A DNA stretch of 64,000 nucleotides, taken from Halichondria panicea. Taxonomy: Eukaryota > Porifera > Demospongiae > Suberitida > Halichondriidae. Position 1 is the first letter of the stretch. Every line of letters begins with the position of its first letter. The notes under the pieces were generated by a model, which saw only the letters and a program-made list of their open reading frames with translations, ran no database searches and was not told the DNA's origin. Made by a program: the position numbers and the translations under genes. Below, one piece after another: positions 1 through 64,000 of this stretch. The stretch spans positions 3,181,001 through 3,245,000 of the forward strand of contig NC_087391.1 in NCBI RefSeq assembly GCF_963675165.1, in the 5' to 3' direction.

Positions 1-399
1 CAAGGGTACATCTCATACAAGGGTGACAAAAAATTATGAATCGTGCAACCTTAGATGTATAGGCTTGCAATGGTGATCCTACAACAAAATGGGAGTTCAT
101 AAAAAGATTCAACTTTGGGCACAAGTTACAATGCATATCACAGGCGAGCATAACACAACCAGCATAACACAACCAGCAAGCCTATTATGTTGGGAAGAAA
201 TTGAAAAGGTCAGAACATTATTATGCAATCAACCTCTGTACATGTACACAGTGAGCGTAATGAGTAGTGAGCCTGAGTGAGCCTGATTGAGTAGTGAGCC
301 TAATTGAATTGTAACCTGGGAAGCAAGCAGAAACTTCACACAAGCCTAGGCTGATAATGTAAATTGTTAGCACGGTATAAAGTATCATGCCACAGGCAC

Positions 400-890
400 A
401 CACAGCACGGGCAGGCACGCACACACACACACGCACACACACACACACACACGCACACACAGCACGGGCGGGCACGCACACACACACACGCACACACACA
501 CACACACACGCACACACACGTGGGCACCAATAGTGAATACACACACATGTGCACATGTGCACACTAATACACACACCACAGACACAAATACAAATACACA
601 CAAGCGCGCGTGTGTGCACGTGTGGCGTGCACACACACACGTACACCCGCGCGGGCACACATACACTCGCGTGGGAACACATATCGCGTGGGAACACATA
701 TACCGACACACACACGCACGCGCACATAAAGATACATAAAGATACCGCGCACATAAAGATACACACACAAGTGCACACACACACACACACACACACACCA
801 GCACACCACACACACACACACACGAACACGCACATAAAGATACCGCGCACATAAAGATACACACACACACACACACGAACACGCACCATC
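400..890. repeat. Compound CA/CG-rich microsatellite
   Basis: Alternating CA runs are interrupted by short GC words (GCACGGGC, CGCG) and by copies of CATAAAGATAC. Long open frames on both strands here (for example 221-988 minus) are low-complexity Cys/Val or His/Thr strings and are not genes. The alternating purine-pyrimidine run could form Z-DNA; that is inference. Confidence 0.9.
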
Positions 891-894
891 ATCT

Positions 895-1675
895 CAACCA
901 ATCTGTTGGCCCAAACTTTCCGATGTCCAGCATTCTCACAGCTGATAACAGAATACATTGTGGATGAGACCAACAGATAGCTAAGCAAATCATGATAACC
1001 CCTTTACATTGCAACACTGCTGAGCGTACATATATAGGCTTCTGTATTTTAAACTCGGGCTTCAACACACTGCTGGAGCAAGTATACTTTACAAGCTACG
1101 TAGGTCAGCGTATAGTATTATCAGCTAGCTAATAATCATACGCACACAAAGCTTACTTCTAAAATAATCTCTCGCTCAGCCACGCTCTGTCCTTGGCTGG
1201 TTGACTCTTAGACTGTTCAGATAGAAGTAGCTTGAAGAGAACTGTTACTGTTACTAAGGGGTGCATGTTTCTTTGCCACATTTCTTTGCCACATTGAAAC
1301 AAATAAATTGAATATCAAACACTGTACACTACACTCTAAAAACAGGCTCTAAACTAACTCAGCTACTACACAAGTATACTTTACACACTCATAAGCTATC
1401 TAGGCAAGTGCATAAGCATATTAAATCAGCTCAAAGGCTTATGAAAGCTTATACTAGCTACATAATGCTTGCTACATAATGCTTGCTATATACGCACACA
1501 AAGCTTACCTCTGAAGTGATCCCTTGCTCTGGCCCTTGGCTGGTTGACTGTTTCGTTGGAAACCAGGAGATCCTGACACAGTACCTACAGTAGACTACTT
1601 TGCTAAGAAGTTTAATAAAGAAAACTGTCACTGTTTCCAAGTTATGCATCTTTCTTTGCTAGACAGTCGACCAGC
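895..1675. repeat. Dispersed repeat, inverted relative to 32,030-32,560
   Basis: The segment contains two diverged internal copies of the same block (about 1,180-1,310 and 1,495-1,660), each with 'CTTGGCTGGTTGACT' followed by an 'AACTGTTACTGTT'-like stretch. The same blocks occur in reverse orientation at 32,030-32,560. I saw no coding potential and could not place the family. Confidence 0.6.
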
Positions 1676-1699
1676 AAATGGAATCGAGGGGTCCGACAC

Positions 1700-1875
1700 T
1701 ATGAAAATTTGTGTACAGGATTTTAAAATCTCGAGATTCGGGAGATTTTACAAGATTTTACGGATTTCAGAGATTTTGAAGATTTTAGAGATTTCAGAAG
1801 ATTTTGGAAGATTTCAATGATTTTAGAGATTTCAGAAGATTTTAGAAGATTTCAGAAGATTTCGAAATATTTCAG
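1700..1875. repeat. GATTTT-type subterminal tandem repeat
   Basis: The sequence is built of repeats around 'AGATTTTAGAGATTTCAGA'. A related run with the same orientation ('GAGATTTTAAGAGATTTTG') lies at 8,490-8,570 just inside the other end of the element. They could be subterminal transposase-binding arrays, although their same-strand orientation is unusual for that role. Confidence 0.75.
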
Positions 1876-2232
1876 AATATTTCAAGGACTGCAGGGGCCC
1901 ATAACAGCTCTATAAAGTCTATATGCAACACATTGTTCATGTTGTTCCAGGTTTATACTGTTCTTCTACCAGCTGTCCTTCTTATAAATTCCAGCTCTTC
2001 CAAATTCTCCTGCATGACGTGCAGTGGATCTATAGCTAGCTAGCTAGTTATTTGGGTTTCACTATAGCTATAGTGAATCTATAATTATAAGTCTATAGCT
2101 ATATAGTATAGGTATAGCTTTATAATTATATATATAAATTATTATGTATAATTATTATGAATTTAAAGTATATATAGGGGGCATTGTGAAATGAAAATGC
2201 ATTGCATTGTGAATTGTAAATATACATAAAAA

Positions 2233-4060
2233 TTATACTCCTCTACAATTGTTACAGATCCATTTATTGTTTTTCTTCACTTCGAAAGCATTGACACACT
2301 TGAAGTGAAACCAGCCTCCCAGTTTACACCCGCTGCTCTCACACTCAACCATTTTTGAGCCATTATCAGGCAGTCTACAATAGCAATACAATTGAATCTC
2401 CACTATTTCCTTTGTTATCGCTAATCTGGCTGTTCTTTGTGAGTTAGTCGGAAAGGGTAAAGGGTGTCATGGTTGCTTGGTCAATGCATTTCAAGAATGC
2501 TCTCTCATTGCATTTTGTTTGAAATTGCAGTAGCAGGGGTTTAGGCCATGTGCTAAATGCGTAATGAAAGCGATAGCAAACAATCCACAGTCTGAAGCGC
2601 CTGATTGTTGTGCCACATTTGCTACAGCGACGGAAGCGACGGAAAGTTGTTGCTCTGAGTCTCTTGTTCCATTTGCTAGAAACTTGGCCAAAAGTGTTTG
2701 AGTGTCCATGCTTATTCCCCTATACAACGAGTCGTATACACATGCAGTGGGAATCAAATGTGTGGTACTGCACTGAAGTGTAGACAGAGCTATCCAATGG
2801 TTGCTAGAAACGTGCAAAATTTGTAGAGACTCCTGTGAGAGAAGACTGATATATTGCGACTGTTGTAACACAGAGCACCGTAGGCCATGCAGATGAGTGA
2901 ATTGCAAGTATTGGGCACAATTTACATGATTGTCGTTCAACCAGGCATTACGGCTTTGCAGAATACTGTGGTACTGTGGTCTTGGTAGTAGAGATGAAAA
3001 TGATCAATTTTCTTCCAGATAGTTGACTCGGATGAATCACTTGAGTCTGAAATGATAGTAATATCAGAATTTGTGCTTGTGTCGATGGTTACTGTCGAAC
3101 TGTTTATAAAACATTCACATTCTTTGGTCAGAACTAGTTTGTGGTGCTCAGGACTGAATTGAAGCAGAGTGCTTGGTGCTTGTTGAATTGTGCTGACTGC
3201 TTCATCAATAAGAGTGCAAACATACGTTGTGGTTGGTACGTATGTGTGTGTGATAGCAGGATTGTCAAACAACTTAAACAATCTGGTTGAATCTTTTTAC
3301 ACCTCAAACCATGAACACAACACACCAACGCTTGGTGATATCTCTGCTGTCGACCCCTGTCGACCCCTTGTATTGCTGAATCTTTTTTTTCTTATGGTTT
3401 AGGGCAAACTGCAATATCTTTCCAATAGACCACTTATGCTCACCAGCCATGAACACACAAACATCCCCTACGTGCATAACATTGGAGGTAGTTGGCAATT
3501 GGCTGTTTGTTACTGGTGACTTAGTTACAATTGTACTGCTTAAAGAGAAAGGTTGGTTGGTCCGTACTCTAAACAACCGATCAGAAGACACCCTTTCACC
3601 TTCTTGGAACAATGATATATACACCAGGGTGCACTTCTACGAACGGTTTTCGAGAAAGCAGTGCAGGTTTTTTCGTGGGGGTTCTGAACACATGTCTGGA
3701 AATTCAGGTGCTTGTATTGGTCCGTATGTTGAGATGGTGTTAGAAGTTGAGGTTTTAGTGGTTTTAGTGAGATGTCTATGAAGGGTATCTAGCTTATCTT
3801 TCAAATCTGAAGTTATCAGTTGGTTCTTAGACAAATTTTCTACATCTTCCCTAACATGGCTGGAGTCAGTATCCAGACACATTTCTTGAATTAAGCTGGA
3901 TTCAGACCGTTTTTCCAATTCATCATCGGAGCTGTCCTCAGAGTCACCAAAGACGACGTCAATATCATCAATCACATCTGCCTGATCCTCCCACTGCTTA
4001 TGTTCAATCAACAGATCTGCCATTCCCAGTTTCTCAATTCTCCCACGTGCCAATATTTTT
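2233..4060 (-). pseudogene. C48 (Ulp1/SENP-like) cysteine protease with C-terminal PHD finger, frames broken by microduplications
   Basis: Reading leftward from about 4,060, the protein starts with an acidic region (SEDSSDDELEKRSESS). The middle contains MHVGDVCVFMAGEHKWSIGK and, after discounting a 10-bp duplication at 3,347-3,366, the motif VGVLCSWF. Next comes a papain-fold protease with His in SSNHWIAL, Asp in VYDSLYRG, Gln in VAQQSG and the nucleophile Cys in SDCGLFAIAF: the full C48 set. The C-terminal part is a PHD finger (CYC...CESSGC...FHFKC...ICNNC) ending at TAA 2,233-2,235, reached in frame only if a 7-bp duplication (2,452-2,465) is discounted. A TAA near 3,290, a small deletion near 2,945 and a 1-bp shift near 2,500 also break it. 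No in-frame ATG was seen, so an upstream exon is missing. It lies head-to-head with the HECT gene, only about 30 bp apart. Expected role: deSUMOylation-type proteolysis combined with chromatin reading. The family assignment is firm; function in this copy is doubtful. Confidence 0.8.
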
Positions 4061-4087
4061 GCTCTCTGAACAGCATCGGCAATGTCA

Positions 4088-5553
4088 GAGTCTCATGTCC
4101 TAATCCATCACCACCACCCTTTTCTCCTTTGACCCCGGTTGATGAAGGGTGAGTTGCCAAACATTTTTATTACCATCACATGACTGTACTTTGTTAATTT
4201 CAGTGGAGAACAAGAGCTGTCTGTATTATTGAATGAGCTATATGTTAAGAATCTGCCAGTAGACCGGCTACTATCAGTCAATTGTCAACGAATTGTTGTT
4301 CGTCGCAAACACCTTCTGTTCGATGCAATGAAATACTTAAAAGTGACGTTTGTTGGAGAGCCTGCAGTTGACGATGGAGGGCCTCTTCGAGAGTTCTTCC
4401 ATCTCCTTGTAAAGAATTTATCCGAAGAAAACAAGCTGTTGTGTGGGCCTTATGATTGTCGAACGCCACGGAAGAACATCGTCGAGTTCCAGAAGAACTC
4501 TTTCTTTCAACTTGGGAAAATGATAGCTATGTCTCTTGTACATGGAGGTCTCTTGTACATGGAGGACCAGCCCCACATTTCTTCTCTCCTGCTGTGGCTG
4601 ACTTCATCTGTTATGGGATGTTCAAAGTTTACGCTTCCATTTCATTGTTATAATTATGCAATGCACCTATCAAATTTGGCCGTGAGCATTAATTAGGAAT
4701 GTTAATGTGTCATTGCCTAAATCTGAGCAGCTTATGTAATTAGTGGTTGTGGGGTTATTTAAATTCTGAACTTTAATGATGTTGAGTCATTGCACTTTAT
4801 AATTATTATAGCTGCAGAATTGTGCAACTGTGGACGAAGTGAGAGAGCTTCTGGATAGTGACAAGATGGGGTTTCGTTTTTCAATTGGTGTCTCTATCAA
4901 TTGGTGTCTCTATGCCAAGCTCATTGGTCCACTTCAACGATCGAGAGGCTATTATACGATCAGTGGCCACTCACTACTCTGTGCTGTCCGTGAAGGCAGA
5001 GCTTGACCAATTTCTCGATTGCTTCAAAGCTATGGGTGTTCTAGATCTATTTAGATCAAGACCGAACCAAATGAGACCTCTGTTGATTTCCGAGCCACAT
5101 GTCGATCTCACATCGGATTACATGATCTATTTGTTCAAGACTTGTCTCTCTCCATTGGGGAGTAATCAGAGAGAAGCTGAGGATGCTAGCATCTTGAAAT
5201 GGATCAACTATATTCAGATGATCGAAGGTTAGAATGAAAACAATAATAATTATGTTCCAATTTCATTTGTACTCTACAGATAATAATGGCAAAGTACAAG
5301 GTGAATCTCCCGATGGAGAACAGAGCCAATTTCTCGTGTCCTATGAAGTCGTTTGCCACAGGGTGTACCACCAGCTGGTTTCAGGATAGAGCCCTCTCTA
5401 AGATTCCAGTCATCAAGCCCCTATCCTACAGTCAACACCTGTACCAACACTATCCACCTTCCATTAACAAATCGTGGTTCCGATTCTTTCAATGTCTTTG
5501 CATATTGCATGTCCTCTGGCATCCTCAATAGTGCTGGATTTGGAAAAGTTTAA
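4088..5553 (+). pseudogene. HECT-type E3 ubiquitin ligase, copy A
   Basis: Four exons can be read: about 4,088-4,148, 4,204-4,627, 4,818-5,227 and 5,280-5,553, with GT-AG introns. The N-lobe contains VTFVGEPAVDDGGPLREFF, a HECT signature, and the next exon contains VKAELDQFLDCFKAMG. The C-lobe has VPPAGF, the catalytic-Cys motif TVNTCTNT, and ends SAGFGKV. Three breaks are visible: a 17-bp tandem duplication at 4,531-4,564, a 16-bp duplication at 4,881-4,912, and a shift near 5,362 where about 8 bp are missing relative to copy B. Discounting the two duplications rejoins MSLVHGG to PAPHFFSPAV and FRFSIG to VSMPSS. No UBZ or UIM exon was found upstream, where the antisense C48 gene lies. It is tail-to-tail with integrase copy A, 120 bp apart. 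Family is certain; activity is doubtful. Confidence 0.85.
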
Positions 5554-5672
5554 TACCAAGACACTGACATTGTTTATTACGATATCTCTATAATATATAT
5601 TTTTCCATGCAAATTCATGATTATTCACAATAATTATTGGAAGTTAATTAAGTTTCATGACCACAAAACTGA

Positions 5673-6860
5673 CTAAAAATGACAACTAGCACAAGTGTTT
5701 GATAAATGTTGCCCTACTTTACTACAAACTTCTCGGTATATATCACATCCAAAATCAGTGCTTTCTCTTAAGCAATCAATAGTTCGTACAATCCGTTTAA
5801 GGTGTGAGCAAGGGATGAATGACAACCGTGGCACACGTACATGGTCACGTGGTGGGTGACTGCACACTCAGACGTACCGGTGTTATGAATCATGTTCTGC
5901 TCGAGTGCACCTTGAATAAATAACTGGTTTGGAGTCATGTTTCGAGCACTTGCAACGGGATGGTTGTTCCAGCTTTCTACAAAACAATCTAGGGATTTAT
6001 TAATGCGTTTAAGGTACACAAAGCGCAGACAGTACAGGTTGATTTCATTCAGGCAATCTATATAGTACATTCTATATAGTACATTCTCGTCTTCCAGTTT
6101 ATAGAAGATGTGGTAAAAAATAGACGCAACACAACGGAAAACATCTCGCCATAATCTTTCAATGCGCTGGTTGTGTGTTGACGAACCAGTAATGATTGAA
6201 GATGAATCACAATGTTGTTCTACCATATAGCGCCAAACATCTACGTTTTCTCCACCCAAGTCTGATCTTATCCTAGTTGGCAATCCATGTCTTTCTACAG
6301 CATCTCGAAAGGCACCCAATACAGTTTCCGCACGGTTATTGTCACTGCAACGTAGAAACACCACAGTACGTGAGTAACCATCGATCCCACCGTCGATCCC
6401 ACCGTGAGTTACCAACCCCCACCTGATCAATTTATGGTGTCCATCAACATGCCAGACTGTGTTGGGCCCATCTGCATGATACACCCGGCATCTTATTGTA
6501 ATGCTCCTTCTAATTGGCTGTATTAATAGGGTCAACTCGATGAATCGATCCTCGTAACCGTGCTCTTTGTACAATTACCTCGTCTGGCAAGGTTACATCC
6601 GTTCCCCGTCGTTTGGATGAGCCTGTTTAATATTTTCAATGGATTCATCCAATTGTTCATCAGTAATGTCACTGTAAGAAACATGGTTCGGAACACCCTC
6701 CTCATTCAGTCTCCTATACAGAGTTGAGCGACTTATTTGCAGTAATTGTGCAATCTTGGTCCAGGTGAAACTCATTCCCCTTAAAAATTCCACATCATCC
6801 AAATTCCACATCATCCATGTTCAATGGGATTGACGGGCGACCAGCAGACCTGGATAAAAT
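5673..6860 (-). pseudogene. Integrase-type (rve, DDE) transposase, copy A
   Basis: Reading leftward: an acceptor near 6,855, a GRPSIPLN segment, a helix-turn-helix (WTKIAQLLQISRSTLYRRL), a linker, then the RNase H-like core. The first Asp is in VWHVDGHHKL, the second in RSDLGGENV, and the Glu in HNQRIERLW, 33 residues after the second Asp. The C-terminus reads DFGCDIYREV and stops near 5,673. Damage seen: a 16-bp duplication near 6,790-6,820, a frame change near 6,525, an in-frame 12-bp duplication giving GGIDGGIDG where copy B has GGIDG, and a shift near 5,845. Expected role: cutting and joining of the transposon ends. Upstream exons, if any, lie beyond the MITE at 6,915. It closely parallels the integrase at 21,019-22,866. 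Confidence 0.85.
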
Positions 6861-6914
6861 AAACCTGGATAAAATAAACATTATTAATTGTAACTTAACA
6901 TCTTATGACATTTA

Positions 6915-7539
6915 GACTGGAAACCATTCTTGGGGAGAGAGTTGTTGTCCCGTTGGAATGCAAAATGCAATTAGAACAAACCACAAAATGCGTAGGCGTG
7001 GGTGATATTACTTAACAGACCGCTAGTGATGTACGTATACTGAAGACCGATAATATTTTGCGCAGTAATATACTTAATACATGGACGGTGGCACATAAGT
7101 ATAAATATTTGTGACGTATTCTTGTGGGAGTGTGGTTTCGTCTAAATGACGATAAGATATGCAAAAGTAGTTTGGAAGCCCCTTAATGGTCTCATAATTC
7201 AGAGTTCATATTTACAAGCCTTGCTGTTAGACGCTGTTAGACTGGACACCACTCCCCTTCACTGCGCTCTGGGGACTGGCAAGCTGCCGTGTTTGAGTTG
7301 TCCCCCCAGTGCGTGAAGAATCTCACGCTCCCACAAGGATGCAAACGTCACAAATACTCATGTGCCAACCACCACCGCCCACAATATTATTGGCCTCGAG
7401 TATAAGTACATCACTGGCGGTCTGTTCTCGAGGCTGAAGCAATATCACCCACGCATTACGCCTTTTATGGTTTGTTCTAAAACAACTCTAACACATACAG
7501 TCACATACAGAGCGTAGTGAAGGGGGTGGTTTTCCAGTC
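6915..7539. mobile_element. Foldback MITE with TA duplication
   Basis: The ends GACTGGAAACCA and TGGTTTTCCAGTC are inverted and flanked by TA on both sides. About 220 bp of each arm (6,915-7,140 and 7,320-7,539) pair imperfectly, including TTAGAACAAACCA-like and GTGGGTGATATT blocks. A third partial copy of the terminus starts at 7,243. It is inserted upstream of the integrase inside the 6.9-kb element. A Tc1/mariner-type MITE is the likeliest class. Confidence 0.6.
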
Positions 7540-7860
7540 TACCATACCTTGCTGTCACTACTTGCTCACAGATAAATGATAAATGCATGTAGTCTGGCCA
7601 CACCCTTCCCAATAGTACAGTCAGTCATATAATTTACCTTTCTTCAAATTTACCTTTCTTCATCAGAATCCTCACTATGACAGTGTGGAGTTACTCCTTC
7701 TTCCGACAAAGCAGTCATTATCGCCTCGTAAAAAGTTTGTTCCAGCTCCTCTTCAGACATAGATGTCGTTGCCATTGTTTAACAATAAAATTATCAGCCC
7801 ATGTGGAGTTATGGTCGTCAAAGATACAAGTAAACTTCAATCTAGTAAGGTCGAAGTTGT

Positions 7861-8290
7861 GCTTTTTACTAAACATCACTGTGTAAACATCACTTTTTAG
7901 TAAATATCACTGCTTTTTACTAAACATCACTGCTTTTTAGTAAATATCACTGCTTTTTACTAAACATCACTGCTTTTTAGTAAATATCACTGCTTTTTAA
8001 CTAAACATCACTGCTTTTTAGTAAATATCACTGCTTTTTACTAAACATCACTGCTTTTTAGTAAACATCACTGCTTTTTACTAAATATCACTGCTTTTTA
8101 CTAAATATCACTTGTAAACATCATTTTTACTAATATCACTGCTTTTTAGTAAACATCACTGCTTTTTACTAAATATCACTGCAATATCACTGCTTTTTAG
8201 TAAACATCACTGCTTTTTACTAAATATCACTGCTTTTTACTAAATATCACTGCTTTTTAGTAAACATCACTGCTTTTTACTAAAATTAAT
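7861..8290. repeat. Minisatellite, about 20-bp unit
   Basis: Roughly twenty copies of 'TAAATATCACTGCTTTTTAC' alternate with a variant reading TAAACATCAC. There is no open reading frame. It could be part of the subterminal array of the 6.9-kb element. Confidence 0.9.
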
Positions 8291-8941
8291 ATCACTGCAG
8301 TGCAATGCACTGCTTTTATAACACTGATGTTTAGTAAATATCCGTGGCTCGAGGAATAGCGCCTTCTCGTGGACAATGTTCCTTAAAAAAGGATTTTGAT
8401 ACAAACGGCACTCCATACTCGAGACCATTGCAGCTGAATGCTGTAACGTAAGCAAGATTTACGGAGATGGAAACATAGATTACGGATTATAGGGAGAGAT
8501 TTTAAGAGATTTTGCGAGATTTTAAGATTTTAAGGAGATTTTGCCCACAGGCGTACAAGATTTTAAGGAGTGGCGGACCCCTCGAAATGGAATAATTGCG
8601 AGGTTTTTATTTTCCAATTTTCCAGCAAATGGGCGTGTCCGGAAACAAGGTGCCATGAGGAATGGTGATTAATGGTGATTAACAGGGGGTTTCCATATGC
8701 TGACTTGGCACTTTCGATTTATGATCGCCCTCTATATATTTTCTTGTGCTCCTAATCAGGAGCACAAGCTAAGAGGCCCTCTGGAGTGCACAGAATTTAT
8801 TGTATGTAAGCCAATCCTATTAAATACATCATACATCATGGCTGAGTTAGTGGTTCATAATAATATTATGGTTTCAGTGTTGATCATCTTGCATGTTGCA
8901 ACATTTGCTCTTTCATTGATCATACCACAGTCATGGTACAG

Positions 8942-9871
8942 CAGGGGCGATCCTAGGATTCAGTAAATGGGGGTGCTCATTGCGCGCAAAGCGCGCTGCA
9001 AAAATTAGACCACGCCCACTTCCGGGGTCACGCCCCTTTTGTCGGCAACGCCCACTGTTTTCTAGATGGTGCACAGCCGGCCACAGTACTGACAGTATTT
9101 TACAGTGCCATCATTACAGTGCCATCAGCAAGTCAAGAATGTTTACGACCAGAAGCTCAATTCGCCTGGGATGGCAAACTCTAGCCAACTCTTCTTAAGG
9201 TATGTCAAATGTCAATGCAATCATGCCTAGTCTCTGTGTAAATGTAGAAGTTAAGTGATGATAAACGTTTGTTCCTTTGCTTGATCTGACGACAGTCTTG
9301 ATTCTTTTCTTTTCAGGCCACTAAAAGATTGATCAGCTTACCAGGAGGTGACAGGCAGCGTACAAAGTATGACCACCAGTACGTACCTTGATGTTGAGGA
9401 AAAGAGACTTTGTAGTTTACATTGCAAACATTGATTATTATTATAATTTATTGTACATACATAATTATAGGCTTAATTATAATTATAATTATACTATACA
9501 TTCATGTACCTGGATCCAAGAACCTTGTTGTGCTGCATGTTGTGAGGCAAGCTCAAGTGTTTGATACAGCAAACCACTTCCTGCTGCCTAGCCTTATTAT
9601 TGAGCCCCTCCCCACTCTTTATTAGTTCCCATGGATATCCCAGTAACGATCGAAGAAAAGTAAGTTTTTTAGGCTAGCTAGCTAGATTAAAGTTATTGTA
9701 ACTATCACTATTAAGCTGTAGATAGCTGCAGTAAGTGTAGCTTCCTTCTAGCCAGCCAGTGATGGTTGAACTATCTACTTGAGCTTCTCTGAGTCTGGAT
9801 AGGGTGCTGGAGCACCAGAGCCTGGATGGGGGTGCTGGAGCACCCTAAGCACCACCCTGTGTACGCCCCTG
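8942..9871. mobile_element. hAT-like non-autonomous element, 5-bp duplication
   Basis: The termini are CAGGGGCG at 8,942 and CGCCCCTG ending at 9,871, flanked by TACAG on both sides (8,937-8,941 and 9,872-9,876). CAGGGGCG-type ends with a 5-bp duplication fit hAT elements of the 5-bp class; the class is from recall. The 930-bp interior shows possible splice signals near 9,200 and 9,317 but no recognisable transposase. Confidence 0.6.
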
Positions 9872-9876
9872 TACAG

Positions 9877-10990
9877 AGACTATTAATGCACATTTGATGT
9901 AAACTTGTAACAGAAATTATGTTCAGGGAAGTGAAGTGAAGTGAAAAGTTATCATGTATAGTGAGTTATCATGTATAGTGAGGCTGCGAAACAGGGAAAT
10001 CTAACGTACGGAGTGAGACATGTGGATCATGTTCAAAGTCGCTCTTCATACTGAAGAAGAAATGCCAGCTCAGAAGAAATGCCAGCTCAGCCAGAAGAAT
10101 CACCAAGAAGAACCAGCTCAACCAGAAGATTATTTTGGGTGTACTCTGCTGGAATAGATTCTGTTCAGCTTTAAAGCTTATGATGAGCAAAGTTGTAATG
10201 AGACCACAGAACTAGTCCAAATGATCGCTTGGGGAACAAAAAATGGTTAGCTGGATGGTGAGCTTGGTCTGGAAGAGATTCATAGCATGTAGACTAATAG
10301 TCTTGATCACTTATAGTTCTAGCATGCTTGCATGTTTTGCACTGCAGAAGAAGTTCACCGTGTTTACTGCAGTGACGACCATTGCCTATTCAATTGCCTA
10401 TTCACCTCGGAAAAAGTGGTCAGGTTTCAACCTGACTAACGGCTACGGCCCTGAGTAGGTAGAAGTGGCACTATTAGTATTGAAAACACACACTACACAC
10501 TACTGCACTGTCAATCAATCCTATGTACAACATTATTGCACAAATTTTGTCTCGTGTTCTATTTCTATTTCTGCAAGAAATGGACTGCTGTCTAAATGTG
10601 TGATATTATACTCTATGAATATTCACATGCATTAATATTAATATTTGAAGAATTGCACTATTTTCATATTTCACCGCGTTTCGTCTGACTGACTAAGTAA
10701 GTTAGTAATTGATACAGCTGACTACAAACCTGACTACAAACCGGGCGTTTTTCTCAGCCCGCTTCCAAGACGCAGGTGACTTCTCATGCTTCACTTCTCT
10801 TGCCCATTCACTTCACTTCTCTTGCCTACGCAATTCCGCCATCTTTATTATTACAACAATGTATTGCTCAGTTCATTTTACGCCGTGAGCTAAAAACTTA
10901 CTCCAACGTACTCTTTGACTGTCAAAGATAAGCTCAGTACCAACAGCTATAATCCCGATTCTCTTGTTGAAAGTGCTAGACTAATCTTAC
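9877..10990. other. Intergenic, nothing recognised
   Basis: AT-rich sequence with several exact short tandem duplications (for example AGTTATCATGTATAGTG at about 9,948-9,985 and AGAAATGCCAGCTC at about 10,056-10,085). The open frames are short and match nothing I know. Confidence 0.5.
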
Positions 10991-10993
10991 GTT

Positions 10994-11880
10994 GTGCATT
11001 TTAGACTCATGCCATTCAAAGTAAGGTTGTATTATGTCAATAAGACCCGCACCCAATCCCTATCTAACCAATATTACCGTCAAACAAAACTTAGAAATCG
11101 CACTCTGTTGAGAAGAAATCCGTCAAAAGTCAAGATTGATTCGTATCTGACCATCGGTCTCAATATGCCCCAGATTCCACGAGGAAGGCTAGCTCCAGCC
11201 TCCTCACAGAAGGCTATGAAAAATTTGAACACATGTTGAAAAATATAGGGTTTCGAATCCAGAGAGGTTTCACGCCACTATTTAAAAAACACTCTGCGTA
11301 GTAGAGCTCTCTCACGGACCTCTATTGCGCGTAGTTACATGAATCAGCTTCGACGTTTCCGCAAAAAGTGTTTGCTGACGTCGAAAGCGTCACACAAACG
11401 GCACTAAGTGACGACTGGCAGCAAGCATACATGCAGCGTGTTTGCGTGCTTTGGCTAGCATTCCAGTTTGGAATACTTCTTCAAGGATGCAATTTGTTTA
11501 CTTTTTACGAAAGTGTCCTGACTTGCTCGCAGAAGCTGGCGTCAAGAGAGATGTCATGGACGCACCCCTGACGTCGGCATACAGATTCTAGAGAGCCTTA
11601 CTTTTACGAAGCTGGGTACACCCAACGACCACCTACGTACACTAGTGGCATACCCAGCATCGATGCGTGCGTGCTCTCAGACCACAAACCTGTTGTAGCA
11701 AAAACAGCCTAAAGATGGGAAAAAGAAAACACCAAAACCCTGTACGGCCAGATGTAGGCAGGTTGAAACCATTGTAAACTTGCACGACATGTTTAGCGAG
11801 GATGTTCAAGTTCTCCGAGACCGCATGTCCGTATGTGCAAACACACATACAGAAGTCCCATTCAACCAAGAGAGGAGTAA
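10994..11880 (+). other. Possible decayed coding sequence, unrecognised
   Basis: This stretch is richer in GC than its surroundings. It holds consecutive plus-strand open pieces in different frames: a basic 81-residue piece (starts MHFRLMPFKVRLYYVNK), a basic piece near 11,260-11,405 and an unrelated-looking piece at 11,368-11,571. Frame changes between pieces suggest a decayed gene, perhaps transposon-derived. I recognise no domain. Confidence 0.25.
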
Positions 11881-14800
11881 AAGTATTATTGACAAGATAG
11901 GTGACAAGATAGGTTAATTAATTTGATGTACTGTATGTGCCCCCCAGGACTTAATGATAGCACTATTATATGTTCGTAGCGCATAGTTCATAGTTGAATT
12001 AGGCTCCTCCCACACTGTCCTCCCACACTGCTTTGATGTGCTGCTGTACTGCACTGTAACCCGTAATATTATTTTGTGTGTGATACGTTAATTTACTCTT
12101 GAGGTTAATTAGGCTCTTCCCACACTGCTTTGATGTGGACGAGCCTGTACCCCTGGCACTTAATCATATTCATAGCACGGTTCTCTTGTGGTTTATTTGG
12201 CTCCTCACATACTAGCCTAGACTCGCCAGCCAGCCCTTCCTCGGGGTAAGGGACTCCTATCTGAGAGTTGTGCCGGTGGAATTTTAATGAGTTGCATGTA
12301 TGACATCATCATGTGGTTTGTAATGTCTGACATGCGTGGGTTGCAAATGGCAAATGGCTAACACAATTACAAATAATGCTTAGTTTGTGGCAGAGAAACC
12401 AAGAAACTACTCATAAATTTTTTTCTTGGCTATTGTTTTAGGTTGCACTTGGGTGCGCTCCCAATGGTGGGATTTGATTGCAACAGGTGATATGTCGTTT
12501 CACTACCTTGCTTGACTGCATTAGTGACATCAATATTTTTCAATTGTATTGTACAGGTAATAATGCCTTTTTTCTTTCTCTCATTTATTTTACTTATCGT
12601 GCCTACTTGCCAGACGTAGACTTAAAACTAGTAAAGTACATAATTATTCTACGATTACCCATATTTACCAGGCCGTATTTTGATTGGCCTTCAATCGAGG
12701 CTGTGTAATACATAGCCTAGTTCTAATGTACAGTTCCTCACATTACTCCCTCCTTTGAGAGAGCTTGCGACATGCGTTATTATTCGAGTTTGTGTCCGCG
12801 CGATGGGCGGCGTTACAACACGGTCGTGGCACTCTTCTGGTCTTCTGGATCCATAGGACATCAGGTGTCGCATCCCCTTCAGGTGTCACATCATCCGTTG
12901 GTTCATCAGGATCGTTAGCAGTCCGCCTGAAGGTTATCCAGCCTGGGCGTCCTGGGCCAGCCCACCTGGAAACACGCATCCACACACATCCACACACTCT
13001 GTGTACTCCATTAATCAGGGAAATACACTTTGGAGGCAACTACATTTGGATGACAGCACTCGGTACGGCCCAATCTTGTAACCATGAGTGAAGCTTTTCT
13101 TGTCATGAGATTTCTTGTACAGTTCATTTAGTCTAGAGAGTAGATTACCACAAATGTCGCACAAATGTGTGAGTAGTTGCTGAAATGTAAATATCTTTTG
13201 ATTGGAGCATTTCGTGTTGATACCCGTGTGTAGATGAATGACTGAACTACAACATATCCAAAAATGTTTCGAAACATAAGGTGGTGGGTTTGTGGTGATT
13301 AATAGAACAACAGCAAATTGTTATAGTGGGTAATCGCTAACCTAAGTTCTTAGACTTTTATCACACAGTATAGGTTTAGGTATCCTGACCATCGGTCTAT
13401 AATTCATGTACACTTTTGGTTAGAGTAATATGTGTAACATCTTTGTTCCGGCACCGTGTCTAACCCTACCTGGCTAGTAACTGCAAATCAGGATCAGTCA
13501 TACTATCAATGAAAGAACAGCTAAAAAGCTGCTGAAATGGTCACTATGGTTTTCCATGTAAGAGGCTGCTCAAGAGTCAGTCATTTTATAATTCTAATTG
13601 GTATACGACACAATGAACTTTAACTGTCAGGTGCTGGTGGTGATTCTGCTTCACTATTTATATAGCGATGGAAACAAAAACTCACCACCACTGTCAGTGA
13701 AAAGTTCCAGACCTAGCTCTCTTGGCTGAAGATCGTTCTGCAATAAAAAAAATCGCATAATAACTGTAGCTGTAAGGTCAAACTCACCAATTCAGGGGTA
13801 GTAGATCTAGCTGAAGAGGGACATCCTACAAAACAATAATTTAATTTTGACTGTTTAGTTTCAACGTATGTCCTTTTACTGGCAGTAGCATGTCTTGGAA
13901 CTCGCTTTATGTATAACATATGGTCCCTCTTGTTGAGTTGGATGGCCAGATCTGGAACCCTTGTGGACATCAGGATATGTCCACACAATGTACTTTACAC
14001 ACTTTGTACTTTACTCCATGGTAGATCTAATATTTCTTTTGACACAGGAGAGGACACAGGAGAGGACAGTCATAATCAGTAGGTACTACGTACATTGCTC
14101 CAAGAACTAGTAGCTAGCTAGCTAGTACATGCAGTACAGACCACACATCTAGCTGTACTGTGTGAATAAAGGTCATAGGTCATGTGAATAACTCAATAAT
14201 GTATGCGCACTGAACTTGTAGTGATTCGTGAACGTCAGTCTCAAAACTAGGCCGCCTAGGTGAATCCTAGGCCGGGTTTTCACTTTTATATCAGTTTTGG
14301 CTAGTTTTGGCTGCGTTATTTTAGAAACAACTCGGCCTAACGTACCTCGGTTTCAGGCCGCTGGGAAGACCCCGCTCTCGGGGAATCGAGGCTATGTGCA
14401 CTCTCCTAACTTTTTTAAGAAGCTTAAGTGATTCAGTGGTATTTCAGTGTAATTCCGGATACCTACCTACAAATAATGTATTCAGATGTATTCAGAAAAT
14501 CAGTTGATTTTCATGCACATGTTAAGTTGACTGTCAATTCTTTATACTAAATCTATATTCTGCATGATCCGTACCTAAGTACAGCAATCACAGGAAGTGG
14601 CTAATTACACATACATACATTCAGTCAGTTCAGTCTATTTCCTGCTCTGCCACATCACTCTCTTCTCTCAAGGCAGCTCGTCCCGAGCTGCTTCATCCAT
14701 CTTCATCAGTCGAGCCGGGCCTCTCACTCTCGCTCTGAGTGGGTAATGAGTATTTGACCTGCGTGGCTTCTGCTGGTCCTCCTTTGGTTGTAAACTTGAG

Positions 14801-15749
14801 TAACAGTCAGGTACACTGTTAAAATTGATGTGTTAATTAGCACCCTACTTTTTTTTTTTATTGTCAGTGGGGTGCTAATTAGCACCCCAGTGCTCACTAG
14901 CACTCTAATGTGCAATAGAACACACTAAACTGAACAGTGAGTAATAGAACACACAAGACTGCTGAGAGTGTAAATAAACACACTGTAAACTAGCGCACTA
15001 TTGTAGTGTAAAGTATAGCACAGCACACTACCATCTGGACCTATATAAGTTAATTCTTCTACATAATTATGCCCACGTGCATGCACTTACACTACGCTGC
15101 ACGCGCATGCTTTCAAACAGTGCTGAGATTAAAATTATGTCATCAGGACTTTACACATGATTAATGACGGATATATAGACATAAGTTCAGGATGTATAGA
15201 TAAATTTAAGAGATTATGTCATCAGGACTTTGAATATAGATAAGTTCAGGATAGCACAAAGGACAAAATCGTTTTAAAGCACGATAATTTAAGAGCAGGA
15301 TTTAAATGAAACAAATGTCTTGAATGTAATAGGCGGACTTCATTGTCATCGTCATCTTCACCGTAACATAAAACAACGAAGAACAATTGACCGAAGTTAA
15401 AGGTGAAATGTAGCACAATCATTTCCTATGTGTATGTATATACATGGACATAGAATAGGATGACATTATAGTAGCATAATAGTAACCTAAGCCATAATGT
15501 GACATAACATTGTAATTTCTCACCTGTTCAACAAAAGTAATATCAATGGCCATGGCAGTCAGACACTGAGCTCAAGTTCATATGCAGCAGCATGGAAAGA
15601 TGGAAAGTTCACTGATCACCCCATCTCTAAAGTAATAGTAAATACTCAAGGCCACCATACTATTAACACTTTAAGCAATGCCTTTGATCATAGATCCAAT
15701 ATTCAAATTCTAGAGAACACCATGGTTAGACCAATTATAATCAAGGGCG
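11881..15749. other. Intergenic, repeats only
   Basis: A diverged tandem copy of 'AGGCTCCTCCCACACTG' occurs at about 12,000-12,140, and an inverted pair TTAATTAGCACCC / GGGGTGCTAATTAGCACC at 14,834-14,892. No gene family was recognised on either strand. The AT-rich stretch 15,060-15,540 is plain. Confidence 0.5.
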
Positions 15750-17551
15750 TATAGTGCAGTTAACCATCAATGTCTAAAACTGTGTAGCAAAAAGTACTGG
15801 TTATATCTGTCTGATATTATGTTAGTATGTGTACTTTTGCATAACAATACACTAAAAAAAATTTTAGCTCATAGAAGTGAAGCATTGTTGAGATATTAAC
15901 TTGCCCACAAAAATATACAAAATTATGTGGCCAGTGATGTCATCGATGACGCGTTTTTTGATGTTACCGTGGAAACGCATTTTATGTTTTTCTGTCTGTA
16001 GCGGCTCTAGCAGTGATTGTAGAAGCTAAATATGCCAAAGAAAAGCAAGAGAAGATTACAAGCAAGTGCAGCTCTTCAAAAACAGAGAAGATTATCCGCA
16101 ATTGGTGGTGCTACCTCAACTCTCTCGCAGTCGCAGTCGCAGTCACAAGCAGATGAAACTGTGCCTACACCTCCCAGTCTTCCCCCTGTTTCTCCCCTAA
16201 CACCAGTTTCTGAAGAATCTGGAGATGATACAGAGCCTGAATCTAGTGACAACGAAGAGCCAGATGTGCGATCACAGGAGGAGATTCTAGAAGATTTTTG
16301 TCTTGAATGGATGGTGACGCTTGACAACGATGAAAAAAGTCTCTGGCTGTTCTTCTGTGCCATTTTTCTGCCAAACATCATGGCATGAAAGCGACAGAAT
16401 CTGCTCAGCTTGCTGCTAGTTTTGTTGGAAAAAATGATAAGACTGTTAGGCGATGGAGGACTGGTGTATTACGTAACAAAGGAGTTTTACCTCAAAGTAA
16501 ACAGGGAAGATACGAAAGGAAGGGTGTACTTTGGCACAATGAGAATCTAAACAAGATGGCAACACAATATGTACGCAATAATTCTTCCATTAAAGGTAAA
16601 CCGAATATGACTACGTTCGATTTTTGTACGTGGGTAAATACAACTCTTCTACCGAGCCTTACTCTAGAACCAGGCTTCCCTCGAAAAGTTGGGGTAAGTA
16701 CCTGCCGAAAATGGTTGTTGACACTTGGTTTTGAAGTGATTACGCCACGAAAGGGAGTTTTTATCGATGGTCACAAAAGGGTAGATGTCGTCAAAGCCCG
16801 CACCGAGTACTTGAGAAGAATGGTCAAGTTGGGGTATGTTAGCTTGACCAATGGACCCACACCTGACGCAATTAAAGCAATCCCTGTAGATATTGAACCA
16901 AGATCGTCGATCTAAAACTGTGTTCATTTTTCATGACGAAACTACATTTCACTCAAACGATGACCAAATATTGAAATGGGGTCTAAAGGGCGAGAAAACA
17001 GATTTTATTGACAATCACATTTTATTGACAATCACAACGGGTTTTTGGCACTAACAGACGAAGAATATGATCAAGCAAAATAGTCTAATCCTGATGCAAA
17101 GAAATATGCAAGAGACTTTTTAGAATACGGAACTGGAACTTAAAAAGATTTGTGGCACATATGCACCGAGCTATTAAAATAGCAGAGATAAAGTACCCCA
17201 AAGATCAAGGATGGAGGCTTTGTTGGATCTTCGACAACAGTAGCTGCCACAACGCCATGGCTGACGATGCGTTACACGTTCATCGTATGAATATATTTCC
17301 CGGTGGTAAGCAGAGGATATTAAGAGATACAAGCTACAATGGCAAAGAACAATGGCAAAGAACAAAGAATGTACACTGTAGTAAATGGTCAGAAAGTTGC
17401 CAAAGGATTGAAGCGTGTTCTGGAAGAGAGAGGTATTTCAACTGACGGTCGAAATAAAGAGTGGATGCAGTCTGTTCTGTCTCAACACATCGATTTCAAA
17501 TTCGTGCCAAAGTTTCACCCAGAATTAAATCCTATTGAACGTGTATGGGCA

Positions 17552-17557
17552 CAGATG
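17552..17557. repeat. Target-site duplication, left copy (CAGATG)
   Basis: CAGATG here abuts the TATGGGG end. The second copy is at 23,175-23,180. Removing the inner element and one copy rejoins the host gene codon-perfectly as ...TGGGCACAGATG-AAGCGATAT... Confidence 0.95.
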
Positions 17558-17905
17558 TATGGGGTGTTATCTGTGTCAAAATTACTACGCCAGTGTGCAT
17601 ATGCCAGTGTGCAATGTGCATATGTCAACATGCATGTGCATATGCCAGTTATGCCAGTGTGCAATGTGCGTATGCCAGTGTGCAATGTGCGTATGTCAAC
17701 ATGCATGTGCATATTCCAGTGTGCAATGTGCATATGCCAACATGCATGTGCATATGCCAGTGTGCGTGTGCAAACATTGCACACACGTCGTCAACACATA
17801 TGCCAGTGTGCAATATGGATATGTCAACATGCATATGTCAACATGCTATGTCAACATGCATATGCATATGGGAATTTGCGTATGTCAGTGTGCAATATGT
17901 ATATA
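17558..17905. repeat. Left terminal inverted repeat with internal array
   Basis: After the 30-bp end come repeats alternating between 'TATGCCAGTGTGCAATGTGC' and 'ATATGTCAACATGCATGTGC'. The Cys/His-rich open frames across it on both strands are repeat artefacts. Confidence 0.93.
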
Positions 17906-18027
17906 CCTCAACTGACAACAATAATTATGCATAATTATGCCAGTGTAGGCATTTTTTTATGAAAATATTTGCTGGCAATGTAACATCCACATGGTCTGGA
18001 TTTTAAATAAAGCACAGCATCATCATC

Positions 18028-20797
18028 ATGGCTGACAAAATTAGCAGAGCAAACAGCCTCTTAAAAGAGGCTGCAGAGCTATTGAACCCTACTGATGAAG
18101 ATTCACCTCCAGGTCCATCTACTGCATCTACTGCATCTAGGCCTACCGGTACCGGCAGCTCGTCTGTCATATCTAGGTACGTGAGCCTGCATGTACGTGT
18201 GCATGTAGAATAACAGGAGTGCATTCCTGAGAATAATTATAGTACTGTTATGCAATCCATCCATTCAGTGTTTTCAATGTCCAAGAGTTCATGCCAAGGG
18301 CAACTGGCAGAAGAAGAAACGCTGGAAGCACCCCTTACGAGAAAAAGGGTCGAGCTGGAATGACATGGACACACAAATTCGTATGTCTTGGTCAAACTGC
18401 TGTTGAAAGTGTGCCAAATCCTCAAGATAAGTATACACTGAAACAAGCTGACCTCGGTGAGAAGAAACTTGTGTTCAAGCTAAACGGGGATTATGTTCAT
18501 CTTAAAGAAGTGATTTTGCAATCATTTCCGTTATTGGTTAAGGCTGGTGGCTTTGAGCTACACCGAACAGACGGCCCATACTCCAGGGCATTGATCCCAA
18601 TAGAACAGAAGTTCTTCACCTCAGTTGCTAAACTCAAGTCGTATGTGGTGCAAGCAAGGGTGTACATTCGCCCAGTTCAAGCTGACATTATGGACATTTT
18701 CGGCTTACCATGTGAGACTGGAGAGGTAAATGGAACAACTGACAAAATAATGTGCACAGTGCTATAATTATGTATGTTCTCCTTAATAAATTAAATGTAG
18801 GGTACAGAACCCAAAGAGAGGTGCTTGGAATGCGGAAAAGAAGTGGAAATCTCTTACTTAAAAACACATATTGAAGTGTGCAAAGAAGCAAGCGCCTTGT
18901 GCAAAAAAGAGAAGGAAAAGGGAAAGTAGGTATTCTTTACTTTTGTATCAATTTGCAACGGCTTTTTGTGTTAGGGATTCTGATTCTTGTGACAGCCTGC
19001 CCCCTACACCACCAACATTGGCTGAATTGCTACGGTCATCAGCAAGGAATGCAATCCGCTCTGGGCAGCCTGACCAGACCCCTACACCTCCAACATCATC
19101 AGCATGTTCAACAACCCGCTCTGGTCGTTTTGCATCGTAAGTCAAACAAACGTGATAACTCAATTATTTATTATACGATAGGGCATACATCAATCTCCTT
19201 GAGGAAGGCCTCCCTGACCCTACACCTCCAACATTGGCTGAAACATCAGCTTGTTCAACAACCCGCTCTGAGCAGCCTGTTCGTTTTTCATCCACTGGTT
19301 ATTCGTAAGTCAAACAAACGTCATAGACTCAATTATTTATTATACGATAGGGCATACGTCGATCTCCTCGAGGAAGACCTCCCTGCCGAATACGAGCCGG
19401 AACTACAGATGGCCTTAGAAGCTAGTCTTGCTACTGCTGAAAGAGATTTTTCAATGTAATAATAAGTGTTTCATGTACAGCTAATATAATAATATAACTA
19501 TCATAGGCAAGAAGTTGACACCCCTGAAATAGTCAAGCAACATGTCTCAGAACTGAACATTAAATGTGGAGTTGAAGACCCACACCAACAGCTAACTGTG
19601 CGACGTAAGCACCTCTGGGAGGACATCAAACGGTGTTTTTCGAAGCCCTACACAAATGTGTTACTGCCACTACGAGTCACCTTTGTCGGTGAATCTGGAG
19701 CTGATGAAGGTGGACCCAAACGAGAATTCTTTCGACTTGCATTGGAGTCTTGTATTGGTAATTCATCCTTGTTCACTGGTTCCACATACGAAAAAGTGCT
19801 CTTGCATAATACCACTGCTCTCCTCCAAAAGCATTATAAATATGTTGGGCACATTTGTGCAATGTCCATAGTGCAAGGTGGACCTGGACCCATGTGTTTT
19901 TCAAGTTGGGTATATGATTATTTAGCCGAAGGGTTGGACGGTGTGGTGATCAATGTCAGTGATGTACTTGTTGATTCAGTGAAAGATTTTTTGGGAAAGG
20001 TACGCTATACACCTAACATGATTCAGACTATAATTATGTTGATATACAGGTTGCACTGACTACTGACGTCACCACCCTTCGTGAGCTCTTGCGTGAAGAT
20101 CCAGCTGATGTTGTTTTTGAGTGTGGGTTCTCGAAACCTATCACACAAGTGTCCTTAGAAGATGTCCCAATGTTGCACAAGGCGATAGCCATCAATTCGT
20201 GTTTGGTGCCAATCAAAGCCGAGTTGGATCAAATGAAAGAAGGTTTGCGTCTATTTAACGTTGACGGACTCCTCAAGAAATATCCAGCCAAGATGAAGAA
20301 GCTGTTTGTGGTATGTGGCTCACCAGCTCGCCTTTCTCTAGCGGAGTTTATGGCACTCACTGAGTATAACTACTCCGTCAATGGTTCAAATGACAGAGAG
20401 GCAGAAGAGTCTACCACTATGAACTGGGTTGAATTTCTGGCGGAAATAGAAAATGGACTAGCAGGTAAACCAGACATTCTAAGAGTATGTGTGCAAGATA
20501 TCTGTGATTCTTATCTTTACAGTGTGCACCGTTCATTCTATTGATGGAGGGAATGAGGAACACACACTCAGCTTGGAAGATATACTTGTTTTTGCAACTG
20601 GAGCTGACCGAGTTCCTCCAATGGGCTTCCATAAAATGGTGACGATCGATTTTGACCGATCAAACATATTCCCTACTGCCTCCACTTGTTCTCTGACGAT
20701 GTACCTGCCCATGGCCACTACTATGATGTCTTATGACCAATTTAAAACTGGCATGATTGAAGGACTAGTAAGCGGTTTTGGTTTTGGACAAGCCTAA
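18028..20797 (+). CDS. HECT-type E3 ubiquitin ligase with UBZ-like finger and UIM (G2E3-like), transposon-encoded
   Basis: Nine exons: 18,028-18,176, 18,269-18,725, 18,801-18,925, 18,975-19,136, 19,182-19,304, 19,351-19,455, 19,507-19,999, 20,050-20,464, 20,523-20,797. They total 2,304 bp, giving 767 residues in one open frame, and every intron is GT-AG. Residues 1-55 are Ser/Thr/Pro-rich. Residues 130-200 hold the AGGFELHR...ARVYIRPVQ block typical of G2E3-like proteins. Residues 210-229 form C-x2-C-x11-H-x3-C, the Rad18-type ubiquitin-binding (UBZ4) spacing. A UIM (YEPELQMALEASLATAE) lies near 353-369. HECT fills about 395-767, with the catalytic Cys at 732 in TASTCSLT, 35 residues before the end GFGFGQA. 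Expected role: thioester-linked ubiquitin transfer, reading ubiquitin through UBZ and UIM. The reading frame is intact, unlike nearly every other gene here, which suggests recent insertion or selection. Confidence 0.93.
19078..19393 (+). repeat. Tandem duplication of an exon-intron unit inside the HECT gene
   Basis: Two copies of about 150-165 bp each run from CCTACACCTCCAACAT through a 45-46-bp intron to GGCATAC..GATCTCCT-type sequence. The two introns (19,137-19,181 and 19,305-19,350) are nearly identical, both starting GTAAGTCAAACAAACGT. The coding result is a repeated TPPT...SACSTTRS...SAY-NLLEE-LP block. Confidence 0.88.
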
Positions 20798-20811
20798 CTG
20801 TTCATAGTTGA

Positions 20812-20990
20812 AGAACCACTTCTGTTTTTCATTTGGTTGCAATCACGTATTTTAATCACTGTGAGAACCACTTCATTTTGATTGCAGAACCACTTTTGTT
20901 TTTTTCTTTTTCATTGGTTGCAATCACGTATTTTAATCACTGTGAGAGCCACTTCATTTTGATTGCAGAACCACTTTTGTTTTTTCATTC
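20812..20990. repeat. About 75-bp tandem repeat downstream of the HECT gene
   Basis: Two and a half copies of a unit containing 'GGTTGCAATCACGTATTTTA' and 'GAACCACTT'. It lies between the two convergent genes, where transcript 3' ends are expected. Confidence 0.85.
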
Positions 20991-21018
20991 ATTGATTATA
21001 AAAATAAAATAAACAATC

Positions 21019-22866
21019 TCAAACTAGTATATCAATAGCTTGTCGATACAAATTTATACCATAGTTGGAATCATCTCCAGTAGGATCAATATTGCACCGA
21101 CGTAATTGTTGTAAGCATAGTTAAGGGTTTGGCATTGTCACCTGTGGTACAACTACAGTATGGTCATCAAGCGAGTACGGTAGTGGAGCACTGAGGTCGA
21201 TTCCATCACTTACAGATACAGACCCCTATAGAAAAACAACGTATTAGAACAAGCACCAACAACTAAGTGATTACATCATTGAGGGGAATTTGATTTTTGA
21301 CAGTAGTAGTATGGACATAATTATAATTATTTATACAAGCTGAGCTAAAAATGTTCTGGGAAGGAATATATGTCCCGGACCCCGATCCTCCTATAGTTTG
21401 TATAGTTGTATAGTTTGCAATGCACCTTGTGCATATGTACGCACCCCCCCTCCCCCCAATTTTTTATTTCGCCTATTTGCCCTAAATAAATCACAAAGTT
21501 CACTTAAAACTTACATAGTTTTATAGTTTTGTTGGTGTATCTGTGCACAGCGAATAGCACCAGAAACAAACAATTGTATCGGACTTCGATTCCCACAGGA
21601 GCTCAGTGGGTGGTGAGCATAAGCATATCTAAAACTGTCCAGGCTCTGTTGAATTCTCGGTTTATAGACATAGTGGAGAACAAGTAAATGAAGCTCGTTG
21701 CATGGATCAAGATGTCCACACGTTTCGAGATAAGAGAAGATGTTGTAGTATAGACCAAGACAACCTTGATACACGTCTCTCCAAAGTCTCTCGATTCTTT
21801 GGTTATGAACCGATCGACCCATAATCATACCTTCACCTAATCCAGTGTGCTGGCGAGACCACATGTATTCGGCTACCTTAATATTTTCTCCTCCCATATC
21901 TGATCTCACTCGTAGTGGACATCCGTACGTGTTAACTGCTTCAAGGAAATACTGAAAAACCAATTCGGAAGTGTTGGTAGTAGAACAATTCAAAAACACA
22001 GGCAACCTTGAATAACCATCTATTCCACCATGCACCACAAATCTCCATCTGGGTTAAAAAAAACTGGTTTATACAGCTGCATGCATGTATATAATTATAC
22101 AGAAAACTTAGTGGCCACATAATTATGTATTGTGCACACATACTTAAATAGGCGGCCATACCTATTATAGGCTACATAAAAAAGCATCATACCTTACTAA
22201 TTTATGGTTTCCATCTATGTGCCATAAATATTGGGGTGCAGGAACGTTGTAGACTCGTCGACGTACACTGGTATGAAGCCTACTAGCTATACCCTCAGGA
22301 TCAGTCCGTCGTAGAGATTCTCTTACTCGAATTTGTTGAGTAATTATTCCCTGTGCCCGAAGGTGACCGTTCATCATTTTGCTACCACATCCTGGATGTT
22401 GTGCAGATATTGTTGTCACAATCTCATCGAGGTTTTGGTCGCTGATACAGCAATAGTTAGTTTCATATGAGAGGCCATACTGCCTCATTCGCCTACAAAC
22501 AGTACTTCTAGACACACCAAGAATTGTGGCAATGTCTTGAGACGTGAACTGGAGGTCCATGAGACTCTCAAGTGCACTAGGGGAAATTTCGAATGCAGGC
22601 CGGCCTGGTATGGATACTTCAACATCTTGAAATTGCTTCCAGCACTCAAATACATTTTGTATTACTTGAGAAGGAATTAGACCACCAAAACTTAAATCAG
22701 TTTCGATCAAGTCAGCATATAGTGATTCCAGGCGAACACAAAAGTTTTCTAACTCGTCAGTGTCATCTACATCAACATGCTGTATACTAACAACAAGTGC
22801 ATCAAGCCTATTCGCAAGTGAAGCTACAACTCCTTCCATTTGGTGGGCTTTGCATTTAGAGCACAC
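21019..22866 (-). CDS. DD35E integrase-type transposase, copy B
   Basis: Three exons on the minus strand: 22,866-22,193, 22,048-21,515 and 21,225-21,019. The protein starts MCSKCKAHQ and has a helix-turn-helix (FTSQDIATILGVSRSTVCRRM). The catalytic core has its first Asp in LWHIDGNHKL, the second in RSDMGGENI and the Glu in HNQRIERLWRDV; exactly 35 residues separate the last two. GGIDGYSR follows the first Asp, as usual for this family. An 8-bp duplication ends exon 2 (21,515-21,530). Discounting it makes the three exons total 1,407 bp (468 residues) and restores phase into exon 3. A TAA at 21,121-21,123 would remove the last 33 or so residues, beyond the core. It lies 222 bp from the HECT stop and 60 bp from the right inverted repeat. 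Expected role: mobilising this element. Confidence 0.88.
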
Positions 22867-22924
22867 CTAGCATGTTCACCTTTGACCTCCGCATGACATG
22901 TACGTATCGTGAACTTGCGATGTC

Positions 22925-23174
22925 ATACATCATAGATACATGCATGTAAATTCACATGCTGACATATACACATTGGACACTGACATAATTATATAAATGT
23001 GCAGCACACATTGATTGCACACTGGCATATGCATATGCATGTTGACATATGCACATTGCACACTGGCATATGCACATGCATGTTGACATATGCACATTGC
23101 ACACCGGCATATGCACATTGCACACCGGCATATGCACACTGGCATAGTAATTTTGACACAGATAACACCCCATA
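22925..23174. repeat. Right terminal inverted repeat with internal array
   Basis: Reverse complement of the left end: the first 30 bases are identical, followed by the same alternating 20-21-bp units. The array starts about 60 bp from the integrase start, so it may also contain that gene's promoter. Confidence 0.93.
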
Positions 23175-23180
23175 CAGATG
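23175..23180. repeat. Target-site duplication, right copy (CAGATG)
   Basis: Abuts the element end ...CACCCCATA and is followed at once by the continuation of the interrupted transposase gene. Confidence 0.95.
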
Positions 23181-23894
23181 AAGCGATATACAAGAGCACA
23201 CTGTAATTATTCCATTCAATCTTTACGAGTAAACATACCTAATTCATACGAATTCACGAACGAAAACATTCAAAACCATTGTAGGAAAGTTAGACACTAC
23301 ATGTTTGGCTATCTAGAAGGACTTGTGCCTGGAAAGGAGCTGGATGAGAAACTTAAAAAGTATAAAACTGCGGTGAAGTCACACAGGCGTATTGGAATAC
23401 ACGAGTGACCACGACAATTTGTCCTAGAACTTTCTAATGACCTAACTTAGTTTATTGTACTGTTTTGTGCACTGTTTCATAATACTAACATGATTGCATT
23501 AATTTTTATAAAGTTGAAACAATTCCTGCAACGGTGCCATAATAAAATAATAGTCTACTTATTGAATCTACTTCTTACTTAATGTGACCTAGTATGGTTT
23601 GCAATGGAATGTAAACCTTGCATACCAAATATGGACTTGTGAAACCACACAGGGCTGGAGTTAAATCACTTTTAAACAAAATACAATATTAGCTCTAAGG
23701 TTAAAGGTGAACCAAAAAAATCAAATTTGAAGCCATACAAAATGTAGCCCAGTCCACCCCCTTTAAGATAAAACACCATGGAGATATTAAACAATAAAAA
23801 AAGCCAATAGAATGGGCATTTGTGGCTAACTGCACTATATAAAAGAAGAGAGGGTATGCATGGCCATGAAACTCAAATCACTATCTATAGTACA

Positions 23895-24030
23895 AGCAGA
23901 ATTCAAATGTCGGCGGATGAATATGTGAATTTGAATGAAGTGCTAAAAATAGAAGCTAAAAATAGAAATTTCTATTTTTAGCACTTCACGCAGTCATGGC
24001 ACATTCATCCGTCCACAATTGAATTCTGCT
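23895..24030. repeat. Long imperfect hairpin
   Basis: AGCAGAATTCAA (23,895) pairs with TTGAATTCTGCT (ends 24,030). GAAGTGCTAAAAATAGAA (23,937) pairs with TTCTATTTTTAGCACTTC (ends 23,987). GGCGGATGAAT also pairs with ATTCATCCGTC. One arm holds a 13-bp tandem duplication (23,942-23,967) that would bulge the stem. Possible hairpin RNA or MITE remnant. Confidence 0.7.
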
Positions 24031-24049
24031 CTTTTGCTGCTCTGTCTTC

Positions 24050-24515
24050 TTCTCATTATGACTCTGGAAGGAATTAGACTTGGCTTTTTAGAAGCAGGGT
24101 AAGTATTATATTATATAGATCCACAGCTTTTAGTATCTTACATCTTGTTGGAGTCTGAATGGAATTCTAGAACTCAAATGAGGGAAGTACTGGAGACTAT
24201 TATTCAGGTAAGCTGTAAAGGTACAATTATGATCTTTACTATTATTATAATAATGATGTGAAAACATCAGAATTTGATGGTTTATGCTGACGTGTGTGGT
24301 CAGTACCCTAGGTTTCCTTTAGATTTCGAAAGGTTTCTGGATGCAAAATTTGCTGAAGACAATTCAGATGATGAAATTAAAAACAAGGTAAAAGATATTC
24401 ATCCCGCTAACATGTCATACGTACGCAAAATTATGTAAGCCTAATATTCGCTGCAGGAGAAGTACAACGTCACCTACTACCATCTAGCAACAATCCAAAA
24501 CTGGATTATGTGACC
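24050..24515 (+). other. Possible small exons of an unrecognised gene
   Basis: Exon-like pieces with fitting splice signals: MTLEGIRLGFLEAG ending near 24,099, TQMREVLETIIQ ending at 24,208 before GTAAGC, DFERFLDAKFAEDNSDDEIKNK ending before GTAAAA at about 24,388, and EKYNVTYYHLATIQNW after a CAG near 24,456. No family recognised, and the chain may be chance. Confidence 0.3.
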
Positions 24516-24571
24516 TTATTTAATGTATTGTAACTAGATCTACTGTAAACAGTTTGATGCTTCATGCTATT

Positions 24572-25337
24572 ACCGTACCCTCGCGAAAATACGCCCACCC
24601 TTTTCTGCAAGAAGTCTAGGCTTATTAGGGGACTGGGCGTTTAATCGCGAACAGCGAGTTTTCATTCGAATATACGCCCACCCGCGGCCTCAAATCGAGG
24701 TTTACACTTTGCTTTGTGGCAATTCTGTATTAATTTATTGTATTAATTTATTGTATTTTCATTTTAATAGATAGTATGAACATTTTATTGACAACAACAA
24801 TGTTATAAACTAATGCATGAGTATGATTAAAGCATGACAAGAGAATGAACATGAAGAAGTGGACTCTGACTCTATTCGTTGCTTGTTGATGTCAGATGTA
24901 GCAGAAACTTCTCGAAGGATGGTAGGTCATACTCCTACAGAGCAGCTATCAGGTACTTTGTTTCAGAAAACCAAGGCAAGGTAACCTGCAAAATTAGCCT
25001 GTGTGATAACTTTCTTAGACTTTCTGTTTCCTTTCTCAGCATATAGGACTACTTGTTCCCTGCATATACATCTTCAGGGGCAAACAGATCCATACAGAGA
25101 AAGTTATAATGTCTGATCTTGGTCCAGCAAGGAGTATAGTCTTACTAGCTACTACCTAAAACTTCCTTTCTTCACAAAAATTAATAGTAAACATGTGGCA
25201 TTCAGCTACTGCGCATGCTCAACTTCTTATTCTGGGTGGGCTTATAATCGAGTGAAAATACCCTTGTGCAAGAACTTCGAAGCAAAAGAGGGGATGGGCG
25301 TTTATTCAAGATGGGCTTATTTTCGCGAGGGTATGGT
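24572..25337. mobile_element. MITE with ATT 3-bp duplication
   Basis: Inverted ends ACCGTACCCTCGCGAAAATA and, from the right, ACCATACCCTCGCGAAAATA, flanked by ATT on both sides. The 3-bp duplication suggests a Harbinger-type element. The 766-bp interior contains an exon-like stretch near 24,845-24,985 (NEHEEVDSDSIRCLLMSDVAE) that I do not recognise. Confidence 0.7.
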
Positions 25338-25769
25338 ATTAATAAAGAATATCATTGCCAGAGTCAGCCAAAGTACTACAATGCAGTTGCATGATATGGG
25401 CATGGCCCAAAATCAGGCCACGCCCAACCACTACAGGAGCATAAATTATTATTTTCTACATGCACTACACAACCTCGCTTCCTTATTAGCTTGCTTTTGA
25501 CGGCATTCATATGTGATAGTACTTAGGAAAAGGGCCCTTAACGCGGGGATAATCAAAATCGAGTTTGTAGTATGATCTTATAAAGAATTTCAACAGCTAC
25601 ACACTGATATGCAGATCGTTCGCGTAGCGTTTTTAGTTAGATGGCTTCAAAGAAATGCGTTTCGAAAAATTGACTTTCAAAGTTCAATGAAATATTGGAA
25701 TGTTTCCCCAACTTTTCCCCATACCTCCGTATACTAGCCTCGTGCGGTGACGTAACCATCTTGCAAGAG

Positions 25770-27045
25770 ATATTAATTTCGCAAGTAAAGAACTTCCCCC
25801 AGAGCATTACTTCCAAGGTTGTCTCCACAAATTGATGCTATCGTACCAAAGTATCGCCTTGGAAAACCGTTGATATCCACCAGCACGCCTACATTCTCCT
25901 GTGTAATAGCATACAAATACAGTACCTCAGCATGTGCTGGACGATGAAAATTCAATTATCTGTCTCTATTTTAAAAACAACATTACACTAATTAATACAT
26001 ACCAACTTCACGACCTCCACGATATAGTTGGCATAGTATACTTTTTGATAAGCCTGGTCTTCACAACTGCAAGGAGTTGAATTGAACCTAACTGGGATCT
26101 CAGTTTTGGAGTAAGGTTTCCAAGAGTATAATAGAAGAACCCTACAAACACAACAAATTACAATTCTTAATACAAATCGAGCCAGCACTATAATTATAAT
26201 ATATGTACATAACCTAGTTTGTGTTCGACCCGAGGGGATTCACAACCACACAGTCGTCATAGTACAGTATGAGCTGCAAAGTATCATTCCGGACAGAAAA
26301 CAGTGGATGTGATTTGAAATTTTCGCCATCACAATAGTCACGCAAAAAACCAGAAGAATCAGAGTGACCACTGTCCACCTATACCATAAGATTATGAGAA
26401 CGAGTTGTCGGCTATAGTTGTGACTAACCTCAGATACCAGTGTTTTACTCTTCAGCAGAAGACGTAGGGATTCAAGAATGGGAACATACATCAAAGTATC
26501 CTTAGTCTCTACAAGACGACGTTTACGTCCACTCCCTTTGTATGTGCGACCAGGATCCTAGAAATACATTGAAGAGTCACTAATTTCTAATTTCTCATAA
26601 GGGGCGATAATTCTTACCTGCTCTCTGCAATATTTCAACTGCAAGTAATGGGTGTCCAATTGTGGAAACAAGGCACCATAAACGCCATTTGGATGAAGAG
26701 TTTCGAGCACAGTGGTTGTCTCATCCTTATCCACACAGGCTTCCCGCAAAGCACTCTGTACCTTCAGCTTTATCTTGTCTAGCATGACCTTGCAATTTAT
26801 TATAAATTAAATAACCACACAACATTAAACAATGTGTGAATGTACAAATCTAATCTGTACCTCATACAACGAATCTGTATCTTTAATGATGGATTCCATC
26901 ACTGACTGGGGGATTCTATGTGTGTCTCTGACTTTTAAGATCCACAAAGCTGCAGCTCTTTGGATAGTCGAAAAGTAGTGGCTATCAGATTCAGGAGACA
27001 TAGGATTTAGTGAGTCATCCGAGTCAACGACGCTATCTTTTGAAG
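25770..27045 (-). pseudogene. Truncated multi-exon gene of an uncharacterised, repeated family
   Basis: Exons read leftward: about 27,045-26,861, 26,788-26,618, 26,557-26,429, about 26,380-26,216, about 26,143-26,026 and about 25,930-25,770, with GT-AG junctions where checked. Hallmarks are AALWILKVRDTHRIP, LKYCREQ, LMYVPILESLRLLL, LILYYDDCVVVNPLGS, FFYYTLGNLTPKLRSQLGS (then IQLLAVVK) and GTIASICGDNLGSNALG. I recall this motif series from sponge, cnidarian and fish proteins without an assigned function. The gene stops shortly after NALG, where the family normally continues, so it is a 3'-truncated copy. Related fragments lie at 58,190-58,800 and near 38,525-38,572. Confidence 0.65.
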
Positions 27046-27210
27046 AGAGATATATTGGCGATCAATAATTGGTGATTGGAGGCTGATGTCAGGCTGATGT
27101 CATCAGGGGCCGGGGAGCTCTGTCTTGGATGTTGGAAAACTTGACAATGTTTATTGTGTGCAAAGTAGACATGGTTTCGAAACGTGTGAAAGTTTACGAA
27201 AGCTCTGCAG

Positions 27211-28392
27211 CACCATAGATACTATAAATTACATGGATATGAAACGCCTCTAGATTACAGTGATTCCAGATAGTATCCGGAGTTTTGCTGGGAGGAGGAT
27301 TGTCTCACAGCTACCAGAAAATGAAGAGCTACTGGCAAGCAAAGAATCTGTTGTCACAAGAGTCTACGATTGAAAACTGAAGTGATACCACTATGATTGG
27401 CTTTAACTAGGTCTGTAAAGTAAGTTTTAGTTATGATTGTTCCAATTAGAGCGTTGTAGCTGATTTGTAGCTGATTTGTGGAGCTAAAATGGCTATATTC
27501 ACTCTTTTAATAACTTTGTGTTAGTTCATCTGCTGTTTGAAAAGAATTACTGTGTTTATTTTTTGTGTAGTAGTTAGCCAGTAGGTATAGGTACTGGGTC
27601 CACTTGCTTTAACTATCTGGTTACAAACAGTTGAAGGTGTTTTCAAGTGTCCTTCTTTGTGTCAGTTGATTTCTTACCACATTTATTGAATGTCTGTACT
27701 AAATTTTATTGCGTAGAGTAAGGGCATGTTCACCGGGTCCACTAAGTTTTATTAATGCACATGTCTTAGTTTGGCTAAAAAGCAAGTTCAAATGTACTAA
27801 AAATTCACGCTCTCAATGAATTGTTGTTGATTATTACGATTATGAAATTATAGCTACAGAATTATTTTTCGTTCGTATAATTATTATAGTAGTTACAATG
27901 TCATACTTACTGTTTGCTTATGTTTTGCAGCCAGACTACACCTCAGACAATGCCTCGCGAGAAGAAGGAACCATTCATTGACTGGCGAAAGAATGACACG
28001 AGAATGTGACGTCCACATGTCTATGTCAAAGCCTCTACTCCACATCAGCTATTATAGCCAAGCATGCATTATCATGATTCATTCATTTCCAATCTATCTA
28101 GACACATAGTTTTTTATATTAAATCCCAGAATGCACATGTAAAGTTATTCTTGTTATTGTCAAGCCTCCATCATCATTATCATTCTCAGTCAGAAATTTT
28201 CAAAAGTCATCTGAGACGCTCTCAGAGCTGGAACAACCTGGAACAACTAGAGACACACTTTCAGTAGCCATTTTTATTTGGAAAAATTCGTATACTAGAC
28301 CGTTACATCCGAGGCAATCATCATCCCAGCCCAAACGTCCGTTTACGGAGGCGTTTCATATCCATGTAATTTATAGTATCTATGGCAGCACC
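27211..28392. repeat. Segment bracketed by about 48-bp inverted repeats
   Basis: CCATAGATACTATAAATTAC... at 27,218-27,262 recurs in reverse complement at 28,340-28,386, followed in both by ATGGATATGAAACGCCTC. The interior has an exon-like piece at about 27,930-28,008 (MPREKKEPFIDWRKNDTRM). Probably a mobile element whose true ends I could not define. Confidence 0.45.
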
Positions 28393-28742
28393 CATTCAGT
28401 CCACTACTAAATCTTGGCGAGTCAGCATGATAGAGACGAATGTGTCTCACAAAACTTTTTGTAGTGCTGCAAAAATATTGACAGCAGGGACAATCATAGC
28501 TTGACATGGCAGAATATATACCTATAGTATAGTGTGCTACTAGCTATATGTAGGTATCCTTTCTACTATACTCGTAAGTACCTACGTACGTATAGCAAGC
28601 TCAGAATGATGAATTGCACGTGGTATACTACTGAGAGTTGGGCGGAGCCAATCTCTGAAGTAAAACTCACGTGGTTAGTCACGTGGAAATGCCTGGAAAT
28701 GCGCTTGCGCGTAGATCAAGGCACGAAGTGCAAAAAGACAGC

Positions 28743-30651
28743 ATGGCAGCATCTACGATGGCAGCTACAGCAAGAGATCATAGTGACACTGGAGTTGTCT
28801 AACTATCTGGCTGATCAAGGACAGCACCAAGATGTACTGACTGCTGTAGAAGTGAACAGACTGACTGGAGCTGATTTCCTCGAACTTACCAGCAGCCATC
28901 TCAAGGAGCTGTTTCCAGTGTTAGGGGCAAGGATGTCTGTTCAAAGGCTGATTTCATCCTTTACTTCTAAGCCTGCACCAAACCAACAGTCTGAAACTCC
29001 TTTAGCTAAAGTAAGTTTTAATAATTGCCTTTTAATACTATATACCATGCATTATACTTTACAGGTAAGAACAAGCTCATCGGCTAACAAGGATTGGGTT
29101 AAAACTTTCAAACTCCCTGATCGTTTCAACAACCGCACTATGAAATCCCTCAGGGAGGGTGTGATAACCAAGGCCGCTCGCATAGACATCATTGGCTCGT
29201 TGTATATCTTGATGATGCAGAATGATCCTAAACCAAACGGCTTTGTCTATGAAATGGCCTGAAATGGCCTGCACAAGGCTCATGGAGAAATATCCTGTAA
29301 TTACGGACAATACTGATTAAGTTAACATTATCATTAATCGCACATGACCATGGCACATGCAGGAACAGCTTACAGAAATTCAGGAATGGCCGTAGAGGCG
29401 ACAAGGATGATGAACCTGACGTGGATATCCCCGATACCACCCCCAAGAGAACAAGTACTGCGAAAAAGCGTAGAATTACACTACAAACTGTCATGTTAAC
29501 AAACTGTCATGTTAACGCGAATGTATTACGTGGTTCATGTGCATGTGTATAGCTTTCCCTGATCCCATGCAGCATCCCCTGAGGGTATAGACATCTGCAG
29601 TGAATCCTACTAAAAATCACTTTGATATATGAGGAGGTAGCAAAGAGCAACCCAAAGGCATCTAAATTGAAACGTTTGTTGTTGGAAACATTTGGTGGTA
29701 GGAGAGAGTGGATTATAAAAGATGAACCCTCTATTACTGAAGTTCTGGATGTTTTTCCTATGTATATAAAGTTTGGCCATGTGCATGATGATGTATACTC
29801 TTTGTACTTATAATAATAGCTCAAACGAGAGCTGACCATGATTCTGGGCTTGCCTAAGGGGCTTGCCTAAGAAACATGATTTCCTGAGAGAGTGGCCAGT
29901 GTTCAAGGAGAAACTCATCAAGCTTGCACAGATTGAAGCACCGACGAGACCTTGCATAAGAGAAACCCTTCAAAAGATTCCTAGATTCCTCCTCAAAGCG
30001 AGGAGGAGGAGGAGGATCATTGTAAGAAAACCTAAATTTTCTATGCGCATGTCCGTGCATTTGATTTCAATTATGCAGTTTTGGAGTTTGTCTGTTGTTT
30101 GAGCCTTCTGGATAATTTCCTTGCAAGCAGGGCCAAAATGCGGCTGCTCTACGAGTTTCCGGTGAGTTGATTAGCCCAAGCAATTAAGTTTTGGCAGTGT
30201 AATTTATCTATAATTATTTGATGTCATTTTAGCGTTAATGTTATACACATTTTTTCATACATACACACGCACACACACAAAATGATATAGGCTGATGAAG
30301 ATCTACAGAAGAATATCAAGAACCTACCTCCTGCTCCAGCAATTGTATTATCTCATTCGGACTCTGCTGTCCAAATGATCGTGGTTGCAGAAAAGAGTAT
30401 TATTGTTGAGCCAGAATTATTGTTGAGCCAGACACCATTGAACAATGTCCATCTATTTCACGTTCAACATCGCTTATCCCAAACCACTTTTGGTTTTTAT
30501 ACAACACCACATTTTTGGTATTAAGGATGACCAGATGACCAGGTTGCTGGCAGGACTTCACAAACTTGAATTATCACAAACATTCATGCCAATCACAATC
30601 ATGCATTACATTCGTTTATTTATACACCTCTTTCCTAATTGTTATTATTGA
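28743..30651 (+). pseudogene. SAMD3-like protein (N-terminal SAM domain), frames broken
   Basis: It starts MAASTMAATARDHSD. A SAM domain follows (VLTAVEVNRLTGADFLELTS...LKELFPVLGARMSVQRLI), then WVKTFKLPDRFNNRTMKSLR, a KFRNGRRG basic stretch, REWIIKDEPSITEVLDVFP, LREWPVFKEKLIKLAQ and a C-terminal FNIAYPKPLLVFIQHHIFGI. This order matches SAMD3-like proteins of fishes and basal animals, where the function is unclear and SAM domains mediate protein-protein contacts. Exact duplications of 10 bp (29,251-29,270), about 16 bp (near 29,485-29,517), 13 bp (29,846-29,871) and 17 bp (30,399-30,432) break it; discounting the 13-bp copy restores LGLPKKHDFLREW. A one-base shift near 28,800 also exists. Exon boundaries after 29,300 are approximate. 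Confidence 0.7.
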
Positions 30652-30847
30652 TGTCAACGCCAAATTTCTGGATGGGAATAAATACATATACCAGCATGTT
30701 GCATGACACACTGTAACATGTCATGTTAATTGGTCACATGATGGTCACATGATCTTTATTTTCATTTAAGGATATTATAACAAAACAATATGTGCAATTA
30801 CTATGTTTAATATTGAATACTTTATGTGACGTTGGCTAATTTTTGAT

Positions 30848-31430
30848 GCCCAGAGAGAGTAGCCCTCAAAAGATAGAGTATGTTGTCATGATTGCAAAAT
30901 TGTCTTAGCTCTGGCAGCCACCCCTAGAGGTAGGCTATGTTGTGTATCTCAAGAATACAGGTATCTCAAGAATACAGATACAGTAACTGCTACTCTCCCC
31001 TCCCCATTTTGTTTTTGAAGCTTGATCTTAGCATCTTCATAGCCGCTTTTTGCAGTTTTCTTACGGCATGACATCATCACCATTTATGGGGCTAATTAGC
31101 ATAATTGAATTAAGCTAATTAGTTTTTTGGAAAAAGAAAACATTGAACTTTATGTTGAATCATCTTGATGTAGCTAGGTTGCAAAAAATACAGCATTGTG
31201 TTAAATTTTGGTATTCGACTTTGTCTTTATACTACTTCTCTGTAAAATCTGATGCTCTGCTCTGAATCCAACGCGTTCCACCAAAGCGGAAGCGCTTTGA
31301 CTAAGCAGCCACCATTACCTTACTTTTCTCAATTTAGCAATTAAGCATATCAATGCATAGGCAATTCTTTGCTCTATCATCTGGTATTTAAATCTCAGCC
31401 TGCTCAACAATACTCTATGATGTTACGAAG
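30848..31430. repeat. Dispersed repeat shared with 40,550-40,990 and 37,255-37,495
   Basis: 30,848-31,210 closely matches 40,547-40,985 (for example CTCTGGCAGCCACCC and AAGCTAATTAGTTTTTTGG), so it is an end-less relic of the TTAA element at 40,348-40,997. 31,227-31,385 matches 37,255-37,495 in reverse complement (AACGCGTTCCACC...GCAGCCACCATTACCT). No gene seen to 32,030. Confidence 0.65.
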
Positions 31431-32029
31431 TGACTGAACACATGATATAAGTGTTCTCACGGTACATGGCGGATCTGCAGAAACTTGTGTTTGAGGTTCT
31501 ATGTTTGAGGTTTGAGGTTCTATGTTTGAGGTTCAACTAGGTTCAGGAAGATGGTCCACCTCAAGTGCGTCGGGATTCTCAGTTTTTAGCTTAACCTCAG
31601 CTTCCTACCTAGCTATGATCCCAGTCTCAGTCTCACCCATTTCTACTACTATGGGTCATTCATTCTAAGTGAGATCAACACGCTTCCCGAAACTTGGTAC
31701 ATTCATAGTATGCATAACCACAAGAATTTTTGGGGTCCTTGTTGCATGGCTTCTGAAATACAAGGTGCCAAAGTTGTGAGTCTTGTGCAATTTAAGTCAA
31801 TATATCTCAGAGCCATGATATCTGAAAATATGGGGTGAAAGGTCATTGTCCGCTATACATTGTCACTATATCTGCTATATTGTGGTTTGTAATAATTATG
31901 GGGATCCTTAATAGGGATCCTTCCATTTTTTTTAGCATTAACCGAATAGCTGCGGTTATGATTTCATACAAAATCTATTAAATTACTTTCATTATCAGCT
32001 AGAAGCAGTAGCAGTTTTCTGCAGGCAGC

Positions 32030-32560
32030 AAACTAGTCCAGCCGAGGCAGGATCATTTCTGTGTATAGCGATCTGATTTAATGTGCTTGATTTAATATGC
32101 TTGTCCACCTGCCTCTGAGTGTGTGAAATATACTAGAAGAGTAGCTGGCCTGTTTTTAGAGTGTAGTCTACAACGTTTGATATTCAAATTATTTTCTCTA
32201 GCAAAGAAAGGTGACAGTAGTCTACAGTAGTTACGGATCTCCTGGTTTCCAACGAAACAGTCAACCAGCCAAGGCCAGAGCAAGGGATCACTTCAGAGCA
32301 TTTAATATGTGCTTATGAGTTTTTAGAGTGTAGTGTACAGTGTTTGATATTCAATTTATTTGTTTCAGTGTAGATGCACCCCTTAGTAACAGTAACAGTT
32401 CTCTGTAGTTCTAAGTCAACCAGCCAAGGACAGAGCGAGAGACTACTAGCTAATAATACTATACGCTTACCTACGTAGCTTGTAAAGGTCCAGCAGTGTG
32501 CTGAAGCCCGAGTTTAAAATACAGAAGCCCAGTGTTGCAATGTAAAGGGGGTTATGCTAT
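32030..32560. repeat. Dispersed repeat, reverse copy of 895-1,675
   Basis: Contains 'ATCTCCTGGTTTCCAACGAA' and 'CAACCAGCCAAGG' blocks in reverse order to the copy at the start of the window. Two internal half-copies are again visible. No coding potential. Confidence 0.6.
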
Positions 32561-32689
32561 CTCGTCCACCTCGTCCACAATGTGAAGAACAGGAAAGTTT
32601 GGGCTAGGCAGGCCAGGAGTGGAACTGCTTGTGTGTGTGTATCTTAATGTGCCTTTATGTGCGCGTGTGTGTGTCTGTATATGTGTTCT

Positions 32690-32909
32690 CCTACCAGAGG
32701 AGACATCGCCATTGCTGTCCTCAAGCTGTTCAAGCACATCGGCACAAGTAAACAAAGATGCTAATGAAATTTTAACATAAGGCTTGGAAATTTCTAGACT
32801 AGATTGCACGTGATTCTACAGCTCTTCCGGAATGTGCGTAGTTCGAGCTACTTCCTAAGTATCGCAGAATTAGAATTTCGCAAGTGGCCCGTGGCGGTTA
32901 AAGGGTTAA
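32690..32909 (-). mobile_element. piggyBac-type MITE, 5' fragment
   Basis: Ends at TTAA (32,906-32,909) next to GGCCCGTGGCGGTTAAAGGG. Reading leftward it encodes LFTCADVLEQLE, as in the full copy at 57,277-58,020. The other end is missing. Confidence 0.75.
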
Positions 32910-34180
32910 GAAAAAGCAATATAAAAGCATATAAAAGCAAGAACTAACACAATAATAGCAGAGTGTCATGTACGTCATGTACATGTAGTAAGTAGATAAT
33001 GTCGATAGTGTAGCAGCTATTAGGGGTTGCTATTATGCCAATACTGCACCTAACTCTACGGCAGCAGAAGTTGAAGTCAACTGTGCATTAGTGAAAAACG
33101 TACAGTGTGTGCACGGGCTGGTTGCACTGCACTTCTGCACTTCAACTTCTAACTGTTTACATGTACAAAAAGAGCTTTTCACAAAAACTTTAAAACTCCT
33201 TTTTCTATATAAAAAGCACCCAATCATCCGGATTATGGATTGACTCGAATAGCCGCGGCTTGCCTCAATCATCCTCCGGATTTATTCGAATAACTGCGGC
33301 GGCTAGTTGCTCTGGACTTCTGGACTTCAACGATCCTTTCTTGCCGTAGTTCTCGAGCTAGAGATGCTCAGCTGTCAAGAGTTGTACTGATGGATTAATC
33401 ACGATGGATTAATCACGTCCTACTAAGTCCAGCAGAGACATCATATTACGACACGTGACGTCACGTTTGATCATGTGAGCTGTCCAACCGTAATTAATTA
33501 ATTAATTAATAATGTCCAATTTTGAGTGTGTGCTAAACACAACTGAAACTAACTTAACCCGTCCTTGCTACCGAGATTTTTAAAATTTCGTTGTACAGGA
33601 GCTATATACGCACACGCTGTAGGTACTAGCACATTACTAGCTCTTTCACGTGGTATTTTCACGTGGTATTTTCAATATCTTGCCTCGAGGTACAATACTG
33701 TCGAAAGAAAAGTGACCGTTTGATGATGACTTCAAGATCTTCGTAGTATAACCTCAGTGAGCTGCTAGACAGTGAGAATGTCAACAGTGACTGGGATCAT
33801 AGCTAGGTAGGAAGCTACTTCAAGCTAGGCCAGTTTATGGATCTGGTAAGTCTAAGCCTACAGTAGCATCTGTACTACAGACTGTATTGTGATAGCTTCA
33901 GTATAGGTTACAGCACCAATGAGCCACCATTGAACTTGTATACCTGTGTTTCCCGGGAAAAGGGCGTCGACCTCGCAGAGAAGTTTCGGCAATTAGTTGG
34001 GGGTGGTCAGTTGCTAGGTAATGATGATGATTTCATGGCGGAAATAGTTACGAGTTACGAGTTATTTCATTTCAATGTATGGTTCATGAGATTATGGTAT
34101 AGATTTTTAAATTAGCATTACCGTCTCAGTGTCTTTTACCAAATCTAAATCTAACAGGATATAGGTACAAGGATATTGCT
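32910..34180. other. Mostly non-coding; fragment of the second TTAA family near 33,553-33,960
   Basis: TTAACCCG at about 33,555, then AAGAAAAGTGACCGTTTGAT and AGTGACTGGGATCATA blocks that match 42,180-42,330 in reverse, so this is a decayed copy of the 41,591-42,496 family. A (TTAA)n run sits at 33,490-33,512. No gene recognised. Confidence 0.5.
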
Positions 34181-34269
34181 ATACCATTTGCTGCTGTAAT
34201 GGCAGTGTTAAAAATAGGTAGTTATACAATAGCACCATGCCAACACTCATGGTGTCAACACTCACCAAA

Positions 34270-34480
34270 TAATTGTAACCAAATGCACCTATCAATGTCA
34301 AGCCCCACCCCTGACATACGGGAGGGCACTCACTTTCCCCCCAACACAGAGTCAACATTTTCCCCAGCAATGTTGATGCGTATGCGCATCACAAAGTTGC
34401 TAGATTAGCTGCCCAGTGTACCCCCACCATATATATACCATATATATACAAGGGGATTGATAGGCACATGAGGAACCCCC
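34270..34480. mobile_element. Decayed MITE related to the one at 53,004
   Basis: Begins TGCACCTATCAATGTCAAGCCCCACC and ends near GGGGATTGATAGGCACA, similar to the inverted ends of the 337-bp MITE at 53,004-53,340 but more diverged. Confidence 0.45.
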
Positions 34481-34499
34481 ACCATTCATTATAAATGTA

Positions 34500-35470
34500 T
34501 AATCCCCACCCAATCCCCTATACTGCCGGCTTGACATGTAAAGGGTGCTTGTAAGACCTTGTGGAACATGCACTTGCCTATAATCAGCGACCTGTGTAAA
34601 AGGTTGAAACACTCCGCGTTATAATTAATTTTGCGCTCGTGAATATGTTGTGGTTGATCGTTCTGTGTTGTATTTTAACTGTTTCTAGCTCTTCTATCCA
34701 CTAGGCTTAACAAGCTCTAAGTCCGTTGTATTTTTTTGGAGTTTAGCTTGAATTACTCTCTGTCAACTTTTCCTCTTTCCCTGCAAAATATTGGTTATTA
34801 AGTGCTGCTGTACTGGTCCTGACACTTTTAGAGACACCACGGGCCTTGACCTCCCACGGCCAACTCACAACTCGTAACTGTTACGTGTTACAATAACAAT
34901 AAAGGGTGCAAATAGTGTTGTGCATGCACGTTGCTATACACGGACTTTTGAGACCATTTTAAGGTTGCGGTAAATCATGATTTTCTTATAATGATTTTCC
35001 ATGATAAAAATTTGAAGCACACACATGATATGCTGTATGTCAAGTATCAGTCTTCAGCTCTGAGAAACAACACAAAACTAGTAGTAACTTCCAAAAACAC
35101 TTCTTATATGATGCTTCTTACCATTCTGGAGGGCGGGTCGAAGCGTTTTTTCCACTTAAAATCGCGGCCAGAGCCAAGGAAAACAGCCGCCCTGCATATA
35201 GTGAAGCTAAGCTTTATGTCTATTCGAGCCATGAAATGACTACTGCGTTTCAGCTGGACATATAATTAATGAGCAAACGGTTGCCGTAACCTTAAGTGAG
35301 AAACAAGATCCCCGTTCACAAGAGTGAAGTCATGAAGTCATCTATCACATCGCAATCGTATTGATAAGCCAATGTTGATAAGCCAATGTGTCCGAACTGA
35401 GTCTGGAGATGACGTGACCCAGGTGAACCAAATACCAAATGTGTACGTGACTGATCTGAAGTGATGAGTT
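34500..35470. other. Intergenic, nothing recognised
   Basis: AT-rich sequence with a few short duplications. No open frame or repeat family that I recognise. Confidence 0.5.
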
Positions 35471-35519
35471 ACATGTATGTTAATCTGCACGCATAATTGC
35501 GAAACAAGAGCTCACGCTG

Positions 35520-35790
35520 ACAAGTGCCCCACCCAACATATCATACAGAGGGGCAAGTGCCCACATGCAAGTGCCCAACATATCAGACTGACGAACAGCT
35601 GCCCACAAAGCCCAACATATCAGACTGACGGACAGCTTCAGACTGACGGACAGCTGCCCACAAAGCCGGACAAGTGCGGACAGTTGCCCAACAAAAGCCC
35701 AACATATCAGACTGACGGACAGCTGCCCACAAAACCCAACATATCAGACTGACGGACAAGTGCCCAACATATACTGACGGACAGCTGGAC
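35520..35790. repeat. Minisatellite of 'CCCAACATATCAGACTGACG' type
   Basis: Irregular tandem units of about 35-40 bp containing CAACATATCAGACTGACGGACAGCTG and GCCCACAAA. The His/Gln/Thr-rich open frame over it is a repeat artefact. Confidence 0.88.
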
Positions 35791-36196
35791 AAAGTGTTTT
35801 TGCAGCAACTTCACCATAGATTTCAGTACTGCAACAGAGTTGGTTAGGGCAGGATAGGTACGTCTAGGCGAGGCGTGCGTGTGTACATTTCATGCAGCTG
35901 TCAATCTTATCTTCAACCACACATTGGAGATCTGTGTAAATGTGTGTAAATGTGATCATTGATCGCAGAGATTGTGATTGATGTATGACCTTGAAACAAA
36001 CAAAACATACATCATTAGATGGCAAATTAAATCTGCTAGGGGGGTGTAAACATTGCTGGGCAGATGGGTCACTAGAACTTGCCAAAAAATCACAAGTTGC
36101 TATCATCCAAGTTGCTATCATCCATGCTGAACAATGTGAATAATGTGACACTTGGGGGCCCATTTAACGTCATTATGACGTTAGGGACCACTCATA

Positions 36197-36934
36197 TTAA
36201 ACGTTTAACCGTCAGATTCTTAATTAAAGTGAAAAGTCTGTAAATTCTCTATCGGGTTTCCAGAGCAATAAAATGCCTAGCAACCATATACCAATAGAAT
36301 GCCCATACAACAAGGAATAAAATGGTGCAACATGTGTTACCATAACAACCACGGTTATTACGCTCACGGTTATTACGCTCACCCGTTTTTATCATTTTTT
36401 TATGCTTGACTAAGCTTGATTTTCACATCATAATTATGAATGTAACAGTGCTAAATTTGAAGGTACATTTGAAGGTACATGAACGATCTATGAAATTTAC
36501 AAGCTCACTTACTGCTAATTCTATTTTAGCTATACTATACTTACATTACTGATACATACTACTTGCCAGAGTCACACAGTGAGCCCTCTTTCACCGTCCT
36601 GGTCCATATCTATCCTCAGTCTCAGACAGTTCATCAGTGTCTGGTATCCCCTCTCCTTCATAGGCACTGTCTTCATATTCATAGGCATCACCAGAGGACT
36701 GTCATCACCAGAGGAGACATCACCATTGCTTCGTAAACAATCTAGCCGTGCGGTAATGAAATTTTAAAAATTTTAACATAGCAACGTGGCTTGGAAAATT
36801 CTAGACTAAATTGCACGTGATTCTACAGGGATTGCGTAGTTCGAGCTACTTCCTAAGTATCGCAGAATTAGAATTTCGCAAAAAAAGTCACTATTGCGGG
36901 CCACGATCGTGGCCCGTGACGGTTAAAAGGTTAA
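36197..36934 (-). mobile_element. piggyBac-type MITE (TTAA duplication)
   Basis: Flanked by TTAA at 36,197-36,200 and 36,931-36,934. The right end, read inward, is CCTTTTAACCGTCACGGGCCACGATCGTGGCC, with its own palindrome; the left end is ACGTTTAACCGTCAG. Reverse-strand coding remnants match the acidic N-terminal region at 57,460-57,672. Confidence 0.8.
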
Positions 36935-39900
36935 ACAATGTTTAATGAATCGCAGAAATACCGCCGTAATAAGCGTGAAATGTTTGGTGAAATGTTCGAG
37001 GTGAAATTTTCGAGGCACTTAATAAATTTTGTTGAATTGTCTGCTTAGCCTTTAAAATATACAGAGCTATTTTTTCATGAAAATTCCTCGAAAATGTCAT
37101 TTGAAGAGGAGGTAGTAAGTCTGCGTAAAATTTTTAATTCATTCAATATAAGCCTGTACCAGTATCGTGGGACCAATATCGACGTGTCACTGAGCTTTTG
37201 GTGACGCATAGGCCAATATGTGACAGGCTCTGGGAAAAAGGCCATTGGAGCAGGCTACAATTGTTGAGATTTAAATACGAGCAAAGAATTGCCCATGCAT
37301 TGATATGCTTAGTGATATGCTTAGTTTGCACTTTCATGCCTGAGTGAAATAGCGGTATTGAGAAACGCCCACTTAAAGATTGCTAAATATCAAATTATTG
37401 GGAAAAGTAAGGTAATGGTGAGGTAATGGTGGCTGCTTCGACAAAGCGCTTCGGTGGAACGCGTTAGATTCAGAGCATCAGATTTTACAGAGAGGTAGTA
37501 GAGTAGAAAGACTGTAGATAACTATAAGCCAAGAAAAATTTATGAGACTGCAGTCCATAAATCTGGCTATTGCTCAATACATGCTCCAATATGGTTGCCC
37601 AGCTGCAGGGCCAGTTGCTTCCTCGATCCTTATGGTCCAACCACGCCTAAACCTGATGATTGAAGTACACAATTGTTCACGTGTGAGTTGACGTAAAATA
37701 CTCACTTTTTAAATACTCACTTTCTCGACATGTGCACCAAGTAGTGGAACTTAGGGGTGATACTAACATCTGGATACAGCTTACAGCACACTGTCGATCT
37801 ATGTGCAAACAGTGGATTTGAAGCATAAGCATAAGGTTTGTCCATTTGTCATCATCTTCTGGAACTATAAATAACCATCAAGCAACCATGCTGCAAAACG
37901 TACAAGTACTTTACATCTGTACTAACCATCTGCTTCAGTGTAGGGTGGTGCTCTTTTTGATTGGGGTTGGGGTGGGACGTTTTGTTGACTCCATATATCC
38001 CAGCTCGAAGTTGCTGATCAGTTCATTGAGACCGAAAGTATGTATGCAGTACTGGAGTACCAACTTCACTTCAACCTGCAATACACCTTCAAGTAGTTAA
38101 TACCGTTAATACCGTACTGCTTGGAGCAGTGATCATGCTGGCCAGTTTCTAGCTCTTCACACTGTTGAAGGTATTGCAAAATCGAACCCTTATAATAATT
38201 ATACATGTGCATGTACCATTATCTACATGTACATGTACATAATAGGTTAAAACACTAAAACACCAAATTATACCTTTGTCTTTATTTCTTCTTTAGTCCC
38301 CATACATTGGCGGCAACCACGAAAAGCTGTGCACCCAGTAGATTTGCACCTAGGTTATCTGCAGATCTAGGTTATCTGCAGATACATGGCTGATTGTACC
38401 ATAAAATTTCTGCTGGGTACCCCTGTGCATGGAAGGTACTATAATTATAATTATAGGATATCATATCAGGAATTGTCAATCTTCTTATCATCCTTACCCT
38501 ATGGTGTATTTGTCAATTAAAACTTAGACGAGACCGGTGCTTGGATGTTTCCAAGTGTGAAGTAGAAAAAACCTGCAAAAAACACAAAATAACGAAACCA
38601 TGCATGCATAAGGTACACAAGGTGTGTGAACTTTCCCTGTATGGTGTACTTATATTTTTCATCAAAAGAATGGAAGAAAGTGATGATCATGTCAAGCGAA
38701 GACTGAATCTGATGATGTGAGCTTGATCATAGTGGCTATACTTAACGAATACGACCTAAACGACGTCAACTTTGGGGTGTATTGAAAATAGGATTCGATG
38801 TGCACTTATGTTGTGATGGTCGTAAAAATGTGTGATTTTCTTAAGCACACTGATTACGCGAAGTGCTTAAAAGAATTTCCTGGATCTTTGGGATTTGACT
38901 GGAAAGTAAGACTAGGCACTTGATTACTATTGCTGCCGTACTTTGATGCTCCGAATATGCTTGTTATTGACCCCATGCACAATCTGCTGGACTACGTTAC
39001 AAGGTCGACTGGGAGTCGAGTCGTCGATATCGATGTCGCCAAATCCACTTCCAGGAACAGTCTTCATCACTGAGCTAGGTGCTTCTCGTCAGCTCCCAGC
39101 ATAAACGTCTGAACCACAGGCGCACAGGCGACTACACGTCGGTATTGGCAGGCCACGTGTCGCTACACCGGCGTCAACTTCCTCTCGCGGACAGGAGCAT
39201 GGGAGGAGATATGTAACTGGACTAAAAACTAACTTACTGACTGTGTGTGGGTGTTGTGTGGGTGTTGTGTGTGGGTGTAACACGTGATGTGTTACACATG
39301 TTCAGTCAGTTGCACGTTTAGGAAACCACGTGATCATTTCAATGACTTTTGTGTATTGGCCGTGCTACGCAATAATAATTGCCGGGATTCTTGTATTTTA
39401 CGCTGTATTTTACGCTCCATGATGCAATATAGAACCACTATAATTATTGAGAAAAAAGATATTGAGAAAAAAGAAAAAAAAATTAAGTTTTTGCCGAAGA
39501 AATGATAAAGTAAGTTATCTTTGGTACACATTATATTAGCTCTGTATTATTTCAGAAGAAAAGCTTATTGTTATTTCATGATTATAGTATTGCATGGACT
39601 TAGGCGCCATTAATAGATATGCGACGATACTTTACTCGCTAGATCAAAATTAAAACGTATACAAAAAGCTGCCACGCCTCCATTCAGCCTCCATTCACAA
39701 GTCAATCTCCATCCACCAGTCAAACAATCCACAAGTCAACCAACGAATCCTATTCTTGGTGCCTTGACTAAAAATAACTACTCAACCTGTCATACTGTCA
39801 TACTGTGTAAGATTTCTAATGAAGCATCCAGCAGCAAAACGTTATTATACACACTTTGGTCAGACTGTACATTGCCATACATTGCCATGTACGTGTACAT

Positions 39901-40030
39901 AACCACATTGCAGCCGGCCTCCAAGAGCTGTGGTCATCATATTAAGAAAATATTAAGAAAAACAAAATAATATCGGCTTGATATAAATTAGATGAGCTGT
40001 GATAAACAAAACAAAACAGACACACACATA
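36935..40030. other. Intergenic with repeat relics
   Basis: 37,255-37,495 is a dispersed repeat (reverse copy at 31,227-31,385). Near 38,525-38,572, minus strand, after a TGCAG acceptor, an exon-like piece reads FYFTLGNIQAPVSSKF, the hallmark of the uncharacterised family at 25,770-27,045. 39,239-39,275 is a short GTGTGGGT repeat. Nothing else recognised. Confidence 0.5.
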
Positions 40031-40035
40031 CACTC

Positions 40036-41245
40036 GCGTGGGATACCTCCCAAAGGCTACCAGCTTTATGCCAGACGCTGATGAACTCTGAGGACATGCA
40101 TGACATGGACCTAGACGCTAGCGCTATGGACCAGGACGGTGAAAGACTAGGAGAGGGCTCACTGTGTGACTCTGGCAAGTAGTATAGTATAGCTAGAATA
40201 TCAGTAGTGAGTATAGTATAGAATTAGCAATAATGAACAGTCTTTATGTGAGTTTGTAAATTTCATAGATCGTTCACCGATATAGTAATACATGTACGTA
40301 TTGTACTTCAAATTGATATAATTATCTTACATTCTCCATGCACTTAAGGCCTGGGCCTTGTACTGATAGCATTAATTTTATTCATTACCCAAGATTGTGT
40401 AGATTATGTAGTGTTAATGAGATTCATAATCCTTATCAGTGCATGTGACGTAATGTGTTTTGCCTAGCTAGCTGCTGGAACTATTATACAATATCTTTAG
40501 CAACAAAAGGGGCTGGCTTAAGCAAGGTGTAAGAGTAGCTGTTTAGGCCCTCAAAAGATGGAGTATGTTGTCATGATTATGTTTCCCAAGTGGGAAGTCA
40601 ATATGTGCAAAATTGTCTTAGCTATACTGGCTTCTTCAGCTCTGGCAGCCACCCTAGAGGTAGGCTATGTTGTGTATCTCAAGAATACAGTAACTGCTAC
40701 TCTTCCCATTTATGATACTAGTACCTAGCAATGAGTTATTCATCTAGCCTTGTTTTTGAAGCTTGATCTTGGCATCTTCATGGCCTCTTTTTGCAGTTTT
40801 CTTACTAAAAGTGGCATGACGTCATCACCATTTATGGGGCTATTAGCATAATTGAATTAAGCTAATTAGTTTTTTGGAAAAAGAAAACATTGAGCTTCAT
40901 GTTGAATCATCTTGATGTAGCATAAATGGTATGTTGCAAATAATACAGCAGTATGAACATTGTTTTAAATTTTGGTATTCAGACTTTGACCCGGGCCTTA
41001 AGTGCGCAGAGTTCATATGATGTGAACATAATTATGATAGGCTGATCCATAAAAAAATTTTTTAGGATTTTATCTCACCGCTGGCCGAGCATTTAAAATG
41101 ATAAAAACGGGTGAGCGTAATAACCGTGGTTGTTATGGCAACACATCCTTGTTGTATGGGCATTCAAGGTTGCTAGGCATTTTATAGAGAATTTACAGAC
41201 ATTTCACTTCACTGTTAATTAAGAATCCGACGGTTAAAGGGTTAA
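40036..41245 (+). mobile_element. piggyBac-type MITE, 5'-truncated and invaded
   Basis: Shares the N-terminal coding remnant (GCTACCAGCTTTATGCCAGA onward), the middle and the right end (GACGGTTAAAGGG then TTAA, 41,242-41,245) with the copy at 57,277. The 5' end is missing. A separate element is inserted at 40,348-40,997. Confidence 0.75.
40348..40997. mobile_element. TTAA-flanked element nested in the piggyBac MITE
   Basis: GGCCTGGGCC...CCCGGGCC ends lie between TTAA at 40,344-40,347 and 40,998-41,001. The flanks rejoin to the uninterrupted MITE seen elsewhere (CATGCACTTAAGTGCGC). A relic without ends is at 30,848-31,210. Confidence 0.65.
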
Positions 41246-41590
41246 CCATTATAGACACCCGCTATTATTGCTAATTGGTTTATATACCATTATAGACACC
41301 GCTGATTTATAGACACATTGCTATTTCTTGATTATTACAGACCATTATAGACACTATAGACACTGCTATTTCTTGATACCATTACAGACACCGCTCGCTA
41401 TTATTGCTATTTCTTGATTTATATACCATTATGGACACCGCTATTTCTTGATTTATATACCATGCATTGTAGACACCGCTATTAGCTTTTATATACGCTT
41501 GCTATTATTGTCATAATTATTGCGATAATTATTACTACATACACTATAATTAATATTCTCAAGATGGTTTCACCAAGTAATGAATATTAA

Positions 41591-42496
41591 CCCTTTCCCG
41601 GCTTTAATTAAAAAAACAAAATACAGAATAAAATACACAAAAATACATATCTCGTGAACCATGCATTGTAATCACTTGCAACTATTTCCTACAGGTAGCC
41701 CATATCCTGGGGGTACCATGACATCATCATCGTTACCTAGCAACTGACCACCCCCCACTAATTAACGATTTTTTTTACACATTTCACAATTATGAACATA
41801 AACAATATTGTATGAAGGCATGAAGTAACTAAAGAAACTAAAGACACTAAATAAGTGTTCTCAATGTTCTCACGGTGACATGGTTCAATCAGGATCAGCA
41901 GAAACTTCTCTGCGAGGTCGTATCGGCAGACGCTCTTTTCCCGGGAAATGTTTTCTTCACCTACACACAGGTTTACAAGTTCAATGGTGGCTCATGATGT
42001 CCACTTGTGTATGTACTAACTAGACTAAGCATACCATACTGAAGCTATCCAGACTACATTATGATACTCCATAGTTACTTACAAGGTCCAGGACTTTGGT
42101 TCATGCTGAGGAGCTTCTTCCTCCGGTTCTTCAGGCTCTATATTTATAGCTTGACCTCTGAAAAGTAGTTTCCTCTCTTGGTATGATCCCAGTCACTGTC
42201 CTCTTACTCAACAAGGCCATAAGCATCGTTATTCTCACTGTCTAGCTGCCCTAGAACCTCGCTGAGGTTGTACTACAAAGATTTTGTAGCCATTATCAAA
42301 CGGTCACTTTTCTTTCGACAGTACTGCACAAAGTGTACCTCAAGGCAAGATATTAAAGATACCATGTGAAAGAGCAGCCCAATGCGCATGTGCTGGTACC
42401 TACAGCGTGCGCATAGCTCCAACACAGCGCCCACAACGATTTTCTGAAAATTATCACTACCGCTGCCGTCATATGACGGCTAAAGCCGGGAAAGGG
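41591..42496. mobile_element. Second TTAA family (piggyBac-like), 906 bp
   Basis: TTAA at 41,587-41,590 and 42,497-42,500. Inverted ends CCCTTTCCCGGCTTTA are identical over 16 bases. Read from the right, a possible N-terminal coding relic begins MATKSL and contains an acidic SENNDAYGLVE-like stretch. Related fragments are near 33,555, at 60,900-61,200 and at 63,470-63,780. Confidence 0.8.
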
Positions 42497-42612
42497 TTAA
42501 TAATACATACTATAATTATACAGACAGGTATATAGTATTTATAGTATGCTATAATAACTATGACATAATGTTATGTGTCACATGGACTACAGTACTACAG
42601 TACTGGCCAAAG

Positions 42613-43520
42613 TTAAGGGGAGCCTAACTTTAGTGCCTCCACCGGTCTAAACGTATACGTTTTAGAATTTCTTGCGGTGACTCGCCGAGATCGTTGAAGG
42701 ACTTCCTTCTGAACACCAGAGTCTTGCCCGTCTTTGTCACTTCCTCGCAATCTCCTCAGAAAGAAATTTTTCTCATGAACTTTTTCGCATTTTCTACCTG
42801 TTTTTGCTGCTGCTTGCAGAAGAACTAGAAGGCATGAGCCGATATTGTGATACATCACTGGCTTGTATGTCGGTCGCCTTAAAGCGCAGAAACTTGTCCA
42901 CATATCTTATACTTACTTCGTCAAATGAAGTGTCTCCCTCATCTACTTCGTTGCGGACTGGCTCATCAGAGCAAACTTCTGGTCGATCACATACTCCATG
43001 ATTGTCTTCGATTGTCTTCGATTGTTTCACGTTAGTCTTGTGCAACAATTCTCAATGGAAGCTCTACATTTAATGTCTGTCATCATTTAATGTCTGTCAT
43101 GTACGGTAGCAGTGTGTGTCAGACTGAGCTTTAGCAATTCGTGCAATTCGTGCTTTAAGTGCAGTTGAAGGTAAACTCTTGCAATTATTTTTATTACTAA
43201 GCAACTTTTATTACTAAGCAACTATGCGCATTACGTTGCACAGCGCATGCGCAGCAATTGGACCATTGCTACGCTTTTCCAGTTGTTGCACTGAATATAA
43301 TGGATATGGACAATCGCAAGAGAGCGGCACCATCCGATTCCACAACTGTATCACTGGTGAAGAGGAGAACGCCATCTAGGGAATTGTGTATTTCAGCTCT
43401 CTTAACAAGGCATGTACCACCCAATCGATGGGCAGTAGTTGCTAAACTAAGATCTGCTGGATTTCGTTTGTGCTGGGATTGGAAACGGAAGTAGTGGTCA
43501 ATACTCAGTCTCGAGGACAA
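42613..43520. other. Divergent open frames of unknown identity
   Basis: Minus strand, 43,048-42,613: an acidic piece (DEPVRNEVDEGDTSFDEVS) followed in another frame by a basic piece (KNFFLRRLRGSDKDGQDSGV). Plus strand, 43,300-43,494: MDMDNRKRAAPSDSTTVSLV and on. They are separated by only about 250 bp, which would fit a shared promoter. I recognise neither. Confidence 0.3.
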
Positions 43521-43559
43521 GCCGAGGTGTATTTACATGGCCGCCTCAGGAATTATGCA

Positions 43560-44890
43560 CTGTGCTATTTCTAATGCAATGGAGAAAACACCGTCCAGTA
43601 GTAAACAAAATTAATAACTCGACAATGATAATAGCAGTACATAATAATTATCATGTAAATCTTGCTCGTGTTTGATTGGTGTTCGTGTTTGATTGGTGTA
43701 ATGATTATTTTGGTGTAATGATTATTATGTATTGAACATGTGAATGTGAGGAGAAATAGTGTTAAGGAAAATTGCGCCTTTTTAGGTAAAACTTGAGTGG
43801 GTGGGTAATTCAAATGGTCCAACTGGATGATCCTGTTGCATGTTCTATAAAAATAGATGTTTTGAGAAGTGGACTCATTTAATGCAACAATGGCTACTAA
43901 CACAGCTACAGCTACAGGTAGTAGTCCTATACTGAAAACGTCGGATGAAAAAAGTGTAGAAATTTGAGAAATTGAGTGTTGTTACAATAATCTTTTACCC
44001 GGGCAGGCGAAGAATACAAGATACAACAGCCTTATGGAAATGGCGACGGAGAGCAGGGACATTGTCGTGCCCATGATATAGGCTGTACCAAGACCTAGTA
44101 GTGTTAGGCAAACCGATGAAGAGGCGTGGATATGAAGAGGCGTGGATAGAGGCAAGAAGAAGGAGGAGGGAGATAGAAATCGAGGAAGACAGGACAGAGG
44201 AGGAGAGAGATTGAGTTAAAGGAGGATAGGGTGTGGAGGGAAGAAAGAAAGAAAGAGAATGAGGGAGACTTCGAAGGAAGAAGAAAACAAAGAGTGGAGG
44301 ACGTCAGTAAGCTATTGAATACAAGTAGCTTCATAGACATGTGTGTTTATATAGATATCTCGCTGCTCGGTTGTAATAAACCAAACCCAAAGGCCAAGGA
44401 CAACAACGAGGGGGGAAAAAATGGAGGGGAAAGAAGGGTAAGCCGTAAGGGACCTGGACGTACCCTCGAAAAACTTGACATGATATATCTTTATGACTAT
44501 ATAGGTCTACTATATGTAATATTTATTGTATACACGTTCTTGTTATAAAAAACTTTACTAACAAGTACAAAAAACATTTTGTGAAAAAATTGGGAAGAGT
44601 AGGGTTGGAAGAGCATGCATACTGAAAGAACAATTGTAGGTTGGTATAGTCTTTGCATGCTCCAACTAGCTGGGGGTGGGGCTCAATCTTTGCGATCTTC
44701 ACCAGTTGGGTCCAGGTGCTGGTCCATCTGGAGGAAAGAAAAGGTGCGAACCAAAATAGCTACAGTGCTAGCATATTATTATAGCATTGGGTAACCTATA
44801 GACTACTATCTCCACTACTATAATTATACTATCTATACCATAATATAAGATGCTGTATAGATCCACAAAATATGTGCATTGGGGTACTAT
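43560..44890. other. Low-complexity and non-coding sequence
   Basis: 44,110-44,300 is a purine-rich GAGGAAGA-type tract; open frames across it (Ser/Leu/Pro on minus, Glu/Lys on plus) look compositional. Possible splice sites near 43,917 and 44,008 frame a short exon-like piece, not recognised. Confidence 0.45.
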
Positions 44891-44899
44891 ACATTGTTG

Positions 44900-45094
44900 C
44901 TACTTCTCTTGTTCATCACTGCTCCATGTGGTCACACCAGCAAAGTTAATAGATTCCACTCTAAGCCAGTCTTCATTCGACCAGAGTAATCCTCGGCGTT
45001 GATATCGGCCTTGCATGTTAAAATACTTGTTAATCCACGTTCGGATTGTCTTTTCTGACTTGCACTGAGCTGCGGTTGTAGCCTTCATCTTCAA
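44900..45094 (-). pseudogene. N-terminal fragment of a DDE_3-type transposase
   Basis: MKMKATTAAQCKSEKTIRTW followed by QGRYQRRGLLWSNEDWLR matches the region MKATESAQ...QGRYERKGVLWHNENL of the transposase at 16,032. About 20 residues after the first helix are missing. No catalytic residues remain. A relic of a second element of that family. Confidence 0.7.
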
Positions 45095-45189
45095 GTCAAA
45101 AGACAGGAAGCCGAAAACAGGAAGCCGAAACGTTCAGCACCAAGAATGCATCACAAGTTTGTACATTTTTACTTTGCGAAGGTGAGAAC

Positions 45190-45321
45190 CTTTCTTAGTC
45201 TATACACTTTCTTAGTCTATACAGGTCTCCAGCGTAACTGCGTATGTTTATATAGCCAGCGTAACTGCGTATGTTTATATAGCAAGCTATATAAACATAC
45301 GCAGTTACGCTGGAGACCTGT
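45190..45321. repeat. Short-loop hairpin with duplicated arm
   Basis: ACAGGTCTCCAGCGTAACTG... (45,221-45,255) is exactly inverted at 45,287-45,321, 35 bases per arm. Between them lie a second copy of a 27-bp unit (45,229-45,255 repeated at 45,256-45,282) and the bases CAAG. Just outside, a 17-bp unit is also duplicated (45,190-45,223). Confidence 0.85.
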
Positions 45322-45735
45322 AATATAAGTTTTGTAATTATTACACTTCACTGTGCTGTGTGTATAACTTGAGCCAATAACATTTATTTCTCCACAGAAA
45401 AGAAAACGGGGAGGCCGAGGATGTACGGCTAGGTGTGGTCAAGAAAATATGTCGCCTGATCAAGACTGAACTTGTTGTGAGTTGGGTATAATTATAAGCA
45501 TGATTTATTAACAGCACAAAACTGTTTTAATTATTGGGACTAGCACTGTCTGTTTGTTTGGCTGTTTGTCAACCTTAGTCACAGTAAAAGGTAAGGAACG
45601 ATGCTTTCATGTCTGTGAATAATGATTATGTTTACAATGATTTTGACGTTGAGTTACCTGCCTCGTCCTTGTGATAGTGGAATTAACAGATGGTAACTTA
45701 CCATGTATTATAAGGTGTACATATGCATGTAATAG

Positions 45736-45815
45736 GTGTTCTAAAAACGGCTTCCAATGTCATTGGGAAGGGAGGATTCGGAGAGGTATATCGAGGACAA
45801 CAGTTGAGAGGATAA
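45736..45815 (+). pseudogene. Protein-kinase ATP-loop exon (fragment)
   Basis: After a TAG acceptor the frame reads VLKTASNVIGKGGFGEVYRG and then QQLRG before a stop. IGKGGFGEVYRG is the glycine-rich nucleotide-binding loop of kinases of the IRAK/plant receptor-kinase-like group. The invariant Lys (VAVK) does not follow within reach, so only this exon is visible. Confidence 0.6.
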
Positions 45816-46019
45816 GTTTTCAGCAAGGAAAGTTCCATATTTGTAAATGAAGTTCAAAGACTTCTCCTCTTGGGTGAGCATAATGATAAAGATCTGACTT
45901 AGAGTGAGAGTGAAGTTTGAAACTTTGGCATGATCAACAGGCTGACCAAAAGCTGACCAAAAGCTTTTTAATGTGTACCGTCAAGAGTGTATGAAGGCTC
46001 AAAAATTCTAATTTTCCAT

Positions 46020-46268
46020 GTCAGTATGAAAGTGGACCTAAGCAAGGTGTGGTATCTGGTATCTACAGCCAACTGGCTGAGTTGGAAAAAAAGAGGTAAG
46101 ACCCCCTTCACCTATTGTAACTATCGGCACAGGGTAATGTACATGGTACAATTATAATTGGCTCACACGAATATTGTTCAGGAGGAGGCTATTGTTATTG
46201 CAGAAGTTAAGAAAGCAATTCTATCGAAGGACACCTCAGACTACAGTGATTATGATGTTACATGGTAG
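46020..46268 (+). other. Two exon-like pieces, unrecognised
   Basis: A piece ending YSQLAELEKKR before GTAAGA at about 46,096 (with a duplicated GTATCTG inside) and EEAIVIAEVKKAILSKDTSD ending DYDVTW* near 46,268 after a CAG. Charged, coiled-coil-like. They may belong with the kinase exon upstream, but this is speculative. Confidence 0.3.
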
Positions 46269-46269
46269 A

Positions 46270-47380
46270 TCAATTCAGCACAGCAGTGGAGATTCCCTTG
46301 TGCGTAAGAAACTCTCCTGGAGCAATCAGTAGTACCGTCCAAACATTCTAGCCCTGGAATACGCACTGGAGTTGCAAATAAAATAATTATACTACAGGCA
46401 CTAGGGTGGTGGCTTGTTTGGAAATAATCAGCATATGCTATAGGTAGGCAGATAGAAAATATCTCGCTAACTAACGCAGCAACACCCCTTGCAACAACAA
46501 TAATGTAGGCGTGACAGGATGCGTGGGTGACGTCACAAAACAATGAATGTCATTAAAATAGCCAAATGTCTACAGCTTACGGAAATGGCTGGTATGGTGT
46601 CCCGGTGTCCCGGCCTACTTAGCTGTAGAACGGAAGGCGACAGGTCGATGCCTGCAGACAATACACAGCTGCGTAGAGTAGAGATTCACTAGGACAATAA
46701 ACATTAGTGACTAATCTATAATTATTACCAGTTGACCCATGTTGTAGCTACGATCCGATCTTACTGAGATGATCGGCCAGCTCCCGTCCAGACGACAGTT
46801 CTTCCTGGATACTGAACACATTGGGGAGGTTGTATGAAAAAAATGTGCGAGCCACAAGGTAAACACGAAATAATGGCACCTTCACAGGCTTTTGACCTGT
46901 CGCAGACTGTGTAGGTAATATTATACTACACAAACATACTACACAAACATATGATGGCAGGATGATTGTGTGCCTTTTTATAAGCGCCAGAAAAAATAAT
47001 TCCAGAACGGTTGGCGCTTATTTTAGGACCTAAAAAATTATGTTGATGCCATGGCGCTTAAATTATGGTGGCGCTGTAATAGTTGGGCGGGCCCGAACGG
47101 TTTCAAGCCTATGTCAGGATTTGTCTTTGCTGTTGCAGCCCAATCAGATTGCAGCATTTCTACTGTTTACTGTCACGTCCGATTGCGCAACCTCAAGCAA
47201 GCCCACTTCAGAATAATAATATTCATAGAATTATTCATAGCTGCTTATCAGCGTGTTACATAATTCAGCAAGACAAACACATAGGCTTGAAACCCGACCT
47301 CCCGTCAGGGGCGGTCGGGCTCCACCCAACTAGCGCTACCGCTACGTACAGTTGCATTAAGGTGCCATGCTAATATTAAT
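46270..47380. other. Intergenic
   Basis: Inverted GCGCTTA words around 46,980-47,075 suggest a small MITE relic. No gene recognised on either strand. Confidence 0.45.
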
Positions 47381-47546
47381 GCTATTTCATATCGTGTTGC
47401 TATTAGCAAATTATTTCTTATAGGCGCTATTTCATACTGTGTTGCTAATAGCAAATACAAATGCTATTTCTTACAGCTGTTTGCATAGACCTTGCAAAAT
47501 GCAAAATACACTGTGTATAACCACTAAGTAGTGACAAACCACAAAG

Positions 47547-48728
47547 ATGAACCACAAAGAATCACATGAGCTCATGTACAGGCCATGTGATGAATGTTTG
47601 CTGAATCCATCCAGATCACAAAAAATCAGAAATGGCCTACTCCTATCCTCCTATCCTTACACTCATCCAAGCCTGAATTATGTGTATCCACAGGCAGCTC
47701 CTCATCCAGGTTTTACTGTTGGAGCAATGAATCCTGTAACTACAGGTGTTGCTGCTACAACCAACCAGTCAGCACAATCTGTTGGCATATCCGTGAATAT
47801 CAACCGCCCTGACTCTCCAGTAAGTGCTAGTCATCAGGCACGCAGTGCATTAAAACATATTGTACTGTGTGTGTACCTACATACATACATGCACACATCA
47901 GTATAAAGCAGACATGTATAAAGCAGACATGTTTATTTGTGCAGATCGAATGAAATACTTTGTCCGTATCATCCCTGTCAAGAAAACAGAAGCAATAACT
48001 CTTGAATGGCATGGTGAACATAGCTTATTTACGTCGCCAACAATACTCAAGATGAAGCTAATGGATTTCTACAAGGAAAAGCTGCCCTCAAATCCTGACT
48101 TGTTCGTTCTTGGTTATATAGTGAAACGAGGTGGGAAAAGGGGCATTGAAAAGAAAAGGAACTAGATCTTGCCTCTATGTATACTCAGTTTGATAAAGGA
48201 GACCCTATAACACTTTACTGCGAAATAAAAGCTATAATTTCTGTACCAAAGCGAAAACGATTCAGATTCAGATGTAGAAGACCACGAGAGACCACGAGAG
48301 TGAAGTCAAAAAAGCAGCAGACAAACTAAAAGAGAAACATCAAGAAAATTATGACAAAAGGCAGTTGACCCTTTGGGGTCGTATGATAGTCAATAAACAA
48401 TGGAAATCTTACGATGATCCTCCTGATGTACCTCTTATAACTGGTGGACTACGGAAATTTCCACGGAAAGAAACTATCTCTGAAGCCATCACTGGTGCAG
48501 CGCTGGCTTTTGCAAAAGCTATTTCTCCTCAAACTAACCAACAATCATCAAAAACCCCAATACACCAGTGTATCCCCAATGAGCAAAGCCCGGGTTAGTA
48601 GTGAATACATAACGCAGTTAAAATCGCTACAACAGCTGCGTGATTGTGGTGTACTCAGTGATGATGAATTCATGGAACAAAAGTCAATCGCTTTAGACAA
48701 CATTAGGAGCATAAATGCAAGAAACTGA
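47547..48728 (+). pseudogene. Transposon accessory protein with SHOCT-like C-terminus
   Basis: Exon 1 starts MNHKESHELMYRPCDECLLN and is Pro/Ala/Thr-rich; the donor is at 47,820. Later pieces read ITLEWHGEHSLFTSPTILK, LASMYTQFDKGDPITLYCE, LTLWGRMIVNKQWKSYDDPP and ETISEAITGAALAFAKAIS, ending YITQLKSLQQLRDCGVLSDD (then EFMEQK), a short helix pair like SHOCT oligomerisation motifs. A 12-bp duplication near 48,280-48,305 and frame changes near 48,160 and 48,560 break it. I recall the same motif series in coral and sponge proteins of unknown function. Its position inside the inverted repeats, convergent with the transposase, marks it as part of the element. Confidence 0.65.
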
Positions 48729-48806
48729 AACTTTGAACATGTACTGTATATAATATGTGCAGTGTGCATTAATTGTAATGAATATAAAAAAAATACATAA
48801 ATTTAT

Positions 48807-49894
48807 TCAACCAACATATCCTGCATGATTGAACCACCCAAAGCAGTCATCGGCTGTCACTAAAGAGAATGCTGCTTGTACAATGTCAGTGGCACATGCC
48901 GCTCCAATCCGTCCAATAGCTTCATCACTTTCTTTCAAAACAGCTTTAATCTTGGAAAATAATTCTTCAATGGGATTTAGATCGGGTGAATAAGGGGGTA
49001 GAAAATGTACTAGCGCACCAACACTCTGAATTAGACTAACTGCACGGGAAACATGATGGATGGATGCGTTGGATGGATGCGTTGTCAAGAAATACAATGC
49101 TTCTAGGATTTCTACCATTGAATGGGAGTAGTTGAGGTATTAGAGATCGCTCCACAAAGTCACAAAACAAGTCACAAAACACGTCACCATTTACACTTCC
49201 TGTAATACTATCAACACAAATAACTCCATTCATATCCATTGCTGCCACAGAATTTACCCTTTTCCCTCTACATAGCATCCTTCTTGAGGTAGCACGTTGT
49301 CCTTGCAAGGCATACCCAAATTTCCTCATCGAATCTCTAGCATCATTTCCTGTTTCATCTACAAACACCATCATTTCCGGTAAGATGTTCATTTTGCTGT
49401 TTGGCAACCATGTGCAACTTTTTCCTTGAAAAATTGTTGCGCTTAAGGAACCTGCAGATGGCTGACTTGCTCACTGTACTACCGGTCTTGACCAACAACT
49501 CTGAACATATTTCGCGTAGATAAGCAGCAGGTTTCTCCAAAACAATCTGTAAAATGACAAACTTTTGTGACTCTGTCAGTGTTTGAGGTCCTTTGCAGTA
49601 CTTTGTATTTACAGTTCCTTCAGCCTGAAACTTCTTCACTGCTCTCCATACAGTGGACGTGTCTACACATAGATTAGTAGCTATCTGCTGGTATGAAAGT
49701 CCCAGCATAAGGCGTTGGTAGACCATTCTCCACTTTAGGTCCTCACCATATGCCTTGGTTCTATGCATTTCCATACTAAAAGACATCTTTAAATTCTCTT
49801 TTTTGAATTTACATGTACATGTAATACTATTTGTTTGCATAGCTACAATATGGTGGTTTTGTGGTAATGTAGTGAATGGTTTAGTATTTTGCAA
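48807..49894 (-). pseudogene. Tc1-like DD34E transposase
   Basis: Reading leftward: paired helix-turn-helix domains (LKWRMVYQRLMLGLSYQQIA and SAICRFLKRNNFSRKKLHMV), then the catalytic core with Asp in MMVFVDETGND, Asp in SIVFLDNASI and Glu in YSPDLNPIEELFSK. Thirty-four residues separate the second Asp from the Glu once a 13-bp duplication (49,058-49,083) is discounted. It ends FGWFNHAGYVG. A further in-frame 12-bp duplication gives FCDLFCDF, and roughly 20 residues between VAKQQNE and MNILPEMMVF appear to be lost with a frame change near 49,390. Expected role: cut-and-paste transposition at TA. This copy is inactive as read. Confidence 0.85.
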
Positions 49895-50208
49895 GGTCTA
49901 TGCAAACAGCTGTATAGGCAGCATTATGTTATGTAATTAGCGCCTATATTAAAGACACAATATAAAATAGCAAATAAATAATAGCGCCTATAAGAAATAG
50001 CATGCTATTATTTGCTATTAGCAACACAGTATGAAATAGCTGCATGTGTATTATCATTGTCCCCCATAGCTGAGACTGTTAAGACTGAACCGTGACGTGC
50101 ATAACTGAAGTTTTACTGAGATAATTATTAATGATGTGGAAGAGGACAATGAGAGGATAATTTAAGTAAACTTTCTTGTGAGACGAATATTGAGACGAAT
50201 AGAATATT

Positions 50209-51655
50209 GTGCAAGTTAAAATCATCTGCCAGTATCTGTGCCTAGTCATTTTCCTCGTGTGGAATTCAAACCGACCGAGCCACTTGAAAGCTTGTTCAGC
50301 ACATTCAGTATTTACCCCGTGGATTTCGCTGAAAGCAGAAAGAGGGTATTGGGTTCTCAGGAGGCATACAACACACAGTGTGCTTGTTACAATGGAACAA
50401 AACCTGACTTTGTTCAGAAGTATTTTGGCTCCCAACGATCCTTTGGCTTCCAAATTCTTCAAAAATAGATGAAAACCACACGCCCTCAATCTTTCAAGAT
50501 CGTGTACGTTCCTACCAAACGTAGTGTATAGGAAAATGTAGGCATGTAAACATTTCGGTAAAGTTGATCCACATGGTCTTACACAGCGAAAAGTCCGGCA
50601 GTTCGGTCATAAAAACGATCGATATTCTTACAACCCACCAGAACAGTGTCATCATCATTGTCAGGAAGAGGTGCTTTTTCAGCATGTTTTCGCCATGTGC
50701 TGGGCAAAATTTGACGGTATTTTACTCTTTCCCTCCAAGTTTCAGGACAACACTGGGTAATATTTAATACTCGAGTCTCACGATCCTGTCCAGCTTTAGC
50801 TTTAGAGTGCACACATTGGCCGGCAGATCTTCTCAATGCCATCCAAACAACAGTAACTGCATAAAAATATTATACATGCAGTCACTATAACTTCCAATAA
50901 CCTATAACTTCCAATAACTTAACTTTATAATGCGACTAAGGTGAGTATAATTATACAGAGTTAGTGTTAGGGGGGTGGTTAGGTAAGGGGTATATAGGTA
51001 AATGGTATAGGTAACAAGGTAGGGTTAGCAATGTGTTAGGGGGATGTTAAGCAGGTAAGGGTTAGGGGGGGTTAGGAGTAAGGGTTAGGGGGATGGTTAG
51101 GTTAGGGGGTTAGGTAGGGGGTTAGGGGGAGGGTTAGGTAATGTATATAGGTTAGGGTTAGGTTAGTGGGATGGTTAGGTATATGGGTTAGGGTAAGGGT
51201 AAGGGTTAGGTTAGTAGAGTTAGGGTCATGGTTAGGTAGTTTGGTTAGGAGTTAGGTATAATAGTGGGAGAGGGTGAAGGTAAGAAATATCTTACCTTCC
51301 GTGCATTCTTTCTTGTCGCATTGATGGTGCACCCACGGACTGGTTTTACTTGTTATGTACAGTTCGTCTACGCCAACATCTGTAGCGAAGCTGGTTGATA
51401 AAAGATTACCACAGTCGTTGTGGTAATTAACCAGGCAGTACATAAACCATGCGTCTTCAATGTTTCGACCATCGACCAAATAGAGTATGGTCTTTCAATC
51501 GAAGACAATCCGCTTCTCTGAAGTTAGCATTGTATACCTCGGCTCTTGACTCAAATGAAGCAGCACTGTTGTTAGTCATAATTATCTTGTAGCAAGTTAA
51601 TTTCAAAAACTGTAGTGCAGTGAAAGTATTTTGCATCATTGACATTGATACTGTA
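50209..51655 (-). pseudogene. Cys/His-rich multi-exon gene of a transposon-associated family (KDZ-like?)
   Basis: Exons leftward: about 51,655-51,294 (ILYLVDGRNIEDAWFMYCLV then GVDELYITSKTSPWVHHQCD..KKECTEG), 50,860-50,560 (VTVVWMALRRSAGQCVHSKA then TWRERVKYRQIL) and 50,480-50,209 (INTECAEQAFKWLGRF-type motif, here VNTECAEQAFKWLGRFEFH). The last motif resembles 'VDTEVCEQTFSWLSRY', which I remember from cysteine-cluster proteins grouped with KDZ transposases in fishes and cnidarians. That link is recall only. A frame change near 51,495 separates RLKDHTLFG from VDGRN. The intron between the first two exons is a telomere-like repeat. Confidence 0.5.
50945..51260 (+). repeat. Degenerate TTAGGG-type tract in an intron
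   Basis: About 300 bp of GGTTAGGGTTAGG, GGTTAGGGGG and GGTTAGGTA variants, G-rich on the plus strand. It lies wholly within the intron between 51,294 and 50,860 of the minus-strand gene. Confidence 0.88.
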
Positions 51656-52790
51656 GTAGTGTGTAGTTTTAGAGTCTACTTCGTAGCTATGGTGATATTT
51701 CTTATTGCAGGATAGCCTTCTGCACTAAAGCCGTTTGTAGTATACACTAGAGGGCAATTTCTGATCATGAGTGGCTCTTTACAACTGGTGGCAGAAGAAT
51801 AATGTGTTTCGGGGACTCGTTTCAGGGAATCTTTTTAGTAAATTTATCAAGCTGACAAGCTGACATTCAAGTTTTGCTTCGCTCAACTCCAATGTTCCGG
51901 AAAATAAATTTAGCTGCTAGAAACAATGCTGTACTCTTGCACTGCTCACGTGTAGGAACACTCGAACAACCGGACACAACTCTTCGGTACTGTGACAGTG
52001 GAAATTACTATACTCTCATGTACTACAATACAGAGTGCATGCATAGATTGAAGAGGGAAGAGGGAGAGGGATTGGAAACGGAAGTAGCCATTTGCAGCAT
52101 GGCACAAAAAGGCCTTTGATGTTGATCCGTGTTACGGTTGCGCAACACGCGGGAAACCCCTCCAACATAATAGTTTAGCCTTTTATCACGTTTATAGAGC
52201 TGCAGTCATGTCACGTGGTTGTGTCCTACTGATCCATAGTGAGATACTGATCCATAGTGAGGAGCTTTAACGAAACAGTTACATGCTGCACTAGCTACAA
52301 GGTATAGTGTACACAAACAAGCCTGAGGGCAGAAATAGATCTACAAGCCTTTTACAAGACCCACTTATACATGTAGCTATAATACAAAATAGTATATCAT
52401 GTACCAGCTCTTATGCAGCTACAGAGTCCTGTTCCTAGTTCTTACCTAAATGCCGAAGTCGTGGTGGTGGTGTAGGGGCCATCACTAGATTACTAGTAGT
52501 GCCTAGATGCATTGTAGTGGAGGGTGCAGGCATTAGGGTCTGAGGTTTCTGGTCGAGCATGTGATGGTTGCTGTCCATGATATTACAAGCTGAGATTTAT
52601 ATTCTTTTGCTGCAGTATACGTACATAGATCTAGTAGGTCTAGTTTGCAGAGCATGTCAATAGGGAGGAGACTGTGATATTGGAGGTTATAAAGAAGGAG
52701 TAGATGTAACAATGGCATGCGCAGACACTAGTAACCAGGCCTAGTTTTGCCTAACCCGAGCATGCAACCACTAACTTGAACAGCTAAGAG
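51656..52790. other. Intergenic, nothing recognised
   Basis: AT-rich, with duplications such as GATACTGATCCATAGTGA at about 52,230-52,260. Its short open frames match nothing I know. Confidence 0.45.
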
Positions 52791-52792
52791 AT

Positions 52793-52921
52793 ATGGAATC
52801 TTCGTGTGTGTGCTTGTGGAAGGGCTGCAATCAGAAATGTGACAAGCAAGAGGATCTGGTCCAGCACATCAAAAGTCGACATGTGGAGAAAACTGAGGAC
52901 TTTACGGCCTGTATGTGGAAG
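52793..52921 (+). CDS. GLI/ZIC/GLIS-type C2H2 zinc-finger exon (first exon, partial gene)
   Basis: ATG at 52,793 opens MESSCVCLWKGCNQKCDKQE, followed by DLVQHIKSRHVEKTEDFTAC and MWK, then a consensus donor GTAAGG at 52,922. The C-x-W-x2-C...L-x2-H-I-x3-H spacing and the start of a second finger (ACMWK) are the signature of the GLI superfamily's first two fingers. Expected role: nuclear DNA-binding transcription factor. The following exon was not found to 57 kb; the intron contains the MITE at 53,004. It could also be a lone captured exon. Confidence 0.65.
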
Positions 52922-53003
52922 GTAAGGCATGTATCCGAATGAAAAAGCCTTTTAATATCCACTCTCATGAAAAACCAAACAAGTGCGCAGTGAGTCCCTC
53001 TTA

Positions 53004-53340
53004 TGCACCTATCAATTTCAGTCCCCACTACCCCCCATGCGTGCTATGTCGGGGTTTAGTGGGGATTTGATTTACATCAATATCAACTGCCCCACCCCAG
53101 GGGGCCTGGTTGAAATCAAATCCTCACTTCCCTCCCATACCCCCACTTAACAACCTCGGGATTTGACTACACGCGCACGCGTACATGCGCTATACTTTTC
53201 TGGATATTGAGTTTGTATATTGAGGAAGTCAAATTCCCCACCCTATCCCGCACCTCGGGGTTACTTGCTGAATCAAAACCCCACTATGTCCCCACTGTGC
53301 CCCGCAGGGGGGGTAGTGGGGACTGACATTGATAGGTGCA
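53004..53340. mobile_element. 337-bp MITE with TTA duplication
   Basis: Inverted ends TGCACCTATCAATTTCAGTC and TGCACCTATCAATGTCAGTC, both running into CCCCACTACCCCCC, with TTA on both sides (53,001-53,003 and 53,341-53,343). The 3-bp TTA duplication fits a Harbinger-type MITE. A decayed relative lies at 34,270. Confidence 0.85.
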
Positions 53341-53376
53341 TTACATGCATGCACTACTAAGGCCGGTAGCAGGCTA

Positions 53377-53758
53377 TCGTACTTCTAAATAAGACGCCAC
53401 CCAGACTGAAAAGTAATTTTAAAGTCTCCATATAGAGCTTGGTGGCGCGTTGTAAATGGAGGCTAACATCACATTTTTTTTCAGAAAGCTTGAGGCTGCC
53501 CAAATGGTTGGTAGACGTGGTATCCACGGATGGCATCATCCATTTCAAACGGTGTTCCACCGGCGGTAGCCATTTTGTCAGACTTTAGCCTCGATTTCCA
53601 AGTTTCTAAGGCGGCCTGGAATCGGGGATACCAAGATTGTTCAAATAACCAGGCGCCCTTCTAAATACGCGCCTCCCTGGACCAAATCTGTCTCTAATTA
53701 TGGCCCTTGCTCATATCGTAATTATTAAAAAGAGGTGCCTTATTTAGAAGAAGTACGG
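53377..53758. mobile_element. MITE with TA duplication
   Basis: Left end TCGTACTTCTAAATAAGACG, right end GCCTTATTTAGAAGAAGTACGG in inverted orientation, flanked by TA. Likely a Tc1/mariner-derived MITE. Confidence 0.55.
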
Positions 53759-53762
53759 TATA

Positions 53763-56700
53763 TATGTGTAGGCCCACATGCATGTACATGCTCATTTTCA
53801 GCTGGTAACCTATTACTATCCTATTATTCTAAGAATAGTATAGCAGCATAGTTATGCAATATGACCTTTAAATAGTTGACGATGCTTCAGTGGAGTAGGA
53901 ACAGTTAAAAGGTTGGGGGGGCCACTTGGGTGACGCGGAACGCCGGAAATGAGATGAATATCCACCAATAATTATTCCCAGGCCGTCCCTTTTGGAAAAA
54001 TCAGTCTGGGACCGAGGCTATACCATTGTACGTGTCCACGATACTTTTGTAGTTAGTGGAAGTTGGAACATGTAATTATTGCCGAGTTTTTTTAGTTGCT
54101 TATAACTGTTTCAGTATCCAGGAAGCTGAAGCTATACATAACATAAAGCCAGGGGGGAGCTTCCCCCTAAAAGAAGGGGGAAATTAATATGAAGAATACT
54201 AGACCCAACATTATCGATTTAATCGTCACCCATGTAGCAGCTATCAAAACAATGGTTAGTCACTCTTTTGCATGGTGCCTGGATGTATTCATATTGGAGT
54301 GGTTTATGGGATCAAATTCGTGTGGACAGAGGGAGAGAGTGGTTTTTGATGTTTTATGTTCTGAGAATTTACCGACACAACACTTCAAAAGCACCTTACC
54401 GTAATTTTATCTGGCAGTAATCCAATCCTTTTTCAACAACAAAGGATGTAAACAGCCACCCCACTCAGAAATCTTCACCTCTAACCCTACCACATTCTAA
54501 CCACATACTTCTAACTGGTAGTCACCACTCACCAGAGGAGGTAGGCCAACCTATAATCAATAATTGTACTGAGAATCCAGTTTCTATAAAACCTACCCAC
54601 GTTCTTACTGCAGTTCCATTCTTACTGCAGTTCCAGTCTGGACGTGCCATGGGATTACAAAATCTTCTCACAATTAGGAAACTTCTGCTTTAGAAAATTA
54701 TTTAGGTCTGATGAAACTTTCATTTCAATGTAATCTAAGGCAAGACAGCGATCACATAATATGAGTTGAAGCGCAGAGATTCGAATATAGCCTAGACTTT
54801 GCAGCCTCGAATCCATGTCTGTATTTTAATCGGCCTGGTCTACGTGACTAGCCTCAAGTCTAGCTGTGCTCTGTAGCTAGCGAAGCATCCAAGATACCAT
54901 TTTTACACTTTACGTATCTGCTAAGGGGCATGATCCCGTCGAGGATATTCTCCGTGTTTAAAATGAGGAAAAAGTCATAGCTTGAAGATTGATACTCCGT
55001 GTTTTACACTAACACGTGAATGTTTTATTGTGTATGTTGGAGGCTCCAAGCAGTCTTGTTTTCTTTCCGAATAGCACGTGTTTGTACTGCCTGACTATAT
55101 TGGAATGAACACAACTTTGCATTTTAAATCCCCCGCATTTGCTACTAGTAATAGTTTTATACATGGAAAGGGTTACACAAAAAGTGCTTCCTTGGGGGCT
55201 CATCCTCTGAAAGGAAGTCCACAGATTGGCCTATAGAAACCCAGCTACTCAAAAGGTTTTGTTTAGATCAGATTTCGTCTCGGTCATACCACTAACTTAC
55301 TGTAGGCATGATGTACTCGTCAACTGCTGGTACTGAAATTTCTTTTGAAATTAATGTTCACCCTGGTACTGCCTCCATTCCAGCAAAAAGTTCTCACGCA
55401 AGATATGTTTCAACAGATACGATCACATGTATCCGCATAAAGATATAATACACCTGTCCTACTTCTATAGATTGCTAGTGATTTCCTCCGTCCGTGACAG
55501 TTAGCAAGCTGGATTAAATGTAGGAAAAGTACAGTTCTATCTGAAGCAAGAGCAAGTTAAACGCTCCACAGACCGAAATGAATTGGAGAAAGCTACGATT
55601 AGTTAGGAGTCTAGATCTCTTCGAACTTGGTGAATTGCAGCCGTCAGAATTATGTACCAGTCGTGTCTGAAGAAGTGACGACAGAGAGGACTGGGCATGC
55701 AGATTGCTTCCATCATACATGGTGATATATTGACTGCTAAGCGTGCCAGAGGGAATTCCACGAGAGTTCCACGAGAGTCTAGTGGTTCTTGGGGTAAATA
55801 CAAAAGTCATTATTAATTATGATAAATTAATGCTGTCCATATTAATTGATTGTCCATATTAATTGTTTTTACTGAATGCCTAGATAATGTTGTATTCGTT
55901 TTGCAGGTTATTTGGAAACGGCTCTCTACGGACACCAGGCCGTGACCCGAGGCTAGGTACCGAAACGTTTGTTGCAAAACCAAAAAGAGTAGTTCTGTGT
56001 CATGGCTATGAAAATGTTTGGTCTCTAGTCCTCTCTTTCCGGAGAAGAACTGCCCTCCTAATCAACGCTGGAAGTTGTTGCAGCTTGCACATTGTCAACA
56101 ATCAGTCCTACTACTGAAGATGAGACGATTATAATGTACGATAATAATTGTACGTGAATGTGCCAAGGATTTTGTTGATGGTGTGCGAGAAGGATTTCTC
56201 TCAATTTTTAAAGTGTCTATACGATTGAGAGGCCACGCATGAAAGAGCAGCTTGTATGGGAGAGGACGGTAAACACGCACATTTCGATGGATTTGCACAT
56301 TGTTGAGTTCGTGCATCGAGCAGCGTGCGGATTAAGATTTAACATTCAACCATAGATCAACTAACAAAACATAGACGGTAAATACTAAGACAAGGTAAAT
56401 ACTAAGACTACTAAGACGACTACTAAGACAACAAAGACAGTGGAGCAGGCAACAATAAGATAGACCTATACAAAAGAAGTGTTAACTAGTAATAAGAACT
56501 CACAGTAAACAATTACAATATTAAGAACAGAAATGACGTCATTACACATATGGAGCACGCGTGTAAAAACGCAAATGGGGACGCTTGGTCCCAATAATAG
56601 CGAAGATTCAATAGATGAAGTTATAGGAATCTAATAAAGTTCCAGAAGACACTCCAAGCGTACAGTTGCTCTAGTAGGAGTAAAGTGTTTGATCATCTTC

Positions 56701-57272
56701 CGGGTCGAAAACACACCCAGTTTCCAAGTCTGCTCAAGTGAAAAAAAGTGAAGTTTATTACGCCTGGACGTATACTTAGTTCCTGGTGTTGAGTCATTAG
56801 ACTGCACACAATTCCGAACAATTCACACGAACATACAACTCAATGTAGTTAAGGAGCAACCATGCAGCTATTAATTATTGATACACCCTGTAAGTTCCGT
56901 ACCGGACATGAAAGTAATACTTATTATTGATACAACTTATTATTGATACACCGTGCCGATACATTTAAGGAGTGATCATTTGCTAGAACTTTGCACAAGG
57001 TTGTTTCTTGCATCAATTCCTTTGTAGAGCAACTTTTTCGCCATAAAAGCTTTTAGCATTTGTTTCACAACTAGTGGTAGTGCCCCCTCAAGCACTTCAT
57101 AAGACCTTCCGTTACGTGAAAGTAGTCAGGATAGAATCCCTGTGCACCCCACCCCGTAGGTGGTAGCATAGTGCTCATGCATAAGAGTGGCACACTGTGC
57201 TGTATGTGTCTGTCTGGTGTATGTGTCTGTCTGGTCCTTGGGGGGAATTTTTCTGACAGGAACTGCAGGTGT
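53763..57272. other. Largely unannotatable stretch
   Basis: Possible coding pieces are 55,810-55,514 minus (starts MTFVFTPRTTRLSWNS) and 55,887-56,117 plus after a GCAG acceptor; neither is recognised. 54,700-54,850 and 56,340-56,570 are plain AT-rich sequence with short ACTAAGAC repeats. Confidence 0.45.
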
Positions 57273-57276
57273 TTAA

Positions 57277-58020
57277 CCCTTTAACCGCCACGGGCCACGT
57301 TCGTGGCCCGCAATAGTGACTTTTTTTGCGAAATTCTAATTCTGCGATACTTAGGAAGTAGCTCGAACTACGCACATCCCTGTAGAGGAAGAGCTGTAGA
57401 ATCACGTGCATCCAAGCCACGTTGCTATATTAAAATTTCATTAGCATCTTACCGCACGAATGGCTAGGTTGTTTACTTGTGCCGATGTGCTTGAACAGCT
57501 TGAGGGCGATGTCTCCTCTGGTGATGACAGAGATAGTAGGATACCGGCTACCAGCTTTATGCCAGACGCTGATGAACTGTCTGGGACTGAGGACATGGAC
57601 CTAGACGCTAGCACTATGGACCAGGACGGTGAAAGACCAAGAGAGGGCTCACTGTGTGACTCTGGCAAGTAGTATAGTATAGCTAGAATATCTAAGTATA
57701 GTATAGCTAAAATAGAATTAGCAGTAATGAACAGTCTTTGTGTGAGCTTGTAAATTTCATAGATTGTTCACCTACTTCAAATTGATATTATCTTAGCACT
57801 ATTACATTCATATGATGCAAGCTTAGTCAAGCCTTTATACCATGGCTGATCCATAAAAAAAATTTTTTGGATTTCCGCTGGCCGAGCATTTAAATGGTGA
57901 GCGTAATAACCGTGGTTGTTATGGCAACACAATTTTGTGTTGTATGGGCTGCTAGGCATTTTATTGCTCTGGAAACCCGATAGAGAATTTACAGACATTT
58001 CACTTCACTGTCAATTAGGG
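57277..58020 (+). mobile_element. piggyBac-type MITE, best-preserved copy (744 bp)
   Basis: TTAA at 57,273-57,276 and 58,021-58,024. It starts CCCTTTAACCGCCACGGGCC, then a short palindrome (GGGCCACG TTCGTGGCCC), and ends CACTGTCAATTAGGG. TTAA duplications with CCC...GGG ends are the piggyBac hallmark. It keeps one short open frame (57,460-57,672) and no transposase core, so it depends on a full-length relative elsewhere. Confidence 0.88.
57460..57672 (+). pseudogene. piggyBac transposase N-terminal remnant
   Basis: A 70-residue frame: MARLFTCADVLEQLEGDVSS, then an acidic stretch ending GERPREGSLCDSGK. Its place just after the 5' end, its acidity and its recurrence in five copies fit the disordered N-terminus of a piggyBac-family transposase left after internal deletion. 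No catalytic residue is present. Confidence 0.65.
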
Positions 58021-58189
58021 TTAAACTGTGATTGCAAACCAACATTAAAAACAAAACAAGGTTGTCTGCATGTCTTCATTGACTGCCATGCAATGTCTAC
58101 ATTCTCCAAGGTACTGACTGGCTAAATTATCTCCAGGAACTAAAGTAATGGAGAGCTGCCATTGATGTTTAGGGTTACTCCAGTGAGCA

Positions 58190-58800
58190 ATGAAGGCATC
58201 ATAATTTATAGTAAACTTACCTCTAGTTTCTTTATCTCATCCATAATTGCCCCGTATTTAACTAGTACAGATGACTTGCCAGCAACTGAATACTTTTCTC
58301 AGTAGAACGATACCTTGGTTGCACGTTGCCCAAGAAAATGCTGTGTGGTTCGTTTGGGTGTCAAGTAATTACAATACCTAGCTTATGTTTCGTAGATTTA
58401 GACCCAAGTGGATTGCAAACCTCTACATCATCGTAGTAGATGATTAGCTGGAGTGCTTCCGGATTGTTCATGAAAAGTGGGTGTGAAAAGTGGGTGTGGG
58501 TGTGATTTGTAGTAGGTCCCATCGCAATAATCCCCTAGTAGTCCACGTTGTACCTAAAAGTTGTATAATAATTATTATTATACTACAATTACATTTCGTC
58601 ATAATGCTTACCTCATGCAAAATAAATTCGTCTGAAAGCAGGAGTTGCGAATTAGAGTTTGTCTCTGCTGGCCCAACATCCAGATTGTGCTCAACAGGAA
58701 TCTTATAATGCGCTAGCGAGGAGAGAACTGCAAAAGTATGAAAAATGCTGCAATAAATTTTATAGACTTTGAACTTTTGGCATATTTTAGCAATAATCAT
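58190..58800 (-). pseudogene. Second fragment of the uncharacterised repeated family
   Basis: Reading leftward: AHYKIPVEHNLD and LLLSDEFILHEV, then DYCDGTYYKSHPLF...LQLIIYYDDVEVCNPLGS, then LGNVQPRYRSTEKSIQLLA and KYGAIMDEIKKLE before GTAAGT at about 58,222. The order matches the copy at 25,770-27,045. A duplicated CACCCACTTTTCA at about 58,476-58,500 breaks the frame, and discounting one copy joins KSHPLF to MNNPEALQ. Confidence 0.65.
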
Positions 58801-59261
58801 AGTCTAGCCTCATGTTTGGCCGCTGTGCATGTAACCTATAACATTATTATGGTAACTTACAATGAAACCAAAATGTGATTTGTAGTATTGATGTCGTATA
58901 AGTACGCAGTCCCAAGAATGGTGTTGTTAGTCGTGGCTGTTGAAATACAGCAACAATAATTCAACACCCCGTTTGTGAAGTAAGCAACCTAGCTGACTCT
59001 GCAGAGACTGTGTCCTTTCTTCATAAAACATCTTCAATGCTTCGCCAATAGCAATAGTGCCGATTATTAGTGCCGATTATCTTGTGCGATAGCATATCGC
59101 ACACTGGAACTGTACTTAACTTAACATCATCTGCAGCATATACCTGAGTTTATTTTTATTGTTGAATCGATAAAGTGAATCGTTCTTACCAAGATCGACC
59201 TCCTAGCTATTTTCTATCCGGAGATATGTTCGCTCAAACGTCATGAATAATTTTTTTTTAA

Positions 59262-59970
59262 CACCCGTCACGGGCCACGATCGTGGCCCGCAATAGTGAC
59301 TTTTTTTGCGAAATTCTAATTGTGCGATACTTAGGAAGTAGCTCGAACTACGCACATCCCTGTATAGAGGAAGAGCTGTAGAATCATCTTACCGCACGAG
59401 CTATGGCTAGATTGTTTACTTGTGCCGATGTGGCCGATGTGCTTGAGGACAGCCTGGTGATGACAGTGCCTATGAAGGAGAGGGGATAGTAGGATACCTC
59501 CCAAAGGGTACCAGCTTTATGCCAGACGCTGATGAACTGTCATGCATGACATGGGCCTAGACGCTGACCAGGACGGTGAAAGACCAGGAGTGTGTGACTC
59601 TGGCAAGTAGTATAGTATAGCTAAGTATAGTATAGCTAGAATATCAGTAGTGTAAGTATAAGTATAGTATAGCAGTCTTTATGTGAGCTTGTAAATTTCA
59701 TAGATCGTTCACCGATATAGTAATACATGTACGTATTATCTATGATGTGAAAATCAAGCTTAGTCAAGCCATATGATAACATAACATAAAAAAATTGTTT
59801 GGATTTTATCTCGGCCAGCGGGCCGAGCATTTAAAATGATAAAAACGGGTGAGCGTAATAACCGTGGTTGTTATGGCAACACATGTTGCACATTCTATTG
59901 GTATAGGTTGCTAGGCATTTTATTGCTCTGGAAACCGACATTTCACTTCACTGTTAATTAAGAATCCGAC
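59262..59970 (+). mobile_element. piggyBac-type MITE, diverged copy
   Basis: Left end CACCCGTCACGGGCCACG after TTAA (59,258-59,261). The interior aligns with 57,277-58,020 but with deletions in the coding remnant. The right side stops at GTTAATTAAGAATCCGAC without a TTAA, so that end is lost. Confidence 0.75.
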
Positions 59971-60670
59971 AATATGGAAGGACAAATAAAGATGTACGTA
60001 TTCTAAACATTAATTTTGTGACAGGAAAACAATCAGTACTGAGCATTTTTTATCCGAAAATTTTTTTGCATAGCCGTTACAAGGCAGCCATTGAATTTTT
60101 TCATGCTGTTCTTCTGTTCTTGTATGCATTAACGGTATGCATAACGGTATGTCAATACTGTCCCCCTTTCCACCCGAAAATATTTTGGGGTAGGAAGGTG
60201 CAAAGTGTGTGGCTTTATTTAATTAAGCAATAAAATACAATTAATTAGTTTGCTCGTTGTTTTCCTAGGCCCTGTCACATTTTTGAGACTTTGGGTATAT
60301 ACATGTATAGTCTCGAACCGTGCTTGGATCAGGTCCATTGGAGACTGGCGAATGTCTCTTCTGCGGGTGGAACGAACACAACGTATGGCTGGTCTTGCCA
60401 GTCTCATCCAATCTCATCCAATCTCATCCAGCCTACCACCTGCTGTAGCTTTCGTTTATTTTCGTGGCTAGGTCCGAGAAAACTAGAGGTGTGAACGAGC
60501 CATGCTCAATTTCATTTAATCCTTTCTCCGTATTCTCTTTTTTTTCTCTCTATTTTCTGAAAAAGCGACTTGAGGGGTGGGACCCTTGTGTCAAAAAATG
60601 CGTTTCTGCCTTGGGGGTCCTCACTCTGATGTCTGACTCTGATGTCTGCTCTGGCATCAGGGTCTGTTCG
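59971..60670. other. Intergenic, nothing firm
   Basis: Short plus-strand open pieces near 60,250-60,494 and 60,464-60,697 overlap in different frames around duplications (AATCTCATCC three times at 60,405-60,432). No family recognised. Confidence 0.4.
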
Positions 60671-61387
60671 ATACTCGCCTTGTACTCAACGTCATGAATA
60701 ATTGAAGAAGTTCAATTATTGATTTCCTCCGTATACTCATAAAGCATAGTAAAAGATTTCTGGAGAAGACGAGTTAGTTAGATGAAGGCATTCTAGGACT
60801 CTCTAGCTAGCTTGTATAGCTTCGAAGAAATAAAAAGACAAAGACTCCGCTTTCATGTCTTGTTATCAGTTTGTATTTCTCTGTCATGTATCAGACCTCG
60901 CAGAGAAGTTTCTGCTGATCCTGATTGAACCATGTTACCGTGAGAACATTGAGGACACTAAGTTAGTGTCTTTAGTTACTTCATGCCTTCATTTGTGAAA
61001 TGTGTAAAAAAATCGTTAATTAGTGGGGGGTGGTCAGTTGCTAGGTAACGATGATGATGTCATGGTACCCCCAGGATCTGGGCTACCACCTGTAGGAAAT
61101 AGTTGCAAGTGATTAGTTGCAAGTGATTACAATGCATTGTTCATGAGATATGTATTTTTAAAGAAAAATGTGTATTTATTCTGTATTTTGTTTTTTTAAT
61201 TAAGGACCGATTGACCGATTGAATTTCTGTCACCGAGAATTTCACCTGCTCGATAAGCTTCTAATCGTCCTCCTCACCACCCTTTCGTACCGTCAGCATT
61301 CGTACCGTCAGCAACTCAGAACTGTGGTTTGACTGGCACTCGCACTGGCCACTCTCCAAGGTTCGAGGCTGTGAAATTATATAATGG
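60671..61387. repeat. Left arm of a large inverted repeat
   Basis: Reverse-complement match to 63,294-64,000 at very high identity. Differences include a 15-bp tandem duplication here (CATTCGTACCGTCAG near 61,283-61,313). It holds an inverted copy of the exon at 63,314-63,460 and part of a second-family TTAA element. Sequence just inside (from 61,388) is unrelated. Confidence 0.9.
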
Positions 61388-61689
61388 TATGTCAAATTTT
61401 CATTCAGTATTGCATAAATAGATCAAGCACATGGCATCTTAAAATGCAGTTGAAACTAAAGTGACACACAGTTGATAGTAAAATGGGCGTATGGGCGTGT
61501 CAGCAAGTCCCCCAGAGATCTGAATTAACTTTAATTAAATTCCTTGTGCCGTTGTGTGGAAAGGGCGTACGTAGGTACGTGTCATTTGTGTGACTGCTTG
61601 TGTGACTGCTATCACATCCACGACGCTTGCTCCATCTACAATAAATGGCTCTCAAATTAACTCTATAAGCTTTAAAGCTTTACATGAAC

Positions 61690-61890
61690 TGCATCTTTCC
61701 GATTGACTAATGATGTCACAATCTGCCGTACGAACAGTCTTGCTATAAGTTTTTTCATCCACATAGGCTGCAACTTTCCCATTAGACAACACAATTGTTA
61801 TATTGACTGGTCTGGATGTCCTACACAAACTGAGAGACCATCCAGTTTAGTTAACAATCGACGAAGATTTTCTGCATCCAATGTCTGAGG
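61690..61890 (-). pseudogene. Fragment of an uncharacterised transposon-associated protein
   Basis: Minus-strand reading LRRLLTKLDGLSVCVGHPDQ, then after a frame change NITIVLSNGKVAAYVDEKTY and SKTVRTADCDI. I recall the 'C-V-G-N-P-D ... VAYVD ... TVRT-C' series from repeated proteins in sponges and cnidarians, without known function. Only about 65 residues are visible. Confidence 0.4.
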
Positions 61891-62707
61891 AAAGTCCTTT
61901 AGAGCAATACATCCTTTAGAGCAATACAACTTGCTGGTTCAACCATATGTTCATAATTATGTTCATTTACAAACAGTGACCAATGATAATTTTTTGTCAA
62001 TCTTCAAGCAGTGAGTTATTCTAAGTGGAACAGTATTCTAAGTGGAACAGTTTCAGAACTTGAATGTGCAGATATCTTGAATGTGCAGATATTCGACACA
62101 GAAGGACATTCTCTAGATTCACATTCTCTAGATTCTTAGGACTCCACGACTCAGACAAAACAACAGATGACCGCAATACATCAAGTGGATTTTTCGATGT
62201 ATCATCTAGGCTTGTTTCCTCAAAGGCTGTACTCATACTTGGGGTTGAAATACATGCAGACATGCAGACGAGCTAGTACTGTCACTACAATAGTCAGGAC
62301 TTCAGGGTTTTTTCTTTTTCTTGTAGGGATATTCTTTATGTGATAAAACTTCTTTTTTCTCGGCATACCTACATGGTATATAATAAAAAAAAAACTCTAC
62401 CACCTGATCACCCCACCTAATCACCCAACACCAGGTGGACATACATGCAAACAATGAAAGTCACATTCACATGTACATATCAGGGTAGGTAAGTAACACG
62501 TATGTTGGTAGAAACATAATGTAGTCTCAGCACGTTTTACCTGATGCACATGTACATACTCAACATCAACTACTCTCTAACTAGTTTGGAATCTAACATA
62601 CATAATAGTTAGGGGTACAAAACTCTAAAAACATAGTTTAATCATCGCTTACCGCTGCTAAAGATGATTAACATTTATATAATGATAATGTCTGCTTGCG
62701 AGTGCAG

Positions 62708-63470
62708 GCCGAGTGTCAGAGAGAAAGTCCTAAAGGTGTTCGGAAGACAATACAACCCCAACCCTAGAAAGGTGATTGCAAAAGGTGATTGCATCGTGGT
62801 CTGCTCACAGCGAGGACAACTGCAGTATTGGTGGGAGGCCAAGCAACTTTATGCAACTGGCAGGCCAGCAAAAGGCTGTCATGCATCCAGTACGTCCACA
62901 CGATCGCTCCTCTCACCTTCTGTCACCAAGCAACAGTAATCGAATTTTCGAATGCCCTCTTTGTTTACACAATGTATAGATAAGCCGTAGTCTGGTCTGC
63001 GCAGGTTGTTTGTGCGAGCGCTTAAGAGTATCTCAAAGCCGCACTTCACCACCATACACTCTCCGTCTGAGATCACTCTGAGAAACATGGAGGTCACATG
63101 CAGTATGTGTGTCATCTCAAGGCTCAGCTTTAAGCTCACCTCTCAATGCATTGAGCATACCGGCACCACTTGAGGAGAAGCTGAAATCCAAGCTGATTAA
63201 GCGTAGCATGCACAACTCCCACACTCTAGAAGACACTGTAGAAGTGAAGACAGGAGGGAGGACAGGTGAGAACAATATTATTATTGTTAATATACCATTA
63301 TATAATTTCACAGCCTCGAACCTTGGAGAGTGGCCAGTGCGAGTGCCAGTCAAACCACAGTTCTGAGTTGCTGACGATACGAAAGGGTGGTGAGGAGGAC
63401 GACTAGAAGCTTATCGAGCAGGTGAAATTCTCGGTGACAGAAATTCAATCAGTCAATCGGTCCTTAATTA
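62708..63470 (+). pseudogene. Multi-exon gene fragment, unrecognised
   Basis: Exon after GTGCAG: RPSVREKVLKVFGRQYNPNP, then, discounting a 14-bp duplication (AAAGGTGATTGCA near 62,768-62,796), a long frame to about 62,980. Next piece about 63,120-63,265 (SIPAPLEEKLKSKLIKRSMH, TLEDTVEVKTGGRTG) before GTGAGA. Last piece after TTTCACAG at 63,313: CECQSNHSSELLTIRKGGEE, then KLIEQVKFSVTEIQSVNRSL running into the TTAA element. The final exon is duplicated in inverted form at 61,200-61,380. No domain recognised. Confidence 0.35.
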
Positions 63471-64000
63471 AAAAAACAAAATACAGAATAAATACACATT
63501 TTTCTTTAAAAATACATATCTCATGAACAATGTATTGTAATCACTTGCAACTAATCACTTGCAACTATTTCCTACAGGTGGTAGCCCAGATCCTGGGGGT
63601 ACCATGACATCATCATCGTTACCTAGCAACTGACCACCCCCACTAATTAACGATTTTTTTACACATTTCACAAATGAAGGCATGAAGTAACTAAAGACAC
63701 TAACTTAGTGTCCTCAATGTTCTCACCGTAACATGGTTCAATCAGGATCAGCAGAAACTTCTCTGCGAGGTCTGATACATGACAGAGAAAGTAAGTACAA
63801 ACTGATAACAAGACATGAAAGCGGAGTCTTTGTCTTTTTATTTCTTCGAAGCTATACAAGCTAGCTAGAGAGTCCTAGAATGCCTTCATCTAACTAACTC
63901 GTCTTCTCCAGAAATCTTTTACTATGCTTTATGAGTATACGGAGGAAATCAATAATTGAACTTCTTCAATTATTCATGACATTGAGTACAAGGCGAGTAT
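63294..64000. repeat. Right arm of a large inverted repeat (runs off the window)
   Basis: Pairs with 60,671-61,387. The match continues to the last base of the window, so the outer boundary is not visible. Confidence 0.9.

Follow-up and report, generated by a model that had tools for sequence, protein, structure and literature searches.

A HECT ubiquitin ligase gene as the second gene of an IS3EU-type DNA transposon lineage in the sponge Halichondria panicea

By the usual view, a cut-and-paste transposon requires nothing beyond a transposase. What, then, is a HECT ubiquitin ligase gene doing beside the integrase of a DNA transposon, as cargo or as a working part? The question is raised by an element of 5,617 bp that occupies positions 17558-23174 of the window, a 64-kb stretch of Halichondria panicea DNA from the contig labeled C15.

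Boundaries, genes, and classification of the element

The ends of the element are identical as inverted repeats over 30 bp, with TATGGGGTGTTATCTGTGTCAAAATTACTA at 17558..17587 on the forward strand and the identical sequence at 23145..23174 on the reverse strand. An exact CAGATG duplication lies on both sides (17552..17557 and 23175..23180, forward strand). The original prediction had claimed both features, and both are present; when the whole window was scanned for TA..TA inverted ends 1.5 to 12 kb apart that match in 15 of their 16 outermost bases and are flanked by an exact 6-bp duplication, this element was the sole return. Short repeats are dense beside both ends (17588..17907, mirrored at ~22964-23144) and are possibly transposase binding sites.

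A degraded transposase gene is interrupted by the insertion between two of its codons; the 5' side of this gene is found at 16334..17557, with its frames broken in places, and the 3' side at 23181..23408, both on the forward strand. The piece upstream of the insertion is DDE_3-like (E 2.4e-05, 24.7 bits, below the curated cut-off of 28.6). An empty-site query of 123 bases, in which the element was removed and both flanks were joined around a single copy of the duplication, matches C5:4714748-4714867 and C13:3155769-3155889 at 98% identity across the junction. Because these two uninterrupted relatives align through the insertion point, the predicted insertion between codons of another transposase gene is real and is placed to the base, and the boundaries are secure.

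Within these boundaries lie two genes that face each other, as had been predicted. The HECT E3 ligase gene occupies 18028..20797 on the forward strand, and its sequence-derived model joins nine exons (18028-18176, 18269-18725, 18801-18925, 18975-19136, 19182-19304, 19351-19455, 19507-19999, 20050-20488, and 20523-20797) through GT-AG introns, all eight of which are unchanged in a sister copy on contig C11. The predicted nine exons and HECT identity thus stand, and the predicted length of 767 residues is revised to 775 amino acids in the present model. The HECT domain passes the curated Pfam cut-off (PF00632, E 1.1e-10, 42.2 bits versus 23.9). Its predicted catalytic cysteine, Cys740 (codon 20687..20689, forward strand), lies in a TASTC motif that aligns with that of E6AP, and this C-lobe residue is retained in nine of nine aligned sequences and in eight of eight in another alignment. 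The ligase is probably catalytically active. E6AP/UBE3A, the best sequence match among solved structures, differs from the element ligase in its N-terminal part and is not known to be mobile.

Exon 2 (18269..18725, forward strand) encodes a conserved N-terminal domain (WTHKF...GGFEL...YIRPVQ) that is found in six other transposon families. Solved structures compared with this domain gave 24 matches, with the best stretches on HECT parts only. Exon 3 (18801..18925, forward strand) encodes a C2HC-type finger (CLECGK..H..C), for which Pfam matches are weak only (E 0.088-0.11) and the pattern is retained in other families. A further stretch of the ligase, which by eye we take to be a ubiquitin-interacting motif, is absent from the Pfam matches, and a search of NCBIfam returned nothing useful.

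The integrase/transposase gene occupies 21121..22839 on the reverse strand in a three-exon model (22839-22193, 22048-21515, and 21208-21121). Its core matches rva_4 (E 1.3e-73), and its triad of D209, D266, and E302, the latter pair separated by 35 residues, bears out the DD35E assignment; the triad is retained in 10 of 10 loci printed from a set of 16. With respect to the N-terminal HHCC zinc domain, which IS3EU transposases lack, Pfam gives helix-turn-helix matches, among which the integrase zinc-finger model does not appear. What the original prediction left unreported is a premature in-frame stop in the window copy, which cuts the frame off after 422 residues, at 21123-21121, with ~34 codons still to come before another stop is reached. 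In the sister copy on C11 this early stop is missing, and the same frame continues to the position corresponding to 21019. That copy has its own target duplication, GAGACG, and a 7-bp frameshift in its HECT gene. Gaps aside, identity between the two copies is 99.86%, and in each of them one of the two frames is damaged.

These features place the element almost certainly among two-gene DNA transposons of the IS3EU/GingerRoot type. In the main text of PMC10045372, IS3EU and GingerRoot transposons are described as having TA..TA ends, 6-bp duplications, and an integrase-like DDE transposase whose first D lies 100-300 residues into the protein. The sponge element is like them in its ends, duplications, and DDE core, with the first D at residue 209, and the IS3EU-like identity first proposed fits. 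The same text gives duplications of 4 bp, or 4-5 bp, for Ginger1 and Ginger2, versus the 6 bp found here. By family, the integrase-like transposase would cut and join the TA..TA ends, leaving 6-bp duplications. Unlike IS3EU and GingerRoot as described there, the sponge lineage has a standing HECT gene, and the word HECT is absent from the main text of that paper.

Extra genes have precedent in fungi. Fungal IS3EU elements are described in the main text of PMC12730594 as having TAYGG..CCRTA ends, 6-bp duplications, and genes for a TET/JBP dioxygenase and, running opposite to the transposase, an alpha-kinase. The sponge element is like them in its similar ends, its duplications, and the presence of an extra gene; it is unlike them in that the extra gene is a ubiquitin ligase, and HECT is likewise absent from that main text. 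Two further papers in which HECT, "DNA transposons," and "superfamily" co-occur (PMC8195603 and PMC12092107) have unrelated content in their available text. IS3EU and HECT were not found together in the literature searched, although an earlier mention is possible in Repbase and most subscription papers, which lay outside its scope. IS3EU elements and passenger genes are thus already known; what is new is the standing presence of a ubiquitin ligase gene, as second gene, in an animal IS3EU lineage.

Linkage of ligase and integrase across the genome

The search covered 131,455,214 bases in 39 contigs, three of which hold ten matches to the Wnt family, a hallmark of animals. Genome searches score the best candidates only, so that hit counts are lower bounds, and some HECT matches are weak pieces of decayed copies. 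The Pfam HECT family gave at least 95 matches in 54 loci. From these matches alone, an integrase relative lies within 5 kb at 28 of the 54 loci and faces the HECT match at every one of the 28. When a search with the window HECT protein was added, 72 HECT loci were found, 43 with an integrase near and 40 of these facing it; the three exceptions lie beside a nested or neighboring element. Random placement gave a mean of 0.56 linked loci and a maximum of 4 in 1,000 trials.

Counted from the integrase side, for which two more divergent HECT queries were also used, a facing HECT match lies within 5 kb at 68 of 93 loci (random placement: mean 0.17, maximum 3 in 500 trials). Six of the other loci have a same-strand HECT match only, and 19 have no HECT match. 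By way of control, a HECT match falls within 6 kb at only 2 of 81 DDE_3 transposase loci. The presence of a facing HECT gene beside so many integrases, in several divergent families, makes the ligase a standing gene of the lineage. A lone HECT capture is ruled out by the same count. The original prediction called the ligase cargo, and it does lie inside the element boundaries, but the word is too weak for this degree of linkage. We conclude with high confidence that the HECT ligase is an integral, conserved gene of this transposon lineage in this animal.

Could a host HECT gene have come to lie between inverted repeats by accident or through misassembly? We found no evidence in support of such an artefact, and the uninterrupted relatives of the target site, the second copy with its own duplication, and the 68 linked loci make it exceedingly improbable.

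Ends were sought at 16 fetched HECT-bearing loci besides the window, and with the window element on C15 eight HECT-bearing copies were delimited, the others being C11:3308358, C7:6138241, C7:2958367, C1:17202230, C16:2236671, C5:893598, and C1:9075435; at the remaining fetched loci, ends were not found or were masked. The first 30 end bases agree at all 30 positions in seven of these copies and at 29 in one. Exact 6-bp duplications flank seven, with the flanks of the eighth agreeing in 4 of 6 bases. Among these copies there are four distinct 30-bp end types (TATGG..CAAAA), and the termini are TATGG..CCATA in seven of the eight, with TATGT at one end of the eighth.

Across the genome, the generic end pattern has 343 matches versus 4 for a reversed control, and the window end type (a 20-mer with up to two mismatches) has 55 versus 1. 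Seventeen window-type end pairs, paired by eye, include three that carry both genes (C15, C11, and C7:6138241), so that the search by ends proposed in the original prediction did recover HECT and integrase together, and copies of this end family other than the window's, at C11 and C7:6138241, do contain HECT. Four pairs of 2.3-3.2 kb, two of them read except for 104 and 187 bases, match neither gene; a 2.8-kb pair was read in part, and the remainder span ~1 kb. Exact duplications flank 7 of 10 window-type pairs with readable flanks, one of the three misses perhaps reflecting a wrong start coordinate. Together, gene-bearing and gene-less pairs look as is common for a family with autonomous members and internally deleted derivatives.

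Selection on the ligase and its possible roles

To ask what keeps the ligase in place, we compared the window genes with those of the C7:6138241 family. Over 685 codons of HECT, pS is 0.774, which is saturated, and pN is 0.266; over 379 codons of integrase, the values are 0.760 and 0.181. With pN well under saturated pS, both genes are under purifying selection. The dN/dS comparison suggested for HECT thus gave an answer in one deep comparison; seven near-identical copy pairs, which differ at no more than 10 positions in either gene and give ratios between 0 and 2.5, have too few changes to decide anything.

This selection bears on the alternative of a passenger gene, one taken up in the distant past and retained through hitchhiking or for its benefit to the host. 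In its favor are the broken HECT frame of the C11 copy and the state of the C16:2236671 subfamily. Eight integrase-bearing copies of that subfamily were counted (C16:2238838, C7:2959785, C7:5762591, C5:4100595, C12:1558616, C1:13640605, C23:14004, and C8:4028353), and the N-terminal domain was matched only in the C16, C7:5762591, and C5 copies, with no match near the other five. Linkage nevertheless persists among families in which, the closest pair left out, HECT pieces share no more than 34-51% identity, and this, together with purifying selection in the deep comparison, leaves a passenger gene an unlikely account. Ligase shortening can be followed in the element at C7:2958367-2962316, which keeps much of the HECT domain and has lost ~1.3 kb before it. 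Its intact ends and exact duplication indicate that copies with cut-down ligases have been mobile, perhaps with help in trans.

The best explanation of the whole, which we hold to be reasonably probable, is an IS3EU-type two-gene transposon with a conserved ligase that acts in trans against host restraint. The ligase would most likely serve the spread of the element itself: ubiquitin would be loaded on the catalytic cysteine, the N-terminal domain and zinc finger would recognize host targets, and the ligase would mark host proteins that hold the element in check, for example those of silencing or restriction. Counting against this explanation are the shortened ligases of the C16:2236671 subfamily, the lack of any HECT match at 19 of the 93 integrase loci, the scarcity of changes between near-identical copies, a correlation of HECT and integrase distances that hangs on the closest pair (below), and the one damaged gene in each copy of the closest family. 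The choice of a host-directed target over the transposase is by itself tentative, somewhat short of an even chance, and is favored by analogy with the fungal IS3EU dioxygenase, which is proposed in the main text of PMC12730594 to aid escape from methylation silencing.

The ligase may instead act on its own transposase or transpososome, setting the transposase level or stripping the complex from joined DNA for repair. Such a partnership would fit the lasting pairing of the two genes in families that have diverged, and shared divergence would fit it too. Among eight families, HECT identity is 34-72% and integrase identity 42-77%, and the distances of the two genes correlate (r about 0.73-0.75; 259 of 40,320 permutations reach 0.735). 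Without the closest pair, however, r falls to 0.23 (653 of 5,040 permutations); the correlation rests on that pair, and co-divergence is not upheld. HECT also changes faster than integrase, as the pN values above show, which argues against action on the transposase and would also suit a protein following host targets. We regard action on the transposase as possible, though doubtful. The roles first proposed for the ligase, in transposase stability, host chromatin, or defense, are likewise candidates. A ligase kept across deep divergence implies that control of protein fate belongs to the transposon life cycle, and it suggests that animals have a parallel to the fungal elements with their DNA-demethylating enzymes. 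Such a lineage would also offer a way to find the host proteins that these elements must overcome.

Relatives in other animals and arrangements in the genome

Human G2E3 has N-terminal PHD/RING fingers. No Pfam hit to such fingers was found in the element ligase at E<=1, so that it does not qualify as a G2E3 orthologue; what it has in common with G2E3 and "G2E3-like" proteins is the HECT domain. When a protein collection was searched with a two-sequence profile and 8,000 candidates were scored, 40 relatives were returned. Those named include proteins of the octocorals Paramuricea and Dendronephthya (G2/M phase-specific E3 ligase-like), the sea anemone Actinostola, and the cyprinid fish Leuciscus. 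One cluster among them comprises 222 sequences, a number in keeping with a repeated gene. P0001, an octocoral protein that bears the name G2E3-like, has the same layout of N-terminal domain, C2HC finger, and HECT as the element ligase, and the N-terminal domain and finger are common to P0001, P0006, and P0009. In P0006, a predicted protein from the eukprot set, DDE_1 and HTH_psq transposase domains are joined to this type of HECT, in either a real fusion or a gene-model error. A search of the collection with the HECT region gave nothing useful, and scans of viral and prokaryote contigs gave 11 and 14 pattern matches, none confirmed.

The original prediction held that such elements could be the source of the many G2E3-like HECT genes of basal animals. 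The layout in common with P0001 lends this partial support, with linkage to an integrase read in this genome only. In the fish Cottus, an unclassified repeat is reported in the available text of PMC5638112 to match G2E3, which is consistent with mobile HECT genes but is no proof of them. More speculatively, animal IS3EU-type transposons may be two-component systems of transposase and ubiquitin ligase whose autonomous copies cannot invade without ubiquitylation, and a large share of the HECT genes called "G2E3-like" in sponges, cnidarians, and fish may have arisen from this transposon gene, as copies or through domestication; we think this rather unlikely as it stands. A lineage with a standing ligase gene would also provide an origin for expanded sets of HECT genes that are now annotated as ubiquitin genes of the host.

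Within the window, a second, degraded HECT and integrase element lies at 4286-8417, with HECT pieces at 4286-4549 and 4894-5547, an integrase at 5882-6793 on the reverse strand, and a right end at 8417; its left end was looked for and not found. A further subfamily is represented by L064 (C6:6758500-6766300), the HECT pieces of which are ~45% identical to those of the window and for which no matching end pair was found. The locus at C1:8835046 was at first read as having no HECT gene, a reading that is ruled out, as a HECT C-lobe, though divergent, is present in L086 there and faces the integrase (E 0.001, 19.2 bits versus the cut-off of 23.9); a search with this HECT gave 35 matches.

Other arrangements of the two genes were also seen. 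A same-strand HECT match lies ~3.0 kb downstream of the integrase at C15:5971496, C4:2654320, C4:3498270, and C7:4193342. The locus C6:6881774-6891773 is apparently nested, with a HECT and integrase pair between the HECT and integrase matches of another pair. At six sites, 7-27 kb across, two copies of one subfamily stand in mirror order, that is, integrase, HECT ... HECT, integrase (C1:8835046-8843315, C1:4126669-4153752, C8:780883-796890, C9:2874332-2881423, C13:4273554-4281307, and C16:4429677-4446660); such pairs are perhaps composite units that move together.
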